Shown here in pieces: positions 1-64,000 of a DNA stretch of 64,000 bases. The stretch lies in contig NZ_AUEP01000008.1 in NCBI RefSeq assembly GCF_000426045.1, positions 124,001 to 188,000 of the forward strand, given 5' to 3'. Under the pieces are notes generated by a model, which was not told the DNA's origin, ran no database searches, and worked only from the letters and a program-made list of their open reading frames with translations. Made by a program: the position numbers and the translations under genes. Position 1 is the first letter of the stretch. Every line of letters begins with the position of its first letter. Source of the stretch: Marmoricola sp. URHB0036. GTDB taxonomy: Bacteria; Actinomycetota; Actinomycetes; Propionibacteriales; Nocardioidaceae.

Positions 1-520
1 ACACGTAGCCGTAGACGACCACGATGATCACGAGTGCGCCGAGGACGGCGTAGACGACCCCACGCAGCACGTCGGAGTCGGAGATGCCGAAGAGGCGGAT
101 GAGCGCGCCGACGACCGCGTCGCCGCTGACCCAGACCGAGATCGAGTAGAACGCAATGGCGGTCAGCAACGACAGGAACGAACCCACCACCCGACCGCGG
201 ACCCCGAAGTGGGCGCCGGAGGAGACGGCGTTGTTGGTGCCGGTCAACGGGCCGAAGAGTCCCATCGGCATCAAGAACAGCGACCCCACCAGCACGCCGA
301 CCACCGTCGCCGCCAGCGCCTGCCACAGCGACAGGCCGAGCAGGATCGGGAAGGTCCCGAGGATGACCGTGGCGAAGGTGTTCGCGCCGCCGAACTGGAT
401 CCGGAACAGGTCGAACGGGGTGGAGTGGCGGTGCTCTGCGGGAATCGTGTCGATCCCGTGCTGCTCGACCTCGGTGGCGCGGGGGCGGGCGATCGGGGAC
501 TCGTCGAGAGGGATGCTCAT
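1..520 (-). CDS. NCS1-family nucleobase/cation symporter (N-terminal part, runs off the window)
   Basis: Reading leftward from the ATG at 520-518, an open frame continues to the window edge (about 173 codons). The N-terminus carries a hydrophilic stretch with HGIDTIPAEHRHS followed by FDLFRIQFGGANTF and hydrophobic segments, including a GPLTGTNNAVSSGAHFGVRG loop. This is the layout of purine-cytosine permease/NCS1 transporters, which import nucleobases, allantoin or hydantoins with a cation. Three to four membrane segments are visible; the rest lies outside. It diverges from the cyclase-family hydrolase with 90 bp between starts, which suggests that the permease imports the ring compound the hydrolase opens. 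The substrate is not readable. Confidence 0.8.
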   Translation of the reverse strand, partial: MSIPLDESPIARPRATEVEQHGIDTIPAEHRHSTPFDLFRIQFGGANTFATVILGTFPILLGLSLWQALAATVVGVLVGSLFLMPMGLFGPLTGTNNAVSSGAHFGVRGRVVGSFLSLLTAIAFYSISVWVSGDAVVGALIRLFGISDSDVLRGVVYAVLGALVIIVVVYGYV

Positions 521-610
521 CACGGCTCCAGGTGCTGGCGGGTGCCCGAGAGGAATCGGGTTGTCCGGGACCGTAGACCAAGGTTTACCCACATGCAATA
601 GTTGTTGCCC

Positions 611-1276
611 ATGAGAGTCAATCGCGTGGTGGACCTGTCGGTGCCGGTGGACGGCTCGACCGTCGTCTACCCCGGTGACCCTTCCCCGAGGTTCGAGGTG
701 CACAGCACCATCGAGCGCGACGGCTTCAACCTGCTGGAGATCCATCTCGGCAGCCAGTCGGGCACCCACGTCGATGCGCCGTACCACTTCGAGCCCGACG
801 GCCTGCGGGTCGACGAGATCCCGCCGGAGCGGTTCGTCGGCCCGGGCGTCGTGGTCGACGCGACCGGCCTGGGGCCGCGCGGGGTGATCGGGCTCGAGCA
901 CGTGGAGCCGGTCGCCGATCGGCTCGGACCCGGTGTGATCGTGCTCCTTCGCACCGGTTGGGGTCGTCACTACGGCACTCCGGCGTACTTCGAGCACCCC
1001 TATCTGGGCGCTGAGGCGTGCCGGCGGATGCTGGACCTCGGCGTGCGCGCCTTCTGCATCGAGGCGATCAACATCGACGAGACGCCTGATGACGACCACC
1101 CCGGGGTCGGCTTCCCGTGCCACCACCTGATCTCCCGCCTGGACGGGGTGATCGGCGAGAACTTCCGGCTCGACGTACTCCCCGAGGGCGACTTCCTGGT
1201 CGTGTGCACGCCGGTGCGGCTGACCGGTGCCGACGGCGGGCCGGTGCGGGCCGTTGCGATAGAACTTGGCGCATGA
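611..1276 (+). CDS. Cyclase-family metal-dependent hydrolase (kynurenine formamidase / isatin hydrolase superfamily)
   Basis: The 221-residue protein contains the family signature SGTHVDAPYH, with metal ligands H53, D55 and H59 in the HxGTHxDxPxH arrangement. Members hydrolyse formamide or cyclic amide bonds with Mn or Zn (arylformamidase, isatin hydrolase). I prefer the ATG at 611; an in-frame TTG at 602 would add three residues. Neither has a good Shine-Dalgarno sequence. The stop codon overlaps the start of the next gene (ATGA), so hydrolase and regulator are translationally coupled. With the divergent NCS1 permease this looks like an import-and-hydrolyse module for a heterocyclic amide. 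That role is inferred from context. Confidence 0.85.
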   Translation: MRVNRVVDLSVPVDGSTVVYPGDPSPRFEVHSTIERDGFNLLEIHLGSQSGTHVDAPYHFEPDGLRVDEIPPERFVGPGVVVDATGLGPRGVIGLEHVEPVADRLGPGVIVLLRTGWGRHYGTPAYFEHPYLGAEACRRMLDLGVRAFCIEAINIDETPDDDHPGVGFPCHHLISRLDGVIGENFRLDVLPEGDFLVVCTPVRLTGADGGPVRAVAIELGA

Positions 1277-1857
1277 GCAGCATCCGCACCCGCGTGGCCC
1301 ATCCCGTCGAGGAACGACCCGCCGTGCTGATCGGCGCCAAGCTCCGCGCCGCCCGCAAGCTGCGCTCCCTCACCCTCGACCAGGTGGCCCTCGCGGCCGG
1401 TCTGACCAAGGGCTTCGTGAGCCGGCTCGAGCGCGACGACGTCTCGCCCTCGGTCGCCTCGCTCGTCGCGGTCTGCGAGGTCCTCGGGCTGCGCGTCGGT
1501 GAGCTCTTCGACCCGCCGGTCACCTCGGTTCTCCGCAAGGGGGAGGGACGGCTGATCAACTTCGGCGGCCAGGGCGCCGTCGAGCGGCTGGTCACCCCGG
1601 GCACGCAGAGCGCGCTCGAGGTCATCCACTCCGTCATCGAGCCGGGAGGCAACGGTGGCGAGGAGCTCTACGCGCTGACCTCGGACGTCGAGTGCGCCTA
1701 CGTGCTCTCCGGCACCGTCGAGGTGGTGCTCCAGCACGGCCCGGAGACGCTGCACGCCGGCGACACGATGACCTTCCCCGGGAGCTCCCCGCACACGTGG
1801 CGGAACCCCGGTCCGGACACCTGCGAGGTGCTCTGGATCCTGGCACCGGCACCGTGA
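1273..1857 (+). CDS. XRE-family transcriptional regulator with C-terminal cupin domain
   Basis: The 194-residue protein has an N-terminal helix-turn-helix (about residues 16-70; LRAARKLRSLTLDQVALAAG, then a recognition helix around TKGFVSRLE) and a C-terminal cupin_2 barrel (about residues 110-190) ending in AGDTMTFPGSSPHTWRNPG. Proteins of this type are one-component regulators whose cupin binds a small ligand. The start ATG overlaps the upstream stop by 4 bp. Given the neighbours it probably senses the substrate or product of the cyclase-family enzyme and controls the divergent permease/hydrolase promoter between 521 and 610. The ligand is unknown. Confidence 0.88.
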   Translation: MSSIRTRVAHPVEERPAVLIGAKLRAARKLRSLTLDQVALAAGLTKGFVSRLERDDVSPSVASLVAVCEVLGLRVGELFDPPVTSVLRKGEGRLINFGGQGAVERLVTPGTQSALEVIHSVIEPGGNGGEELYALTSDVECAYVLSGTVEVVLQHGPETLHAGDTMTFPGSSPHTWRNPGPDTCEVLWILAPAP

Positions 1858-1881
1858 CCTGACGCCTTCGGCTCCTACCAA

Positions 1882-1895
1882 TAGGCTCCGTCCCA
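1882..1895 (+). promoter_or_regulatory. Putative leaderless promoter -10 of glnA2
   Basis: TAGGCT at 1882-1887 fits the actinobacterial TANNNT -10 consensus and ends 7 nt before the ATG at 1895. There is no Shine-Dalgarno sequence. This predicts that transcription starts at or very near the start codon. Confidence 0.4.
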
Positions 1896-3232
1896 TGGGT
1901 AAGCAGGAAGACTTCGTACTCCGCGCTCTCGAGGAGCGGGACGTCCGGTTCGTGCGGCTGTGGTTCACCGATGTCCTCGGCTACCTCAAGTCGGTCTCGG
2001 TGGCTCCGGCCGAGCTGGAGAACGCCTTCACCGAGGGCATCGGGTTCGACGGTTCGGCCATCGAGGGCTTCGCGCGGGTCACCGAGGCCGACATGCTGGC
2101 CCACCCCGACCCGAGCACCTTCCAGCTGCTGCCGTGGCGGGGTGAGGGGCCCTCCACTGCGCGGATGTTCTGCGACATCATGATGCCGGACGGCTCCCCG
2201 TCGTACGCCGACCCGAGGTTCGTGCTCAAGCGCACCCTGCAGACGGCCGCCGAGAAGGGCTTCACCTTCTACACCCACCCCGAGATCGAGTTCTACCTCT
2301 TCCAGGGACGACCCGGTGTCGGGGAGGACCCGATCCCGGTCGACCGGAGCGGCTACTTCGACCACACCGCCCAGTCGCGCGGTTCCGACTTCCGCCGCGA
2401 GGCGATCAACATGCTCGAGTCGATGGGCATCTCGGTGGAGTTCAGCCACCACGAGGGTGGTCCCGGCCAGCAGGAGATCGACCTCCGCTACGCCGACGCG
2501 CTGTCCACCGCGGACAACATCATGACCTTCCGGACGGTCGTACGTGAGGTGGCGCTGAGCCAGGGCATCTGGGCCAGCTTCATGCCCAAGCCGTTCACCA
2601 CCCACCCGGGTTCAGGGATGCACACGCACGTGTCGCTGTTCGAGGGCGACACCAACGCCTTCTTCGAGGCCGGTGCGGAGTACCAGCTCTCCAAGACCGG
2701 TCGCAACTTCATCGCCGGTATCCTCCACCACGCCACCGAGATCACCTGCATCACCAACCAGTGGGTCAACTCCTACAAGCGGCTGATCGGCGGGGGCGAG
2801 GCTCCGTCGTACATCTCGTGGGGGCACAACAACCGCTCCGCGATGGTGCGGGTGCCGATGTACAAGCCCAACAAGGGCCAGTCCACCCGCATCGAGCTGC
2901 GCACCATCGACGCCGCGTGCAACCCCTACCTGGCGTACGCCGTCGTGCTGGCCGCCGGGATGAAGGGGCTCGAGGAGGAGTACGAGCTCCCGCGCGAGGC
3001 CGAGGACAACGTCTGGTCGCTCAACGACCGCGAGCGCAAGGCGCTGGGTCTCGAGCAGCTGCCCAAGAACCTGCACGACGCGATCAAGATCGCCGAGGAC
3101 TCCGAGCTGCTGGCCGAGACCCTCGGCGAGCACGTCTACGAGTTCTTCCTCCGCAACAAGCGTGCCGAGTGGGAGGAGTACCGCGGCCAGGTCTCCGCCT
3201 TCGAGCGCGACCGGATGCTGCCGGTCATCTGA
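1895..3232 (+). CDS. glnA2: Type I glutamine synthetase, GlnA2-like (GSI-alpha)
   Basis: The 445-residue protein aligns from end to end with mycobacterial GlnA2 as I remember it (FVRLWFTDVLG near the N-terminus, GFDGSAIEGFARV, HPEIEFYLF, MHTHVSLF, NQWVNSYKRL, FFLRNKR at the C-terminus). It would form glutamine from glutamate, ammonia and ATP, or act on another amine as some GSI-alpha homologues do. At the place of the adenylylated tyrosine of GSI-beta enzymes the sequence reads KNLHDA, with H394 instead of Tyr, so it should not be a target of the GlnE adenylyltransferase encoded 0.5 kb downstream. The gene order glnA2 - glnE resembles mycobacteria. The start follows a TAGGCT -10-like hexamer by 7 nt. 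Confidence 0.92.
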   Translation: MGKQEDFVLRALEERDVRFVRLWFTDVLGYLKSVSVAPAELENAFTEGIGFDGSAIEGFARVTEADMLAHPDPSTFQLLPWRGEGPSTARMFCDIMMPDGSPSYADPRFVLKRTLQTAAEKGFTFYTHPEIEFYLFQGRPGVGEDPIPVDRSGYFDHTAQSRGSDFRREAINMLESMGISVEFSHHEGGPGQQEIDLRYADALSTADNIMTFRTVVREVALSQGIWASFMPKPFTTHPGSGMHTHVSLFEGDTNAFFEAGAEYQLSKTGRNFIAGILHHATEITCITNQWVNSYKRLIGGGEAPSYISWGHNNRSAMVRVPMYKPNKGQSTRIELRTIDAACNPYLAYAVVLAAGMKGLEEEYELPREAEDNVWSLNDRERKALGLEQLPKNLHDAIKIAEDSELLAETLGEHVYEFFLRNKRAEWEEYRGQVSAFERDRMLPVI

Positions 3233-3304
3233 GTAGCCGCGGTCGTCGGACCTGAGTACCTGTACGGATACCGGCATGCTGCTGGTCACGGAAGCGTGGC
3301 CCGC

Positions 3305-3670
3305 ATGCCGACCAAGCGCACCGCCTCAGGGGTCTTCGCCCTCCCGACCGTCCTCGACACCGACATCCGGCTCGGCGAGTCCGGGGCGAACGTCACCGTC
3401 CGCGGCGAGATCGACGTGCACACCGCGCCGCTCCTGCGCCAGCGGCTGCACGACGTCGTCGTCCAGGGGGAGGACCGGGTCGTGGTGCACCTCGACGGGG
3501 TCACGTTCATGGACTCCACCGGGCTCGGCTTACTCGTCGGGGCCCACAAGGCGCAGGTGGCCACCGGCGGTTCCTTCGAGCTCGTCTGCAGCGACCCGCG
3601 CCTGCTGCGCATCCTGCGCATCACCGGCCTGCACCAGGTGCTGACCATCCACGACGGCACGGATGCCTGA
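3305..3670 (+). CDS. STAS-domain protein (anti-sigma factor antagonist type)
   Basis: This single STAS domain of about 121 residues has a GEIDVHTAPLLRQRL strand-helix and the FMDSTGLGLLVGAHK motif, in which S71 matches the serine phosphorylated by anti-sigma kinases in SpoIIAA/RsbV proteins. It probably switches an anti-sigma factor/sigma factor pair encoded elsewhere. An in-frame GTG at 3296 would add three residues, but a GGAAG at 3290-3294 is better spaced for the ATG at 3305. It sits between glnA2 and glnE on the same strand without overlapping either. A hairpin follows it (3679-3726), so it may be a separate transcript. The link to nitrogen control is positional only. Confidence 0.85.
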   Translation: MPTKRTASGVFALPTVLDTDIRLGESGANVTVRGEIDVHTAPLLRQRLHDVVVQGEDRVVVHLDGVTFMDSTGLGLLVGAHKAQVATGGSFELVCSDPRLLRILRITGLHQVLTIHDGTDA

Positions 3671-3678
3671 CTTCCCGG

Positions 3679-3726
3679 GGACGTCATGCGTTCTGGTCGC
3701 CATAGCAGCCACTTCGTATGACGTCC
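3679..3726. repeat. 12-bp inverted repeat between the STAS gene and glnE
   Basis: GGACGTCATGCG (3679-3690) and CGTATGACGTCC (3715-3726) are complementary at 11 of 12 positions, and the odd pair would be a G-U wobble in RNA. The loop is 24 nt. It begins 8 nt after the STAS stop and ends 37 nt before the glnE start. It has no U-tract, so it could be a rho-assisted terminator/3' stabiliser or a DNA operator in front of glnE. Confidence 0.5.
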
Positions 3727-3730
3727 GGCG

Positions 3731-3764
3731 GTGACCAGGGTGGGCCTTCGATAGATTCGCCGGG
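3731..3764 (+). promoter_or_regulatory. Putative leaderless promoter of glnE
   Basis: TAGATT at 3752-3757 matches TANNNT and ends 6 nt before the GTG start at 3764. A GTGACC at 3731-3736 could act as a weak -35 (15-bp spacer). No Shine-Dalgarno sequence precedes the GTG, which supports a leaderless mRNA. Confidence 0.45.
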
Positions 3765-6760
3765 TGGCAGCGCGAGGGGACATCACCCAGGGGAAGCTGG
3801 TGCGTCTCGGTTTCCTCGACCCCGAGCGGGCCGGCCTGCTGCTTGCGGGGCTCGGCGAGGTGGCGGCCCCGATCGTCCCGCTGATCGGGCGCAGCGCCGA
3901 CCCCGACCAGACCCTGGCCGCCCTGATCGCCCTGGCCGACGCCGTCGACGACCGCGAGCGGTTGTTGCAGGAGGTGGCCGACGACGAGGGCACCTCGATG
4001 CGGCTGCTCTCGGTGCTCGGTGCCAGCCAGGCGCTGGGCGACCATCTCCGTCGTCATCCCGACCACTGGCACGAGCTGTGCGACCCGACGCTCGGATCGA
4101 CCCGCCCTCCGGCGTACGCCCTGCGCACCTCGCTGCTCAGGTCCGTCGGCGCCGAGCCTGAGGAGCCGCAACCGGTGGCGACCCTGCCGTTGACCGAGGC
4201 CCGCGACGCGCTGCGCGTGGAATACCGGCGGTTGCTGCTGCGGCTGGCTTCCCGAGACCTGGCGCACCACCTCGGCGTCGACGACGCGGCTGCCGAGCTG
4301 GCCGACCTCGCCGCCGGGACGCTGGACGCGGCGCTCGCCGTGGCCCGGGCCCAGGTGGGGGAGGCGGCGTCATCGTGCCGGCTCGCGGTCATCGCCATGG
4401 GCAAGTGCGGCGGCCACGAGCTCAACTACGTCAGCGACGTCGACGTCATCTTCGTGGCTGAGCCGGCCGAGGGCGCGCAGGCATCGGAGGGCGGCGAGCA
4501 GGTGGCCATGCGCGCCGCCACCCAGCTCGCCTCGACGATGATGCAGGTCTGCTCGGAGAACACCCGCGAGGGCACCATCTGGCCGGTCGACGCCAACCTC
4601 CGTCCGGAGGGCAAGTCGGGTCCGCTCGTGCGCACCCTGGCCAGCCACGCCGGCTACTACGAGCGCTGGGCCAAGACCTGGGAGTTCCAGGCGCTGCTCA
4701 AGGCCCGACCGGTGGCCGGCGACCTCGCCCTCGGCCGTGAGTACGTCGAGGTCGTCGCACCGCTGGTGTGGTCGGCCACCGAGCGGGACGGTTTCGTCGA
4801 GGAGGTGCAGTCGATGCGCCGCCGCGTGCTCGACCACATCCCGGCCAACCAGGCCGAGCGGCAGCTCAAGCTCGGTTCGGGTGGCCTACGCGACGTCGAG
4901 TTCGCCGTACAGCTGCTGCAGATGGTGCACGGCCGGACCGACGAGGAGGTGCGGCCACCGACGACGTTGAGCGCACTGGCCCGCCTCACCGAGCGTGGCT
5001 ACGTGGGTCGGGAGGACGGGCGCGCGTTGCACGACGCCTACGCGTTCCTGCGCACGCTCGAGCACCGGATCCAGCTCCAGCAGCTGCGGCGTACCCACGT
5101 GATGCCCGAGGACGAGGCCTCGTTGCGCCGACTCGGCCGCTCCCTCGGCTACACCAGGGAACCCGTCCGCGAGCTCGACAAGCAGTGGCACTTCCACCAG
5201 CGAGAGGTACGCCGGCTGCACGAGAAGCTGTTCTACCGCCCGCTGCTCTCCGCCGTGGCACGGATCAGCGGTGACGAGGCGCGACTCAGCCCCGAGGCGG
5301 CGCGGGCCCGGCTCTCGGCGCTCGGCTACGAGGACCCGACCGCCGCCCTGCGACACCTCGAGGCGCTCACGGCCGGGGTCACCCGCACGGCGCAGATCCA
5401 GCGGACGCTGCTGCCGGTGATGCTCGAGTGGTTCGCCGACGCTCCCGACCCGGACGCCGGCCTGTTCGGGTTCCGCCGCATCTCCGAGGCGCTCGGCGCC
5501 ACCCCGTGGTACCTCCGCCTGCTGCGCGACGAGGGCGAGGCCGCGCAGCGGATGGCGCAGGTGCTGGCGACCAGCCGCTACGCCACCGACCTGCTCGAGC
5601 GCGAGCCCCAGGGCGTCGCCATCCTCGGCGAGCAGGAGCGGCTCGAGCCGTTGACCCGCGACGCGGCGCAGGGCGAGATGATGTCGGCCGCCGAGCGCCG
5701 CGAGGACGCCGAGGAGGCCGTCGCCGCGATCAGGTCGGTACGCCGCCGCGAGCTGCTGCGGATCAGCGTGGCCGACCTGTGCGTGCCGTTCGGGGTCGCG
5801 GAGGTCGGCTACGCGCTCACCGACGTCACCAGCGCCACCCTCGAGGCGACCCTGGCCGCCGTCGTCCGGTCGGTCGAGAAGGCCAGGGGCGAGCCGATGC
5901 CGACGCGGATGGCCATCATCGCGATGGGCCGCTACGGCGGCTACGAGTTCAGCTACGGCAGCGACGCCGACGTGATGTTCGTGCACGACCCGCTGCCCGG
6001 AGCGGACACCCAGCTGGCGGCGTCGATGGCACAGACGGTGGCCAACGACGTACGCCGGCTGCTCACCTCGCAGTCACGAGACCCCGCGCTCGAGGTCGAC
6101 ACCGGCCTGCGTCCCGAGGGTCGACAGGGCCCGCTGGTGCGCACGCTGGACTCCTATGCCGCCTACTACGGCAAGTGGTCGGCGGTCTGGGAGGCCCAGG
6201 CGCTGCTACGCGCCGCACCCATCGTCGGCGATCCCGGGCTGCGCGCGCGGTTCCGTGAGCTGATCGATCCGCTGCGGTTCCCCGAGGCCGGGCTCACACG
6301 CAACGACGTGGTGGAGGTACGCCGCATCAAGGCGCGCGTGGACTCCGAACGGCTGCCCCGCGGCGCCGACCCGGCGACCCATTTCAAGCTCGGCCGCGGC
6401 GGTCTCTCCGACGTCGAGTGGACGGTGCAGCTGCTGCAGATGCAGCACGCCGGGAAGATCCCCGAGATGCGCACCACCAAGACCCTGGAGGCGCTGCAGG
6501 TGGCGGTCGAGCACGACCTGCTCGAGCTGGGCGACGCCGAGGGGCTGGCCGAGGCCTGGCGGTTCGCGAGCCGGGCGCGCAACGCCACCGTGCAGGTGCG
6601 GGGCAAGCCGTCGGACCAGCTGCCGCGCGACGCCCGGGAGCGGGCTGCGGTGGCGGCCATCCTGCAGTACCAGCCGGGCCAGTCCGACGAGATGGTCAAC
6701 GACTACCTGCGGGCAGCGCGACGGGCCCGGGGGATCGTCGACCGGATCTTCTGGTCCTGA
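3764..6760 (+). CDS. glnE: Bifunctional glutamine synthetase adenylyltransferase / adenylyl-removing enzyme
   Basis: At 998 residues the protein has the usual GlnE length and two nucleotidyltransferase halves. The N-terminal deadenylylase domain has GKCGGHELNYVSDVDV (about residues 212-227), and the C-terminal adenylylase domain has GRYGGYEFSYGSDADVMF (about 720-737). Each is followed by a GlnD-PII uridylyltransferase-like helical segment (LGSGGLRDVEFAVQLLQ and LGRGGLSDVEWTVQLLQ). It transfers AMP to, and removes it from, a tyrosine of GSI-beta glutamine synthetase under PII control. The adjacent glutamine synthetase lacks that tyrosine, so its real target must be encoded outside the window. 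The GTG start gives the expected N-terminus and is probably leaderless. Confidence 0.95.
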   Translation: MAARGDITQGKLVRLGFLDPERAGLLLAGLGEVAAPIVPLIGRSADPDQTLAALIALADAVDDRERLLQEVADDEGTSMRLLSVLGASQALGDHLRRHPDHWHELCDPTLGSTRPPAYALRTSLLRSVGAEPEEPQPVATLPLTEARDALRVEYRRLLLRLASRDLAHHLGVDDAAAELADLAAGTLDAALAVARAQVGEAASSCRLAVIAMGKCGGHELNYVSDVDVIFVAEPAEGAQASEGGEQVAMRAATQLASTMMQVCSENTREGTIWPVDANLRPEGKSGPLVRTLASHAGYYERWAKTWEFQALLKARPVAGDLALGREYVEVVAPLVWSATERDGFVEEVQSMRRRVLDHIPANQAERQLKLGSGGLRDVEFAVQLLQMVHGRTDEEVRPPTTLSALARLTERGYVGREDGRALHDAYAFLRTLEHRIQLQQLRRTHVMPEDEASLRRLGRSLGYTREPVRELDKQWHFHQREVRRLHEKLFYRPLLSAVARISGDEARLSPEAARARLSALGYEDPTAALRHLEALTAGVTRTAQIQRTLLPVMLEWFADAPDPDAGLFGFRRISEALGATPWYLRLLRDEGEAAQRMAQVLATSRYATDLLEREPQGVAILGEQERLEPLTRDAAQGEMMSAAERREDAEEAVAAIRSVRRRELLRISVADLCVPFGVAEVGYALTDVTSATLEATLAAVVRSVEKARGEPMPTRMAIIAMGRYGGYEFSYGSDADVMFVHDPLPGADTQLAASMAQTVANDVRRLLTSQSRDPALEVDTGLRPEGRQGPLVRTLDSYAAYYGKWSAVWEAQALLRAAPIVGDPGLRARFRELIDPLRFPEAGLTRNDVVEVRRIKARVDSERLPRGADPATHFKLGRGGLSDVEWTVQLLQMQHAGKIPEMRTTKTLEALQVAVEHDLLELGDAEGLAEAWRFASRARNATVQVRGKPSDQLPRDARERAAVAAILQYQPGQSDEMVNDYLRAARRARGIVDRIFWS

Positions 6761-6818
6761 AGAGGTTCTCTTCATCTGAACAGAAGTAAGGTATTATCTT
6801 CAGATGAACGATCTGAAG
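6748..6818 (+). promoter_or_regulatory. Palindromic operator array and leaderless promoter of the SatD-family gene
   Basis: TTCATCTGAA (6771-6780) and its exact reverse complement TTCAGATGAA (6799-6808) flank a TATTAT -10 (6792-6797). CTTCAGAT (6798-6805) and ATCTGAAG (6811-6818) form a second 8-bp dyad that overlaps the ATG at 6804. A further CTTC-N7-GAAG element spans 6748-6762 over the glnE stop. The region is clearly AT-richer than its surroundings. The -10 lies 6 nt before the ATG. This looks like an autoregulated operator with several TTCA/TGAA half-sites. Confidence 0.6.
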
Positions 6819-7454
6819 CAGTCGACCGTGCTGGCGACGCTGATCGGGGACATCGTGGGGTCCCGGGTGGCGGCCGACCGCTCCGTACTGCACGAGCGGC
6901 TCGTGACGACCCTGGCCGAGGCGAACACGCGGCTGCGGCCCGTCGTACCCCTGCGGATCACGGTGGCCGACGAGTTCCAGGGCTGCTTCCCCACCGTGGG
7001 CGAGGCGCTGCACGCGTCGCTGTGGTTGCGCCTGCGACTCGCGCCGGTGCAGCTGCGCCACGGCGTCGGCTGGGGAGCGGTCGGGGTGCTGGCGGAGGAG
7101 CCGCGGGTCGAGGACGGTCCGGGGTGGTGGGTGGCGCGGGCGGCCATCGAGGCGGTCAAGGCCGATGCGTCCAGGGCCGGCACCCGGCTGATGCGTACGG
7201 CGTACCGGCTGGCCGAGGAAACCGACGGCCCCGACCCCGGCGCGGTGAACGCTGCCCTGGTCTGTCGGGACCAGATGATTGGCTCGATGTCCGAACGTTC
7301 GCTGCGGCTGCTCCGTGGTGTGCTCGACGGCGACAGCCAGGCCGAGCTCGCTGCGGCCGAGGGCATTTCCGCCTCGGCGGTCTCGCAGCGGGTGCGCAAC
7401 GACGGACTCGCCATGGTCGCCCTGGCCGACGAGCTGCTCGAGGAGGTTCGATGA
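6804..7454 (+). CDS. SatD-family protein
   Basis: The 216-residue protein starts with ATLIGDIVGSRVAADR, the N-terminal signature of SatD proteins. Its C-terminus (about residues 150-205; SMSERSLRLLRGVLDG then AELAAAEGISASAVSQRV) reads as a sigma region 4/LuxR-like helix-turn-helix. The name comes from a streptococcal acid-adaptation locus; the biochemical role is not known to me. The palindromic promoter with the start codon inside a dyad suggests that it, or a partner, represses its own transcription. Its stop overlaps the next gene by 4 bp (ATGA). Confidence 0.75.
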   Translation: MNDLKQSTVLATLIGDIVGSRVAADRSVLHERLVTTLAEANTRLRPVVPLRITVADEFQGCFPTVGEALHASLWLRLRLAPVQLRHGVGWGAVGVLAEEPRVEDGPGWWVARAAIEAVKADASRAGTRLMRTAYRLAEETDGPDPGAVNAALVCRDQMIGSMSERSLRLLRGVLDGDSQAELAAAEGISASAVSQRVRNDGLAMVALADELLEEVR

Positions 7455-8197
7455 GCTGGATCGCGGTGCTGCTGATCGGTGTGGCCGTGGCCGACCTCGC
7501 CCACTCGATCAGGCCGATCCCCGTCGTCAACGAGCTCACCGGCGCGGCCGTCGCGGTCTGGGTCGGACTGCTGGCCGGACTGACGGACTGGCCCGACCTC
7601 CTCGCCCTCGTCGTGATCGCGATCCTGGTCGTGCTGTGGGGCCAGACCGTGACCCGGGCGTTCTCGCGTCGTGACGTGTGGGGTCCGGCGTGGGCGCCGC
7701 TGCTCGTGCTCGGAGGAGGCCTGGCGCTCGGCATCCTCTGCTCGGCGTGGGCCAGCCATGCAGGCGGACTGCTCGCCGACTGGCTCGAGGCCACCCAGGT
7801 GCCTGCCCTCCGCGGAGTTTCGGCCGACCGGTTCCTGCTGCTGGCCGGTGCCTTCCTGGTGATGCTCTCGACCGGCAACGTGCTCGTCCGCCTCGTGCTC
7901 GCGACGACCGGCACCACCAACCCGATGGTCTTCGACACCCCGGAGGACCCCGAGCAGCGGCTCAAGGGCGGACGCCTGCTCGGGCCGATGGAGCGGGTGC
8001 TGATCCTCGGTCTCGGACTGACCGGCCACCTGACCGCCGCGAGCATCGTGATCGCCGGCAAGGGCCTGTTGCGCTGGCCCGAGCTCCAGTCGAAGACCGA
8101 GCAGCAGTGGATCCACCGCCTGACCGAGTACTTCCTCGTCGGCAGCTTCGTCAGCTGGCTGGTCGCCCTCGGTTCCCTGGTGCTGCTGGCGCGCTAG
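7451..8197 (+). CDS. Integral membrane protein coupled to SatD
   Basis: The 248-residue protein is mostly hydrophobic, with roughly six to seven membrane segments; a more polar stretch (FDTPEDPEQRLKGGRLLGPMER) lies near the middle. I do not recognise the family with certainty. The ATGA overlap with the SatD gene predicts translational coupling and a joint function, and SatD-type proteins next to a small membrane protein are a pattern I recall in actinobacteria. It ends 10 bp from the convergent nickel-binding-type gene. Confidence 0.7.
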   Translation: MSWIAVLLIGVAVADLAHSIRPIPVVNELTGAAVAVWVGLLAGLTDWPDLLALVVIAILVVLWGQTVTRAFSRRDVWGPAWAPLLVLGGGLALGILCSAWASHAGGLLADWLEATQVPALRGVSADRFLLLAGAFLVMLSTGNVLVRLVLATTGTTNPMVFDTPEDPEQRLKGGRLLGPMERVLILGLGLTGHLTAASIVIAGKGLLRWPELQSKTEQQWIHRLTEYFLVGSFVSWLVALGSLVLLAR

Positions 8198-8206
8198 CTT
8201 CTCGGG

Positions 8207-8455
8207 TCAGGCCTGTACCGGCACGGGGTAGATGTTGTCGTAGGGGTGTCCGGCGCGCGCGTGGATGCGCTGCACGGCGTCGGCGTCCGGTGCCTCGGAC
8301 AGGCAGAAGACCATGCCGGACTCGGGGTCTGCCCACGCATGCTTGAAGTTGACTGACTCGTCGTCCTGGATCGCGAGGTCGGCCTTGTGTGCGTCGAGCA
8401 GCGCCTCGGGGGTGACCCCCGCCATCTGCGTGTGCACGTCCATGAACTCGGGCAT
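8207..8455 (-). CDS. SCO4226-family nickel-binding protein (DUF4242-like)
   Basis: This small ferredoxin-like fold protein of 82 residues (MPEFMDVHTQM, AHKADLAIQ, FKHAWADPESGMVFCLSEAPD, IHARAGHPYDNIYPV) matches the SCO4226 family from Streptomyces, described as nickel-binding. The histidines at the N-terminal strand and near the C-terminus fit metal binding. The start at 8455 gives the family N-terminus; the longer frame to 8539 adds a low-complexity tail that I take as non-coding. It is a lone gene between a convergent and a co-directional neighbour. Confidence 0.8.
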   Translation of the reverse strand: MPEFMDVHTQMAGVTPEALLDAHKADLAIQDDESVNFKHAWADPESGMVFCLSEAPDADAVQRIHARAGHPYDNIYPVPVQA

Positions 8456-8585
8456 AACGGCACCACTTTCGGTAGTAGGTGCGCCAACTCTGCTCCGGTC
8501 CGGAGGAGCAGGCAACGGTGCGGTCGGGCTGGTCGACACCAGCGCCCCGGGGGGCCGTCTGAATGGGCACAGGGAACAGTGCCTC

Positions 8586-10712
8586 TCAACCCTGGAGGCG
8601 CAGCCTGCGACCCAGCTCGGCCGCGATGACCTTGCTCCAGGTCAGGGAGATGTGCCATGGGTCGCGGTAGGTGACCACGTGATCGACCACGAGGGGACAT
8701 CGCTTGCGGCGGCACACCAGACCGGTGACGTCGATGAAGCGTGCACCGGTGGCGCGTGCCGCGTCGCGGGTGAGGTCGTTCCCGGTCTCGGTCACCGACT
8801 GCTGGCGTTGCGTGCAGGAGGCCGTGTTCGACCGCGGTGCGGTGAGGCAGTCGCCGGGGGAGAAGTCGAGTGAGGTGATGTCGGAGATGACCTCGACCCG
8901 CGGCGTGAACGTCGCGATGTCACGGAGGCTCGTCCGCGCCCCTGCGCGCCACGCCTCCTCAACACTCTGACCCGACGGCGCCACGACTTCCAACAGGCCG
9001 CGGTAGGCCACCACGACGACATCGGGACGCAGCACTCGCATCCGGTCCAGCGCCCAGCTCCGGAACGGTGGGCAGGCGGGCAGCGGGGCGCCGCCGTGCA
9101 GCTGCTTCACGTCGAACGGTGCGCAGCCGAGCTTGATGAGCGGGATCACCCGGAATCCGTCGCGCCGGCCGAGCAGGTCGAGGGGTGGCAGCCACATGCC
9201 GGCGTGGGAGTCGCCGTACAGGACGACGGTGCGGGTTGCCCGACGGTCGCCACGAGGGCAGAGACGGACCTTGCGGTCCTCCCATCCCGCGTAGCAGTCG
9301 AACTTCGTCTGCCACAGGTCCCTGCCGAGGTGCTTGAAGTTGGCCAGGGGGAAGGCGATCGGGCGTCGGTGATCGGCATCCACGAGGGAGGCATCGATCA
9401 GACTGCCCACGTCTGGATCGGGCAGCTGGAGGTCGGCTCGTCCGCTGGCGCCGCGGGTGTGGTGCACCGCGAGCTGGGGGTCCAGCTGTTCCTCCGCTCC
9501 CGCCTGGAACCGGGAGTCGAAACGGCGCTGGGCGTAGCTGGCCGCGCCACCGCTGACCGCAAGGACGAGGACGAGCACCACCGGCCACAACGCCAGGCCG
9601 CGCAGGCCACCGAGCCCGGGCAGCCGCTGGTGTCGAATCGGGTTCTCGACGAGGTGGTAGGCCAGGACCGACACCGCGCCCATGACCACGATCAGCGCCG
9701 CGGTCTGCCGCACGTCCGGCCGATGGCCGATCAGGAACGCGCCCATGATCAGCACGGGCCAGTGCCACAGGTAGAGCGAGTAGGAGATGTCGCCGACGTA
9801 GCGCACCGGCGGGAGGGTCAGCACCCGCCCGGCACCGACGGGTCCCGCGGCGCCGGCCGCGAGCAGTGCCGCGGCGCCGGCGACGGGCAGGGCCGCGTGC
9901 CACCCCGGAAAGGCCGTCGACTCGTCGTACCACCCGACGGCAGCGGCGATGGCCGCCATCCCGAGCACCACCAGCACGTGCCGCGCCCAGGCGGAAAGTC
10001 GACTCAGCTGATGACCAGCGAGGGCGAGGAGGGCGCCGGTGGCCAGCTCCCAGGCCCGCGTGGCCGAGGAGAAGTACGCCGCCACGGGAGACCTGTCCGT
10101 CAGGAAGACCGACCAGACCAGGGAGGCACTCCACGCCGTGACCAGCACGATGCGCGTGACGAGCAGCCGACGTCGGGCGAACAGCCAGAAGACGAGCAGC
10201 AGCGCCAACGGCCAGACCAGGTAGAACTGCTCCTCCACGGCCAATGACCAGGTGTGCTGCACCGGTGAGGTGGCTCGGTCCTGCTCGAAGTAGTCCGTGC
10301 CGACCTGCGAGAAGTGCACGTTGGCGAGGAAGAACGCCGCCCAGCGGGAGTCACCGACGATCGCCGGCACTCGCGACCATGGCAGCTCGACGGCGGCGAA
10401 GACCGAGGTGACGGCGAGCATGAGCCCGGCGGCGGGCAGGATCCGGCGGGCCCGGCGCGCGTAGAAGGCACCGACGCGGACGCGCCCGGTGCTCGTCGCC
10501 TCGTGCAGCAACAGCGTGGAGATCAGGTAGCCCGAGACGACGAAGAAGACGTCCACGCCGACGTAACCGCCGGTGAACCCGGCGATGTGCGCGTGCCCCA
10601 CGATGACGACGCACACGGCGAGCGCACGGAGTCCTTGCACGTCCGGGCGTGGTGCGAGGGCGGGGAGGATCTGCTTGCCCCCGACCGTGGTCTGTGCACC
10701 CGCCTCGTCCAT
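8586..10712 (-). CDS. OafA/YrhL-type membrane acyltransferase with C-terminal SGNH domain
   Basis: The 708-residue protein has an N-terminal acyltransferase_3 domain of about 10 membrane segments (RPDVQGLRALAV, the VDVFFVVSGYLIS motif, HTWSLAVEEQFYLVWP) to about residue 400. A periplasmic SGNH hydrolase-like domain follows, with GDSHAGMW (S502) and DPWH (D684, H687). Such two-domain enzymes O-acetylate cell-envelope glycans: the membrane part passes the acyl group from acyl-CoA across the membrane and the SGNH part transfers it. The ATG at 10712 has a GGAGG ribosome site. It diverges from the LuxR-type regulator, with 128 bp between starts. Confidence 0.9.
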   Translation of the reverse strand: MDEAGAQTTVGGKQILPALAPRPDVQGLRALAVCVVIVGHAHIAGFTGGYVGVDVFFVVSGYLISTLLLHEATSTGRVRVGAFYARRARRILPAAGLMLAVTSVFAAVELPWSRVPAIVGDSRWAAFFLANVHFSQVGTDYFEQDRATSPVQHTWSLAVEEQFYLVWPLALLLVFWLFARRRLLVTRIVLVTAWSASLVWSVFLTDRSPVAAYFSSATRAWELATGALLALAGHQLSRLSAWARHVLVVLGMAAIAAAVGWYDESTAFPGWHAALPVAGAAALLAAGAAGPVGAGRVLTLPPVRYVGDISYSLYLWHWPVLIMGAFLIGHRPDVRQTAALIVVMGAVSVLAYHLVENPIRHQRLPGLGGLRGLALWPVVLVLVLAVSGGAASYAQRRFDSRFQAGAEEQLDPQLAVHHTRGASGRADLQLPDPDVGSLIDASLVDADHRRPIAFPLANFKHLGRDLWQTKFDCYAGWEDRKVRLCPRGDRRATRTVVLYGDSHAGMWLPPLDLLGRRDGFRVIPLIKLGCAPFDVKQLHGGAPLPACPPFRSWALDRMRVLRPDVVVVAYRGLLEVVAPSGQSVEEAWRAGARTSLRDIATFTPRVEVISDITSLDFSPGDCLTAPRSNTASCTQRQQSVTETGNDLTRDAARATGARFIDVTGLVCRRKRCPLVVDHVVTYRDPWHISLTWSKVIAAELGRRLRLQG

Positions 10713-10840
10713 CTGTCCTCCGGTCCGAGCGCCCGTTGGCGCGAGGAACGCGCTGCCTCAGCGTCGCCACTTCACCGGGCGCGCAGGAATCCGTAGAATT
10801 ACCGATTGACGAGAGTGCTTTGTCGACACAGGAGGTCGGC

Positions 10841-11761
10841 ATGGACGTACGCACCCAGAACGCGCGATGGCTCGATCTCGCCGCCGACCTGGTCACTCTC
10901 CCGAGCGCCACGATGCCGCACGATCGCCTCCTGACCGAGCTCAGTGCCACCTTCGAGTCCCTGGCCTCGTGGCACTTCCAGGACGTGGACGGCTCGTTCC
11001 GTTTCGACCTCAGCCATCCGGTCCTTGGCCTCGCAGGTGCCGACCTCGACGCCTGGTCCCGGGCCAACCGCTCGACCCATCCACTCCTGTTCTGGTTCCA
11101 GGCGACACTCGATCCACGACCGATGACGATCGAGCGGGTGCCGAGGCGTCTGGTTCCGGCGGGAGGGTTCGCGCTGGTCCGCGAGCTCTGCTCGCCCTAC
11201 GGCTTGGAGCGCCAGCTCTCGATCCCCTACGAGATCGGTCCCAGCGGGAGCCGGGCGTTCGTCCTCGCCCAGTCCGGAGAGGACTACTCAGCAGACGATG
11301 TCCGACTGGCCAGGCTCATCCAGCCCCTGATCGCCCTGATCAGCCGACAGACAACCATCCTCGCGCGCGTCCACACCGATCATGACCCGGTGGGGCTGAC
11401 AGGCCGGGAGCGTGCCGTGCTCCAACTGCTCTCGGAGGGGCTCACCGCCCAGGGGATCGCGCATGCCCTGGTCATCTCGCCAAGGACCGTGCACACGCAC
11501 CTGGCGCACGTCTACGCCAAGCTGGGTGTCTCCGACCGCCTGCGCGCCGTTGCCTTGGCCGATGAGCACGGCCTGGTGAATCGATCGACCGGCGCCGGCG
11601 CAGAGGCGCGACCCAACCAGGTGGTCTACGACGCCCCGATCGACCGGGGCTCGCGTGGGTGGTCGCTGGCGGTGAGTGAGGGCAGGTCTCAGACGAATCG
11701 TGAGCTGGGCTCACGCGGGTCGTGGTGCTCGACCAGCTTGCGCCACGCGTGCGCGGCGTAG
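10841..11761 (+). CDS. LuxR-family transcriptional regulator
   Basis: The 306-residue protein starts at an ATG with an ideal GGAGG 7 nt upstream; longer upstream frames are unsupported. Residues 1-180 look like a ligand-sensing region without a receiver signature. Residues 186-240 form a LuxR helix-turn-helix (LTGRERAVLQLLSEGL, IAHALVISPRTVHTHL, YAKLGVSDR). Most such regulators end shortly after this helix, but here about 60 low-conservation residues follow, and the last 73 bp overlap the convergent small gene at 11689-11877. It may regulate the divergent acyltransferase. The ligand is unknown. Confidence 0.8.
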   Translation: MDVRTQNARWLDLAADLVTLPSATMPHDRLLTELSATFESLASWHFQDVDGSFRFDLSHPVLGLAGADLDAWSRANRSTHPLLFWFQATLDPRPMTIERVPRRLVPAGGFALVRELCSPYGLERQLSIPYEIGPSGSRAFVLAQSGEDYSADDVRLARLIQPLIALISRQTTILARVHTDHDPVGLTGRERAVLQLLSEGLTAQGIAHALVISPRTVHTHLAHVYAKLGVSDRLRAVALADEHGLVNRSTGAGAEARPNQVVYDAPIDRGSRGWSLAVSEGRSQTNRELGSRGSWCSTSLRHACAA

Positions 11762-11877
11762 ATCGACCGCTCGTCGGGTGCCGTGATGTGCAGGGCGCCG
11801 CTGCCGTCGATGGAGTAGCGCGCCCGGTCGTCGTACTCGCTCGACTCCCCGGACGTGAACTCGACGGTGAAGGCCAT
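11689..11877 (-). CDS. Small conserved-looking protein of unknown function
   Basis: The 62-residue frame has a GAGAGG ribosome site 8 nt before its ATG and a balanced composition (FTVEFTSGESSEYDDRARYS, then IDGSGALHIT), unlike the arginine-rich shadow frames around it. It looks like a small beta-rich domain. It overlaps the 3' end of the convergent LuxR-type gene by 73 bp and lies upstream of the phosphoesterase gene on the other side. I do not recognise a family. Confidence 0.55.
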   Translation of the reverse strand: MAFTVEFTSGESSEYDDRARYSIDGSGALHITAPDERSIYAAHAWRKLVEHHDPREPSSRFV

Positions 11878-11919
11878 GGGTCGAGCCTCTCACGTCGGCT
11901 GGTGGCCAGGTGGCCGGGA

Positions 11920-12927
11920 TCAGAGTCCGAAAGCGGTCTTCAGGTCGGGGGCCGTGGCGCCCTGCTGCAGCGGCTTCACCCCGAGCACCTGCGCGATGAA
12001 GCGCGTCAGGGAGTAGTGCGTGAGCGGGCTGCTCACCACCCGGTGGTGGAGGCGCGGGGTGAGCACCGAGGTGAGTACGACGTTGCCCGAGTGCTTGTCG
12101 TCCTCGTCGGCCGTCACGACCACGACCAGCTTCCCGCTGGTGAAGTCGGTGCTCTTCAGCACGGGCGTGAGCTGCTGCTCGAGCCAGGTGTCGGCCGACG
12201 CGAGCGAGGCGTCGTGTGCGTCGTGGACGAGGTTCGGGATCAGGAACCCCACGTCGGGCAGGGCGTTGCGGGAAGCGTCGCCGGCGAACGTGGTCAGATC
12301 GCGGTCGTGGGTCAGGCAGTTGCTGCGCCCGCTGGTGAAGTAGGTCCACGGGTTGTGCCGGACGGCGTACACCGGCGTCCCGACCGAGCGGTCGGGGGAG
12401 TCGTAGACGTGGCAGTTCTCGGGCATGCTCTCGGCGTACGTCCCTGCCGTCTTGCCGGCCGCGATGGCCTGGTCGAAGACGGACGAAGCCGATCCGATGT
12501 CGGAGGTGTGGGCGGCAGGGGACCGGTCGTCGAGGATGCCGAAGGTGCTCCCGCCGGCGATGCCGAGGTAGTTGGGCAGGCTGGGGTGGGCCAGCGCGGT
12601 CCAGTGGGTGGCGTACCCGTAGGTCTCCGACTGGCGCGAGAGGAACGGCATCCCCTGCTTCATCTGGGCGTAGGAGTGGTTCTCCTCGATCACTACCAGC
12701 ACCTTGGAGATGCCCGAGGTCGAGGAGGTGTTCCGGGGCGTGGCCTGGTGTGTCGGGGTCGGTGTCGGGGTCGGTGTCGGGCTGGGAGTCGGCGTCGGTG
12801 TGTGCTGGGTCGACTTCGGCGTCGCCGGGGCAGCGCTCGGGGGGTTGGCCGCTCCGCAGGCCGAGGCGACGAGTAGCAGGGCGGCGCACCCGGCCGCGGC
12901 GGCGGCTCGTTGCACGGTCGTCGTCAC
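11920..12927 (-). CDS. Lipoprotein phosphoesterase (acid phosphatase / phospholipase C-like family)
   Basis: The 335-residue precursor has a lipoprotein signal peptide with a VASAC lipobox (C24), then a Pro-Thr repeat linker (about residues 42-60), then a phosphoesterase-family domain starting at VLVVIEENHSYAQM with HPSLPNYLGIAGGSTFG and VVVTADEDDKHSGN. Enzymes of this family hydrolyse phosphomonoesters or phospholipids outside the membrane. The Pro-Thr linker probably spans the cell wall. The substrate is not evident. It is a single leftward gene with its own promoter region facing 13013. Confidence 0.82.
   Translation of the reverse strand: MTTTVQRAAAAAGCAALLLVASACGAANPPSAAPATPKSTQHTPTPTPSPTPTPTPTPTHQATPRNTSSTSGISKVLVVIEENHSYAQMKQGMPFLSRQSETYGYATHWTALAHPSLPNYLGIAGGSTFGILDDRSPAAHTSDIGSASSVFDQAIAAGKTAGTYAESMPENCHVYDSPDRSVGTPVYAVRHNPWTYFTSGRSNCLTHDRDLTTFAGDASRNALPDVGFLIPNLVHDAHDASLASADTWLEQQLTPVLKSTDFTSGKLVVVVTADEDDKHSGNVVLTSVLTPRLHHRVVSSPLTHYSLTRFIAQVLGVKPLQQGATAPDLKTAFGL
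12751..12800. repeat. Tandem GTGTCGGGGTCG repeat encoding a Pro-Thr linker
   Basis: Near-identical 12-bp units lie inside the phosphoesterase gene and encode alternating Pro-Thr on the minus strand. The unit number could vary between strains by slippage without breaking the frame, changing linker length. Confidence 0.7.
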
Positions 12928-13012
12928 GGTGGGGTCCTCCCTGCTCGGCGGTGCCCGGCTGCGGGTTGCGATCGTCGTACGACGAACCTGACAGCAACCT
13001 GACTACCGCACA

Positions 13013-13615
13013 ATGAGCGTCGTGAACCGCCGATCATGCCCTTTCTGGGTGCCTGCCGCCGTGCTCGTCTCGACTGTCGCGCAGCTGGCGATCGCCGAGT
13101 GGTGGCCGGGCATCGAGCGGTTCGCGGACAAGGCGTTCGGTGCCCGGCTGGTGGCGTACCCGCTGATGATGCTGCTGGCCCCGGCGATCTGGTGGCTGGT
13201 CGTAGGCCGGCGAGACGGCGACACACCTCCGCCGTACGGCGCCTTCACGCTGGTGATGCTGCCCTTCCTGATCGACGTGACCGGCAACAGCCTCGATCTC
13301 TACGACACCGTCGTGTGGTGGGACGACTTCAACCACTGGATCAACTGGCTGCTCCTGCTGACCGGGATCGGCCTGCTCGTCGCCGATGAGGTCCGCCCTG
13401 ACTGGGCGCTGGTCGTGCTCGTCGCGGGGCTCGGCGCGGTCCTCGCCATCGGCTGGGAGCTGGGGGAGTGGTGGACCTTCATCCGGCACGGGACCGAGCT
13501 CGACACGGCGTACGAGGACACCCTCGGCGATCTCTCGCTGGGCACGCTCGGCGCGCTGTGTGCCGGCTTCGTCGTACTCCGCGCTCGGCGGCGCCGGGAG
13601 TCGGTGGACCGCTGA
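13013..13615 (+). CDS. Membrane protein of the YjdF/DUF2238 type
   Basis: The 200-residue protein has about five to six membrane segments. Between them lie WWDDFNHWINWLLLLTG and WELGEWW followed by YEDTLGDLSLGTLGAL, the conserved DD-x2-H and E-x2-E-W...Y-x-DT-x2-D pattern of the YjdF family. The acidic and histidine residues inside membrane helices suggest metal binding or transport, but no activity is established that I know of. A TACCGC lies just before the ATG. It diverges from the phosphoesterase gene by 85 bp. Confidence 0.65.
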   Translation: MSVVNRRSCPFWVPAAVLVSTVAQLAIAEWWPGIERFADKAFGARLVAYPLMMLLAPAIWWLVVGRRDGDTPPPYGAFTLVMLPFLIDVTGNSLDLYDTVVWWDDFNHWINWLLLLTGIGLLVADEVRPDWALVVLVAGLGAVLAIGWELGEWWTFIRHGTELDTAYEDTLGDLSLGTLGALCAGFVVLRARRRRESVDR

Positions 13616-13664
13616 ACGGTCTGGTCCATCCCGCGGCCACCCGGTTGCCGAGTCCGGCCGGCAC

Positions 13665-13706
13665 CGGCATGATTCCAGTATGAGGCCAATGGACGGAATC
13701 ATGCCG
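13665..13706. promoter_or_regulatory. 12-bp perfect inverted repeat over the MFS start codons
   Basis: CGGCATGATTCC (13665-13676) and GGAATCATGCCG (13695-13706) are exact reverse complements separated by 18 bp. The right arm contains the in-frame ATG at 13701, and the ATG at 13680 lies in the loop. It can act as an operator with half-sites about three helical turns apart, or as an mRNA hairpin covering the translation start. Confidence 0.6.
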
Positions 13707-15083
13707 TCGCGGACGCTCGAGGGTGCCCACGCCTGGGCCGTGGCGTCGGTGCTCGGAGTGGCCCAGCTGTGCGTGCTCTTCGACAGTCTCTCGGTCGCGA
13801 CCGCGCTGCCGGCGATCGGCGAGCACTTCGACCTCGAGCCCGGCGAGCTGCAGTGGGTGGTCAGCCTGTTCTCGATCAGCATCGGCTCCTTCATGATGCT
13901 CGGTGGCCGGGCCTGCGACGTGCTGGGCGCACGCCGGGTGCTGATCGGGAGCCTCGGCCTGTGCATCATCGGTGGCCTGCTGGCCGGGCTGTCGCCGTCG
14001 GTCGGCGTGCTCCTGACCGGCCGCGTCGTACAGGGGCTGGCGGCGGCCGCGGCGCTCCCGGCCGCGCTATCGCTCGCCTCGTCGTTGTTCGAGGAGGAGC
14101 CGTGGGCGAGTCGCGTCTACTCGGTCATCGCCACCGCGGCGTGGCTGGCCGCGATCGCCGGCGCTGTCCTGGGCGGCCTGATCACGGACACGTGGGGATG
14201 GCGGTGGATCTTCCTGGTCACGGTCCCGGCCGCGGTGCTCGGACTGGTCGGTTGTCGGGTGGTGCCGGCGCCGGCGGGGGACCGGGAGGTCGGTCGGCGC
14301 CTCGACGTGGCCGGCGCCCTGCTGGCCACCGCTGGCCTGGCGGCCCTCCTGCTCGGGGTCGAACAGGTCGCACACGGCGACGGTGCGCTCGGCGGCGGCG
14401 CCCTGGCGATCGCCCTGCTGTGCCTGGTCGGGCTCACCGTCGTGGAACGGCGGGCCGATGACCCGTTGCTGCCACCCCGGCTGCTGCGCTCGCGCCGCCT
14501 GGTCGGGACCTGCCTGGCGTTCGGTGCCTACTGCGCCGGCTACACCGCCCTCGTGGTGGTGGGCAGCCTCTTCGTGCAGGCCGAGTACGGTCTCAGCGCT
14601 TCCGGTGCCGGCCTGTTCCTGACGCCGATGCTGGTGGTCGGGACCGCCAGCGCGGTGCTGTCACCGCGTGTCGTGCGGCGCTTCGGCGTACGCCGGGTGA
14701 CGACCGTCTCCCTCGTGCTCTGTGCTGTCGCGATGTGCGGACTCGCGCTGTCGCGACCGCAGGAGCCGGCCCTGCTCGTGCCGTGGCTGGTGCTGTGGGG
14801 AGCGGGTTCAGGACCAGTCTTCGTCGGCCTGACCCGCGACGTGCTCGCCGACGTCGACAACGACGAGAGCGGCACGGTCGCGGCGATGTTCGAGTCGATG
14901 AGCCATGTCGGGGGTGGGGTCGCCGCCGCGATCTACCTGACGCTGCTCGGCACCGGTCTGGGCTTCGGCCCCGTCCAGGTCGGCGCTGCCGGCGTCGTGG
15001 CCGTCGGTGCCGCGCTCGCACTCTGGTCGCTGAACCGCGCGACGGACGCCCCGGATCAGGACTCGCGGCGCCGTTCGGCCTGA
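13680..15083 (+). CDS. MFS multidrug efflux transporter (DHA2-like)
   Basis: The 467-residue protein has 12-14 hydrophobic segments with MFS motifs: LDVAGALLATAG after segment 6, GGRACDVLGARRVLIG (motif A) after segment 2, and TDTWGWRWIFLVTVPAAVLG (motif C region) near segment 5-6. This pattern fits EmrB/QacA-type proton-drug antiporters. ATGs at 13680, 13689 and 13701 are all possible starts, none with a strong ribosome site. A perfect inverted repeat spans them. The 3' end overlaps the convergent CGNR-type regulator by 28 bp, and that regulator may control the pump. Confidence 0.85.
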   Translation: MRPMDGIMPSRTLEGAHAWAVASVLGVAQLCVLFDSLSVATALPAIGEHFDLEPGELQWVVSLFSISIGSFMMLGGRACDVLGARRVLIGSLGLCIIGGLLAGLSPSVGVLLTGRVVQGLAAAAALPAALSLASSLFEEEPWASRVYSVIATAAWLAAIAGAVLGGLITDTWGWRWIFLVTVPAAVLGLVGCRVVPAPAGDREVGRRLDVAGALLATAGLAALLLGVEQVAHGDGALGGGALAIALLCLVGLTVVERRADDPLLPPRLLRSRRLVGTCLAFGAYCAGYTALVVVGSLFVQAEYGLSASGAGLFLTPMLVVGTASAVLSPRVVRRFGVRRVTTVSLVLCAVAMCGLALSRPQEPALLVPWLVLWGAGSGPVFVGLTRDVLADVDNDESGTVAAMFESMSHVGGGVAAAIYLTLLGTGLGFGPVQVGAAGVVAVGAALALWSLNRATDAPDQDSRRRSA

Positions 15084-15664
15084 CGCTCCACCTTCTGCGC
15101 CATGCCACAGGTGCGCATGTCGCACCAGCGCCGCGCGTGGTTGCGCGAGTGGTCGACGAACAGCCAGCGGCACCGGCCACACTGACGCAGCAATGCCGCC
15201 TGTGGGCTGGTGACCAGCGTGGCGGCCGCGTGGGCCACGGGCAGCAGTGGCGCGTCGAGCTCGGTGGCGCCGGCCCAGCTCCACCGGATGCCCGCCTCGT
15301 CCCTGACGGGCTCCGCCCGAGCGACCGCGTCGGCGACCTCGGGTCGCACGTTGGCCCAGGACTCGTTGATCGGCTCACCAGTGGCCAGGTCCAGGAAGAG
15401 GTCGTACAGCGAGCCCCGCAGCGCGTGGACGCGTGCCATGGCCTCGTCGGCCTCAGCCGCGCGCCGGCGCGCCCGTCGGCGCAGGGCCTCCGCCTGGTCC
15501 TCCGCGAGTGCGCCGACGCGGACCGACCACACCAGCAGGAGCTCGTAGGTGGCGATGGCGTCGAGGTGTGCGGTCGATTCGTTGCCGCCCACCGTGTTGA
15601 CGAAGTCCAGGGCGAGGTCGCCCGCCACCAACGACCACGTCTCGGTCTGCTCCCGGTCATTCAT
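15056..15664 (-). CDS. CGNR zinc-finger-type regulator (ABATE domain)
   Basis: The 202-residue protein has an N-terminal ABATE-like helical domain (LVAGDLALDFVNTVGGN) and a C-terminal zinc finger with RQCGRC and, 15 residues on, WCDMRTCGMAQKVE. The family is presumed to bind DNA and sense stress ligands. The name-giving CGNR reads CGMA here, while the four Cys are kept. It is tail-to-tail with the MFS gene, overlapping it by 28 bp, which often marks a regulator-transporter pair. Confidence 0.8.
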   Translation of the reverse strand: MNDREQTETWSLVAGDLALDFVNTVGGNESTAHLDAIATYELLLVWSVRVGALAEDQAEALRRRARRRAAEADEAMARVHALRGSLYDLFLDLATGEPINESWANVRPEVADAVARAEPVRDEAGIRWSWAGATELDAPLLPVAHAAATLVTSPQAALLRQCGRCRWLFVDHSRNHARRWCDMRTCGMAQKVERQAERRRES

Positions 15665-15804
15665 GACCTGTCCAGTGTGTCAGGGTCGGCCCGTCGGCAC
15701 ACGGATCGTCCGCGCTCCCCAATCACCCCTCTCGGGTGAACCCCGGCTCCCTGCTGGTTGGCACCGTCACGAGTCCTGCACACCGGACCGAAGGGACAGC
15801 TGCG

Positions 15805-16062
15805 ATGGCCAGGGCACCGCGCGACATCGAACGCATCTACTCGACTCCCGAGGTGGTGGCCAAGCTGCGGCGCCTGGCCGACGCCCTCGAGCAGGACACC
15901 TCTTTCCGCATCCAGGTGGCAGGGGTGCGGATCCGCGTCCCCGTGCGCGCTCAGTTCTCGATCGAGCACGAGCTGGGCGACGACGAGGAGGAGATCGAGT
16001 TCCAGCTGAAGTGGACCGTCGACGCCGAGGAGGAGGACTCCGAGGAGGGCGAGCTCGTCTAG
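15805..16062 (+). CDS. Amphi-Trp domain-containing protein
   Basis: The 85-residue acidic protein (DIERIYSTPEVVAKLRRLAD, FRIQVAGVRIRVPVRAQFSI, EIEFQLKWTVDAEEED) matches the amphi-Trp domain, a small amphipathic repeat with a conserved near-C-terminal Trp. No biochemical role is known to me. The ATG at 15805 is preceded by AAGGGA; upstream in-frame starts are weaker. It stands alone, followed by a hairpin. Confidence 0.75.
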   Translation: MARAPRDIERIYSTPEVVAKLRRLADALEQDTSFRIQVAGVRIRVPVRAQFSIEHELGDDEEEIEFQLKWTVDAEEEDSEEGELV

Positions 16063-16081
16063 AGGCTGCGGGACAACGGAA

Positions 16082-16118
16082 AACCGCCCGCTGACCTGGG
16101 CACTGTCAACGGGCGGTT
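16082..16118 (+). terminator. Hairpin after the amphi-Trp gene
   Basis: AACCGCCCG (16082-16090) and CGGGCGGTT (16110-16118) form a perfect 9-bp stem with a 19-nt loop, 19 bp after the stop codon. There is no U-tract, as is common in high-GC actinobacteria. The remaining sequence to 16262 holds nothing I can identify. Confidence 0.45.
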
Positions 16119-16262
16119 CCCGCTCCCATCGGCGTCTCGGGTCACCTACGGGAGCTGGTGGAATCATGGCTGAACGTCACGAAAGGCGCGACTCGCCCGA
16201 TTTCGTGGTCTAGGGCACTAAAGCGGCTTTTCGGAATCGGTTGCGCGAGGTCGCCCGGCCGG

Positions 16263-17450
16263 TCAGGCAGAGACCACCGTGTCGTGGCAGTCGAAGATGG
16301 GGCCGGCGCTCTCGCCGGGGGCGAGCTCGTAGGCGCACAGGAGCGGGAACGGCAGCCGGCGGCGCAGGTCGTTCCAGCAGGCCTCGAGCTCGAGGGCGAG
16401 GTGGTCGTGGTCGCTGCGCCAGTAGAGGTCGACGATCTCGCCGAACACGCGGAAGCCGAGCCAGCGTCCGCTGACCCGCTCCACGGCTTCCCCGATGATC
16501 GACTCGAAGCGCTCCGGGTCGATGTGCTGGCGCTTCGGCAGGTGCGTGTGCAGCGCGTCGGCGTCGAGCGGGAGGTACTGGCCGGAGGCGTGGGCGGCCG
16601 CGGGGTCGATGCCGATCGCCATCAGGCCGTCCTCGAGGAGGTCGTGGTGCGCCGGGGTGGCGGCGACCAGCACCGCCTCACCGGCGGCAAGACCGTTGGC
16701 GACGTATGCGACCAGGTTCTCCGCCAAGTCGTCCTCGCAGTGCCAGAAGGCGACCGAGTGTCCGGCTGCGACGTCGGGATCGAGCACCCGAGTCGGCAGG
16801 GGGAGGGCGGGGAAGGTCGCGGTGAAGCGCGTCCCGCCGTCCTCGTCGTACTCGATGGTGCCGCTCATCGCCTCGCACAGCTGGCGCACGATCAGCAGGC
16901 CGAGCCCGCTGCCGCCCAGGCTGTGGGAGCTGCTGCCGTGCACGTAGGCGTCGAAGAGGGTGTCGACGAGGTCGTCCGGGACGCCCTCTCCGTCGTCGGT
17001 CACGGTGAGTACGACGTGCGCACCCTCGCGCACGGCCCGGACCTCGACGTGCGGTCCGCCGTAGCGCAGGGCGTTGGTGACCAGGTTGTCGAGGACCTGC
17101 GTGATCCGGGTGGGGTCGGCGACGACGAGAGCATCTGCCGCGACGTCGACGGTGATGCGGGACGAGCCGAGGACGGGCTGACGCTCCTCGATCAGGTCAC
17201 GGCAGACCTCGGGCAGGGACACCCGCTGCAGGGACAGGTCGAGCTCGCCGCGCTCGGCCAGGTGTGCGGTGGAGAGGTCCCCCAACAGGCGGACGAGCAT
17301 CTCGCTGCGGCGGTCCATCATCTCGGTCAGATGCGTGACCACGCCGGCTGGCAGGGTCTCCCGGTTGCGATGCAGCTGCGAGGCGGCCTCACGCAGCACG
17401 GTCGCCGTGTTCTGCATGTCGTGGATGAGCTGTGCCTCAACGTCTCTCAC
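16263..17450 (-). CDS. Orphan sensor histidine kinase with C-terminal MEDS domain
   Basis: The 395-residue cytosolic protein lacks membrane segments. Residues 1-70 hold the H-box (LIHDMQNTATVLRE, H10). Residues 75-220 form a HATPase_c domain with N-box VLDNLVTNALRYGG, G1 DDGEGVPDDL and G2 GGSGLGLLIV. Residues about 230-395 match the MEDS sensory domain (FWHCEDDLAENLVAYVANGL, LVAATPAHHDLL, WLGFRVFGEIVDLYWR), known from DcmR-type proteins. The kinase core precedes the sensor, opposite to the usual order, and no response regulator is adjacent. It may phosphorylate a remote regulator or act in a sigma/anti-sigma network. Confidence 0.85.
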   Translation of the reverse strand: MRDVEAQLIHDMQNTATVLREAASQLHRNRETLPAGVVTHLTEMMDRRSEMLVRLLGDLSTAHLAERGELDLSLQRVSLPEVCRDLIEERQPVLGSSRITVDVAADALVVADPTRITQVLDNLVTNALRYGGPHVEVRAVREGAHVVLTVTDDGEGVPDDLVDTLFDAYVHGSSSHSLGGSGLGLLIVRQLCEAMSGTIEYDEDGGTRFTATFPALPLPTRVLDPDVAAGHSVAFWHCEDDLAENLVAYVANGLAAGEAVLVAATPAHHDLLEDGLMAIGIDPAAAHASGQYLPLDADALHTHLPKRQHIDPERFESIIGEAVERVSGRWLGFRVFGEIVDLYWRSDHDHLALELEACWNDLRRRLPFPLLCAYELAPGESAGPIFDCHDTVVSA

Positions 17451-17535
17451 GACGTCCTCCCCCGTTGACCCAGTCCCCTGGTCGAGGGGTCAGTCTAGGC
17501 CAGATCGGCGCGTCGGGACCCTGCGGAATTCGTCG

Positions 17536-18441
17536 TCATCGCGAGCCGAGTCGGCGTAGTCCGGTGTCGAGGACGTACTCGCGGAAGAGCTCGGCCGAGG
17601 GGAGGAGCCGGCGGCTCCTCGACCACACCAGTCCGACCTCGCGGTGGGCGCCCTCGTCGCTCAGCCGGATCAACGGCTCGGCGTGCGAGCTCCGGGAGCG
17701 GCGCCCGGGCTCGGCGGCAGGGACGACGGCCACTCCGAGCCCTGCGCGGACGAAGCCGCGTACGACGGAGAGGTCGTCGCACTCGAAGGCCACCCGCGGT
17801 GTGAATCCAGCCGCGGCACAGATCTCGTCGGTCAGGGTGCGCAACACCCACGACGGGCGCACCATCACGAACTCTTCGTCGGCGAGGTCGGAGAGAGACA
17901 CGCGGGTGCGTCCTGCGAGGTGATGGGTCGGGGGCACGACCAGGGCCAGTGGCTGGGTGAAGAGGTGCTCCCAGTGCACGTCCGGGTTGCCCGGGTGGCG
18001 GGCCGTGAACTCGAGATCGACCCGACCCCCTGCCACGAACGAGGAGCCGAGCGCGTCGTCGGACTGCCGGAGCCGGAACTGCACGCGCGGATGGGCATCG
18101 CGGAATCCCCTGATCAGGGTGGGCACGAACCAACCGCCGAGGGAGACCTGGAAGGCCACGTCCACGGTCCCGGTCTCCGGGTCGACCAGCTCGTTGACGG
18201 CGGCGTACCCGTCGTCGAGGGAGTGCAGCAGACCGTCGACGTGCTTCTTGAACTCGTTGCCCGCCCTCGTCGGACGCAGCACCCGCCCGCTGCGCTGCAG
18301 CAAGGGCGTACCCAGCTCCCGCTCGAGCCGGGCCAGGGCTCGCGACACCCCCGGCTGGCTCACCATCTCGAGGTCGGCGATCTCCGTGACCGTCATCCCG
18401 TCCGCCACCTGCTGGAACCAGCGCAGGGTTTCTGTCTCCAT
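17536..18441 (-). CDS. LysR-family transcriptional regulator
   Basis: The 301-residue protein has an N-terminal winged HTH (METETLRWFQQVADGM, MVSQPGVSRALARLERELG) and a LysR substrate-binding domain (VDVAFQVSLGGWFVPTLIRG, LALVVPPTHHLAGR, VRGFVRAGLGVAVVPA). The start at 18441 follows an ATAGGT stretch; the longer frame upstream is spurious. It diverges from a small gene at 18518 across 76 bp, the normal place for a LysR operator. The effector is unknown. Confidence 0.9.
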   Translation of the reverse strand: METETLRWFQQVADGMTVTEIADLEMVSQPGVSRALARLERELGTPLLQRSGRVLRPTRAGNEFKKHVDGLLHSLDDGYAAVNELVDPETGTVDVAFQVSLGGWFVPTLIRGFRDAHPRVQFRLRQSDDALGSSFVAGGRVDLEFTARHPGNPDVHWEHLFTQPLALVVPPTHHLAGRTRVSLSDLADEEFVMVRPSWVLRTLTDEICAAAGFTPRVAFECDDLSVVRGFVRAGLGVAVVPAAEPGRRSRSSHAEPLIRLSDEGAHREVGLVWSRSRRLLPSAELFREYVLDTGLRRLGSR

Positions 18442-18517
18442 ACCTATGACGCTATCGCATGGATCCGAGGCCTTGCAGTTATTGGACGTATGGGTTGCAT
18501 CAGCGGAGACTAGAGCC

Positions 18518-18775
18518 ATGAACACCAACACGCACTCGAGTTCCACCGCGTCGCTCTCGCGCCGCCTGCTCACGAGCGTGCGGGACGACCTTCGCGAGCG
18601 TCGTGAGGCGCGCGCCGTCCGGCGCCAGCTGCAGCGCGAGCTGGCCACCTTCAGCACTCGCGCCGAGGTCGACGACCTGATGGCCCTTCTCCACCACCAG
18701 GAGAGCGCCCAGGCCGACCAGGTACGCGGGATGCTCGTCCGCAACCTGCACCGCTCGGACAAGCTCGCTTCCTGA
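18518..18775 (+). CDS. Small charged helical protein of unknown function
   Basis: The 85-residue protein is rich in Arg, Glu and Leu (VRDDLRERREARAVRRQLQR, TRAEVDDLMALLHHQES), predicted as helical and possibly coiled-coil. Similar short proteins are common in actinobacteria without an assigned role, as far as I recall. It diverges from the LysR gene and may be its target. GGAG lies upstream of the ATG at 18518 (position 18505). Confidence 0.7.
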   Translation: MNTNTHSSSTASLSRRLLTSVRDDLRERREARAVRRQLQRELATFSTRAEVDDLMALLHHQESAQADQVRGMLVRNLHRSDKLAS

Positions 18776-18868
18776 CCCGCACCGAGGCCTTACCTGACCA
18801 CCCTTTCGGGACTAGAGTCGGAGTTGTTGAAACTCTCACCAGTTTCTGAGCCGAAGGGTGGCCGGGCC

Positions 18869-19384
18869 GTGGCAGAACCCACCGAGGACGAGCAGGTCGC
18901 GCTCGAGGCGCGCCGGGCCGAGCTCCGGGAGAAGTACCTCAAGCCGCCGGCTGAGTGGAACACGCCCGGACGAGGCATCCACCACGCAGCCTTCATCTGC
19001 TCCGACGTGGAGGCGACGATCCGCTTCTACCAGGACCTGCTCGGGTTCCCCCTCGTCGAGCTGGTCGAGAACCGCGACTACCCGGGCTCCTCACACTTCT
19101 TCTTCGATCTCGGCAACCAGACCCTGCTGGGCTTCTTCGACTTTCCGGGCCTGGGTCTCGACCCCGGCGTCGAGTCGATCGGCAGCGTGCAGCACATCGC
19201 CATCTCCTCCCCGCGTGACCGCTGGGAGCAGGTCCGAGAGCGTCTCGACGCGGCCGGCGTGGAGTACGCCGGACCCGATCGCGGCATCGAGGAGTCGATG
19301 TACTTCAAGGACCCCGACGGCATCCAGATCGAGCTGCTGAGCGATCCGCTGATGTACTTCGGCGGCCGCCAGCTCGACGAGTAG
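18869..19384 (+). CDS. VOC-family (glyoxalase/bleomycin resistance/dioxygenase fold) protein
   Basis: The 171-residue protein starts at a GTG preceded by GAAGGGTGG; a CTG/TTG-type upstream extension to 18824 is possible but less likely. A charged N-terminal helix (about 30 residues) precedes one VOC unit: GIHHAAFICSDVEATIRFYQ, GFPLVELVENRDY, VQHIAISSPRD, YFKDPDGIQIEL. The histidines and final Glu are placed to bind a divalent metal. It is followed 46 bp later by a DinB/MDMPI-type gene on the same strand, which suggests joint metabolism of an electrophile or thiol conjugate. Confidence 0.8.
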   Translation: MAEPTEDEQVALEARRAELREKYLKPPAEWNTPGRGIHHAAFICSDVEATIRFYQDLLGFPLVELVENRDYPGSSHFFFDLGNQTLLGFFDFPGLGLDPGVESIGSVQHIAISSPRDRWEQVRERLDAAGVEYAGPDRGIEESMYFKDPDGIQIELLSDPLMYFGGRQLDE

Positions 19385-19430
19385 GACACTCGGCGAGCCT
19401 TCCTGACTCATCACAGGAGAGGTGTGGGGC

Positions 19431-20246
19431 ATGAGTGAGTGGAACGCCATGACGTTCGAGGGCAAGGACATCATCCTGCGGGTGGTGCGCGAACAGGCCG
19501 ATGCGATGTTCGGGCTGATCGAGGATCCCGCGACCTGGGAGCAACCGACCGCCTGCGAGGGCTGGACGACGCGCGACGTGGTCGGTCACATCGTCGACAC
19601 GACCGAGGGCTACTTCCGAGCGTTCGAAGCCGCACGCGGCGAGCGCGACGACGCACCGCCGCACGGGTTGACCGTGATGGCCGAGCTCGCCAACGAGGGC
19701 GCGACCTCCTTCCGGTCGCTGTCCCAGGAGGAGATGGTGCAGCGCCTGCACGAGGACTTCGAGAAGATGCAGGGCATCCTCCAGCCCCTCGGCGCCGAGG
19801 ACTGGACCGGGATGATGGTGACCCACGCCTACATGGGTCCGGTCCCGGCGTTCTTCTTCGCGGCCGGCCAGCTGATGGACTACGGCGTGCACACGTGGGA
19901 CCTGCGGGAGGGGCGCGGCCAGGTGCACGCGCTCAACGGCGACGTGGCCGACCTGCTGGTGCCGTTCATGTTCGCGCTGTGGCAGGGCACCTGCCGGGCC
20001 GAGACCGTGACCGAGCCGTTCGACATCGGCATCCGCGTCGGCGGGCGCAACGGCGGCGACTACAAGGTGTCGGTCAGCAACGAGGGCATGACCTACGGAC
20101 CCGGCGAGATCGACGACCTGCCGGCGCTGATCGAGTTCGACGCCGCCAGCCTGGTGCTCCGGACCTACAACCGGATGAACTCGGGCACCGTCCGCGGAGA
20201 CCACGCTCTGGCCGAGCGCTACCTGAACCTGTTCTTCGCGATCTGA
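19431..20246 (+). CDS. Maleylpyruvate isomerase family mycothiol-dependent-type enzyme (DinB fold)
   Basis: The 271-residue protein begins with a DinB-like four-helix domain (about residues 15-160) containing CEGWTTRDVVGHIVDTTEG, whose His is a metal ligand in this family, and LMDYGVHTWDLREG. Residues 165-271 form an SCP2-like C-terminal domain. MDMPI enzymes use mycothiol, the actinobacterial thiol, for isomerisations or conjugations. A strong GGAGAGG lies 7 nt before the ATG. It ends 3 bp from the convergent acyl-CoA synthetase gene. Confidence 0.82.
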   Translation: MSEWNAMTFEGKDIILRVVREQADAMFGLIEDPATWEQPTACEGWTTRDVVGHIVDTTEGYFRAFEAARGERDDAPPHGLTVMAELANEGATSFRSLSQEEMVQRLHEDFEKMQGILQPLGAEDWTGMMVTHAYMGPVPAFFFAAGQLMDYGVHTWDLREGRGQVHALNGDVADLLVPFMFALWQGTCRAETVTEPFDIGIRVGGRNGGDYKVSVSNEGMTYGPGEIDDLPALIEFDAASLVLRTYNRMNSGTVRGDHALAERYLNLFFAI

Positions 20247-20249
20247 GGC

Positions 20250-21803
20250 TCACTGCTCGGCGTCGTACTCCTCGGGCGTGCGCTCCCGGGGCAGGAGGTG
20301 CTTGGCCACGCGTGACGTCGGGGTGCGCGGCAACGCCTCCACCGTCTCCCAGAAGCGCGGGACCTTGAAGGCCGAGAGCCGCTCGGCGGTCCAGATGCAC
20401 AGGGTGGGGAAGTCGACGGTCCCGCCAGGAGTGAGTACGACGAACGCCTTGACCTCCTCCTCGGTGAGCTCGGACGGTACGCCGACGACAGCCGCCTCGA
20501 GGACGTCCGGGTGCTCGAGGATCGCCTCCTCGACCTCGAGCGGGGAGAGGTTCTGGCCGCGGCGACGCAGCACCTCCTTCTTGCGGGCGACGAAGGTGTA
20601 GGTCTCGTCGCCGTTGGTCGTGACGAGGTCGCCGGTGTGCATCCACCCGTCGACCACGGCGGCCGCCGTCTCCTCGGGCATCTGCCAGTAACCCGGGGTG
20701 ACCGTCGGGTTGCGCAGCAACAGCTCACCGGTCTCACCCGCGCCGAGCTCGGTGCCGTCCTCGTCGACCACGCGGGCCTCGTTGACGGTGCCGAGGGTGG
20801 GATGCTGCCGCACCGAGCCGAGGGTGCCGAACGGTCGAGTGCCGTGCCGCCAGATCAGGCCGTACGGCGACTCGGACATCGCATAGCCACAGACGACGCG
20901 CAGGCCGAACCTCGCCTCGAATGCCTCCTGCCACTCGCGCGCGGGGGAGGGGCCGGTGTAGCACAGACGCAGGTCGGTCTCGGCGTCGTCGGGGCGCTCG
21001 GGCTGGCGCATCAGGATCTCGAGCATGGCGCCGATCGCGTTGAACTCGGTCGCGCCGTGGCGCCGTGCCGAGTCGAGGAACCCGCTGGCCGAGAAGCGGG
21101 GCACCAGCACCAGCCCGGATCCGACGGCCAGCGACCCGAGCACGGAGTAGGCCGGTGCGTTGACGTGGAACAGCGGCAGCGTCGTCATCATCCGGTCCGC
21201 CGACGTGAGCTCCATCCACCACGGGAATCCGACGCCTGCCCAGGCATAGGCCCGCTGGGTCTGCATCACCAGCTTGGAACGTCCCGTCGTCCCGGACGTG
21301 GGGATCAGCACGACGACGTCGGAGGGATCGATCCCGTCCGCCACCGGCACCTCGACGACCTCCCGCTCGGTGCCCCAGTCGCCCAGCAGGTCCACGACGT
21401 CGAGCACCCGGGACCGGGTCGAGGCGGCTGCGGTGTCGACGACAGCGCGCAGCTCCGCGTCGGTCACGACGGCTCGGGGCTGCACCTGCGTCAGGAGACC
21501 GGCCAGCTCGTCGGGGGTGCCGGTGGGATCCGTGGGCACCGACACCGCGCCCAGGGAGGCCAGCGCGAGCCAGACGAGCACGTACGGCGGGGTGGTCCGG
21601 GCGGTGACCACGACGAGGTCGCCGCGGCGTACGCCGGCATCGGTGAGCCGCTCGGCCAGCCGACCCACGTGGGCAGCCGCACCGCCGAAGCTCAGCGTGC
21701 CTTCGTCGGTGCGGAGCCAGGTGCCGCGTGCGTCACGGGCGACGGCGGAGGACAGCAGTCCCGGGATGGTGTCGTTCGAGACCACGCTCCCAGTCTGCCG
21801 CAC
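20250..21803 (-). CDS. AMP-binding acyl-CoA synthetase / ligase
   Basis: The 517-residue protein carries the ANL signature VLIPTSGTTGRSKLVM (P-loop), the A5 motif CGYAMSESPYGL, the A7 motif GWMHTGDL, and an A10-like C-terminal region RTPTSRVAKHLL with the catalytic Lys. It would activate a carboxylate as its adenylate and transfer it to CoA. The closest type by eye is the short/medium-chain or crotonobetaine/carnitine CoA ligase (CaiC-like) group, a weak call. GTG codons at 21803 and 21785 are alternative starts; GGGAG lies between them. It is a single gene converging on the MDMPI gene. Confidence 0.85.
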   Translation of the reverse strand: MRQTGSVVSNDTIPGLLSSAVARDARGTWLRTDEGTLSFGGAAAHVGRLAERLTDAGVRRGDLVVVTARTTPPYVLVWLALASLGAVSVPTDPTGTPDELAGLLTQVQPRAVVTDAELRAVVDTAAASTRSRVLDVVDLLGDWGTEREVVEVPVADGIDPSDVVVLIPTSGTTGRSKLVMQTQRAYAWAGVGFPWWMELTSADRMMTTLPLFHVNAPAYSVLGSLAVGSGLVLVPRFSASGFLDSARRHGATEFNAIGAMLEILMRQPERPDDAETDLRLCYTGPSPAREWQEAFEARFGLRVVCGYAMSESPYGLIWRHGTRPFGTLGSVRQHPTLGTVNEARVVDEDGTELGAGETGELLLRNPTVTPGYWQMPEETAAAVVDGWMHTGDLVTTNGDETYTFVARKKEVLRRRGQNLSPLEVEEAILEHPDVLEAAVVGVPSELTEEEVKAFVVLTPGGTVDFPTLCIWTAERLSAFKVPRFWETVEALPRTPTSRVAKHLLPRERTPEEYDAEQ

Positions 21804-21822
21804 TCCGCCGCGACCGCGAGTG

Positions 21823-22779
21823 CTAGCGCAGCATCGGGGCTGACTTGTTGATGGCCGTGAACGCGCTCAGCTTGGTCGTCGAGTTCAGCGTCCAGTTCGT
21901 GGTGCTGTTCAGCTTGGTGTTGAAGTAGGAGAACGCGATGCCGCCGTAGGACACCATGTTGTTGTAGGTGTTCTTCATCCACGAGGGGTTCTTCGCAGCA
22001 GCAGCGTCGCTGTAGCCGGTCTCGGCGAGGCCCCACTTGACGCCCGTGGTCTTCGACCAGGCCTGGATCGGCACGTAGTAGTTGTTGACGAAGTCCTTCC
22101 ACTCGGTCCGGCCCAGGTGGCCGTACTTCTCGTAGATGTCGAACCCGGCCACGTCGACCGTGGTCTTCGGCCAGATCGCACTCATGGCGTACTTCTTGTC
22201 GCCCTGGAACTCGTGGTAGCCCATCAGGATGATGCTGAAGCCGAGGTTGGGCGCGGCCGCACGCATGATCGGCGCGATGCGGGCCTGCATGGCCTTCCAC
22301 TTCTGGATGTCACCGCCGTCGTTCTCCGGCTCGTGGTCGACCGCGACCCAGACCGGCCCGCCGGTCGCCTTCATCCTGGTGGCCAGGTCCTTGGCCCAGG
22401 CATCGCCCTTGCCGGCGGCCATGTCGGCCCACGAGTACGGCGCCTTGAAGCTCATCCAAGGCACTCGGTGCTTGGCGGCGTCCGCGGTGGCGCTCTTGAC
22501 GGCAGACGCGACCGAACCGGAGCTCCAGTAGGTGCGGTGCACGCCGATGGCCTTGCCGATCGACTTCTCCCAGGGACTCACGTCGGCGTTGCCGCCGTAC
22601 GCCCCGCCGACGTAGGCACCACAGCTCGGGAGGCCACGGGCGCTGACCGCGCAACCGTTGGTCATGGTGGCTGCGGCGGCGTTGGATGTGGCCGGTGGGC
22701 CGGTCACGGCCAGGAACAGGGCCATGCCGAGCGACATGATCAGGGCAAGGGACAAGGGTCTGCTGTGGGATGTACGCAT
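21823..22779 (-). CDS. Secreted GH26-like glycoside hydrolase (paralogue 1)
   Basis: The 318-residue protein has a Sec signal peptide (MRTSHSRPLSLALIMSLGMA; cleavage near residue 38). The mature part has PVWVAVDHEPEND, whose Glu fits the acid/base of clan-A GH26-like enzymes, and WGLAETGYSDAA, whose Glu fits the nucleophile. Two Cys near the mature N-terminus (NGCAV, PSCGAY) probably form a disulfide. The substrate is unknown (a mannan-like or envelope glycan is typical). It is about 60 percent identical by eye to the gene at 23341-24291. The ATG at 22779 lies at the conserved signal peptide start; the longer frame to 22839 is leader. Confidence 0.75.
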   Translation of the reverse strand: MRTSHSRPLSLALIMSLGMALFLAVTGPPATSNAAAATMTNGCAVSARGLPSCGAYVGGAYGGNADVSPWEKSIGKAIGVHRTYWSSGSVASAVKSATADAAKHRVPWMSFKAPYSWADMAAGKGDAWAKDLATRMKATGGPVWVAVDHEPENDGGDIQKWKAMQARIAPIMRAAAPNLGFSIILMGYHEFQGDKKYAMSAIWPKTTVDVAGFDIYEKYGHLGRTEWKDFVNNYYVPIQAWSKTTGVKWGLAETGYSDAAAAKNPSWMKNTYNNMVSYGGIAFSYFNTKLNSTTNWTLNSTTKLSAFTAINKSAPMLR

Positions 22780-23340
22780 GGTCTCGCTTCGGGGACGGGT
22801 ACAGGACGGCCCGCACTCCGAGATTCGGTCCGACGACAATGAGCGTCTGATGACCTGCGTGGGCCTGATGAACCTAGCCCGAACGTGCTATGGCAATGCA
22901 AACAGGGTCGTGCCTGTGGACTTCTCCCAGCGCTTGCAGGTGCAAGCAACGCGGCCTCGTCCCCGATGATCCGGGGCGTCGCCGGGGGAGACGCAGCTGT
23001 TGACGCCGCAACCACCGGTGTGGCGGCCTCCATCGCACCGGGTCGACGGCCCGGTGGGCACCCCCGGGGTCCTTCGGGAGATGGCGATGTGGGGCGGTAT
23101 GTCCCGGTCGCTTCGTCCCAGAACCTGCGGCGGCGCGCACCTATACGCGCTATGCCCGAATCGGCGGCGGTCGGTCCTGCGGGGCTGCCTCCCGGACCGC
23201 CCGGCCGGGCCGTTCCGACACGCCGACCGGGAGGTCCCGGGAGGAACCCGGCCCCGGTCGGGCGTGGGGACGAATGGTGCGAGTGCCTCGCTGGTCTACT
23301 TTGCGCAAGCACGAGGATGCGACAGGTGGTGCCGGTGGGG
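22780..23340. other. 561-bp intergenic region: promoter and leader of GH26-like paralogue 1
   Basis: I see no convincing gene; the open frames here are GC-rich shadows. On the minus strand the part 22780-22926 matches the leader of the second paralogue: an identical 17-bp box GTGCCTGTGGACTTCTC (22910-22926, + strand), a candidate -35 TTGCAT (22901-22896) and -10 TAGGTT (22876-22871) with a 19-bp spacer, a dyad TAGCCCG-AA-CGTGCTA (22875-22890), and about 90 nt of leader. The part 22980-23340 is GC-rich and unassigned. Confidence 0.5.
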
Positions 23341-24291
23341 CTACCGCAGCCGTGGTGCCACGCGGTTCACGCGGGTGAAGGCACTCTGCTTGCTGGCCAG
23401 GCTCAGCTTCCAGTTCGCCGTGCTGTTCAGGTTGGTGTTGAAGTAGGACATCGCGATGCCCCCGTGGGCCCGCATGGCGCGGTAGACCCGGGGGATCCAG
23501 ACCGGGTTCTTCTTGGCCGCAGCGTCGCTGTAGCCGGTCTCGGCCAGGCCCCATCGCACGTGCTTGGCCCTGGCCCAGCGCTGGATCGGGATGAAGTAGT
23601 TGGCGTTGAACATCTTCCAGGTCTTGCTGCCCTGCGCGCCGTAGGTCTCGTAGATGTCGAAGCCGGCGATGTCGATCTTGGTGTTCGGCCAGATCGCGCT
23701 CATCCGGTACTTCGCGGCGCCGTGGAACTCGTGGTAGCCCATCAAGATGATGCTGTAGGCCAGGTTGGGCGCGGCGGCGCGCATGATCGGCGCCAGCCTG
23801 GCCTGCATGGCCTTCCACTGCTGGATGTTGCCGTCGCCCTCCGGCTCGTGGTGGATCGCCACCCAGACCGGACCGCGCACGGCCCTCAGCCTGAGGGCGA
23901 GGTTGCGGGCCCAGGCGTTGCCCTTGCCGGCCGCCATGTCCTTCCACGAGTAGGGCGGCTTGAAGCTGATCCAGGGCACCCGGTTGTTGGCCGCGTCGAT
24001 CTTGGCCACCCGCACGGCGGAGGCGACCTGGGAGGCGGCCCAGAAGGTGCGGTGGACGCCGATCTTCCGGCCCATCGAGCGCTCCCAGCCGCCGACGGCC
24101 GTGTTGCCGCCGTACGCCGCGCCGAAGTAGGCGCCACAGCTGGGGATGCCTCGAGGGCCGACGGCGCAACCGTTGGTCAGCCGCGCAGCCGCGGCACTGA
24201 CCGTCGGGACAGGCCCGGAGAGGGCCACCAGGAGTGCCAGGCACAAGGAGATGAACAGGGTCAGGGACAGGGGTTTGTGTGGAGTACGCAT
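23341..24291 (-). CDS. Secreted GH26-like glycoside hydrolase (paralogue 2)
   Basis: The 316-residue paralogue of the preceding gene keeps the signal peptide (MRTPHKPLSLTLFISLCLAL), the two mature N-terminal Cys, the HEPEGDG and WGLAETGYSDAA motifs with the two presumed catalytic Glu, and the IAPIMRAAAPNL-type helix. Mature charge differs: this copy is richer in Arg/Lys, so the two probably act on different substrates or sites. Each gene has its own related promoter, so they are not simply co-transcribed. Confidence 0.75.
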   Translation of the reverse strand: MRTPHKPLSLTLFISLCLALLVALSGPVPTVSAAAARLTNGCAVGPRGIPSCGAYFGAAYGGNTAVGGWERSMGRKIGVHRTFWAASQVASAVRVAKIDAANNRVPWISFKPPYSWKDMAAGKGNAWARNLALRLRAVRGPVWVAIHHEPEGDGNIQQWKAMQARLAPIMRAAAPNLAYSIILMGYHEFHGAAKYRMSAIWPNTKIDIAGFDIYETYGAQGSKTWKMFNANYFIPIQRWARAKHVRWGLAETGYSDAAAKKNPVWIPRVYRAMRAHGGIAMSYFNTNLNSTANWKLSLASKQSAFTRVNRVAPRLR

Positions 24292-24668
24292 GGGCTCGCT
24301 TCGGGGGAGAGGACGGGACCGCCCGCACTCCGAGAAACGGTCTGACGACTGTTCAGACGTCCCCCCCATGACCTGCGTGGGCCACAGGAAGATAGCCCGA
24401 ACGGGCTATGGCCTGGCAACACTCAGGGTGCCTGTGGACTTCTCGCACCCAGGATCGTCGGGGCCTCACCGCCGTCGGACAGCGTGCTGCTGGCGCGCGT
24501 GGGCGGTCGGATGACGAGTACCGGATACCTCCTGATTTGCGGGGGTTTACCGGATCAAAATAGTGCCCAATAGTCCGAAATGCACGGGATTCCAAAATTG
24601 CCGACGGACTCCGCCAGAAGCCCCGCGGCCGCCGTTACCCGGACGAATCCGGGCAACTCGCAGGTGGT
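24292..24668. other. 377-bp intergenic region: promoter/leader of GH26-like paralogue 2 and an AT-rich patch
   Basis: On the minus strand: the 17-bp box shared with paralogue 1 (24428-24444), candidate -35 TTGCCA (24419-24414), candidate -10 TATCTT (24394-24389) with a 19-bp spacer, a perfect dyad ATAGCCCG-AA-CGGGCTAT (24392-24409), and a conserved leader to the ATG. The stretch 24530-24600 is near 50 percent AT, far above the surroundings. No gene is visible. Confidence 0.5.
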
Positions 24669-25940
24669 CTAACTCGTGGCTGCGTGCACAGCTGTGTCCC
24701 CAGCCGGCCCGGGGCCCGAGGTGCGCTCGAAGTGGCGCGCAGGCTCCGGCAACCGGGACACCACGACGCCGCACACCAGCAACAGCACCGCGAGCGCGCA
24801 CAGGGACGGCACGAAGGAGCCGGACGACGTCCGCGTCACGGCCATCAGGTACACGACCACCACCGAGGTCTGGCCGGCGAGCTGGATCATGCCGTTGGAG
24901 GTGCCCTCGGGCACCGGTGCGGTGATCTCGGCGGAGTACTGCATGCCCACCGGCAGGGCGCTGGTCATGAAGAAGCCCAGCAGGAAGGCGGCTGCAGCCA
25001 GGGCCGCCCGCGAGTCGGCGAAGGTCAGCCACACCAGGGCGGGTGCGGAGAACGTGAAGGAGATCGCGATGAACGGCACCCGTCGCCTGCGCCAGTCGGA
25101 GATCGCCGACATCACCAGGGCACCGATGATGCCGCCGAGCAGGAGAAGTGCGCCCATGTTGCCGGCGTCGACGGAGGAGAACCCGCGTGGCTTGACGATC
25201 TCCTCCACCCAGGTGGAGATGCCGTTGAAGACACCCATCGCGACGAACGCGATCACCAGGAACACCACGAAGGGCCGCACGGCGAGGGCCTGGCGTACGC
25301 CGACGAGCACCGGCGTGGGTGCGGCCACGGGGTTGTCGTCGGGCGGGGTCGGTGGGCGGTCACGGGCGACCAGGACGAAGCCGATGCCGGCCACGAGGGC
25401 GGCCACGCCGTACACCAGCTGCACCGAGGAGATCGACATCGACTCCACCAGCGTCGGGGTGACGGCCATGCCGATGGCGACGCCGAACAGGTTGGCCAGG
25501 GTGATCAGGCTGACGGCAGTCGCTCGCTGGGACTGGGGGAACCACTGCGTGGAGATGGTCGTCCAGGCGTTGAGCAGGAACGGCTGTGCGATGGCTGCCC
25601 CGATGGTGGCCAGCAGTGCCAGCAGGTAGTGCGCTCCGACCAGGCCGCGGGCCACGCCCGAGACACCGGCGAGCAGTGCGCCCAGCCCGGCCGCGAAGCG
25701 GAAGCCGCGATGCACGATGAGCTGCGAGGCCACGAAGGAGAACGGGAGGTAGGCGAGCATGAACGAGATGGCCAGGGTGCCGATGGCCGCCGCGGAGACG
25801 CCGTAGTACTCCTGCGCCGTGCTGGAGACCGGGGCGTAGCTGATCCACAGCGTCTGGATGGTCAGGTTGACCGCCATGAAGGCAGCCAGGACCACCCATC
25901 GGTACGCGTACACCCGAGGCTGGTGCGGCGTCGTGCTCAC
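24669..25940 (-). CDS. MFS transporter
   Basis: The 423-residue protein has 12 predicted membrane segments (N-terminal half to about residue 200, then a loop rich in Pro and Asp, then the second half). The GTG start overlaps the stop of the FAD oxidoreductase gene (GTGA). It is the third gene of a leftward GcvT - FAD oxidoreductase - MFS operon that starts at the palindromic operator at 28788-28807. It probably moves a substrate or product of the pathway; whether import or export cannot be said. Confidence 0.82.
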   Translation of the reverse strand: MSTTPHQPRVYAYRWVVLAAFMAVNLTIQTLWISYAPVSSTAQEYYGVSAAAIGTLAISFMLAYLPFSFVASQLIVHRGFRFAAGLGALLAGVSGVARGLVGAHYLLALLATIGAAIAQPFLLNAWTTISTQWFPQSQRATAVSLITLANLFGVAIGMAVTPTLVESMSISSVQLVYGVAALVAGIGFVLVARDRPPTPPDDNPVAAPTPVLVGVRQALAVRPFVVFLVIAFVAMGVFNGISTWVEEIVKPRGFSSVDAGNMGALLLLGGIIGALVMSAISDWRRRRVPFIAISFTFSAPALVWLTFADSRAALAAAAFLLGFFMTSALPVGMQYSAEITAPVPEGTSNGMIQLAGQTSVVVVYLMAVTRTSSGSFVPSLCALAVLLLVCGVVVSRLPEPARHFERTSGPGPAGDTAVHAATS

Positions 25941-27553
25941 GAGGATGATCGTAGGTCGCGCAGCACCCGATCGCTCGCCAGCTTGCCGGGAGAACCGATC
26001 ACGCAACCGCCGGGATGGGTGCCCGAGCCGCACTGGTAGTAGCCGTCGATGGGGGTCCGGTACTGGCTCCAGCCCGGGGCGGGACGGAAGAAGTACATCT
26101 GCGGGGCGAGGAACTCGCCGGCGAAGATGTTGCCCTCGGTGAGGCCGGTGACCCGCTCGATGTCGACGGGCGTGACCACCTCGCGGTGCAGGACCAGGTC
26201 GCCGAAGCCGGGGAAGTGCGACTCCAGCACCGCCTGGGCCTTGTCGCCGAAGTTCTCCCGCTCGGTCTCCCAGTCCCCGCCCTTGAGCTCGTACGGCGCG
26301 TACTGGACGAAGCACGACATCACGTGCTTCCCGGGTGGTGCCATGTCGGGGTCGACCACCGACTGGATGGCCGCGTCGATGAAGGGCCGCTCGCTGTACC
26401 AGCCGTACTTCGCGGCGTCGAAGGCGCGCTCGACGTACTCGATCGTCGGGCCGATGTTGAGGAACCCGCCGTACTGCGCGTCGCTGTCGGGCAGCGCCGG
26501 GAACACCGGCAGCCCGTCGAGGGCGAAGTTGACCTTGGCCGAGACCCCCCGGAACTTCATCCGCTCGATGTTCTCGACGAGGTCGGCCGGGAGCTCCCGA
26601 GGCTCGACGAGTTCGAGGAAGGTACGACGGGGATCGAGCGCCGACACGACCACGTCGGCCCGGAACTCGGTGCCGTCCTCGAGGGCGACGCCGACGGCCC
26701 GACCATTCGAGGTGATCACGGAGTCGACCCGTGAGCCGAGCCGGATCTCGGCGCCGAACGCCTCGGCCGCCCGGGCCAGCACCTGGGTGAAGCCGCCATT
26801 GCCTCCCTTGTGGAACGCCCACGAACCGAGGTGCCCGTCGTGCTCGCCCATCTTGTGGAAGAGCAGCACCAGCCCCGAGCCGGGAGACATCGGGCCGACC
26901 TTGGAGCCGATGATGCTCGAGGAGGCGTGGAAGCCCTTGACCGCCTCGTGCTCGAAGTAGTCCTCGAGCCAGTCCGACGCACTGCCGGTGAGCAGCCGCA
27001 CCACGTCGTGCATCACCTTCTGCTCGACGCCGCCGAGGTGGTCGAGCAGCCAGGCGACTTCGGCCTGGTCCTCGGGGTCCCGTTCTGACTTCGGGCCGAA
27101 CACGTTCGGCGGCGCGTGGTCGAACAGCGGCCGGATCGCCTGCACCACCCGGTCGAGGTCGTGGTGGTAGCGGTCGTAGGCGTCGGCGTCGTGCCGCGAG
27201 TGACGCCGGATCTCCTGGAGGTTCTGGGCGTGGTCGTCGCCGAGGAGCAGGTAGTCGCCGTCTCCGGTCGGGTGGAACGACGACGGCATCATCAGCGGCA
27301 TGAAGCCGTGCTCGACGAGGTCGAGCTCCTGGATGATGTCCGGGCGCAGCAGGCTCAGGGCGTACGAGAACGTCGTGAAGGAGAAGCCGGGCAGCAGCTC
27401 CTCGGTGATGGCGGCGCCACCCACGAGGTCGCGCTGCTCCAGCACGAGGGTGCGCAGACCTGCCTTGGCGAGGTAGCCCGCGTTGACCAGGCCGTTGTGG
27501 CCACCGCCGACCACGATGGCGTCGTAGGCATGGCTCGACGTGTCGGGGCTCAT
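25937..27553 (-). CDS. NAD(P)/FAD-dependent oxidoreductase (phytoene desaturase-like)
   Basis: The 538-residue protein opens with an FAD-binding Rossmann motif AIVVGGGHNGLVNAGYLAKAG and VLEQRDLVGGAAITEE, and ends with the family's GSGTHPGGCVIGSPGKLAS motif. The architecture is that of CrtI-like FAD oxidoreductases, which also include amine- and betaine-oxidising members of unknown substrate. It is translationally coupled on both sides (ATGA with the GcvT-like gene, GTGA with the MFS gene). In this context it may oxidise an amine or desaturate a methylated intermediate, passing electrons or a C1 unit on. That role is inferred. Confidence 0.82.
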   Translation of the reverse strand: MSPDTSSHAYDAIVVGGGHNGLVNAGYLAKAGLRTLVLEQRDLVGGAAITEELLPGFSFTTFSYALSLLRPDIIQELDLVEHGFMPLMMPSSFHPTGDGDYLLLGDDHAQNLQEIRRHSRHDADAYDRYHHDLDRVVQAIRPLFDHAPPNVFGPKSERDPEDQAEVAWLLDHLGGVEQKVMHDVVRLLTGSASDWLEDYFEHEAVKGFHASSSIIGSKVGPMSPGSGLVLLFHKMGEHDGHLGSWAFHKGGNGGFTQVLARAAEAFGAEIRLGSRVDSVITSNGRAVGVALEDGTEFRADVVVSALDPRRTFLELVEPRELPADLVENIERMKFRGVSAKVNFALDGLPVFPALPDSDAQYGGFLNIGPTIEYVERAFDAAKYGWYSERPFIDAAIQSVVDPDMAPPGKHVMSCFVQYAPYELKGGDWETERENFGDKAQAVLESHFPGFGDLVLHREVVTPVDIERVTGLTEGNIFAGEFLAPQMYFFRPAPGWSQYRTPIDGYYQCGSGTHPGGCVIGSPGKLASDRVLRDLRSSS

Positions 27554-28767
27554 GGCTTCGCCGCCTTCCGCGGTGGGTTGAACAGGGGAAGCCGCGCCGT
27601 ACGGGCCAGCACGGTCGTGTTCGAGTGGTTGATGGCCAGCTCCATGTGCACCTCGGAGCCGGGGGAGGCGACGTCCGGGCGCACGCGCGCCAAGCCGATG
27701 TGCTTCTGCAGCACCGGGGAGTACATGAAGCTGGTGACGTAGCCGACCTGTGACCCTCCCGCGGTCGTCGGCCGGTCGTGCAGCACGGACTCGTAGGGCA
27801 GCGGGTGCTCGTCCTTGGGTGGCAGCAGTCCGGCGTCGCGGTGCAGCATGTCCCACGCCCTCCAGTCCACGACGATCCCGACCGAGGCCCATCGAGAGGA
27901 CTTCGTGGCGAGCTCGCGCCGGATGGCGGCACCGCCGACGAACGCGCGGTCGCCGTCGGCCACACCACGGAGCATCCAGCCCATGCCGAGCTCGGTCGGC
28001 GTGACTCGTTCGTGGTCGGTGAATGCGGTCCGGCTGTTGTGCCACTCGACGTCGACGAGCGGGAGGCCGGCCTCGATGCGCAGCATCATCAGCGCCTCCT
28101 CCCCGAAGGGGCGTACGCCGTGGCCACGACCCGCGTCGAGGATCGCGTCGAGCACGCCGACCGCCTGGTCGGCCTCCACGGTGACCTCGAACCCGAGGTC
28201 ACCGGTGTAGCCGGTGCGGGACAGGGTCACCGGGGAGGAGCCGAGCTTGGTGTCCGCGAGCCCGAAGAACGGTAGCGAACCGGCCTCGGGCATCAGCATC
28301 GCGAGCACGGTCCGGGACCGGGGTCCCTGGACGGCGAGGATCCCGTAGCTCTCCGAGACGTCCTCGATCTCGACGCGCAGACGTCCGCGCAGGTCGCTGA
28401 ACCAGCCGAGGTTGGGACGGGCAGCGGTCAGCAGGAAGTCGGTGTCGGAGTGCCGGAACACGACGCCGTCCTCCATCACGAATCCGCGGTCGTCGCACCA
28501 CAGCGTGTACTGCGCGTTGCCGGGCCGGCACAGTCGGACGTCGCGGACCAGCACCCCGGCGAGGAACTGCTCGGCGTCGGGACCCTGGATCCGGTACTTG
28601 TACAGCGGCGAGGTGTCGAAGACGCCGACGGCGTTGCGGACCGCGAAGTACTCGTGCTTGGGGGCGTCGGTGTAGCGCAGCGCCGACAGGTAGCCCTGCC
28701 ACTGCGTGTAGAGACCCTGGGTGTTGAGCTCACCCAGCCGCGGGTGGAACGGCGTCGTCCTGATCAT
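27550..28767 (-). CDS. GcvT-like aminomethyltransferase / tetrahydrofolate-dependent demethylase
   Basis: The 405-residue protein matches the GcvT/DmdA fold: VGVFDTSPLYKYRIQGPDAEQFL at the N-terminus, GILAVQGPRSRTVL, SRTGYTGDLGFEV, LRIEAGLPLVDVEW, and a C-terminal GYVTSFMYSPVLQKHIGLA barrel. Such proteins bind tetrahydrofolate and accept a methyl or methylene group from glycine, dimethylglycine, sarcosine or dimethylsulfoniopropionate. No gcvH or gcvP is near, so glycine cleavage is unlikely. It is the first gene of its operon, starting 20 bp downstream (minus strand) of a palindromic operator. It fits a C1-capturing step for the Rieske and sarcosine-oxidase-like enzymes further on. Confidence 0.82.
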   Translation of the reverse strand: MIRTTPFHPRLGELNTQGLYTQWQGYLSALRYTDAPKHEYFAVRNAVGVFDTSPLYKYRIQGPDAEQFLAGVLVRDVRLCRPGNAQYTLWCDDRGFVMEDGVVFRHSDTDFLLTAARPNLGWFSDLRGRLRVEIEDVSESYGILAVQGPRSRTVLAMLMPEAGSLPFFGLADTKLGSSPVTLSRTGYTGDLGFEVTVEADQAVGVLDAILDAGRGHGVRPFGEEALMMLRIEAGLPLVDVEWHNSRTAFTDHERVTPTELGMGWMLRGVADGDRAFVGGAAIRRELATKSSRWASVGIVVDWRAWDMLHRDAGLLPPKDEHPLPYESVLHDRPTTAGGSQVGYVTSFMYSPVLQKHIGLARVRPDVASPGSEVHMELAINHSNTTVLARTARLPLFNPPRKAAKP

Positions 28768-28779
28768 GGTGGTCAGACG

Positions 28780-30909
28780 TTATCTGTTACTGACTCGCGC
28801 GTCAGTAGCGACGCCGAGGGAGTCGAGCAGCCAGGCGTAGACCTCGGCCTCGTAGTCGAGCCGGGCGTACCGACCGGAGGGGCCGGCATGGGCGCCGGCG
28901 CCGGTCTCGGCCCGGAACAGGCAGCGGGGTGACCACTCCGGGTCGGAATCCCGGAGGGCGGCCGTCCACTTCGCCGGCTCGTGGACCATCACCCGGGCGT
29001 CGTGCAGGGCCCCGGTGACGAGCAGGTCCGGTCGGGAACCCGCCGGCGGCAGGTGGTCGTACGGCGACCAGGCCAGCATCCAGTCGAAGTCGGCCCTGCG
29101 CCGCGGGTCGCCCCACTCGTCCCACTCGTTGACCGTGAGGGGGATGGACGGGTCGAGCATGGTGGTGACGGCGTCCACGAACGGCACCTCGGCGACGACG
29201 GCCCGCCAGCGCTCCGGCCGCTGGCTGAGCACCGCTCCCTGCAGCAGCCCACCGGCACTGAGCCCGCGGGTGCCGATGCGGCTGCCGTCGACCAGTCCCG
29301 CCTCGGCCAGCCCGTCCGCGACGGCGATGTGGTCGGTGAAGGTGTTCTGCTTGTGCTCGAGGTGACCGTCGATCCACCACCGCCGACCGCCCTCACCACC
29401 GCCGCGGATGTGGGCGTGCACGAAGACGACGCCGGCGTCGAGCAGGCTCGGCAGTGCCGGGTCCCAGGCCGGGTCGTCGGTGGACTCGTAGGCGCCGTAG
29501 CCGTACATCAGGACCGGTGCGGTGCCGTCGAGCGGCGTGTCCCGGTGTCGTACGACGGTCGCCGGCACCTGGGTCCCGTCGGGGGAGGGGAACGTCCTGG
29601 TCTCGCTGACGTACCGATCCGGGTCGTGTCCGGGTGCTTCCTGGTGGTGTCGCTCCGTGCGCGTGCCGGTCGCGAAGTCGACCTCCGACCACACCGGCGG
29701 GTGCACGTAGGACTCGTCGACGACGGTCACGCCGCTCGCCGTGAAGTCCTCGTTGTGGGTCTGGTCGACGGTCCCGCTCTCGAAGAGGGGGTCGACGACG
29801 AACCCGGCGGAGTCCAGCGCGTCCACCGGCAGCACCCGCAACCGGTGCCGGACGTCGGCGCGGAAGCTCAGCACCACGTGGGTGGCGAAGGCGTCGACCC
29901 GCTCCAGCCGCTCGCCCGGGTCCTCCGGCCGCACCGGCTGCCACGTCGTGTGGTCCTGGTCGGCATCGCGGGGGACCGGGCAGCGCGCCAGGCGGAACTC
30001 CTGGGCACCGTCGTTGGTGACGAGCAGGAGGGTCTCGGTGCCGTCGGGCAGGACGACGTGCTCGGCGTGGTACTCGATGCCCGGGCGTCGCCCCCCGACG
30101 GAGCGCGGCGTCGCGGTCGGGTCGTGGGCGTCGAGGACCCACACCTCCCGGGTGTCACGGCTCTGCGTCCAGAACACGACGAGTCCGCCACTGCGGGTGC
30201 CGCGCACCTCGAGCTCGAAACGCTCGTCCGGCTCGTCGAGCACCAGCACGTCCATGTCGTACGACGACCCGATGGCATGCCGCCACACCTGGAAGGGCCG
30301 GTAGGCCTCGTCGTGCACCGTGTAGAAGAAGTACGCCGAGTCGGCGCTCCACGCTCCGCTGTAGTAGGACCGCGGCACCACGTCGGCCAGGTCCTCGCCC
30401 GAGTCCAGATCGCGGAACCGCAGCTCGTAGACCTCGTCGCCGGTCCGGTCGACCGAGTAGGCGAGCAGTCGTTCGTCGGGGCTGACCATGGTCAGCCCGA
30501 GCTCGAGGTAGCCCGAGTCGTCGGCCAGCAGGTTGGCATCGAGCAGCAGCTCGCCCTGACCCGGGCCTCCTGGAGTGGACTGCCCCGGAAGGTCGAAATC
30601 ACGCAACAGTTGCGTGTACTCCCTTCCCGCCGGGAGGAGCGTGTAGTAGTAACGAGTCTGATGTCGCCAACTGACTGACAAGTCAGTAGCCGGCACCCGG
30701 TTCTTCATCTCGGATCGCAGTCCGTCTACGAGGGGGCTCAGATGTCCGGTGGCAGATTCGTACCAGCGACGTTCCGCCGCGAGGTACTCCAGAAGCTCGG
30801 GCGACTCGTGGTCGCGCATCCAGCTGTAGGGGTCGGCTCGCGCGACTCCGTGCTCCCGGTGCACGTGCGGCACCTGTCTCGCCAGCGGAGGGGACGTCAC
30901 AGCGGGCAC
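28780..30909 (-). CDS. S9-family prolyl oligopeptidase (oligopeptidase B-like)
   Basis: The 709-residue protein has an N-terminal beta-propeller (about residues 75-420) and a C-terminal alpha/beta hydrolase domain. The triad is readable: S551 in GLSAGG, D637 in GALHDAR, H674 in GAGAHAGPSG. The N-terminal PHVHREHGVARADPYSWMRD is family-typical and supports a start at 30909 or at the next GTG (30900). It cleaves short peptides in the cytosol, often after basic residues or Pro. Its 5' end overlaps the divergent ABC substrate-binding gene, and operator site 2 lies inside its coding region, so the two divergent genes share interwoven control regions. It probably cleaves imported oligopeptides. Confidence 0.88.
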   Translation of the reverse strand: MPAVTSPPLARQVPHVHREHGVARADPYSWMRDHESPELLEYLAAERRWYESATGHLSPLVDGLRSEMKNRVPATDLSVSWRHQTRYYYTLLPAGREYTQLLRDFDLPGQSTPGGPGQGELLLDANLLADDSGYLELGLTMVSPDERLLAYSVDRTGDEVYELRFRDLDSGEDLADVVPRSYYSGAWSADSAYFFYTVHDEAYRPFQVWRHAIGSSYDMDVLVLDEPDERFELEVRGTRSGGLVVFWTQSRDTREVWVLDAHDPTATPRSVGGRRPGIEYHAEHVVLPDGTETLLLVTNDGAQEFRLARCPVPRDADQDHTTWQPVRPEDPGERLERVDAFATHVVLSFRADVRHRLRVLPVDALDSAGFVVDPLFESGTVDQTHNEDFTASGVTVVDESYVHPPVWSEVDFATGTRTERHHQEAPGHDPDRYVSETRTFPSPDGTQVPATVVRHRDTPLDGTAPVLMYGYGAYESTDDPAWDPALPSLLDAGVVFVHAHIRGGGEGGRRWWIDGHLEHKQNTFTDHIAVADGLAEAGLVDGSRIGTRGLSAGGLLQGAVLSQRPERWRAVVAEVPFVDAVTTMLDPSIPLTVNEWDEWGDPRRRADFDWMLAWSPYDHLPPAGSRPDLLVTGALHDARVMVHEPAKWTAALRDSDPEWSPRCLFRAETGAGAHAGPSGRYARLDYEAEVYAWLLDSLGVATDARVSNR
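28788..28807. promoter_or_regulatory. Operator site 1 (TACTGACT-N4-AGTCAGTA type)
   Basis: TACTGACT (28788-28795), CGCG, CGTCAGTA (28800-28807): arms complementary at 7 of 8 positions. It sits 20 bp upstream of the GcvT-like start (28767, minus strand) and overlaps the last codons of the S9 peptidase gene. It is one of four such 20-bp palindromes in 24.6-51 kb. Confidence 0.7.
30669..30688. promoter_or_regulatory. Operator site 2, inside the S9 peptidase gene
   Basis: AACTGACT (30669-30676), GACA, AGTCAGTA (30681-30688): arms complementary at 7 of 8 positions, with the same 4-bp spacer as the other three sites. It lies about 170-200 bp upstream of the ABC substrate-binding gene and about 220 bp inside the S9 gene on the other strand. 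Confidence 0.65.
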
Positions 30910-32763
30910 CGTACTCTCACCCGCCTCGTCGTGGCACTGGGTCTGATCGCCGGGTTCTTCGTGCTGACTCCTGCCCCGTCGGCGACGGCCGCCGACGACG
31001 ACACCTTCACCGTGGCGCTGACCGACGAGGTCGACTCCCTGAACCCGTTCCTCGGAGTGCTGGCGAACTCCTACGAGATGTGGGCGATGACCTACAACTT
31101 CATGGTCGGCTACTCGATGAAGGACATGTCACCGCAGCCGGAGCTGGCCACGAAGTGGGAGACGTCCCCTGACGGGAAGACCTGGACCTTCCACATCCGC
31201 GACGACGTGAAGTGGACTGACGGGCAACAGCTCACGGCGGCCGACATCGCCTACACCTACAACCGGGTGCTGCACGGCACCGTCGAGGCGAACAACTGGT
31301 CGAGCTACCTCAACAACGTCACCAGCGTCACCGCGCCCGACGCCGGCACGGTGGTGCTCAAGCTGTCCAGGGCCAATGCCGTGCTCCCGTTGCTGCCGAT
31401 CCCGATCGTGCCCGAGCACATCTGGAAGAACGTCAGCGAGAAGGCGATGAAGAGCTTCGGCAACGCGCCGACGCCGGGCCACCCGATCGTCGGGTCGGGT
31501 CCGTACATCCTCGAGGAGGGCAAGACCGGCGGCTCGACGTTCAAGTTCGTGGCCAACAAGAACTACTGGGACGGCGCACCGCACGTCGAGCACGTCGACT
31601 TCCGGGTCTTCAAGAGCACCGACCCCGCCGTGCAGGCGCTGATCAAGGGCGAGGCCGACTTCGTCGACGACATCACCGCGCTGCAGGTGCGAGCCCTCAA
31701 GGGCAAGGACGGGATCACCGCGGGCAACAACATCTCCCCGTTGTTCGAGGAGATCGGGTTCAACACCGGAGCGGTCGACACCAAGACGAACAAGCCGATC
31801 GGCGACGCCAACCCTGCGGTGCTGGACCCGAAGTTCCGGCATGCGCTCGGGTACGCCGTCGACCTCGACCGCATCGTGAAGAGCGCGTTCCAGGGGGCTG
31901 CCACGCCCGGCTCGACGGTCGTCCCGTCGCCGTACACGACCTGGCACTGGAACCCGCCGGACGACGAGAAGTTCAGCTTCGACCTCGACAAGGCCGGCCA
32001 GCTACTCGACGAGGCGGGCTACAAGAAGGGCAGCGACGGCAAGCGCACCCTGCCCAACGGCAAGCCGATCGCACCGCTGCGCCTCTTCTCCCGCAGCGAC
32101 TCGGAGTTCTCGACCAACATCATGAACTTCCTCAAGGAGTGGCTGGCCGACCTCGGGATCGACTCGAAGGTGACCGCCATGGACAGCGGCAAGCTCGGTG
32201 ACGTGATCCTCTCCGGGGAGTTCGACCTGTTCCAGTGGGACTGGTACGTCGAGCCCGACCCGGACGGGATCCTGGCCGACTTCACCTGTGACCAGCGCGG
32301 CGGGCTGTCGGACTCGTGGTACTGCGACAAGGACTACGACGCGATGTACAAGCAGCAGAACGGCGAGATGGACAAGGCGAAGCGGATCGAGATCGTCAAG
32401 GCCATGCAGCAGAAGCTCTACGAGGACTCGCCGTACATCGTGGTGGCAGAGACCACCCAGGGGCAGGCCGTGCGCACCGACCGGTTCGCCTGCTTCCAGC
32501 CGCAGCCCGACCCCGGCGGAGTCTGGCTGATCCAGTACGGCGGACACAACTACAACCAGTTCCGCCCGACCTCCCAGGCCGGCGACTGCGACGGGGTGGC
32601 CTCGGCGCTCGGCGCGAGCTCGTCATCGAGCACGAAGTCCTCCGACGACGGCGGCGGCAGCAACGCGGCCGCGTGGATCGCCGGCGGCGTCGTCGTCATC
32701 GCCCTCGTGGGTGGCGGAGTGCTGCTGCTGCGTCGTCGGAGCACTGCGGCCGAGCGGGAGTGA
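30859..32763 (+). CDS. Peptide-type ABC transporter substrate-binding protein, C-terminally membrane-anchored
   Basis: This family-5 solute-binding protein of about 634 residues (SBP_bac_5; TVALTDEVDSLNPFLG, WTDGQQLTAADIAYTYNRVL, GSGPYILEEG, FDLFQWDWYVEPDPDG) binds peptides, opines or similar amines outside the membrane. It has a Sec signal peptide (TLTRLVVALGLIAGFFVL, cleavage after SATA) but no lipobox. Instead a C-terminal Ser-rich linker, one membrane helix (WIAGGVVVIALVGGGVLLL) and RRR hold it on the cell. The frame opens at 30742; in-frame GTGs at 30850, 30859 and 30865 give a sensible signal peptide. It is the first gene of a five-gene transporter operon. Confidence 0.85.
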   Translation: MHVRHLSRQRRGRHSGHRTLTRLVVALGLIAGFFVLTPAPSATAADDDTFTVALTDEVDSLNPFLGVLANSYEMWAMTYNFMVGYSMKDMSPQPELATKWETSPDGKTWTFHIRDDVKWTDGQQLTAADIAYTYNRVLHGTVEANNWSSYLNNVTSVTAPDAGTVVLKLSRANAVLPLLPIPIVPEHIWKNVSEKAMKSFGNAPTPGHPIVGSGPYILEEGKTGGSTFKFVANKNYWDGAPHVEHVDFRVFKSTDPAVQALIKGEADFVDDITALQVRALKGKDGITAGNNISPLFEEIGFNTGAVDTKTNKPIGDANPAVLDPKFRHALGYAVDLDRIVKSAFQGAATPGSTVVPSPYTTWHWNPPDDEKFSFDLDKAGQLLDEAGYKKGSDGKRTLPNGKPIAPLRLFSRSDSEFSTNIMNFLKEWLADLGIDSKVTAMDSGKLGDVILSGEFDLFQWDWYVEPDPDGILADFTCDQRGGLSDSWYCDKDYDAMYKQQNGEMDKAKRIEIVKAMQQKLYEDSPYIVVAETTQGQAVRTDRFACFQPQPDPGGVWLIQYGGHNYNQFRPTSQAGDCDGVASALGASSSSSTKSSDDGGGSNAAAWIAGGVVVIALVGGGVLLLRRRSTAAERE

Positions 32764-32773
32764 CGCCGCACCG

Positions 32774-33802
32774 ATGACCGCCGTCGTCACGAACGCGCCG
32801 GCACCGCCGGTCGCCCGCCGTCGCACCTACCTGAGCTACGTCGGGTCCAAGGTGCTGGGCGCGTTCGGCAGCCTGTGCTTCGTCCTGGTGCTCAACTTCT
32901 TCCTGTTCCGCGTGCTGCCGGGAGACCCGGCCCGCACCCTCGGGCGCGGACGGTTCCGCACCGAGGCGCAGCTCGAGGCCTTCCGGCACACCTACGGCCT
33001 CGACCAGTCCCTGCCGCACCAGTTCGTCACCTACGTCGGCAACACCCTGACCGGACACCTGGGGGTGTCGCTCCGCTACCGGGTGCCGGTCAGCGAGCTG
33101 ATCTCCGAACGCCTGGGCACCACCCTGCTGCTCGTGGGCAGCTCGACGATCCTGGCGATGGTCATCGGGGTCTACATCGGGATGATCGGCGCCTGGAACC
33201 GGGGTGGTCCGTTCGACCGGTTCTCGACCGGCTCGACGCTGACGCTCTACTCCATGCCGGAGTGGTGGCTGGGCCTGATCCTGATCGCCGTCTTCGCGGT
33301 CGGCATCGGGCCGTTCCCGGGGCTCTTCCCGACCGGTGGGTTGCACTCCCTCGACGTCGATCCCAACAGCCTCCAGGGCTGGATCGACACTGCCTGGCAC
33401 CTGACCCTGCCGGTGCTCACGCTGACGCTGGCGTTCCTCGCGGAGTACTCCCTGGTGATGCGCTCCTCGCTGCTCGACGAGCTGGGGGAGGACTACCTGA
33501 CCACGGCGCGCGCCAAGGGCTTGCGTGACGTCGACGTGCGCCGCCGGCACGCCGCTCGCAATGCCCTGCTCCCCACCACCACCCTCTCCGCGATCAGCCT
33601 CGGGTACGTCGTCTCGGGGGCCATCACCATCGAGACGGTGTTCTCCATACCGGGGCTGGGACTGCTCGCGCAGGAGGCACTCAGCATCCCGGACTACTGG
33701 GTGCTCCAGGGGACCTTCCTGGTGGCGGCGGCCGGAGTGATCCTGGCCAACCTGATCGCCAACCTGCTCTACGGCGTCCTCGACCCACGGGTGCGCTCGT
33801 GA
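32774..33802 (+). CDS. Peptide-type ABC transporter permease (DppB/OppB-like)
   Basis: The 342-residue protein has six membrane segments. It carries the DppB-type periplasmic region (RVLPGDPARTLGRGR) and the EAA loop (DYLTTARAKGLRDVDVRRRHAARNALLP) that contacts the ATPase. It starts 10 bp after the binding-protein stop and overlaps the next permease by 4 bp (GTGA). It forms a heterodimeric channel with the 33799-34710 product. Confidence 0.93.
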   Translation: MTAVVTNAPAPPVARRRTYLSYVGSKVLGAFGSLCFVLVLNFFLFRVLPGDPARTLGRGRFRTEAQLEAFRHTYGLDQSLPHQFVTYVGNTLTGHLGVSLRYRVPVSELISERLGTTLLLVGSSTILAMVIGVYIGMIGAWNRGGPFDRFSTGSTLTLYSMPEWWLGLILIAVFAVGIGPFPGLFPTGGLHSLDVDPNSLQGWIDTAWHLTLPVLTLTLAFLAEYSLVMRSSLLDELGEDYLTTARAKGLRDVDVRRRHAARNALLPTTTLSAISLGYVVSGAITIETVFSIPGLGLLAQEALSIPDYWVLQGTFLVAAAGVILANLIANLLYGVLDPRVRS

Positions 33803-34710
33803 GCACCGCGAACCCGGCCCGGACCTCGGCCCAGCTCCTCCGTGCGCGACGGATGGCGGCGCTGAAGGCCAACTGGAAGCTGTTCCGGGCCAGTCGCTGG
33901 GGAGTCATCGGCCTCGTCGTGCTGGTGCTCTTCATCCTGGTCGCCGTGTTCGCGCCGCTGCTGGCCGACCCCGAAGGGCTCCAGGTCACCAAGGCGACCG
34001 GCGGCATCCTCGAGCCCCCTTCGAAGGAGTACTGGCTGGGCACCGACGAGAACGGGCGCTCGATCCTCACCCTGCTCATCTGGGGCTCGCGCATCTCGCT
34101 GTTCGTCGGACTGTGCGCGACCGTCATCTCGATGGTGATCGGCACCCTGGTCGGGCTGATGTCCGGGTTCTTCGAGGGGTGGCCGGCGGCGATCCTGTTC
34201 CGGATCACCGAGTGGTTCCTGGTGATCCCGTACCTCCCTCTCGCCCTGATCCTCGCCACCGTGATGGGGCGGTCCCTGTTCACCATCTCCTTCGTGATCG
34301 GGCTGACCAGCTGGCCGGCGACGGCGCTGCTGATCCGCGCCCAGGTGCTGTCGATCAAGGAGCGCCCCTACCTCGAGCGCGCCCGCGTGCTGGGCGCTGG
34401 GCGTTGGCGACAGATGAGCCGGCACGTGCTGCCCAACGTGACCCCGATGATCTTCGCGAACACGACGCTGACCGTCGCCGGCGCGATCCTGCTCGAGACC
34501 ACGCTCAGCTTCCTCGGCCTCGGCGACCCGACTCGCATCTCCTGGGGCTCGATGCTCGAGTCCGCCTTCGCCGTGGGTGCCATGACGACCGGCGCCTGGT
34601 GGTACATCGTGCCGCCCGGCGTCTGCGTGGTGATCGTGGTGCTGGCCTTCACCCTGGTCGGTCAGGCGCTCGAAGAGGTCTTCAACCCCCGGCTGCGTGG
34701 CTCGCGATGA
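33799..34710 (+). CDS. Peptide-type ABC transporter permease (DppC/OppC-like)
   Basis: The 303-residue protein has the N-terminal DppC helix followed by HWLGTDE-type sequence (YWLGTDENGRSI) and the EAA loop (PYLERARVLGAGRWRQMSRHVLPN). It also has LETTLSFLGLGDPTRISWG, a signature of these permeases. GTG start and ATGA end both overlap their neighbours by 4 bp. Confidence 0.93.
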   Translation: MSTANPARTSAQLLRARRMAALKANWKLFRASRWGVIGLVVLVLFILVAVFAPLLADPEGLQVTKATGGILEPPSKEYWLGTDENGRSILTLLIWGSRISLFVGLCATVISMVIGTLVGLMSGFFEGWPAAILFRITEWFLVIPYLPLALILATVMGRSLFTISFVIGLTSWPATALLIRAQVLSIKERPYLERARVLGAGRWRQMSRHVLPNVTPMIFANTTLTVAGAILLETTLSFLGLGDPTRISWGSMLESAFAVGAMTTGAWWYIVPPGVCVVIVVLAFTLVGQALEEVFNPRLRGSR

Positions 34711-35675
34711 CCGAGCTGCTCGCGCTGCGCGACGTGTCGGTGTCCTACGGCACCCTCGACGGCCCGTTGCCCGCCGTACGCGGGGTCGACGTGGTGGTGC
34801 ATGCCGGCGAGGTCGTCGGCGTTGCGGGGGAGTCGGGGTGCGGCAAGTCCACCCTCGCCAGCACCGTGCTCAGGTTGCAGCCGAAGAGCGCGACCGTCTC
34901 CGGCACGGTCGAGGTGCTCGGTGCCGACGTGCTCACGATGGGGTGGGGCGACCTGCGCGCGCTGCGCTGGGCCGGGGCCTCGATCGTCTTCCAGGGAGCC
35001 CTGCACTCCCTCAACCCGGTGCATCGCGTCGAGCGGCAGATCGACGAGGCGATCCGCGTGCACGAGTCGGGCGTGAGCGACGACGCGATCGAGGAGCGGG
35101 TCGGCGCGCTGCTGGAACAGGTTGGCCTGCCGCCGGCGCGGATGCGGGCCTACCCCCACCAGCTCTCCGGTGGCCAGCGCCAGCGGGTGATGATCGCGAT
35201 GGCCCTGGCCTGCCGGCCGTCGTTGATCATCGCCGACGAGCCGACCACCGCCCTCGACGTCATGGTGCAGGCCCAGATCCTCGACCTGCTCTCCGGACTC
35301 GTGAAGGACCTGGGGGTCGGGATGATGATCATCAGCCACGACCTCTCGGTGCTGGCGGACGTGTGCGACCGCGTGCTGGTGATGTACGCCGGACGGATCG
35401 TGGAGTCGGGCAGTGCCCAGCAGGTCTTCAGCGACCCGCAGCATCCCTACACGCGTGCACTCTCCGGCGCCTTCCCGCGCATCGGCGACCCGGCCGCCCG
35501 CTACGCACCGACCGGTCTGGCCGGCGACCCGCCCGACCCGCGAGAGCTGCCGACCGGCTGCTCGTTCGCGCCACGCTGCCCACGCGTGGTCGACCGGTGC
35601 CGCGAGGCAGAGCCCCCGTTGCTCCAGCTCGAGGGCGAGCGCGCCGCGGCCTGCATCCGCGTGGGGGAGCCGTGA
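34707..35675 (+). CDS. Peptide-type ABC transporter ATPase (DppD/OppD-like)
   Basis: The 322-residue protein has Walker A GESGCGKST, signature LSGGQRQR, Walker B IIADEPTTALD and an H-loop ISHDLS. The C-terminal oligopeptide-transporter domain has the GCSFAPRCP motif with Cys residues that in this family can bind an iron-sulfur cluster. The ATG overlaps the permease stop by 4 bp. Confidence 0.94.
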   Translation: MTELLALRDVSVSYGTLDGPLPAVRGVDVVVHAGEVVGVAGESGCGKSTLASTVLRLQPKSATVSGTVEVLGADVLTMGWGDLRALRWAGASIVFQGALHSLNPVHRVERQIDEAIRVHESGVSDDAIEERVGALLEQVGLPPARMRAYPHQLSGGQRQRVMIAMALACRPSLIIADEPTTALDVMVQAQILDLLSGLVKDLGVGMMIISHDLSVLADVCDRVLVMYAGRIVESGSAQQVFSDPQHPYTRALSGAFPRIGDPAARYAPTGLAGDPPDPRELPTGCSFAPRCPRVVDRCREAEPPLLQLEGERAAACIRVGEP

Positions 35676-36700
35676 GCGTCGCCGGCACGGCCACGGAGGA
35701 GCAGCCGCTCATCGAGGCCCGTGGCGTGCAGGTCGACTTCGCCACCCGTTCCGGTTCGGTGGCGCGCGCCCTCGACGGCGCCGACCTGTCCGTACGCCGG
35801 GGCGAGATCGTGGCCCTGGTCGGTGAGTCCGGCTCCGGCAAGACCACCCTGGCCCGCTCGTTGATGGGACTGCAGCGACCGAGCAGCGGTGAGGTGTTCT
35901 TCGACGGCGCCCCGCTCGACTACTCGATCCGGGGGCTGCGCCGGTTCCGCAACCAGGTGCAGATGGTGCTCCAGGACGCGGCCGGGTCGCTGAACCCGCG
36001 GCAGACCGTCTACGAGTCGGTGGCCGAGGGCATCCGGCTGCACGGCAAGGTGGCCGAGGATCCCCAGGGGCGCACCGAGGTCGACCTCGTCTCCGCCGCC
36101 CTGTCCGACGCCGGGCTGCGGCCACCCGACCGGTTGTTCCTGCGCTACCCGCACGAGCTGTCCGGTGGCCAGAAGCAACGGGTGCTGATCGCCGGGGCGC
36201 TGGCGCTGCGGCCGCAGATGTTGATCGCCGACGAGCCGGTCTCCTCGCTCGACGCCTCCATCCGCGGCGAGATCCTGGCCCTGCTGCTCGGCCTGCGTGA
36301 AGAGCTCGGTCTCGGCATCGTGGTGGTCACCCACGACCTCGGGCTGGCGTGGAACATCGCCGACCGGATCGCCGTGATGTACCTCGGCCGGGTGGTCGAG
36401 TCCGGCACCACCGAAGAGGTCCTGGGGTCGCCGCGACACCCGTACACGAAGGCACTCCTGTCCGTCGTACCCGAGATCGAGCACATCGAGCCGATCGTGC
36501 TGACCGGCGAGATCCCCGACCCGACCCGCATCCCGGGTGGGTGCCGCTTCCACCCACGCTGCCCGGCCCTGGCCGACGGCAGCGCTGCCGCGGCCGGTGT
36601 CGACGAGCAGTGCCGGACCGAGCCGCTGGCCCCGCTGCCGGCGACCGGCGTGCACCGGGTCGCCTGCCACCTCGACACGGTGCTGAACATCGTGTCCTAG
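35672..36700 (+). CDS. Peptide-type ABC transporter ATPase (DppF/OppF-like)
   Basis: The 342-residue protein has Walker A GESGSGKTT, signature LSGGQKQR, Walker B LIADEPVSSLD and the C-terminal GGCRFHPRCP motif. The GTG start overlaps the DppD-like stop by 4 bp. It is the last gene of the transporter operon. It ends 13 bp from the convergent gene at 36714, leaving no room for a long terminator. Confidence 0.94.
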   Translation: MSVAGTATEEQPLIEARGVQVDFATRSGSVARALDGADLSVRRGEIVALVGESGSGKTTLARSLMGLQRPSSGEVFFDGAPLDYSIRGLRRFRNQVQMVLQDAAGSLNPRQTVYESVAEGIRLHGKVAEDPQGRTEVDLVSAALSDAGLRPPDRLFLRYPHELSGGQKQRVLIAGALALRPQMLIADEPVSSLDASIRGEILALLLGLREELGLGIVVVTHDLGLAWNIADRIAVMYLGRVVESGTTEEVLGSPRHPYTKALLSVVPEIEHIEPIVLTGEIPDPTRIPGGCRFHPRCPALADGSAAAAGVDEQCRTEPLAPLPATGVHRVACHLDTVLNIVS

Positions 36701-36713
36701 TGCGTCACGAAGC

Positions 36714-37334
36714 TCAGGCGGTCGGCTGCTGGGCGACGACGATGCCCGGCGACCCGAGGCTCACCGAGTGCACCACGAAGTCATAGATCCCCTGACGCAG
36801 CACCACCATGGCCGTGATCGAGTCGGAGCCGTCATGGGTGAAGGCCACGTCGATCGTGCGGACCGTGGGGGTGCTCACCGGTATCTCGGCCTGCGTCTGA
36901 CCGACGAAGATCACGATCGAGCCGGTGCGCCCGGTGAACGGCCAGGCCTCGACCGAGAGGCTCAGCACCCTCGCGCCCGCGGCCACGCCACGGAACGTCG
37001 CGTTGCAGGTCGCGGTGTAGTTGTCGAACGTGGCCGGGAGCCGCCACCAGATCTCGTTGTTGGTGCTCGCTGAGTACGTGCCCTCGTAGGCGTCCAGCCA
37101 TCCCTCCGGCGACGCCTGGTACGGCACCTGCGGGCTCAGCCGGTGGCTCGGTGAACCGAACACGCTGAGCTCTCCGGGGAAGCCCACGTGGTGCAGCCGG
37201 GTGAGCCGGTCCTCGGCCGTCAGGGTCTCCCCGGCAGGTGTGCTGAGCACGCTGCCGGTCGACAGGTCGACCGCGTCGTGCACGTGTGACTCGATGGGCG
37301 CTCGCGCGCTGGCATCAGGACTGCTCCAGGCCAT
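36714..37334 (-). CDS. Hypothetical protein, beta-rich, unknown function
   Basis: The 206-residue protein has an ATG with GGAGG 6 nt upstream. There is no signal peptide. The second half (about residues 85-200) alternates short strands (EIWWRLPATFDNYTATCNAT, VLSLSVEAWPFTGRTGSIVI, VRTIDVAFTHDGSD) like a jelly-roll or carbohydrate-binding fold. I do not recognise a family. It is the last gene of a leftward MFS - ICL/PEPM - hypothetical group downstream of operator site 3, so it may belong to the same regulon. Confidence 0.65.
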   Translation of the reverse strand: MAWSSPDASARAPIESHVHDAVDLSTGSVLSTPAGETLTAEDRLTRLHHVGFPGELSVFGSPSHRLSPQVPYQASPEGWLDAYEGTYSASTNNEIWWRLPATFDNYTATCNATFRGVAAGARVLSLSVEAWPFTGRTGSIVIFVGQTQAEIPVSTPTVRTIDVAFTHDGSDSITAMVVLRQGIYDFVVHSVSLGSPGIVVAQQPTA

Positions 37335-37363
37335 CACGAACCTCCGGGAGAGGGACTTCCAGA

Positions 37364-38191
37364 CTACGCCGGCGGCGACGTGCCGAAGCGTTGCTGGAGG
37401 TCGGCGTAGCCGATCGCGCCGTCGAGGAAGCCGAGGGTGCCGGAGTCGAGCAGCTCGCGCCCGGCGCGCTCCAGCATGCTCAGCGAGGCTCTGGCCAGGC
37501 TGCCGCCGAGGCTGACCCGCTTGACCCCGAGCGAGAACAGCGTGGGTGCATCGGTAGTGCTGGCCAGGCCGGCGACCACGTTGAGCGGGGCCGGGATGGC
37601 GGCCGCGAGCCGGCGGATCGTCTCGTCCTCGACGACGCCGGGCACGAAGACGCAGTCGGCCCCGGCCTCGACATACCTCGCCGCCCGTTCGACCGTCTCG
37701 TCGAAGACGTCGCCGGGCGCGCCGACGAAGTAGGTGTCGGTGCGAGCGTTCAGCACGAAGGTCCCGCGAGGCGCAGCAGCCCGGGCCGCTGCCACACGGC
37801 CGACGGCGTCGTCGAGGTCGAACAAGCCGCCGCCGATCGCGTCCTCGAGGTTGCCGCCCACCACTCCGAGGTCCACGGCGCGGGACACGGTGCGACCGAC
37901 GTCGTCGGGGGTGTCGCCGTACCCGGACTCCAGGTCGGCCGTGACCGGTACGTCGACCGCCGCCGCGATGCGAGCGACGTGCTCGAGCATGGTGTCGAGG
38001 TCCAGCGCCCCACCGTCCGGGACTCCACACGACCAGGCGATGCCGGCGCTGGTCGTGGCGACGGCCGGAAACCCGACCTGTTCGAGGATGCGGGCCGAGC
38101 CGGCATCCCAGGCATTCGGCAGCACGAACCCCGGTCCGGTGTGCAGGTCGAGGAGTGCAGCCGCCTGGTCGATCGATGGTCCGTCGGTCAC
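37364..38191 (-). CDS. Isocitrate lyase / phosphoenolpyruvate mutase superfamily enzyme
   Basis: The 275-residue TIM-barrel protein has GFVLPNAWDAGSARILEQVG, TSAGIAWSCG, VTADLESGYGD and NLEDA, the Mg-binding pattern of the PEPM/ICL superfamily, and LNARTD. The loop CGVPDGG lacks the KKCGH of true isocitrate lyase and the catalytic loop of methylisocitrate lyase, so it is an unassigned C-C or P-C bond lyase of the oxaloacetate/2-hydroxy-acid type. The GTG start is at 38191. It is transcribed leftward after the MFS gene; the 26-bp gap suggests one operon. Confidence 0.82.
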   Translation of the reverse strand: MTDGPSIDQAAALLDLHTGPGFVLPNAWDAGSARILEQVGFPAVATTSAGIAWSCGVPDGGALDLDTMLEHVARIAAAVDVPVTADLESGYGDTPDDVGRTVSRAVDLGVVGGNLEDAIGGGLFDLDDAVGRVAAARAAAPRGTFVLNARTDTYFVGAPGDVFDETVERAARYVEAGADCVFVPGVVEDETIRRLAAAIPAPLNVVAGLASTTDAPTLFSLGVKRVSLGGSLARASLSMLERAGRELLDSGTLGFLDGAIGYADLQQRFGTSPPA

Positions 38192-38217
38192 GAACCCACC
38201 CTGTCACTTTTCCGCGC

Positions 38218-39348
38218 CTACGTCGGCCGGGTGGTCGCAGCGGCCACGACGACGAGAACGGGGAGGACGAGGAGCCCGTAGCGGAGGTCGACGACCTGCG
38301 CGACGGCGCCGGCGGCGAGCGGGCCGACGATCTGGCCGACGCCGCCGACGGCGAGGATCTGGCCCAGTGCCTGGTCGGCCGACCTTCCGCTGGCTTCGAC
38401 GTGCTGGGCGGAGGCGAGGGGGAAGGTCCCCCCGATCCCGATGCCCGTCACGGCTAGTCCGACGGCGGCCATGCCAAGGCTGGTCGCGGACAGCAGGAAC
38501 GGCAGACCCGCGAAGGCGGCCGCCAGGCAGAGCCAGAGCACCACCCCCGCGCGCATCCTGCGGGCGATCCGGCTGGTGAGGAGGCGGCCCACGAGGTTGG
38601 CGGCGTACAGCATGCTCACCAAAGCCACCGAGGTGCCACGGTCGATGCCGACGTTGTCGTGCAGGTAGCTCGCCGCCCAGAAGCTGAGGGTGAACTCCAG
38701 CGCCACCACTGCGAAGATCGTCGTCAGGGTCCGGAGCGGACGGCCGCTGGTCTCCCGCAGTGGGAGATCGGTCCGCGCCTCAGCGCCGGTCGCGGGCGTC
38801 CTGACCAGGCCGACCGCGATGGCGGCAGCGACCACGAACGTGAAGGCGATGACGGTCGAGAACCTCCAGGTGATCGAGGTGGCCGCGCACAGGCCGATGA
38901 GGGCCGGCATCACGATCCCAGCCAGGCTGACCGCGATCTCGCCCTCGGTCATGGCGACCGCGCGATGCGCGAGGTGGAGGTCTGCGAGGAGGGCCCACAT
39001 CCGGATCAAGGCGGCGGTGGCGAATCCACTGACGAGCAGGGCCGCCACGATGGTCGCCGGCAACACGCCGCCGTAGCCGAGGAGCAGGCTGGCGATCGCC
39101 GCGCCGACCAGTCCCACGATGATCGTGCGACGTCTCGGTGCCGACGACCGTGTCGCGAGCAGGCCGGCCACCATGCCGCCGATCGCGAAGGCGACCTGGT
39201 GCAGGACGGCCACCAGGTAGGAGATGTGCTCGCTCTGCCGGAGGAAAGGGAGGACCGGGCCGAGCATCGCGTTCATCAGCCCGAACGCGAACAGTGCCGC
39301 GAAGGTGACCCACGTGGCCGTGTCGCGACGGTAGGCGTCGGCGGTCAC
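38218..39348 (-). CDS. MFS transporter (sugar/organic-compound type)
   Basis: The protein of about 376 residues has 12 hydrophobic segments, with VSGFATAALIRMW and a C-terminal half starting near DLPLRETSGRPLR. I place the start at the GTG at 39348 (MTADAYRRDTATW); a TTG at 39375 would give 385 residues. It diverges from the first Rieske gene. The shared 150-bp region holds operator site 3, so this MFS and its downstream partners are probably under the same regulator. Confidence 0.78.
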   Translation of the reverse strand: MTADAYRRDTATWVTFAALFAFGLMNAMLGPVLPFLRQSEHISYLVAVLHQVAFAIGGMVAGLLATRSSAPRRRTIIVGLVGAAIASLLLGYGGVLPATIVAALLVSGFATAALIRMWALLADLHLAHRAVAMTEGEIAVSLAGIVMPALIGLCAATSITWRFSTVIAFTFVVAAAIAVGLVRTPATGAEARTDLPLRETSGRPLRTLTTIFAVVALEFTLSFWAASYLHDNVGIDRGTSVALVSMLYAANLVGRLLTSRIARRMRAGVVLWLCLAAAFAGLPFLLSATSLGMAAVGLAVTGIGIGGTFPLASAQHVEASGRSADQALGQILAVGGVGQIVGPLAAGAVAQVVDLRYGLLVLPVLVVVAAATTRPT

Positions 39349-39484
39349 GGTGCGCTCGCCCGCGCGGATCGCCAACGTCTCACCGTGCGTAGGTGCCCAT
39401 CTGCGCGACTTGCAAGCGCGCGACGGGTCCGGACACGCCCCACGAGGCGTCTGGCGTGATCCTGACAGCGCGTGGCACGATGCT

Positions 39485-39504
39485 TACTGACTCGGGAGTC
39501 AGTA
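39485..39504. promoter_or_regulatory. Operator site 3 (perfect TACTGACT-CGGG-AGTCAGTA palindrome)
   Basis: TACTGACT (39485-39492), CGGG, AGTCAGTA (39497-39504): 8 of 8 positions complementary, the best of the four sites. It is 19 bp upstream of the Rieske GTG start, and a TAGCGT -10-like hexamer (39503-39508) overlaps its right edge, so a bound repressor would block RNA polymerase. It also faces the divergent MFS gene. Confidence 0.75.
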
Positions 39505-39523
39505 GCGTTTCGAGGAGGTCGCC

Positions 39524-40639
39524 GTGCCCCAGGATGCCCTGCAGGCGGCACTGCCGCGCGAGATGTACGTCGATCCCGAGACCTGGCTCACCGAGCGGGA
39601 GTCGGTCCTGTTCGGGCAGTGGTTCTGCGTCGGTCGGATCGACGACCTCGGCCTCGCCGAGCCGGGACGGGTGGTGGTGCTCGACGTCGTGGGGGAGTCC
39701 GTGCTCGCGACGAGCGACGAGCACGGCACCTTGCACGGTGCCTACAACGTCTGCCGCCATCGCGGCTCCCAGGTGCTCCCGGTGGGGGAAGGGAATGCCA
39801 CCCCGTTGGCCTGTGCCGCGGCTGCCCTCCGCTGCCCCTACCACTCGTGGACCTACCGGCTCGACGGTCAGCTGCTGCGGGCACCGCACACCGACCTCGA
39901 GGACCTGGACGTCGCTGACTTCGCGTTGCACCCGGTCGGGGTGCAGACCTGGAACGGCTTCCTGTTCGTGCACCTGTCCCCGGACGGTGCGACCCCGCTC
40001 GACGACGCGGTCGGACGCGCGGGACGGACGCTGGCCAACTACGGCCTCGATGCACTCGTGACCGGCGCGACCCTGACCTACGAGGTGGCGGCCAACTACA
40101 AGGTGATCCTCGAGAACTACAACGAGTGCTACCACTGCGGTCCGGTGCATCCCGAGCTGTGCCGGCTGGTGCCGTCGTTCGCGGGTGGCGGCAGCGAGCT
40201 GGACTGGGACGACGGCATTCCTCATCGCGAGGGTGCCTGGACGTTCACCACGACCGGCACCACGACGCGGTCGGCGCTGCCGGGCCTGACCGAGGCCGAA
40301 CGCACGCGGCACAAGGGCGACGTCGTCTACCCGAACCTGATGATCTCGGCCTCCGCCGACCACGTCGCGGCCTTCACGCTGCTGCCACGGGCGACCGACC
40401 GGACCGACGTGGTCTGCTCGTTGCTCTTCGACCCGGCCGAGGTCGTCACCAAGGGATTCGACCCCAGCGATGCCGTCGAGCTGTGGGACCTCGTCAACCA
40501 GCAGGACTGGGCCGTCTGCGAGTCGGTGCAGCGCGGCATGTCCTCGCGCAGCTATCGGCACGGCTGGTTCGCCCCGATGGAGAACGACAGCCTCGACATC
40601 CGTCGCTGGCTGCTGCCCCTGCTCGAGGAGACGCCATGA
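39524..40639 (+). CDS. Rieske non-heme iron oxygenase 1 (GbcA/CntA-like, N-demethylase type)
   Basis: The 371-residue alpha subunit has a Rieske [2Fe-2S] domain with CRHRG and CPYHSW (C-x-H...C-x2-H) and a catalytic domain with NYKVILENYNECYHCGPVHPEL, containing the mononuclear iron histidines and the bridging acidic residue region. Its closest group by motif is the glycine betaine / carnitine / stachydrine monooxygenase group, which hydroxylates an N-methyl of a quaternary amine and releases formaldehyde. It starts at a GTG with GAGGAGG and is coupled by ATGA to the MSOX-like gene. No ferredoxin reductase partner is nearby. Confidence 0.88.
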   Translation: MPQDALQAALPREMYVDPETWLTERESVLFGQWFCVGRIDDLGLAEPGRVVVLDVVGESVLATSDEHGTLHGAYNVCRHRGSQVLPVGEGNATPLACAAAALRCPYHSWTYRLDGQLLRAPHTDLEDLDVADFALHPVGVQTWNGFLFVHLSPDGATPLDDAVGRAGRTLANYGLDALVTGATLTYEVAANYKVILENYNECYHCGPVHPELCRLVPSFAGGGSELDWDDGIPHREGAWTFTTTGTTTRSALPGLTEAERTRHKGDVVYPNLMISASADHVAAFTLLPRATDRTDVVCSLLFDPAEVVTKGFDPSDAVELWDLVNQQDWAVCESVQRGMSSRSYRHGWFAPMENDSLDIRRWLLPLLEETP

Positions 40640-41814
40640 CCGTCACGGGCGCGACGGAGCACGCCGACTTCGTGGTGATCGGCCTCGGCGCCCTCGGCAG
40701 TGCCACCTGTCTGGAGCTGGCGCGCCGCGGCCAGCGTGTCGTCGGGCTGGAGCGCTTCGGGCTCGGCCACTCGTGGGGGGCGAGCCACGACACCAGCCGG
40801 ATCCTGCGGCACAGCTACCACACGCCCGACTACGTGCGACTGACCCAGCAGGCGTACGGCGACTGGGCCCGACTCGAACGCGACGCCGGGACCAGTCTGG
40901 TCTCGGTCGTCGGCGGGCTCGACCTGTTCCCGCCGGAGCCGGCGATCAGCCCGGTCGACTACACCGAGTCCCTCGACGAGGTCGGCATCGACTACGAGCT
41001 GCTCACTGCGGCCGGGGTGATGCACCGGTGGCCGCAGTTCCAGCTGCCCGACGGGCTGATCGCCCTCCACCAGGCCGATGCCGCGATCGTGCCGGCCGCA
41101 CGAGGCACTCGGGTGATGCAGGACCTGGCGCGGTCGCACGGTGCCGAGCTCCGCGAGCTCAGCCCCGTCAGCGGCGTACGAGAGCTGGGTGGGGGTGGCT
41201 TCGAGGTCGACACCCCGCAGGGCGTGCTGCACTGCGGCGGGATCGTGGTGTGCGCCGATGCCTGGGTCAACGACGTGCTCTCGGGCCTCGGCCACACGAT
41301 CCCGCTCGAGGTGACCCTGGAGCAGGTGACCTACTTCGAGCCGGAGCGCCCAGAGCAGTTCGCGCAGGGGCGGATGCCGTTGTGGATCTGGATGGACGAT
41401 CCGTCCTACTACGGCTTCCCGTCGTACGGCGAGCCGACCGTCAAGGCAGCCCAGGACTGCGGCGGACCGGTCGTCGACCCCGACCAGCGCGGCTCGGAGA
41501 CCGACGAGGAGATGCAGGCCCGCCTGGCCGCGCACCTGCGCCAGATGCTGCCCGACAGCGGGAGGCCGGTGCGCTCGCTGCGCTGCCAGTACACCCTGAC
41601 CCCCGACCGCGACTTCGTGATCTCACCGGTCCCGGGTCTGGAGTCGGTGGTGGTCGGCATGGGCGCGGCCCACGGGTTCAAGTTCGCGCCCACTTTCGGC
41701 CGGCTGCTCGCCGACCTCGCGGTTGACGGGCGTACGACGACCGACCTCTCGGCGTTCCGCATGGACCGGCCCGCGCTCACCGATCCCGACTACCAGGCGC
41801 ACTGGTTGGTGTGA
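40636..41814 (+). CDS. Sarcosine oxidase-like FAD enzyme (MSOX/MTOX family)
   Basis: The 392-residue protein has an N-terminal FAD motif DFVVIGLGALGSATCLELA, SHDTSRILRHSYHTPDYVRL (typical of monomeric sarcosine and N-methyltryptophan oxidases) and C317 in CQYTLTPD, matching the Cys that covalently binds the flavin in this family. It oxidises the N-methyl of a secondary amino acid to formaldehyde and H2O2. Overlap with the Rieske gene (ATGA) predicts sequential action: Rieske removes one methyl, this enzyme a later one. The TetR-like regulator converges 25 bp downstream. Confidence 0.88.
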   Translation: MTVTGATEHADFVVIGLGALGSATCLELARRGQRVVGLERFGLGHSWGASHDTSRILRHSYHTPDYVRLTQQAYGDWARLERDAGTSLVSVVGGLDLFPPEPAISPVDYTESLDEVGIDYELLTAAGVMHRWPQFQLPDGLIALHQADAAIVPAARGTRVMQDLARSHGAELRELSPVSGVRELGGGGFEVDTPQGVLHCGGIVVCADAWVNDVLSGLGHTIPLEVTLEQVTYFEPERPEQFAQGRMPLWIWMDDPSYYGFPSYGEPTVKAAQDCGGPVVDPDQRGSETDEEMQARLAAHLRQMLPDSGRPVRSLRCQYTLTPDRDFVISPVPGLESVVVGMGAAHGFKFAPTFGRLLADLAVDGRTTTDLSAFRMDRPALTDPDYQAHWLV

Positions 41815-41839
41815 GGTGACCACCACGATGCACGCGCGG

Positions 41840-42448
41840 TCAGAGCAGGGAGTCGTCCTCGAGCCCGAGCTCGCGGGCGACCGCGGCCGCCACCCACTCG
41901 CGCAGCTGTGCGCGCGTCACGCTGCGGTAGACGAGCGTCGCGACCGACAGCCCGTCGAGGAGCGCCGACACCCGCGCCACCGAGGCGGCCGGGTCGGCGC
42001 AGGCGAAGGCACCCTCGACCACGCCCTGCTCGACCACCTCCAACAGCGACGCGGACCAGCGTTGGTCGAGCCGGCGGAGCACCTTGCGGATCACCGGCTC
42101 CCGTTGGGCCAGTGCCCAGGCGTCGATCCACAGCCGCCACCCGGCCGCGGTGCCGGTGGGTCCGTAGAGCCGCAGCACGCGACGCAGTCGGTCAGCAGGA
42201 TCGGTGCCGCGTGCGGTGGCGCCGTCGAGGCGGCTGAGGTCGCGGTCCACCGCGTGCGCGAACGCCTCCGCGACCAGGTTGTCCTTGGTGCCGAAGTGGT
42301 AGAAGACCAGGCCGGGACTGACACCGAGCTCCTCGGCCACGTCGGCGACCCGGATCGACGACAGCCCGATGCGGTCGAGCAGGTCGGTGGTCGCGGTCAG
42401 GATCTCCTCGCGCCGCACCTCGACGGCGCGGCGTCCCCGACGCGTCAT
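41840..42448 (-). CDS. TetR-family regulator (BetI-like), probable regulator of the catabolic genes
   Basis: The 202-residue protein has an N-terminal HTH (EILTATTDLLDRIG, VADVAEELGVSPGLVFYHFG) and a C-terminal ligand domain with WRLWIDAWALAQREPVIRKV and RWSASLLEVVEQGVVEGAF, the type seen in BetI. BetI senses choline in other bacteria. The gene lies in the centre of the 24.6-51 kb region between the two Rieske operons, and no other regulator lies in that region. It is therefore the best candidate to bind the four 20-bp palindromes. Its own 53-bp divergent promoter region (42449-42501) shows no copy of that palindrome. Confidence 0.85.
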   Translation of the reverse strand: MTRRGRRAVEVRREEILTATTDLLDRIGLSSIRVADVAEELGVSPGLVFYHFGTKDNLVAEAFAHAVDRDLSRLDGATARGTDPADRLRRVLRLYGPTGTAAGWRLWIDAWALAQREPVIRKVLRRLDQRWSASLLEVVEQGVVEGAFACADPAASVARVSALLDGLSVATLVYRSVTRAQLREWVAAAVARELGLEDDSLL

Positions 42449-42501
42449 CGATTCGCTCCCATGGCGCGCAGCATAGGCCGATCACGAACGGAGGAAGGCT
42501 G

Positions 42502-43668
42502 ATGACCGAGACGTACGCCGACCCGCTGGACGCCGTCCGCGCAGCCACTCCGGTCGAGGGCGACCCGGAACGAATGCTCCCGGCCGAGGCGTACACCTCC
42601 GTTGCGGTGCTGGACTGGGAGAGGCGCCACCTGTTCGCCGGCAGCTGGACCTGTCTCGGCCGGTTCACCGACCTCTTCCCCGATGCCGGCGCCGCTGTCC
42701 GGCAACGGGCCGCCGTGCTCGGTGACGTTCCCGTCCTGCTCGTGCACGACGCCCACGTGCTGCGGATGTTCGCCAACACCTGTCGGCACCGGGGCCATGA
42801 GCTGCTGGGGGAGGGAGAGACCTCCCCTCGACGCCGCATCGTGTGTCCCTACCACGCGTGGAGCTATGACCTCGAGGGTGCGCTGCGGGCGGCCCGTGGC
42901 TTCCAGGACGTCGAGGGCTTCGACGACGAGGACCACTCGCTCGTCGAGCTGCCCGTCCGGGTCTGGCAGGGGTGGGTGTTCGGACACGCGCTGCATCCCG
43001 CCGGCTCCGAGGAAGAGCCCGACTTCGAGCGTCACCTGGGTGACCTCGCGGACCTCCTGACGCCGTACCGCTGTGACGACCTGGTCCTCGCTGACCGGCA
43101 CAGTTACGAGGTCGCGGCGAACTGGAAGGTGATCGCCGAGAACTACCACGAGTGCTACCACTGCCCGTTGATCCATCCCGAGCTGTGCCAGGTCACGCCG
43201 CCGGACTCCGGGGACAACTACGACCTGCCGGGCGCCTGGGTGGGCGGTGCGATGTTCCTGCGCGACGGCATGTCGACCATGTCCCTGACCGGCGAGCTGG
43301 CCGGAAATCCGCTTCCCGACGTCGACGCGACACGCGTGGAGTACCTCCACCTCCTGCCGAACCTGCTCGTCTCGGCGCATCCTGACTACGTGATGGCTCA
43401 CCGGATGGTGCCCCTGGCGCCGGGACGCACGTGGGTCGAGTGCTCGTGGTTCGTCGCACCGAGCGCCGGCGGCACCGTCCCGGAGCTCCGTGGGGCCGTC
43501 GACTTCTGGGACATCACCAACAAGCAGGACTGGGCCGCGTGCGAGAGCGTGCAGCGTGGGCTCGCCAGCCCGCACTTCCGGCCCGGCCCGTTCGCTCCCA
43601 AGGAGGACGCCGTGGCCGACTTCGTGACGCGGGTGGGCCGCGCCTATCGGGTCGGCCGGTTCGAGTGA
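42502..43668 (+). CDS. Rieske non-heme iron oxygenase 2 (GbcA/CntA-like)
   Basis: The 388-residue protein has the Rieske ligands CRHRG and CPYHAWSY and the catalytic NWKVIAENYHECYHCPLIHPEL. It is related to the first Rieske oxygenase but clearly different, with about 35-40 percent shared positions by eye, so it may remove a different N-methyl group or act on another intermediate. A GGAGGAAGG precedes the ATG. It diverges from the TetR gene and overlaps the secreted hydrolase by 4 bp (GTGA). Confidence 0.88.
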   Translation: MTETYADPLDAVRAATPVEGDPERMLPAEAYTSVAVLDWERRHLFAGSWTCLGRFTDLFPDAGAAVRQRAAVLGDVPVLLVHDAHVLRMFANTCRHRGHELLGEGETSPRRRIVCPYHAWSYDLEGALRAARGFQDVEGFDDEDHSLVELPVRVWQGWVFGHALHPAGSEEEPDFERHLGDLADLLTPYRCDDLVLADRHSYEVAANWKVIAENYHECYHCPLIHPELCQVTPPDSGDNYDLPGAWVGGAMFLRDGMSTMSLTGELAGNPLPDVDATRVEYLHLLPNLLVSAHPDYVMAHRMVPLAPGRTWVECSWFVAPSAGGTVPELRGAVDFWDITNKQDWAACESVQRGLASPHFRPGPFAPKEDAVADFVTRVGRAYRVGRFE

Positions 43669-45629
43669 GGACTCCCCGAGGCCGCTGGGTGGCGGCTGTC
43701 GTGGTGGTGCTGGCCTTCGTGGCCGCCGCCCTGGTCGACAGCAGCTCCGCCGGCGCCACGGTGAAGCCGGCGGCCAAGGCAGCACCGACCCAGGTCGGCT
43801 CCCTGACGCTCCGGAAGTGCGACGTCCTGCCGCGCGCCTTGTGCGGCTCGATCATGCGGCTCTGGGACCCGGCGCACCCAGCCCAGGGGCGCGTCCGGGT
43901 CGGGTTCGCCTTCGTGCCGGCCCGGCACGGACCCGCTGTCGGCACCGTGGTGCCGCACGAGGGCGGTCCGGGCTACAGCACCACCAGCAGCGCCTCGTAC
44001 TACGCGCCGATGTACGGCCCGTTGCTCAACCGGCACAACCTCCTGCTGGTCGACCAGCGCGGGACCGGTCGCTCCCAGGCGCTGAACTGCCCTGCCCTGC
44101 AGGACCTGAAGATCGCCTACAACGTCGCCGCCGGCCGATGCGGGCGCTCGTTGGGCGCGCACGCCGACGACTACACCTCGGCCCGTTCGGCCGACGACCT
44201 CGCCGTGGTGATCACCCGGCTCGGGCTCGGCAAGGTCGACGTCTACGGCGACTCCTACGGCACCTTCTTCACCGAGGTGTTCACGGGCCGCCATCCCGAC
44301 CAGGTGCGCAGCCTGATCCTCGACGGCGCCTACCCGACGTACGGCGAGTCGGCGTTCTACCCGACCCAGGGGCCGGCGATGCGGCGTTCCTTCGCCCTCG
44401 CGTGTGCTCGATCGGCGCCCTGCCGCGTCGGCGGACGGTCCTACCTCACCGCGCTGCGACTGGTCCTCCAGAAGGTGCGCAGGCACCCGTGGCGTGGCGT
44501 CTCCCACGACGCCGACGGCCGCCGGGCCCACGTCAAGATCACCGGAGCCGCCCTCGCCTCGGTGGCGTTCGGGGCGACCTACTCGGTCGCCTTCTACCGT
44601 GAGCTGACAGCTGCACTGCGGTCCGGCCTGCGCGGTGACCGCAAGCCGTTGCTGCGTCTGGTCGCCGAGGCGACGGGAGGGGGCACCGACGCGGGCGACC
44701 CCGTCGACTACAGCGAGGGCCTGGACGCAGCCGTGGCCTGCCACGACTACCCCCAGCTCTACGACATGCGGGCCGCTCCGGCGGTCCGGCAACGTCAGTA
44801 CGCCGCCGCGCTCGCCCGCGCGACCCGCACCAACCCCGCCCTCTACGGGCCGTTCACCATCCGCGAGTACGCCCGCTCCGACTGGCAGTCCCTCGACTGG
44901 TGCACCCGGTGGCCGGTCGCCCCCGCGGGCAACCCGGCCGGTCCCCCGACCCCACCGGGTGGATACCCGCCGGTCCCGGTGCTCGTGCTCAGCGGCGAGC
45001 TCGACTCCATCACCACCCCCGCCGAGGGGCACCTGGTCGCGCAGCAGTTCCCCGACGCCCAGCAGGTCGTGGTCCGCAACAGCTTCCACGTCACGGCGAT
45101 GGGGGACACCGACGGCTGCGCCCAGAGCCTGGTGCGTGCCTTCGTGCTCGACCCGGGTCCGTTGAGCGCGGCCCGACGCGCCTGTGCCAGGTCCGTGCCA
45201 CCGCACCGGGCGATGGCGGTCTTCCCGCGCGGACTGGGCTCGGTGCCGCCGGCGGCCGGCACTGGCCCGCTGGGGGTCCGACGGACGGGCCGGGTCGCGG
45301 CCCTGACGGTCGCGGACGTGGTCGACCGATGGTTCAACAACTACTCAGAAGTCGGCTTCGGCCTGCGTGGCGGCCACTGGAGCTACAGCGGCGACCGCGT
45401 CACCCGCTTCCACCTCCACCGCGTCAAGCTCGTCTCGGGTGTGGCCGTCAGCGGGACCGCGACGTGGGACCGCTACGGCAACGCGATGCGAGTGCGTCTG
45501 CGTCTCGCCGGCTCGGGAGCGCACGGTCGGCTGCACGGGCGCTGGCTGACGCGTCGTACCGGCGCGACCGCCGTCCTCGCCGGCACGCTGGGCGGTCATC
45601 GGGTTCGTCTCACGTTCCCGGCGCCGTGA
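43665..45629 (+). CDS. Secreted TAP-like alpha/beta hydrolase (tripeptidyl aminopeptidase type) with a C-terminal extension
   Basis: The 654-residue precursor has a signal peptide (WVAAVVVVLAFVAAALV). The hydrolase core has the oxyanion motif HEGGPGYST, LVDQRGTGRS, the nucleophile S197 in GDSYGTF, the Asp in LSGELDSITTP and a His in NSFHVTAMGD. About 130 residues at the C-terminus (VVDRWFNNYSEVGFGLRGGH onward) form a beta-rich extension not seen in typical 500-residue members. Such enzymes release N-terminal di- or tripeptides outside the cell, which the ABC transporter could import. Translational coupling to Rieske 2 ties it to the pathway. Confidence 0.82.
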   Translation: MRTPRGRWVAAVVVVLAFVAAALVDSSSAGATVKPAAKAAPTQVGSLTLRKCDVLPRALCGSIMRLWDPAHPAQGRVRVGFAFVPARHGPAVGTVVPHEGGPGYSTTSSASYYAPMYGPLLNRHNLLLVDQRGTGRSQALNCPALQDLKIAYNVAAGRCGRSLGAHADDYTSARSADDLAVVITRLGLGKVDVYGDSYGTFFTEVFTGRHPDQVRSLILDGAYPTYGESAFYPTQGPAMRRSFALACARSAPCRVGGRSYLTALRLVLQKVRRHPWRGVSHDADGRRAHVKITGAALASVAFGATYSVAFYRELTAALRSGLRGDRKPLLRLVAEATGGGTDAGDPVDYSEGLDAAVACHDYPQLYDMRAAPAVRQRQYAAALARATRTNPALYGPFTIREYARSDWQSLDWCTRWPVAPAGNPAGPPTPPGGYPPVPVLVLSGELDSITTPAEGHLVAQQFPDAQQVVVRNSFHVTAMGDTDGCAQSLVRAFVLDPGPLSAARRACARSVPPHRAMAVFPRGLGSVPPAAGTGPLGVRRTGRVAALTVADVVDRWFNNYSEVGFGLRGGHWSYSGDRVTRFHLHRVKLVSGVAVSGTATWDRYGNAMRVRLRLAGSGAHGRLHGRWLTRRTGATAVLAGTLGGHRVRLTFPAP

Positions 45630-45643
45630 GCGCGGCGTCCCGC

Positions 45644-45656
45644 TAGCCTCGTCGCG
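45644..45656 (+). promoter_or_regulatory. Putative leaderless promoter -10 of the acyl-CoA dehydrogenase gene
   Basis: TAGCCT at 45644-45649 fits TANNNT and ends 6 nt before the GTG at 45656. There is no Shine-Dalgarno sequence. Confidence 0.4.
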
Positions 45657-46867
45657 TGACTCCCTCCTTCGAGCTGGACCAGGACCGCATCGAGCTCCGT
45701 GACTGGCTGCACGAGTTCGCCGCCGACGTCATCAGGCCCGCGGCCGCCGAGTGGGACGAGCGCGAGGAGTTCCCGTGGCCGGTGGTCGAGGAGGCCGCCA
45801 AGATCGGTCTCTACTCGCTCGACTTCTGGGCCACCCAGAGCTTCGACGAAACCGGGCTCGGCATCCCGGTCACCATGGAGGAGATCTTCTGGGGCGACGC
45901 CGGTATCGGCCTGTCCATCGTCGGTACGACGCTCGCGGCTGCCGCCGTCCGCGGCAACGGCACCGACGAGCAGGCGATGGAGTGGATCCCGGAGATGTTC
46001 GGCAGCCCGGGCGACCTCAGGCTGGCGGCGTTCTGCTCCTCCGAGCCCGACGCCGGCTCCGACGTCGGCGCGATGCGCACCCGGGCGACGTACGACGAGG
46101 CCAACGACGAGTGGGTCCTCAACGGCACCAAGACCTGGGCCACCAACGGCGGCATCGCCGACGTGCACGTCGTCACTGCCGTCGTCGATCCCGACCTGCG
46201 CACGCGCGGACAGGCCAGCTTCGTGGTGCCGCCCGGCACCAAGGGACTCAGCCAGGGGCAGAAGTTCCACAAGCACGGCATCCGGGCCTCGCACACCGCC
46301 GAGGTCGTCCTCGACCAGTGCCGCATCCCGGGCCGCTGCCTGCTCGGTGGCAAGGAGAAGCTCGACGCCCGGCTGGCCAAGGCGCGCGAGGGTGCCTCGT
46401 CCTCGGGGAACGCCTCGATGGCCACCTTCGAGCGCACCCGGCCCGGGGTCGGAGCCCAGGCGATCGGCATCGCCCGCGCGGCGTACGAGGTGGCGCTCGA
46501 CTACGCCAAGACCCGCGAGCAGTTCGGCAAGCCGATCATCGAGAACCAGGCGATCGCCTTCGCGCTGGCCGACATGAAGACCTCGATCGACGCCTCGCGG
46601 CTGCTGGTCTGGCGGGCCGCCTGGATGGCCCGGCAGGGCAAGCGCTTCGAGGCGGCCGAGGGCTCGATGTCCAAGCTGTACGCCGGCGAGACGGCTGTCC
46701 GGGTGACCGAGAAGGCGATCCAGATCCTCGGCGGCAACGGCTACACCCGCGACTACCCGGTCGAGAGGATGGCCCGCGACGCCAAGATCTACACCATCTT
46801 CGAGGGCACCTCGGAGATCCAGCGGCTGGTGATCGCACGCGCGATCTCGGGGGCCCCGATCCGCTGA
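45656..46867 (+). CDS. Acyl-CoA dehydrogenase
   Basis: The 403-residue protein has the N-terminal helical domain, the FAD-binding [13 protein letters not shown] and [43 protein letters not shown] and the catalytic Glu in [11 protein letters not shown]. It introduces an alpha-beta double bond in an acyl-CoA and passes electrons to ETF. In the regulon context the substrate could be the CoA ester of the demethylated carbon skeleton. It has its own leaderless-type promoter, so its place in the regulon is not certain. It converges with the CocE/NonD gene 4 bp away. Confidence 0.92.
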
Positions 46868-46871
46868 CCGC

Positions 46872-48803
46872 TCAGCGCGGGATGTGCTCGCTCCAGGTGC
46901 GGTGGGCGATCCGGTCCCCGTCGTCGAAGGCGTCGAGGTCGATGACGACGTCGTAGCCCGCGGCGGTCACGTCGACCCGCATCGTGGAGGACACCGAGAC
47001 GTCGACCTCGGGCCAGGTGAGCCGGTAGGTGCAGTCGGCGGAGGCGTGCTGGGCGAAGGTACGACGGTGCACCACGACGTCACCGGCGTACTGCTCCGAG
47101 GCGCGACCGTCGTACGGCACGTCGTACTCCGCACCATGGCGTACAGCGCACGTCGTGGTGTTGCGCAGCACGTCGCGGCTGACCGTCCAGGAGACCCCGT
47201 CCGGCTCCTCCGACGACGTCGGCGCACCGGGAGTGAACGCCGGTGGCTCCTCGGCGGCGCCTGACTGGAGCGGCAGCTTGAGCGACCCCGCGTGCACGGT
47301 GAGCGTCACGGGGGCCGGGGGAGCGACGGTGTTCGGCCAGTCCGCCCCGGCGATCGAGAGCCGGAGGGCCTGCCCGGGAGCGAGCTGGTAGGCACAGGCA
47401 TCGAGGACCACCTCGACGTCGTACTCCTCGCCGGGGACCAGCGGCGATGGCGACGCCGGCGCGTGCACCCCGTCGCGGAAGGCGAGGTCGAGGCTGCCCC
47501 GTGAGATCAGGGCCGAGGTGCCGTCGGGGAAGACGTCGCACAGCTTGACCGACAACGACGCCTGCGGTGCGTCGGCACTGACCCGCAGTCGCACCCGCGG
47601 ATGGCCCAGCACGGTCTCGGAGGCGCCCGTCCACTCCCAGACCAGCGATCGCGCGTCGTCGTCGCGCTGGTCGGTGGACAGACCCCACGGCAGGTGGCCG
47701 GCACAGTCGATCCAGGCAGCGGTGCCGGTGTCGGGCTGGACGGCCAGCTCGCGCGGACCGTCCAGCTGCCACGTCTGCGTCGCCACCGACGGGGACGGCC
47801 AGACATCGCGGATCCAGTGGCCCGCGTGCTGGTCGAGGAACGCCTCGGGCCGGGTGGTGGTCCGCACGAACACGTCCACCACGTCACGGTGTGGCGTCTC
47901 GTCGCGGCCCCGCAGCCAGCGATCCCACCACGCGACCATCTCGCGATCGAGGTCGATGCGCGGTCCGGGGTACGCCGTGGTCGGGTCGGCGTGCACCCAC
48001 GGCCCGGCGAGCAGCCGGTGCGGGACACTGGCCTCGGCTAGCGCCTCGATCGTGCGGAAGGAGTTGTTGCGGTAGCCGTCGGCCCAGCCGGCGACGACCA
48101 TCACTGCGCAGTCGATCCGGTCGTAGCCGTGGCCCTCGCCGTCGGTGCGGACCGAGCCGTGCCGCCAGTAGGGTCCGTCGCGGTTCTCCCGCAACCAGGT
48201 CAGTACCCACGGCTCGTTGACCTCGAGCCGACGTCGCCACTCGTCGCGCCAGGAGTCTCCCCACACCGCCGGCACGGGCGGCAGCACGCACATCGGGGTC
48301 ATGTAGTGGTCGTAGTCGACGAGGTCGACGAGCCGCAGCGCTCCGCCACGCCAGTGCACGTCGTCGGTCCACCGGTCGTCGCTGGCATAGATCGCGCACA
48401 CCACCTTCAGGGCCGGCGGCCGCTCGCAGGCGATCTGCAACGAGTTGAACCCCGAGTACGACGTGCCCCACATGCCGATCTTGCCGTCGCACCACGGTTG
48501 GTCGGCCAGCCAGGCGATCACCTCGACCAGGTCGGTCTGCTCGGCCTCGGGGTACTCGTCGGTGGCGTCGCCCTCGGACGATCCGGTGCCGCGCAGGTCC
48601 AGCCGGCACACGGCGTACCCGTGCTCGTCGCGCAGCGTCACGTAGGACTCGGCGTACGACGAGGTCAGGTCGTCCTTGCGGTAGGGGAGTGCCTCGAGCA
48701 GGCACGGCTGCGGCCCGACGGACTCGGCGGGGAGGTACAGGGTCGCCGACAGCCGCACACCATCCGGCATCGCGATCCGGACCTCGCGCTCAGTGCCCGG
48801 CAC
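46872..48803 (-). CDS. CocE/NonD-family hydrolase (X-Pro dipeptidyl-peptidase / cocaine esterase type)
   Basis: The 643-residue protein has an alpha/beta core with S115 in GMWGTSYSG, Asp in AGWADGYRNNS and His in GPWVHADP (the triad of this family), followed by a C-terminal jelly-roll domain (about residues 370-620). Members cleave acyl esters, beta-lactam side-chain amides or X-Pro peptides. There is no signal peptide, so it is cytosolic. The GTG start at 48803 has GGAGG 6 nt upstream inside the DmpA-like gene, overlapping it by 14 bp, so both form one operon from operator site 4. Confidence 0.88.
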   Translation of the reverse strand: MPGTEREVRIAMPDGVRLSATLYLPAESVGPQPCLLEALPYRKDDLTSSYAESYVTLRDEHGYAVCRLDLRGTGSSEGDATDEYPEAEQTDLVEVIAWLADQPWCDGKIGMWGTSYSGFNSLQIACERPPALKVVCAIYASDDRWTDDVHWRGGALRLVDLVDYDHYMTPMCVLPPVPAVWGDSWRDEWRRRLEVNEPWVLTWLRENRDGPYWRHGSVRTDGEGHGYDRIDCAVMVVAGWADGYRNNSFRTIEALAEASVPHRLLAGPWVHADPTTAYPGPRIDLDREMVAWWDRWLRGRDETPHRDVVDVFVRTTTRPEAFLDQHAGHWIRDVWPSPSVATQTWQLDGPRELAVQPDTGTAAWIDCAGHLPWGLSTDQRDDDARSLVWEWTGASETVLGHPRVRLRVSADAPQASLSVKLCDVFPDGTSALISRGSLDLAFRDGVHAPASPSPLVPGEEYDVEVVLDACAYQLAPGQALRLSIAGADWPNTVAPPAPVTLTVHAGSLKLPLQSGAAEEPPAFTPGAPTSSEEPDGVSWTVSRDVLRNTTTCAVRHGAEYDVPYDGRASEQYAGDVVVHRRTFAQHASADCTYRLTWPEVDVSVSSTMRVDVTAAGYDVVIDLDAFDDGDRIAHRTWSEHIPR

Positions 48804-49875
48804 GGCCGGCCTCCGCGAGCAGCCGCGTGACGACCTGGGGATCGAGGCCCTCGCTGAGGTTGCCATCCCGGCCCACCGTGGTGGAGGCGCCGAGCAAGGA
48901 GTTGAGCACCGACTCCTCGGCGGCGTCGACCACCGCCTCGAACAGGTCATCGAGCCCACGGCCGGCAACCCGGGAGCTGTCCTCCGGACGGCCGTCGCGG
49001 TCGAAACGGCACGTGGTCGAGACGCCGAGGAAGATCTCGCCGCTGCCGTGGTGCGCGGTCGAGCCCGTGCGTGCCAGCCCCAGACCGATGCGCCGCGCCA
49101 GCCGAGCGCAGTCAGCGCCGGCGACGGGGGCGTCGGTGACCACGACGCCGATGCACGAGCCCGCCGGTTTCGGGGGAGTCGTCTCCACCGGAGGCAACAG
49201 GGCGCCGATCGGCACGCCGGCGACCGTGAGCCGCTTGCGCTCGCCGAAGTTGGTCAGCAGCAGCACGGCCACCGTGTGGCCAGCCGGCGTCACCCGGGAC
49301 GAGGTGCCGATGCCGCCCTTGAAGCCCAGGCAGGACATCCCGGTGCCAGCGCCGACAGCCCCCTCGTCGGGGGGCACGGTCGCGCCGCGAGAGTCCAGGG
49401 CCGCCTGGTGCGCCGCGAACACGTCCGGGGTCTCGACCTGCATCACTCGACAGTCGTTGAGGAACGAGTCGTCGCACTCCGCGACCACGGGGATGACCAC
49501 GTCCTCAGCGACGGCCGGGTGTCGCTGGAGCGCGAGCTGGCAGGCGGCGTCGTACACCCGGCCCAGCTGCATGGTCGAGGTCAGGTGGACGGGCGTCTCG
49601 ACCACCGCCCACTCCGTCGCGGTGAGGAACCCGGTGCACTCACCGGCGCCGTTGAGCACGGCTCCGCCGGCTGCGAGCGGTCGCGTGTAGGCGTCCTCTG
49701 CGAGCACGAGGGTGGTGACACCGGTGCGTGCCGTGCCACGACCCCCCGGTGGTGCCGTCTCGTCGCGCACAAGCGTGGTGTGCCCGAGGCCGACGCCGGC
49801 AACGTCGAGCACCGAGTTGGTCGGACCGGTCGGCAGGACGCCGATGCTGATCCCGGTCTCACGAGCTCGCGGCAT
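48790..49875 (-). CDS. P1-family peptidase (DmpA/BapA-like, autoprocessing Ntn-type hydrolase)
   Basis: The 361-residue protein has GTGMSCLGFKGGIGTSSRV, the conserved segment of DmpA-type enzymes where the chain cleaves itself before the nucleophilic Ser, and GAGECTGFLTATEWAV near the N-terminus. DmpA and beta-aminopeptidases remove N-terminal D-Ala, Gly or beta-amino acids from peptides and amides that ordinary peptidases do not attack. The start at 49875 (MPRARETGISIGVLPTGPTN) is the family N-terminus. The gene diverges from the HDAC-like gene; the 48-bp gap holds operator site 4. Confidence 0.88.
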   Translation of the reverse strand: MPRARETGISIGVLPTGPTNSVLDVAGVGLGHTTLVRDETAPPGGRGTARTGVTTLVLAEDAYTRPLAAGGAVLNGAGECTGFLTATEWAVVETPVHLTSTMQLGRVYDAACQLALQRHPAVAEDVVIPVVAECDDSFLNDCRVMQVETPDVFAAHQAALDSRGATVPPDEGAVGAGTGMSCLGFKGGIGTSSRVTPAGHTVAVLLLTNFGERKRLTVAGVPIGALLPPVETTPPKPAGSCIGVVVTDAPVAGADCARLARRIGLGLARTGSTAHHGSGEIFLGVSTTCRFDRDGRPEDSSRVAGRGLDDLFEAVVDAAEESVLNSLLGASTTVGRDGNLSEGLDPQVVTRLLAEAGRAGH

Positions 49876-49914
49876 GCCGCCATCTTGCCCGAAACGACTT
49901 CTGACGTGGTGGGA

Positions 49915-49934
49915 TACTGACTCATGGATCAGTA
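49915..49934. promoter_or_regulatory. Operator site 4, over the start codon of the HDAC-like gene
   Basis: TACTGACT (49915-49922), CATG, GATCAGTA (49927-49934): 6 of 8 positions complementary, same 4-bp spacer as sites 1-3. The central CATG contains the ATG of the 49924 gene. The site could repress both this gene and the leftward peptidase/CocE operon. Confidence 0.6.
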
Positions 49935-51006
49935 CGCCGCTCCGGTCGTCTGGTCGCCTGCCACCCGCAGCCACGACCCGAAGCACGAGGTCTGGGTGGG
50001 CGTCGCCACCGAAGGCACCGAGGTGTCGGCCCGGGTCGACACCATCCTCGACAGCACGACCTCAGCGGGCCATCGCATCGTCGAGGCCACGTCGCATCCC
50101 GACGACATGCTGCGCGCGGTGCACGACCCGGGGTTGCTGGAGTTCCTCGCCACCGCCTCCGACCGCTGGCAGGAGGGCCCGTACGACGAGCTGGTGGGCC
50201 AGGACCGGGTGGTGCCCTACCTGTTCCCGACCCCTGCCATGACGGCCGGGATGCCCACCAGGCCGGCGGTCTCGGTGCACGCGGATGCCGGCCGTTTCGC
50301 CTACGACACGATGACCCTCATCGGGCCGGGGACGTGGCCCGCGGTACGAGCAGCGGCGGACTGTGCCCTGACGGCGACCGATCTCGTTGTGGGAGGGGAG
50401 CCGATGGCCTACGCACTGTGCCGGCCACCCGGCCACCATGCGACGCCCGCCGGCTTCGGTGGCTCCTGCTACCTCAACAACGCCGCCGTCGCGGGGCAGG
50501 CGCTGCGCGCCGCCGGCTTCGACCGCGTCGGCATCGTCGACGTCGACGCGCACCAGGGCAACGGCACGGCCGCGATCTTCTACGACCGCGCCGACGTGCT
50601 CTACGGCTCGGTGCACGTCGACCCGGCCGCCGGGTGGTTCCCGCACGTCGTGGGCCACGCCGACGAGACCGGTCGAGGCGCAGGGACGGGCGCGACCCGC
50701 AACCTGCCGCTGCCCGAGGGCACGGGTGACGGGACGTGGCTCGACGCGGTCCGCCAGCTCGCCGACTGGGTCGCGGCCGAGGGCTGCACGGCGCTCGTCG
50801 TGTCCCTCGGCGTCGATGCCGCGAAGGACGATCCCGAGAGCCCACTGATGGTGACCGTTGACGGCTACTCCGAGGCCGGCGCCCTGCTCGGCGGGACCGG
50901 GTTGCCGTCGGTGGTCGTCCAGGAGGGTGGCTACCACCTGCCGACGCTCGGTGCGCTGGTCACGTCGTACCTCTCCGGCCACGGCTCCCGGGTCGCGTCG
51001 CCGTGA
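49924..51006 (+). CDS. Histone deacetylase-family amidohydrolase (acetylpolyamine deacetylase-like)
   Basis: The 360-residue protein has CRPPGHHATP (H171, H172), VDVDAHQGNGT with D208 and H210 as metal ligands, VSLGVDAAKDD with the third Asp ligand and EGGYHLPTLG at the C-terminus: a complete HDAC active site. In bacteria such enzymes deacetylate acetylpolyamines or other N-acyl amines. An N-acyl amine as the regulon's substrate or intermediate would fit. The start codon lies inside operator site 4, and the mRNA may be leaderless since no ribosome site is visible. Confidence 0.87.
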   Translation: MDQYAAPVVWSPATRSHDPKHEVWVGVATEGTEVSARVDTILDSTTSAGHRIVEATSHPDDMLRAVHDPGLLEFLATASDRWQEGPYDELVGQDRVVPYLFPTPAMTAGMPTRPAVSVHADAGRFAYDTMTLIGPGTWPAVRAAADCALTATDLVVGGEPMAYALCRPPGHHATPAGFGGSCYLNNAAVAGQALRAAGFDRVGIVDVDAHQGNGTAAIFYDRADVLYGSVHVDPAAGWFPHVVGHADETGRGAGTGATRNLPLPEGTGDGTWLDAVRQLADWVAAEGCTALVVSLGVDAAKDDPESPLMVTVDGYSEAGALLGGTGLPSVVVQEGGYHLPTLGALVTSYLSGHGSRVASP

Positions 51007-51071
51007 GCACGCCCACCCACGCTCGGCGGCCTAGCACGACGGTCGCCCTGGACGGTCGCTCCTGACCCTGG

Positions 51072-51182
51072 CTTTCGTCACAGATTGTCGAAAGTGGGGA
51101 GTTCCGACAACCAGGACTTTTCACATGTGCTGGCGAAACTGGGGCCGACTAGTGGCATCATCCGGGCATGGCACATGTGCTG
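51072..51182 (+). promoter_or_regulatory. ROK regulator promoter region with dyads and a direct repeat
   Basis: CTTTCG (51072-51077)/CGAAAG (51089-51094) and TTGTCG (51085-51090)/CGACAA (51105-51110) are overlapping inverted repeats. CACATGTGCTG occurs twice (51122-51132 and 51172-51182), 50 bp apart, the second inside codons 2-5 of the ROK gene. The TTTCG half-sites resemble the arms of the operator at 52376. Autoregulation is a reasonable inference. Confidence 0.4.
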
Positions 51183-52364
51183 TCCGGCAGGGCCGAGACG
51201 CCGACACAGTCCCGGATCCTGACCTACGTCCGGGACGAGGGACCGTTGTCCCGGATGGACCTGGCGAGCCGGTTGAACGTCTCCCGCACGACCGTGGCCG
51301 CCGAGGTGGGACGCCTCGTCGAGCTCGGCCTGGCCGAGGACGGCGGCCCGGCGGCGTCCCGAGGCGGACGCCGCTCGACCCTCGTCGACCTCGATGCCGG
51401 CCTCCGCTTCGTGGGCATCGAGCTCGGTGCCACGTCGATGCGAGTCGCGATGACCGATGGGCGTCTGGGCGTGCTCGCGCGCGCCGCCGCTCCCGAGGCC
51501 GACATCCGGCGTGGGCCCGAGTCCGTGCTCGGGGAAGCCATCGCCCTGGTCCGCAAGCTGCTGGCCGACCACGGCGTCGAACGCCCGGCCGGGATCGGCA
51601 TCGGCGTGCCGGGGCCCGTGGACTTCCAGTCCGGCGTGCCGGTGTCCCCGCCGATCATGCCCGGCTGGGACGGCTACCCCGTGCGCGACGCACTCTCCCG
51701 CGAGTTCGGGACACCCGTCCTGCTGGACAACGACGTCAACGTGATGGCGCTGGGCGAACAGCACAACGGCGTGGCCCGGTCGGCCTCCGACTTCCTGTTC
51801 GTGAAGATCGGCACCGGCATCGGTTGCGGGATCGTCGTACAGCGTCATCTCTACCGGGGCGCCGACGGCTGTGCCGGCGACATCGGCCACATCCGCCTCG
51901 AGCAGGACGGGCCCCTGTGCGCGTGCGGCAACCAGGGCTGCCTCGAGGCCTTCTTCGGAGGCGCGGCGCTGGCGCGGGACGCCACGACCGCGGCCAGGTC
52001 CGGCCGCTCCGGCGTGCTGGCCCAGCTGCTCGAACAGCGGGGGGCGCTCACCGCGGCCGATGTCGGGTCGGCGATCGGGCAAGGGGACGCCGTGGCGCTC
52101 CAGCTCGCCCGCGACGGCGGGCGTCGCGTCGGTTCGGTGCTGGCCAACCTGGTGTCCTTCTTCAACCCCGACCTGATCGTCATCGGCGGTGGGGTGGCCG
52201 GGCTCGGACACTCGCTGCTGGCCGAGATCCGCAGCGTCATCTACCGCCAGTCGCTGCCGCTCGCGACGGGGAACATGCCGGTCGTGCTGAGCGAGCTGGG
52301 CGGTGACGCCGGGGTCATCGGGGCGGCCCGACTGATCAGTGACGCGGTCTACGCCGCGGGGTAA
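51168..52364 (+). CDS. ROK-family transcriptional regulator
   Basis: The 398-residue protein has an N-terminal winged HTH (LTYVRDEGPLSRMDLASRLN, VSRTTVAAEVGRLVELG) and a sugar-kinase-like ROK domain with GIGIGVPGPVD, DNDVNVMALGE, KIGTGIGCGIV, and the zinc motif CACGNQGCLEAF. It resembles NagC/Mlc/XylR, which bind a sugar and release DNA. It immediately precedes the CUT2 sugar transporter operon, whose promoter has a perfect 21-bp dyad, so it is the likely regulator. Confidence 0.9.
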   Translation: MAHVLSGRAETPTQSRILTYVRDEGPLSRMDLASRLNVSRTTVAAEVGRLVELGLAEDGGPAASRGGRRSTLVDLDAGLRFVGIELGATSMRVAMTDGRLGVLARAAAPEADIRRGPESVLGEAIALVRKLLADHGVERPAGIGIGVPGPVDFQSGVPVSPPIMPGWDGYPVRDALSREFGTPVLLDNDVNVMALGEQHNGVARSASDFLFVKIGTGIGCGIVVQRHLYRGADGCAGDIGHIRLEQDGPLCACGNQGCLEAFFGGAALARDATTAARSGRSGVLAQLLEQRGALTAADVGSAIGQGDAVALQLARDGGRRVGSVLANLVSFFNPDLIVIGGGVAGLGHSLLAEIRSVIYRQSLPLATGNMPVVLSELGGDAGVIGAARLISDAVYAAG

Positions 52365-52375
52365 CTCGGGCACAC

Positions 52376-52396
52376 TTTCGCAAGCAACTTGCGAAA
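52376..52396. promoter_or_regulatory. Operator upstream of the sugar ABC operon
   Basis: TTTCGCAAG (52376-52384) and CTTGCGAAA (52388-52396) are perfect 9-bp arms around CAA. It begins 11 bp after the ROK stop and ends 5 bp before the candidate -35. It is the probable ROK-binding site. Confidence 0.7.
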
Positions 52397-52401
52397 TAGT
52401 C

Positions 52402-52430
52402 TTGCTCTCTTTCGATTTGCCCTCTAGGTT
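52402..52430 (+). promoter_or_regulatory. Promoter of the sugar ABC operon
   Basis: -35 TTGCTC (52402-52407), 17-bp spacer, -10 TAGGTT (52425-52430). The transcription start would be near 52437, leaving a leader of about 47 nt to the GTG at 52484. The AT-rich context supports it. Confidence 0.6.
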
Positions 52431-52483
52431 TCCAGCAACAGCGAGTGACGCGGGTCACATCGCGGGGCAGCCGAGGAGACCGG

Positions 52484-54016
52484 GTGAGCGACGTGCTGGA
52501 CGACGCAGCCGACGGTCGGCCGCTGCTGGAGATGCGCGGCATCGTGAAGACCTTTCCCGGCGTCCGCGCCCTCGACGGTGTCGACCTGGTGGTGCGACCG
52601 GGAGAGGTGCACTGCCTGCTCGGTCAGAACGGCGCCGGCAAGTCGACCCTGATCAAGGTGCTGGCCGGAGCGCACCGCCCCGACGAGGGCGACATCCGCT
52701 GGCTCGGCGAGCCGGTCTCGCTCGCCAACCCCGATGCGTCGATCACGCTCGGCATCTCCACGATCTACCAGGAGCTCGACCTCGTGGCCGGGCTCACCGT
52801 GGCCGAGAACATCTTCCTCGGCCACGAGAAGTCCCGAGGCGGGCTGGTCAAGCGGGCCGAGACCCGCAAGGCAGCGCGCTCCCTGCTGTCCCGGCTGGGC
52901 CACTCCGAGATCCGCGCCGACCGGGAGGTGGGCACGCTGCCCGCATCGGGCCAGCAGATCGTCAGCATGGCCCGGGCGCTCTCCCACGACACCCGGCTGA
53001 TCGTGATGGACGAGCCGTCGGCCGCGCTCGACCAGCAGGAGGTCAAGACCCTCTTCCGGGTGATCCGTGACCTGACCGCCCAGGGCGTCGCGGTCGTGTA
53101 CATCTCGCACCGGCTCGAGGAGATCCGTCAGGTCGGTGACCGGGTGACGGTGCTGAAGGACGGGCGCACGGTCGCCACCGACCTGCCGGCCAAGGGCACG
53201 GCCACCTCCGAGCTGATCCGGCTGATGACCGGCCGTGACATCGAGTACGTCTTCCCTGACCGCCCCCAGGCCGACGCGACTGCCGAGACCGTGCTGTCGG
53301 TCTCCGACCTCAGCGTCAACAAGGTGTTCGCCGACGTCAGCTTCGACGTCGCGGCGGGGGAGATCGTCGGCCTGGCCGGGCTCGTGGGCTCCGGACGGTC
53401 GGAGATCCTCGAGGCGGTGTACGGCGCACGCCGGCCGTCCAGCGGCACCGTGACCGTCGACGGCAAGCGACTCCGCGCCGGTTCGGTCGGTGCCGCGGTC
53501 AAGGCGGGGATCGGCCTGGCCCCCGAGGAGCGCAAGAGCCAGGGACTGCTGCTCGACCAGTCGATCTACCAGAACATCACCGTCTCCAGCCTCGGACGCT
53601 TCGCTCGCGCCGGGTTCCTCAGCGGCGCGGCCGAACGGGCCTCGGCGCTGGAGTGGACCCAGGCCCTCGACGTGCGCCCGAGCGGGGTCACCCGACCGGT
53701 GCGGACCCTGTCGGGCGGCAACCAGCAGAAGGTCGTCCTGGCCCGGTGGCTGCTGCGTGACTGTCGGGTGCTGCTGCTCGACGAGCCGACGCGAGGCGTC
53801 GACGTGGGTGCGCGCAGCGAGATCTACACCCTGATCCGCTCGCTCGCGGCACGAGGGCTGGCGGTGGTCGTGGTGTCCAGCGAGGTCGAGGAGGTCCTCG
53901 GTCTGGTCGACCGCGTCCTCGTCGTACGCGAGGGACGCATCGTGCACAGCGGACCGGCCACAGAGATCGACGAGCACCGGGTCCTGGACCTGGTGATGGA
54001 GGGAAGCGCAGCGTGA
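52484..54016 (+). CDS. CUT2 sugar ABC transporter ATPase (two ATPase domains)
   Basis: The 510-residue protein has two fused ABC domains: the first with GQNGAGKST, LPASGQQIVSMARAL and VMDEPSAALD, the second with the degenerate GLVGSGRSE of RbsA/XylG/AraG-type proteins, LSGGNQQKV and LLDEPTRGVDVG. The GTG start has GAGGAG upstream; the frame extends to 52445 but the extension is unsupported. It powers import of a monosaccharide or inositol-like compound. It overlaps the permease start by 4 bp. Confidence 0.92.
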   Translation: MSDVLDDAADGRPLLEMRGIVKTFPGVRALDGVDLVVRPGEVHCLLGQNGAGKSTLIKVLAGAHRPDEGDIRWLGEPVSLANPDASITLGISTIYQELDLVAGLTVAENIFLGHEKSRGGLVKRAETRKAARSLLSRLGHSEIRADREVGTLPASGQQIVSMARALSHDTRLIVMDEPSAALDQQEVKTLFRVIRDLTAQGVAVVYISHRLEEIRQVGDRVTVLKDGRTVATDLPAKGTATSELIRLMTGRDIEYVFPDRPQADATAETVLSVSDLSVNKVFADVSFDVAAGEIVGLAGLVGSGRSEILEAVYGARRPSSGTVTVDGKRLRAGSVGAAVKAGIGLAPEERKSQGLLLDQSIYQNITVSSLGRFARAGFLSGAAERASALEWTQALDVRPSGVTRPVRTLSGGNQQKVVLARWLLRDCRVLLLDEPTRGVDVGARSEIYTLIRSLAARGLAVVVVSSEVEEVLGLVDRVLVVREGRIVHSGPATEIDEHRVLDLVMEGSAA

Positions 54017-55080
54017 CACAGGAACGAGAGGTCACCAACACCCCCGTGTCCGGCACGGACCCGGCCCAGGAGTCGCTCGCCGGAACGGGCAACGAGCGCA
54101 GTGGGTTCGTCGGCGTGCTGCTCGGCACCTCGGTCGGCCGCAACCTGGGCCTGGTCATCGCGCTGTTCGTGCTGTGCCTGGTCGGCATCTGGACCGCGGG
54201 GGAGCAGTTCGCGAGCATCGACAACGCGCTGACCATCCTCCGGCTGGCCTCGGTGATCGGCGTGGTCTCGGTCGGGATGACGTTCGTGATCACCGGAGGC
54301 GGGATCGACCTCTCCGTCGGGGCGATCGTGGCGCTGTCGTCGGTCTGGGCCACCACTCTCGCGACCCAGTCACTGGCCCGCGGCAACCACTGGACCGTGA
54401 TGGTCCTCGTCGCGGTGCTCGTGGGCCTGGGATGTGGCCTGATCAACGGCCTGCTGGTGGCGTACGGCGGAGTGGTGCCGTTCATCGCGACGCTGGCCAT
54501 GCTGGCTGCCGCTCGCGGCCTGGCCGAGATCATCGCCCAGCGACGGACCCAGATCGTGAACGTGCCGGGCTTCAGCGACTTCTTTCGCCACGAACCGCTG
54601 GGCATTCCGCTGCTGGTCATCATCTTCATCCTGGTGGCCCTGATCGGCTGGGTCGTGCTCAACCGCACCACCTTCGGCCGGCGTACGTTCGCGGTCGGCG
54701 GCAACCCCGAGGCCGCGCGGCTGGCCGGCATCAACGTCAAGCGGCACACCGTCGCCCTCTACGCGATCGTCGGGCTGTGCTGCGGCATCGCCGCGGTGAT
54801 GATCGTCGCCCGGACGACGACCGGGTCCTCGACCCACGGAACGCTCTACGAGCTCGACGCGATCGCCGCTGTGGTGATCGGAGGCACCCTGCTCTCCGGA
54901 GGACGGGGCACGATCGTCGGCACCGTGCTCGGTGTCCTGATCTTCACGACGCTGTCCAACGTCTTCACGCAGAACAACCTGTCCAGCTCGGCCCAGTCGG
55001 TCGCCAAGGGACTCATCATCGTCGTCGCCGTCCTGCTCCAGCAGCGGCTCGCGGCGCGCAGCAACAGCGGGAGTCCCTAG
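54013..55080 (+). CDS. CUT2 sugar ABC transporter permease (RbsC-like)
   Basis: The 355-residue protein has eight to ten membrane segments with GMTFVITGGGIDLSVGAIVAL and FGRRTFAVGGNPEAARLAGI, the hallmarks of RbsC-type permeases. A polar N-terminal tail of about 40 residues precedes the first helix. The GTG overlaps the ATPase stop (GTGA). Confidence 0.92.
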   Translation: MTQEREVTNTPVSGTDPAQESLAGTGNERSGFVGVLLGTSVGRNLGLVIALFVLCLVGIWTAGEQFASIDNALTILRLASVIGVVSVGMTFVITGGGIDLSVGAIVALSSVWATTLATQSLARGNHWTVMVLVAVLVGLGCGLINGLLVAYGGVVPFIATLAMLAAARGLAEIIAQRRTQIVNVPGFSDFFRHEPLGIPLLVIIFILVALIGWVVLNRTTFGRRTFAVGGNPEAARLAGINVKRHTVALYAIVGLCCGIAAVMIVARTTTGSSTHGTLYELDAIAAVVIGGTLLSGGRGTIVGTVLGVLIFTTLSNVFTQNNLSSSAQSVAKGLIIVVAVLLQQRLAARSNSGSP

Positions 55081-55156
55081 TACGCGGCCCCCCGAGCCGC
55101 ACGCAGCATGCACGCACGAAATGCCACCTCTCTCGGACCGTCAAGAAGGAGCACTC

Positions 55157-56215
55157 ATGTCCCGCACCACCCGATTCGGCCGGCTCTCGCTGGTCACCGG
55201 CACCGCCCTGGCCGGGGTGCTGTTCATCTCGGCCTGCAGCACCGACACCAACGACACCGACAACGACAAGAGCAGCGCCAGCGACCAAACCAAGGCGACG
55301 TCGAACAACGACGACCCGGGGAAGAAGGTCGTGATCGGCTTCTCCGGCCCTGCTGCCGACCACGGCTGGCTCGCGGCCATCAACAGCTCGGCCATCGCCG
55401 AGGCGAAGAAGTACTCCGACGTGGAGCTCAAGACCGCGGAGGGCACCAACGACGCCAGCCAGCAGATCAGCCAGGTCGAGACCTTCATCAACGACAAGGT
55501 CGACGCCATCGTGCTGCTGCCGACCGACGGCGCCGCCCTCACCGATGTGGCCACCAAGGCGATGGATGCCGGCATCCCGGTCATCAACGTCGACCGTGAG
55601 TTCTCCACCCCGTTCGCCGCCCGGACCACGGTCCTCGGCGACAACTACGGGATGGGCGTCTCCGCCGGCACCTACGCCTGCTCGGTGATCAAGAAGAAGG
55701 GCATCAAGGACGCGGTCGTCGCCGAGATCGCCGGCATCGACGCACTGCCCCTGACCCAGGATCGCTCGAAGGGCTTCAAGGACGCGCTCAAGGCGTGCGG
55801 CGAGAACGTCGACAACCGGGTCGCCGCGGAGTTCACGGTGGAGTCCGGTGAGAAGGCAGCCTCGAACCTGCTCCAGGCCGCTCCCAAGATCGATGTCATC
55901 TGGAACCACGACGACGACCAGGGTGTGGGCGTCAAGGCGGCGTTCGACAACGCGGGTCGTGACGAGTTCACCTTCATCGGCGGTGCCGGTTCCTGCAACG
56001 CCATGCAGTGGATCAAGGACGGCGAGATGGGTGCCACGGTCATCTACCCGCCGACCCAGGCCGCCGACGGCATCCGGATGGCGCGGCTGATCGCGCAGGA
56101 CAAGGGTCTCTCCGACCTGGTCCAGGTGGCCGTCCCCAAGCGGATCGTCCTGAACGCTCCCGTTGTCACCAAGGACAACGTCGAGGACTACAAGGACCTC
56201 TGCTTCCAGTCCTGA
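55157..56215 (+). CDS. Sugar-binding lipoprotein of the CUT2 transporter (RbsB-like)
   Basis: The 352-residue precursor has a signal peptide with lipobox FISACS, an acidic linker, and a type-1 periplasmic-binding fold (VVIGFSGPAADHGWLAAINSS, ISQVETFINDKVDAIVLLP, AGIPVINVDREF, IDVIWNHDDDQGVGVKAAFD). Two internal Cys pairs are possible (ACSVI, KACGEN, GSCNAM, LCFQ). A strong AAGAAGGAG precedes the ATG. A 12-bp stem-loop follows the stop, probably raising its level over the downstream genes. Confidence 0.92.
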   Translation: MSRTTRFGRLSLVTGTALAGVLFISACSTDTNDTDNDKSSASDQTKATSNNDDPGKKVVIGFSGPAADHGWLAAINSSAIAEAKKYSDVELKTAEGTNDASQQISQVETFINDKVDAIVLLPTDGAALTDVATKAMDAGIPVINVDREFSTPFAARTTVLGDNYGMGVSAGTYACSVIKKKGIKDAVVAEIAGIDALPLTQDRSKGFKDALKACGENVDNRVAAEFTVESGEKAASNLLQAAPKIDVIWNHDDDQGVGVKAAFDNAGRDEFTFIGGAGSCNAMQWIKDGEMGATVIYPPTQAADGIRMARLIAQDKGLSDLVQVAVPKRIVLNAPVVTKDNVEDYKDLCFQS

Positions 56216-56221
56216 CCGACG

Positions 56222-56256
56222 GGGGTGACCGGATCTGGCACCGGTCCGGTCACCCC
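56222..56256 (+). terminator. Strong hairpin after the sugar-binding lipoprotein gene
   Basis: GGGGTGACCGGA (56222-56233) and TCCGGTCACCCC (56245-56256) form a perfect 12-bp stem with an 11-nt loop, 7 bp after the stop. There is no U-tract. It is placed where operons for binding-protein transporters often carry a 3'-stabilising or attenuating hairpin; the following two genes are co-directional and close. Confidence 0.65.
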
Positions 56257-56278
56257 ACCCCACCCCGAAGGACTTCGC

Positions 56279-57499
56279 ATGGATTCCCACGCCCCTGCCC
56301 TCGGCGTCGGCATGGTCGGGTACGCCTTCATGGGCGCTGCCCACTCCCAGGCCTGGCGCACCGCACCGCACTTCTTCGACCTGCCGCTGCGACCGAGGAT
56401 GCTGGCCCTGTGCGGGCGCGACTCCGTCCGCGTGAACGAGGCGGCCGGGCGGCTCGGCTGGGAGACGACCGAGACCGACTGGACCCGGCTGGTCGCCCGC
56501 GACGACATCGACCTGGTGGACATCTGCACCCCCGGCAACACCCACGTCGACATCGCCGTCAGCGCTCTCGAGGCGGGCAAGCACGTGCTCTGCGAGAAGC
56601 CGCTCGCCAACACGGTGGCCGAGGCGGAGGCGATGGCGGCGGCTGCCGAGCGGGCGGCCCAGCACGGCGTCCGTTCGATGGTCGGGTTCACCTACCGTCG
56701 TACGCCGGCCATCGGTCTGGCTCGACGCCTGGTGGAGGAGGGCCGGATCGGTGAGGTCCGGCACGTGCGCGCGCAGTACCTCCAGGACTGGCTCACCGAC
56801 CCGGCCAGCCCGATGACGTGGCGACTGGAGAAGGACAAGGCCGGCTCGGGAGCGCTGGGCGACATCGGCGCCCACATCGTGGATCTCACGCAGTACATCA
56901 CCGGCGACCGCATCGTCACGGTCAACGGGCTGCTCGAGACGTTCGTCGGGCAACGCCCGGTGGCGGGTGCGGGATCCGGCTCGCTGCTCGGCGGCGACGC
57001 CGTGAACGGCACCGGCGCGGAGCTGGGCGAGGTCACGGTCGACGACACGGCGGTCTTCCTGGCCCGTTTCGGCAGCGGGGCCGTCGGGGTGTTCGAGGCG
57101 ACCAGGTTCGCGACCGGCCGCAAGAACGCGATCCGGGTCGAGATCAACGGCTCGAAGGGCAGCCTCGCCTTCGACTTCGAGGACATGAACGTCCTCCAGT
57201 TCTTCGACGCCGAGGAGCCCTCCGAGACGGCCGGCTTCCGGCGGATCCTCGTCACCGAGCCGCAGCACCCCTACGTCGGCAGCTGGTGGCCGCCGGGCCA
57301 CGGCCTCGGCTACGAGCACGGCTTCACCCATCAGGTCGTCGACCTGGTGAGGGCGATCGGCCAGGGGGTGCAGCCGCTTCCGTCCTTCGCCGACGGCCTC
57401 CAGGTGCAACGCGTGCTGGCCGCCGTCGAGAGCAGCTCCGAAACCGGTTCCTGGCAGACCACGGCAGCAGACGACGAACAGCTGCTCGGCACACACTGA
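56279..57499 (+). CDS. Gfo/Idh/MocA-family oxidoreductase
   Basis: The 406-residue protein has an N-terminal Rossmann domain ([36 protein letters not shown]), the EKPLA motif with the catalytic Lys, and a C-terminal alpha/beta sheet domain ([15 protein letters not shown]). It oxidises a sugar or inositol hydroxyl with NAD(P). The ATG at 56279 has GAAGGA upstream. With the TIM-barrel gene it forms the catabolic part of the ROK-controlled sugar operon. Confidence 0.9.
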
Positions 57500-57524
57500 G
57501 CAGCACGACCGAAAGGACCTCGCG

Positions 57525-58532
57525 ATGACGCGACCCATCACTCTCTTCACCGGCCAGTGGGCCGACCTGCCCTTCGAGGAGGTGTGCCGACTCGCCTCGA
57601 GCTGGGGGTACGACGGCCTCGAGGTCGCCTGCTGGGGCGACCATCTCGACGTCTGGCAGGCGGTCGAGGACGACGCCTACCTGGCCGCCAAGCAGGAGGT
57701 GCTCGCGAAGTACGACCTGAAGGTGTGGACGATCTCCAACCACCTCACCGGTCAGGCCGTCTGCGACGACCCGATCGACGAACGCCACCACGGGATCCTG
57801 TCGGGCCGCATCTGGGGCGACGGCGATGCCGAGGGAGTGCGGGGTCGAGCCGCGGAGGAGATGAAGATGACCGCCCGCGCGGCCCGCCGGCTCGGCGTCG
57901 ACACCGTCGTCGGGTTCACCGGCTCCGCGATCTGGAAGTACGTCGCGATGTTCCCGCCGGCCACCCAGGAGATGGTCGATGCCGGCTACCAGGACTTCGC
58001 CGACCGCTGGAACCCGATCCTCGACGTCTTCGACCAGGAAGGAGTGCGCTTCGCCCACGAGGTGCACCCCTCGGAGATCGCCTACGACTACTGGACGACG
58101 ACCCGCTCCCTCGAGGCGATCGGGCACCGCGAGAGCTTCGGGCTGAACTGGGACCCGTCGCACTTCGTGTGGCAGGACCTCGACCCGGTGTCGTTCCTCT
58201 GGGACTTCCGCGACCGGATCTACCACGTCGACTGCAAGGACACCAAGCTCCAGGTCGGCAACGGTCGCAACGGCCGGCTCGGCTCCCACCTCGCCTGGGC
58301 CGACCCGCGCCGTGGCTGGGACTTCGTCTCCACCGGCCACGGAGACGTGCCCTGGGAGCGTTGCTTCCGGATGCTCAACACGATCGGCTACGAGGGGCCC
58401 ATCTCGGTGGAGTGGGAGGACGCCGGCATGGATCGACTGCGGGGCGCCCCCGAGGCACTCGAGTTCGTGCGATCGCTGGCCTTCGACCAGCCCGAGGCAG
58501 CCTTCGACGCAGCGTTCTCCTCCGGCGACTGA
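57525..58532 (+). CDS. Sugar phosphate isomerase/epimerase (AP endonuclease 2-type TIM barrel)
   Basis: The 335-residue protein has [53 protein letters not shown] and [14 protein letters not shown], the metal-binding pattern of the xylose-isomerase-like TIM barrel family (IolE/IolH and 3-ketose isomerases). With the Gfo/Idh protein it could process a 3-keto sugar or inosose. A GAAAGGA precedes the ATG. Confidence 0.88.
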
Positions 58533-58565
58533 ACGATCCCTACCGTCACCTGCAAGGGTGGGTGC

Positions 58566-59414
58566 ATGGCTGAGCACACCACCATCCCGACGTACACGCT
58601 CAACGACGGCACCACCCTGCCCGCGGTCGGCTTCGGCACCTATCCGCTCAAGGGCGAGGACGGCATCAGCGCCATCCAGGGTGCCCTCGAGGCCGGCTAC
58701 CGGCTCCTCGACACCGCGGTCAACTACGAGAACGAGACCGAGGTGGGCGAGGCGCTGCGCCGCTCCGGACTCCCGCGCGAGGACGTGCAGGTGGCCAGCA
58801 AGCTGCCGGGCCGTCACCATGCGTACGACGACGCCATCGCCTCTGTCCGTGGGTCGCTCGAGCGGCTCGGCCTGGAGTACGTCGACCTCCACCTCATCCA
58901 CTGGCCGAACCCCAGCGTCGACCAGTACGTCGAGGCGTGGCGAGCGCTCGTCGACCTGCAGAAGGAGGGTTTGGTCCGGTCGGTCGGCGTCTCGAACTTC
59001 ACCGAGGCCCACCTCACCCGGGTCATCGACGACTCCGGGGTGACTCCGGCGGTCAACCAGATCGAGCTGCACCCGCGCTTCCCGCAGGAGGGGATGCGAG
59101 CCGTGCACGAGCGCCTCGGCATCCGCACCGAGGCCTGGAGCCCGATGGGCAAGCGCAACGCGCCGCTCGAGGAGGACGTGGTGACCACGGCCGCAACCAG
59201 GCTGGGCGTGACGCCCGGTCAGGTGATCCTGAGGTGGCACGTCCAGCTGGGCTCGCTGCCGATCCCGAAGTCGGCGGACCCCGAGCGCCAACGGCAGAAC
59301 CTCGACGTCTTCGGCTTCGAGCTCACCGAGGAGGAGGTCGACGCGATCTCTGCCCTGGGCCGGCCCGACGGACGGCTGTTCGGCGGTGACCCGGACTCCC
59401 ACGAGGAGATGTGA
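58566..59414 (+). CDS. Aldo/keto reductase (2,5-diketo-gluconate reductase type)
   Basis: The 282-residue TIM-barrel protein has the AKR tetrad D49, Y54, K79 and H112 (LLDTAVNYEN, VASKL, DLHLIHWP) and the NADPH site LPIPKSADPERQRQN. AAGGGTGGG lies before the ATG. It follows the isomerase by 33 bp, so it may be transcribed with the sugar genes, or be independent. It would reduce an aldehyde or ketone with NADPH. Confidence 0.92.
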   Translation: MAEHTTIPTYTLNDGTTLPAVGFGTYPLKGEDGISAIQGALEAGYRLLDTAVNYENETEVGEALRRSGLPREDVQVASKLPGRHHAYDDAIASVRGSLERLGLEYVDLHLIHWPNPSVDQYVEAWRALVDLQKEGLVRSVGVSNFTEAHLTRVIDDSGVTPAVNQIELHPRFPQEGMRAVHERLGIRTEAWSPMGKRNAPLEEDVVTTAATRLGVTPGQVILRWHVQLGSLPIPKSADPERQRQNLDVFGFELTEEEVDAISALGRPDGRLFGGDPDSHEEM

Positions 59415-59439
59415 CCACCCCTGCGGTATGTCTGGAGGC

Positions 59440-60348
59440 ATGAGCGACCAGCCAACCGTGGCCGGCGTCGCGATCTCGCGGCCCGGCAAGGAGCTGATCC
59501 CCGCCTCGGGATCGGCGCCCGCCGTGACCAAGCTCGACCTGGCCAGCTACTACGCCGACGTGGCCGCGGCGATGGTGCCCTTCCTGCGGGGCCGTCCGGT
59601 CAACATGCAGCGGTTCCCGGACGGCATCGGCGGCCCGTCGTTCTTCGAGAAGAAGGCGCCCAGCCACTTCCCGGACTTCGTCGACACCGTCGAGGTGAGC
59701 ACCTCCGACGGTGAGCAGCACCAGGTGGTCGCCGGTGACGAGCGCAGCCTCGTCTACCTCGCCAACCAGGCCTGCATCACCCCGCACACCTGGCTCAGCA
59801 CGACCGAGGACCTCGAGCACCCCGACCAGCTGGTCTTCGACCTCGACCCATCGGTCGAAGGACTCGCGGCCGTACGACGCGCCACCCGCCTCGTCGGTGA
59901 CCTGCTCGACGACCTCGGCCTGACCACCTACCTGAAGACGACCGGCTCGCGCGGCTACCACGTGCTGGTGCCGCTGCGCCGGTCGTGGACCTTCGAGCAG
60001 GTGCGGGGGTTCGCCCGGAGCGTGGCCGAGGTGCTCGTCGAGCGTGAGCCCGACCTGCTCACCCTGGAGGCTCGCAAGGACAAGCGAGGCGATCGGGTGC
60101 TCGTCGACGTGCAGCGCAACGGCTACGGGCAGACCGCCGTCCCGCCGTACGCCGTCCGGGCGCGCCCGCGAGCACCGGTCTCCACGCCCATCCGCTGGGA
60201 CGAGCTGTCCCGGGTGCGTCCCGACCAGTACACGATCCGCTCCATCGGCCGCCGCCTCGGCCGGATGAACGACCCGTGGAGGGGCCTGCGCCGTCGTGCC
60301 CAGGGACTGGACAAGGCGCAGGAGCGCCTGCGGAAGCTCACGGCCTGA
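59440..60348 (+). CDS. LigD-type polymerase domain protein (standalone PolDom)
   Basis: The 302-residue archaeo-eukaryotic primase-type polymerase has FDLDPS (D134, D136 as metal ligands), KTTGSRGYHVLVPL and RVLVDVQRNGYGQTAVPPYAVR. In LigD this domain adds ribonucleotides at breaks during non-homologous end joining. Here it is not fused to a ligase or phosphoesterase, and no ku gene is in the window. The ATG at 59440 with GGAGG two nt away, or a leaderless start after TATGTC, is preferred. Confidence 0.88.
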   Translation: MSDQPTVAGVAISRPGKELIPASGSAPAVTKLDLASYYADVAAAMVPFLRGRPVNMQRFPDGIGGPSFFEKKAPSHFPDFVDTVEVSTSDGEQHQVVAGDERSLVYLANQACITPHTWLSTTEDLEHPDQLVFDLDPSVEGLAAVRRATRLVGDLLDDLGLTTYLKTTGSRGYHVLVPLRRSWTFEQVRGFARSVAEVLVEREPDLLTLEARKDKRGDRVLVDVQRNGYGQTAVPPYAVRARPRAPVSTPIRWDELSRVRPDQYTIRSIGRRLGRMNDPWRGLRRRAQGLDKAQERLRKLTA

Positions 60349-60369
60349 GGCGCGCTATCGGCCGCTGCC

Positions 60370-60533
60370 GGGTAGTGACGCTCGAGGTTGCATATCCCGT
60401 GTTGGGCCGGGGCGGGAAGTGAGGCTCCGGGTTGCACTTCCGGTGCTGGGCCGGGGCGGGAAGTGACGCTCGGGGTTGCACATCCCGTGCTGGGCCGGGC
60501 CGGGATGTGACGCGCGGAGTCGCACATCCCGTG
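60370..60533. repeat. Three and a half 44-bp tandem repeats with internal hairpins
   Basis: Units begin at 60370, 60414, 60458 and 60502 (last one partial). Each contains an 8-bp inverted repeat 13 nt apart: GGGAAGTG...CACTTCCG in unit 2 and GGGATGTG...CACATCCC in unit 4, so changes in the left arm are matched in the right. No gene is present between 60349 and 60629. Confidence 0.75.
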
Positions 60534-60569
60534 GTCGCGCCTGCGCTCGGCAGCGGATCCGCGTTCCTC

Positions 60570-60611
60570 GGTGGTTGAGGAGCGAGCGCCAGCGAGCGTC
60601 TCGAAACCACC
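60570..60611. repeat. REP-like extragenic palindrome
   Basis: A 42-bp imperfect palindrome runs from GGTGGTTGAG to CTCGAAACCACC with GAGCGAGCGCCAGCGAGCGT between. I recall this element as frequent in intergenic regions of Nocardioides and related genomes. It lies just upstream of the promoter of the 60630 gene. Confidence 0.7.
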
Positions 60612-60617
60612 ACTGGG

Positions 60618-60630
60618 TACGGTCGGGGCA
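60618..60630 (+). promoter_or_regulatory. Putative leaderless promoter -10 of the 60630 gene
   Basis: TACGGT at 60618-60623 fits TANNNT and ends 6 nt before the ATG at 60630. No ribosome site is present. Confidence 0.4.
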
Positions 60631-61484
60631 TGAGCGAGAACCCCACCGTCGCCCTGCTCGGTACCGGCACCATGGGTGCCCCGATGGCCCGCAACATCGC
60701 CCAGGCCGGGATGGCGGTCCGGGTCTGGAACCGCAGCCGTGAGAAGGCCGACGCGCTGGCCGACGTCGCCACGGTGTGCGACACCGTGGCTGAGGCGGTC
60801 GAGGGCGCCGACGTGGTCATCACCGTGCTCTGGGACGCCGACGGTGTCGCCGAGACCATGGAGCAGGCTCGCGGCCACCTCGCCGACGGCGCGATCTGGT
60901 TGCAGATGAGCACCGTGGGGGTCGAGGCCTCCGACCGGCTGAAGGCGCTGGCCGACGACCTCGGCGTCACCTACGTCGACGCGCCGGTGCTCGGCACCAA
61001 GAAGCCGGCCGAGGACGGCGCGCTCGTCGTACTCGCCTCGGGACCCGACGACGTCCAGGAGAAGCTGGCACCCGTCTTCGAGGCGGTCGGCAGCCGCTCC
61101 CTGTGGGTCGGAGAAGCCGGAGCCGGCCAGCGGCTCAAGCTCGTCGCCAACGCCTGGGTCGCCACCGTGCTGGAAGGGGTGGCCGACTCGCTGACGCTGG
61201 CGCGCGACCTCGGTCTCGACCCCGCGCTGTTCCTCGAGGCGGTCAAGGGCGGGGCGATGGACGCGCCGTACGTGCAGCTCAAGGGCGCCAACATGCTCGC
61301 CGGGACGTTCGACCCGGCCTTCACGCTGGCCGGTGCGCTGAAGGACGTCGACCTGATCATCGAGGCGGCCGCGGAGACCGGTACCGACCTCGGCCTCATC
61401 CCCGGCGTCCGGGACCACCTCGCCCGCGGCGTCGAGGCAGGACACGGTGACCTCGACATGGCGGCCACCTACCTGGCGCACTGA
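60630..61484 (+). CDS. 3-Hydroxyisobutyrate dehydrogenase-family NAD(P)-dependent oxidoreductase
   Basis: The 284-residue protein has GTGTMGAPMARNIAQAG (NAD site), MSTVGVEAS, and GAGQRLKLVANAW with the catalytic Lys. Members oxidise beta-hydroxyacids such as 3-hydroxyisobutyrate, tartronate semialdehyde or 6-phosphogluconate, or act on imines. The substrate is not readable. It is followed 58 bp later by a small gene with its own ribosome site. Confidence 0.9.
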   Translation: MSENPTVALLGTGTMGAPMARNIAQAGMAVRVWNRSREKADALADVATVCDTVAEAVEGADVVITVLWDADGVAETMEQARGHLADGAIWLQMSTVGVEASDRLKALADDLGVTYVDAPVLGTKKPAEDGALVVLASGPDDVQEKLAPVFEAVGSRSLWVGEAGAGQRLKLVANAWVATVLEGVADSLTLARDLGLDPALFLEAVKGGAMDAPYVQLKGANMLAGTFDPAFTLAGALKDVDLIIEAAAETGTDLGLIPGVRDHLARGVEAGHGDLDMAATYLAH

Positions 61485-61542
61485 GCAAGGCATGTCGGGA
61501 CCTGATGCGGGTACGCCGGGGAGGAGCCGGAAGGAGTCGGTG

Positions 61543-61812
61543 ATGAGCTCAGACGCCAACGACCAAGAGGCGCTGCACTATCAACCCCCTCGAGGTGTCG
61601 ACCCCGCCGTGGTGGTCGCCGACCTCCGCAAGGCGGGGTACGTCGCTGCGGCGCAGGCGTCGTCCGACGGCACCGAGTTCGTGGTGATCACGACCGACGG
61701 CGAGGGCGCGCCTGATCGGGAAGCAGTGCGGCAGGTGATCGGAGGCGACCGGCAGGTCAACTTCGAAGGTGACACCACACACGTCGGCGCACCGCGGTTC
61801 CTCGACGAGTAG
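61543..61812 (+). CDS. Small hypothetical protein
   Basis: The 89-residue protein has AAGGAG before the ATG. The sequence (VVVADLRKAGYVAAAQASSD, FVVITTDGEG, VRQVIGGDRQVNFEGDTTH) suggests a small alpha-beta fold. I do not recognise a family. It ends 13 bp from the convergent CoA-transferase gene. Confidence 0.7.
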   Translation: MSSDANDQEALHYQPPRGVDPAVVVADLRKAGYVAAAQASSDGTEFVVITTDGEGAPDREAVRQVIGGDRQVNFEGDTTHVGAPRFLDE

Positions 61813-61825
61813 CCCTGCGGGCGGC

Positions 61826-62476
61826 TCAGTCGAGCAGGTCCAACCCGGTCCGCTCGCGCAGCTCGTCCAGGGTGGCGCCGTACGTCGACCTGGCGCGTAC
61901 GCCGTCGGGCGTGATCTCGAAGACGCCGTGGTCGGTGTAGACCCGGCTCACGCAGGCGACTCCGGTCAGCGGATAGGTGCACTTCTCCACCAGCTTGGCG
62001 GAGCCGTCCTTGCTGAACAGCGTCATCATCACGTAGGTGTCCTTGGCCCCCATGGCGAGGTCCATCGCGCCACCCACGGCAGGGATCGCGTCGGCGGCAC
62101 CGGTGTGCCAGTTGGCCAGGTCGCCGGTGACCGAGACCTGGAAGGCGCCGAGCACACAGACGTCCAGGTGGCCGCCGCGCATCATGGCGAAGGAGTCGGC
62201 GTGGTGGAAGTACGACGCACCCGGGGTCTCCACGACGGGTACCTTGCCGGCGTTGATGAGGTCCGGATCGATCTCGTCACCGACGGCGGCACGGCCCATG
62301 CCCAGCATGCCGTTCTCGGTGTGCAGCACGACACCGCGCTCGAGGTCGAGGTGGTCGGCGACCAGAGTGGGCTGGCCGATGCCGAGGTTCACGAACGAGC
62401 CGGTCGGGATGTCGTCGGCGATCAGCTTGGCGATCCCATCCTTCGACAGCGGAGTCTTCTCGAGGGGAGAGCTCAT
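61826..62476 (-). CDS. 3-Oxoacid / 3-oxoadipate CoA-transferase subunit B
   Basis: The 216-residue beta subunit has FVNLGIGQPTLVADHL and the catalytic Glu (E54) in ENGMLGMG, with GAMDLAMGAKDTYVMM. It transfers CoA from succinyl-CoA to 3-oxoadipate or acetoacetate together with subunit A. The ATG overlaps the subunit A stop by 4 bp. It is the last gene of a leftward thiolase - A - B operon. Confidence 0.92.
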   Translation of the reverse strand: MSSPLEKTPLSKDGIAKLIADDIPTGSFVNLGIGQPTLVADHLDLERGVVLHTENGMLGMGRAAVGDEIDPDLINAGKVPVVETPGASYFHHADSFAMMRGGHLDVCVLGAFQVSVTGDLANWHTGAADAIPAVGGAMDLAMGAKDTYVMMTLFSKDGSAKLVEKCTYPLTGVACVSRVYTDHGVFEITPDGVRARSTYGATLDELRERTGLDLLD

Positions 62477-63144
62477 GAGGTCAGCACCACCTTGTCGACG
62501 TAGATGCTCGGCGTCACGATGACCTCCGGATCGAGCTCGCCGGTCGCGACCACGTCGTTGACCTGGGCGATCGTCGTACTCGCCGCGGTGGCCATCACCG
62601 GCCCGAAGTTGCGAGCGGTCTTGCGGTAGACGAGGTTGCCCATCCGGTCGGACCGATGCGCCTTGACCAGGGCGTAGTCGCCGTGGAGCGGGTACTCCAG
62701 GACGTAGTCCTTGCCGTCGATGGTGCGCTCCTCCTTGCCCTCCGCCAGAGGTGTGCCGACGCTGGTCGGGGTGAAGAACCCGCCGATGCCGGCACCAGCA
62801 GCACGCATCCGCTCGGCCAGGTTGCCCTGCGGCACCACCTCGAGCTCGAGCCGGCCCGAGCGGTAGAGGTCGTCGAAGACCCAGGAGTCGCTCTGCCGCG
62901 GGAACGAGCAGATCATCTTGCGGACATGACCGGTCTTGAGCAGCGCGGCCAGGCCGTAGTCGCCGTTGCCGGCGTTGTTGTTCACCACGGTGAGGTCGCG
63001 GGCACCGTGGCGACTCAGCGCGTCGATCAGCTCCAGCGGCTGTCCGGCCGGACCGAAGCCGCCGATGAGCACGGTGGCTCCGTCGGGGATGTCGGCCACG
63101 GCCCGGGCAGCGGCGTCGCGTCCTTCGAGGATGTCGCTGCTCAC
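62473..63144 (-). CDS. 3-Oxoacid / 3-oxoadipate CoA-transferase subunit A
   Basis: The 223-residue alpha subunit has GATVLIGGFGPAGQPLELID (glycine-rich CoA site), VVNNNAGNGDYGLAALL and VPQGNLAERMRAAGAGIGGF. The GTG start at 63144 overlaps the thiolase stop (GTGA); the longer frame is a shadow. Association with a thiolase favours the beta-ketoadipate pathway (PcaI-like) over ketone-body use, but the two cannot be separated by sequence here. Confidence 0.92.
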   Translation of the reverse strand: MSSDILEGRDAAARAVADIPDGATVLIGGFGPAGQPLELIDALSRHGARDLTVVNNNAGNGDYGLAALLKTGHVRKMICSFPRQSDSWVFDDLYRSGRLELEVVPQGNLAERMRAAGAGIGGFFTPTSVGTPLAEGKEERTIDGKDYVLEYPLHGDYALVKAHRSDRMGNLVYRKTARNFGPVMATAASTTIAQVNDVVATGELDPEVIVTPSIYVDKVVLTS

Positions 63145-64000
63145 GACACGTTCTCCAGCACCACCGCCAGCCCCTGGCCGACGCCGATGCAGATGGCCGC
63201 GACCCCCCACCGGTGGCCATCCTCACGCAGCACCTTGGCCAGGGTGCCGAGGATGCGGCCCCCCGATGCACCGAGCGGGTGGCCGACGGCGATCGCGCCG
63301 CCGCGCGTGTTCACGATCTCGGGATCGATGCCCCAGGCGTCCACGCAGACGAGGGACTGCACGGCGAACGCCTCGTTGAGCTCCACGGCGCCGACGTCGG
63401 ACCAGCCGATGCCGGCTCGGGCCAGGGCCTTCTCGGCCGCCTCGACCGGGGCGTAGCCGAACCGGTGCGGCTCCAGGGCATGAGCGGCGCGGCCGGCGAT
63501 CCGGGCGACCGGGGCACGGTCGAGCGAGTCGGCAGCCATCTCGGAGCCGAGCAGCACGGCCGATGCGCCGTCACTGAGCGGGGAGGCGTTGCCGGCGGTG
63601 ATGGTGCCGTCCTTGCGGAAGGACGGCTTCAGCTTCGCCAGCGACTCGACGCTTGACCCGGCGCGGATCGACTCGTCGCGCGGGATGTCGGTGTCCGGCA
63701 CCGCCACCACCAGGTCGTCGTAGAAGCCGTCGGACCAGGCCCGGTCGGCGAGATCGTGGGAGCGCACGGCGAAGGCGTCCTGGCGCTCGCGCGACACGTC
63801 GTACTTCTCCTGCAGCTGCTCGTTGGCCTCCCCGAGCGAGACCGTCCACTCCGCCGGCATGTTCGGGTTGACCAGCCGCCACCCGAGGGTCGTGGACACG
63901 GCCTCCAGGTTGCCGGCCGGGAAGGCCCGCGACGGCTTCGGCAGCACCCACGGCGCCCGGGTCATCGACTCGACGCCACCGGTCAGCACGATCGCGGCGT
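63141..64000 (-). CDS. Thiolase (acetyl-CoA acyltransferase; 3-oxoadipyl-CoA thiolase-like), N-terminus outside the window
   Basis: The C-terminal 286 codons are present, starting within AAIVLTGGVESMTRAPWV. They include NEAFAVQSL, GGAIAVGHPLGASGGRI with the active-site His, and CIGVGQGLAVVLE with the second Cys. The first catalytic Cys lies outside. It cleaves 3-oxoacyl-CoA to acetyl-CoA and a shorter acyl-CoA. It leads an operon with CoA-transferase A and B; the complex could complete beta-ketoadipate degradation. Confidence 0.92.
   Translation of the reverse strand, partial: AAIVLTGGVESMTRAPWVLPKPSRAFPAGNLEAVSTTLGWRLVNPNMPAEWTVSLGEANEQLQEKYDVSRERQDAFAVRSHDLADRAWSDGFYDDLVVAVPDTDIPRDESIRAGSSVESLAKLKPSFRKDGTITAGNASPLSDGASAVLLGSEMAADSLDRAPVARIAGRAAHALEPHRFGYAPVEAAEKALARAGIGWSDVGAVELNEAFAVQSLVCVDAWGIDPEIVNTRGGAIAVGHPLGASGGRILGTLAKVLREDGHRWGVAAICIGVGQGLAVVLENVS

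Follow-up and report, generated by a model that had tools for sequence, protein, structure and literature searches.

A conserved operator-like dyad upstream of tandem GH26-fold genes and its predicted surface-lifestyle regulon in a soil actinobacterium

A tandem pair of genes for GH26-fold proteins

The window analysed here, a stretch of 64,000 nucleotides, comes from the 4.83 Mb genome of a soil actinobacterium of the Nocardioides/Marmoricola group. It carries two tandem paralogues on the reverse strand. Gene 1 (21823..22779, ATG at 22779) encodes a secreted single-domain GH26-fold protein of 318 aa with a signal peptide, and gene 2 (23341..24291, ATG at 24291) encodes its paralogue of 316 aa. 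The proteins are 65% identical and the coding DNA about 74% identical (mean over codon positions), values somewhat above the approximately 60% at which a first-pass annotation had put the divergence of the coding parts.

No Pfam or NCBIfam profile matched the pair above cut-off, and a profile search against the PDB returned weak matches to GH26 and GH5 enzymes. The AlphaFold model (pLDDT 89) gave a clearer indication: the five best Foldseek matches were all to the GH26 lichenase CtLic26 (E = 8e-14, TM 0.64-0.73, 18% identity). Glu150 and Glu253 of gene 1, located where strands 4 and 7 end, are invariant in 16 homologues; fold and Glu pair are thus the features shared with CtLic26. The tandem proteins differ from it in sequence, with the identity of 18% quoted above and no match to a curated family. 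The structural match and the invariant glutamates mean that the description 'GH26-like' holds for the fold and for the probable catalytic pair. The tandem proteins are thus probably secreted GH26-fold enzymes with a catalytic Glu pair; their substrate we can only infer.

At E <= 1e-60 this family is represented in 40 of 342 genomes from the taxonomic family, where it often forms one domain of a longer protein. Nocardioides aequoreus and a Marmoricola MAG are among the related records of the genome collection. Three more paralogues are present in the genome studied here (L011, L012 and L013; G000:C2 and C4), two of which sit behind an N-terminal domain and a linker. A search for a plasmid or viral origin gave no match.

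Promoter and leader features

Upstream of each gene the first-pass annotation had described -35-like and -10 hexamers separated by 19 bp, a dyad within this spacer, a 17-bp box identical in both genes and conserved leader blocks; all of these are indeed present. The probable -10 hexamers, on the reverse strand as are all features described below for the two genes, are TAGGTT for gene 1 (22871..22876) and TATCTT for gene 2 (24389..24394). A TANNNT hexamer occupies the matching place in the orthologues from two other genomes, TAGCGT in the sister genome G012 and TAGGGT in G002. The -35-like hexamers read from the sequence, TTGCAT (22896..22901) and TTGCCA (24414..24419), are weak, and neither they nor the 19-bp spacing are kept in G012. 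A consensus scan of the window promoters found no sigma-70 promoter, a good -35 being absent.

The 17-bp box (GTGCCTGTGGACTTCTC) is located at 22910..22926 for gene 1, where it is read as GAGAAGTCCACAGGCAC and its half-site-like core AAGTCC lies 33 bp from the dyad, and at 24428..24444 for gene 2 with the same spacing. A search of the 4.83 Mb genome found no further exact copy beyond the window pair, and just GTCCAC is kept in G012. We therefore rejected the box as the key element.

The leaders (22780..22870 for gene 1 and 24292..24388 for gene 2) share the blocks GGCCCACGCAGGTCAT, CTCGGAGTGCGGGC and CCCCGAAGCGAG. The last of these adjoins the start codon and represents the ribosome-binding region; most of the blocks are not kept in G012. 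A function of the dyad or the leader as RNA, in the form of an attenuator, riboswitch or terminator, was considered, as a 6-bp hairpin could form from the dyad and some exact matches to it elsewhere are located where RNA hairpins are typical (rpsO-pnp). However, the leaders fold no better than shuffled sequences (z = +0.96 for gene 1 and -0.40 for gene 2, with a third value of +1.73), the Rfam search of the leaders matched no family, a scan found no intrinsic terminator at the site, and several of the sites at flp genes described below are palindromic as DNA operators yet mismatched as hairpins. An RNA function is thus highly unlikely, and a known RNA family, riboswitch or attenuator in the leaders was rejected on the folding and Rfam results.

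The dyad over the -10 hexamers

The dyad is a 16-bp inverted repeat with 6-bp arms, a 4-bp centre and a CCGNNCGG core, for which the consensus is TAGYCC-NNNN-GGRCTA. The copy of gene 1, TAGCACGTTCGGGCTA (22875..22890), has one mismatch to TAGYCCNNNNGGRCTA, and that of gene 2, TAGCCCGTTCGGGCTA (24393..24408), matches the consensus exactly. With up to one mismatch allowed, the degenerate dyad occurs twice in the window versus 0.14 occurrences expected from shuffles. A scoring matrix was built solely from sites at flp (Flp pilin) genes of 16 other genomes, this genome and G012 being left out. It ranks the two dyads first and second in the 64 kb (23.4 and 16.7), the third best score being 12.7; among 100 Markov sequences of the same length, none had a best score >= 23.4 or a second-best score >= 16.7. 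On the sequence evidence the operator-like element is genuine and conserved; as a response-regulator operator it is of an ordinary kind.

At both genes, and likewise at the G012 orthologue, the last two bases of the dyad are the first two of the TANNNT hexamer, so that the dyad overlaps the probable -10. Its position in a long spacer had led the first-pass annotation to recall MerR-family promoters, in which a MerR-type activator would twist the DNA of the spacer. The 19-bp spacer with its embedded dyad does fit such a promoter. However, the centre of the dyad is about 3.5 bp away from that of the spacer and its end covers the -10, the spacing is not conserved in the G012 orthologue, and the dyads found at flp and at the whiB/penicillin-binding-protein pair (see below) lie outside any 19-bp promoter spacer. 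A MerR-family promoter calls for a central dyad between -35 and -10 hexamers that stay 19-20 bp apart. As this is not the case here, the MerR analogy was rejected, and we regard a promoter of this type as very improbable.

BldM is a FixJ/NarL-type regulator of Streptomyces with the Group I consensus TCACcCgnncGgGTGA, and the operators of BldM and BldM-WhiI are 16-bp inverted repeats of 6-4-6 geometry with a CCGNNCGG core (PMC4125116). The window dyad has both this geometry and this core. Arm length, centre and core thus place it among the operators of FixJ/NarL-type regulators, away from those of the MerR family. The two differ in their outer arms, which are TAGT/ACTA here and TCAC/GTGA in the BldM operator.

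Conservation and history of the upstream regions

The upstream regions of genes 1 and 2 are identical at 115 of 152 positions (76%) versus 58% at fourfold-degenerate sites (Fisher p = 0.003), and the two copies are no more alike than background (34-42%) further upstream than about -190 and downstream of the stop codons. Since the promoter value is close to the approximately 74% of the coding DNA, control elements are conserved over diverging proteins only when synonymous sites are the reference.

The orthologue of gene 1 in G012 (L032, 71% identity) carries upstream an exact copy of the dyad, TAGCCCTTTCGGGCTA. In the three sequences, gene 1, gene 2 and the G012 orthologue, 14 of the 16 dyad positions are identical versus 69 of 143 for the whole upstream region, and the G012 promoter is otherwise about half diverged. 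The view that control elements have been conserved over the divergence of the proteins is therefore borne out in part: it holds for the dyad, but neither for the 17-bp box nor for the blocks of the leader. The G002 orthologue (L033) has the TANNNT hexamer at the matching place, and a matrix scan of its upstream region found no recognisable operator. An operator common to all GH26-fold paralogues was rejected, the element being absent from the three other copies in the genome and from five relatives.

The history of the upstream regions appears to differ from that of the genes. Informative sites upstream group gene 1 with gene 2 (31 versus 4), whereas those in the coding sequence favour a pairing of gene 1 and its G012 orthologue (114 versus 80; Fisher p = 1.7e-7 versus upstream), and the protein tree agrees with the coding grouping (support 93/91). 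Because of this conflict, part of the similarity of the box and the leader may stem from exchange between the two tandem genes; the alternative is a faster change of the promoter in G012.

Taken further, the same data could mean that the tandem promoters resemble each other chiefly because of duplication and gene conversion, in which case no common regulator would be needed. The conflict of groupings, the restriction of the 17-bp box and leader blocks to the tandem pair and the nearly equal overall similarity of promoter and coding DNA are all in line with this explanation. It is nevertheless doubtful, as the upstream identity exceeds that of fourfold sites, faster promoter change in G012 would produce the identical pattern of sites, and the dyad, retained in G012, corresponds to an element that unrelated genes also conserve. 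Similarity due to duplication had been named beforehand as what would undermine the regulatory interpretation; it does so in part for the box and the leader and leaves the dyad untouched.

The dyad at other loci across the genus

Detection of the motif in genomes was based on pattern searches and on the study of individual stretches. When the genome was first searched with the dyad of the two genes, matches were few and not enriched over the control; one of these matches was located between a response-regulator gene and a Flp pilin gene. In view of this lack of enrichment, the case rests on later conservation tests. The pattern TAGYCC-NNNN-GGRCTA occurs 52 times in 24 genomes of the genus, versus 15 times for the reversed control (binomial p = 6e-6).

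Flp pilin loci were collected from the genus for comparison of the dyad. It is present, exact or slightly degenerate, in the short regulator-flp intergenic region of essentially all genomes in which the regulator precedes flp. Throughout the genus the dyad is thus found beside the regulator gene and at the neighbouring flp gene, as expected for a regulon centred on the Flp locus. It is also found at the opposite end of the tad cluster, at the RcpC/CpaB gene. In the window, an AT-rich patch upstream of gene 2 (24550-24590) contains the half-site AATAGTCCGAAAT and resembles the AT-rich flp promoter.

The most constant location is at -130 to -143 of whiB, where the dyad is present, degenerate in several cases, in 20 of the 20 genomes that carry whiB (L246-L265). 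The region is the intergenic sequence of a divergent pair formed by whiB and the gene of a class A penicillin-binding protein, and it is strikingly conserved. In the genome studied here (G000), an exact dyad separates a flagellar-type sigma gene from flgN-flgK, with flagellin nearby (L171:3035-3050; G000:C2:153534-153549), and there is a further one at the matching place in G017 (L193). The proposal that the tandem genes have a specific regulator gains support from this conservation of the dyad in G012, at flp and at whiB/PBP.

Some exact matches to the pattern look less like operators than like RNA hairpins with GCAA, GAAA or similar loops. They were found at rpsO-pnp (L190, L201, L205 and L206) and at the 3' end of a peroxiredoxin gene (L188, L191 and L199).

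Candidate regulator and predicted regulon

Directly ahead of the Flp (Tad) pilin genes lies a pair of genes for a kinase and a response regulator. The regulator (G000:C17:5457-6092) has Response_reg and GerE (LuxR-type HTH) domains, and the gene beside it encodes a HisKA_3 kinase. One close orthologue of the regulator is present in 20 of the 24 genomes. These 20 genomes contain 50 exact sites versus 9 in the control, and the four genomes without it contain 2 versus 6 (p = 0.001, a value confounded with phylogeny, as three of the four also have no whiB orthologue). In G013 the regulator and the whiB/PBP site are kept, and no flp gene was found.

We infer from these observations that a NarL/FixJ-type response regulator binds the TAGYCC-NNNN-GGRCTA element as a dimer; the best candidate is that of the kinase/regulator pair at the Flp locus. 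That the dyad is the operator of this regulator, and that the enzymes join a surface-lifestyle regulon, is in our opinion rather probable. Counting against it are the lack of the element at the G002 orthologue and at the three other family members of the genome, and the exact matches elsewhere that resemble RNA hairpins. The predicted regulon would comprise the GH26-fold enzymes, the Flp pili, the flagellar sigma/flgN cluster and the whiB/penicillin-binding-protein pair. As the dyad is common to enzyme, pilus, flagellar and cell-wall genes, a single response regulator would probably control the enzymes within one programme for life on surfaces.

Another protein of the NarL/FixJ type, either an orphan similar to BldM and WhiI or a different two-component regulator, could bind the dyad instead. 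The geometry suits the whole BldM-like group (PMC4125116), the conservation of the dyad is strongest at whiB/PBP and not at flp, and many LuxR-type candidates exist per genome (113 others at first look in the genome studied here), any of which could bind. Moreover, G005 has the whiB site, and a close orthologue of the Flp-locus regulator was not detected in this 92% complete draft. However, the conserved flp site directly adjoins the regulator gene, an arrangement common for local regulators, and it is this single conserved orthologue that tracks the enrichment of sites. A different binder is therefore unlikely.

The placement of the operator suggests the mode of action. A dimer bound over the -10 of the enzyme promoters would most probably keep RNA polymerase out, and the enzymes would then be produced while the regulator is inactive; this would be repression, or its relief on a signal. 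We lean towards repression at these promoters, with activation or another mode a serious second possibility. From far-upstream positions activation is more usual. At flp, where the operator as read from the sequence is far upstream of the likely -10, activation is therefore the likelier mode.

Comparison with known systems

The predicted system differs from that of BldM and WhiI, which are described as orphan, atypical regulators, in that the candidate regulator adjoins a kinase gene. It is predicted to act on pili, flagella and a cell-wall enzyme, whereas BldM controls sporulation genes. A functional analogue from a different phylum is PprA-PprB of Pseudomonas aeruginosa, in which a response regulator controls the Flp pili (tad) together with BapA and CupE (PMC3510237); the likeness consists in Flp pili and surface or secreted proteins under a response regulator. 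In Rubrobacter, the WhiG/RsiG sigma switch controls type IV pili (PMC8325347). Here too an actinobacterial flagellar-type sigma factor and pilus control come together, the sigma gene being in our case a predicted target of the operator. The Rubrobacter system acts through a sigma-specific promoter (TAAA/GCCGATAA) and not through a dyad operator.

A wider, genus-wide regulon of Nocardioidaceae can be proposed tentatively. In it the Flp/Tad pair would act through a BldM-like operator with different arms, and the sign of control would depend on the position of the operator, with activation from far upstream and repression over the -10. Its members would be the pili, the flagellar sigma cluster, the class A PBP and the divergent whiB, the GH26-fold glycosidases and a KAILN-repeat peptide. 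A description of the operator or the regulon was not found in the open-access literature, and the regulon is apparently undescribed.

If this regulon exists, the promoter oddity of one gene pair becomes an entry to a conserved regulon in non-model actinobacteria that ties attachment by Flp pili to motility, to cell-wall synthesis and to the secretion of enzymes degrading polysaccharides. It would also provide a concrete operator sequence and a candidate regulator for testing, and would further mean that the operator geometry of BldM, known from Streptomyces sporulation, is used by pilus and motility regulators in simpler actinobacteria, which would bear on the origin of developmental regulators.

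Two further operator-like sites were noted in the genome. The near-perfect ATAGTCCGTAATGACTAT (matrix score 29.0; L231:3047-3064, G000:C1:626646-626663) is located 67 bp upstream of the gene of a 71-residue secreted peptide that ends in KAILN repeats (start L231:3132). The second, with a score of 23 (L236:3059-3076, G000:C7:195558-195575), precedes a small ORF of 47 residues that encodes a cysteine-rich product (MIATEAALYG...CPRCGCCLN).
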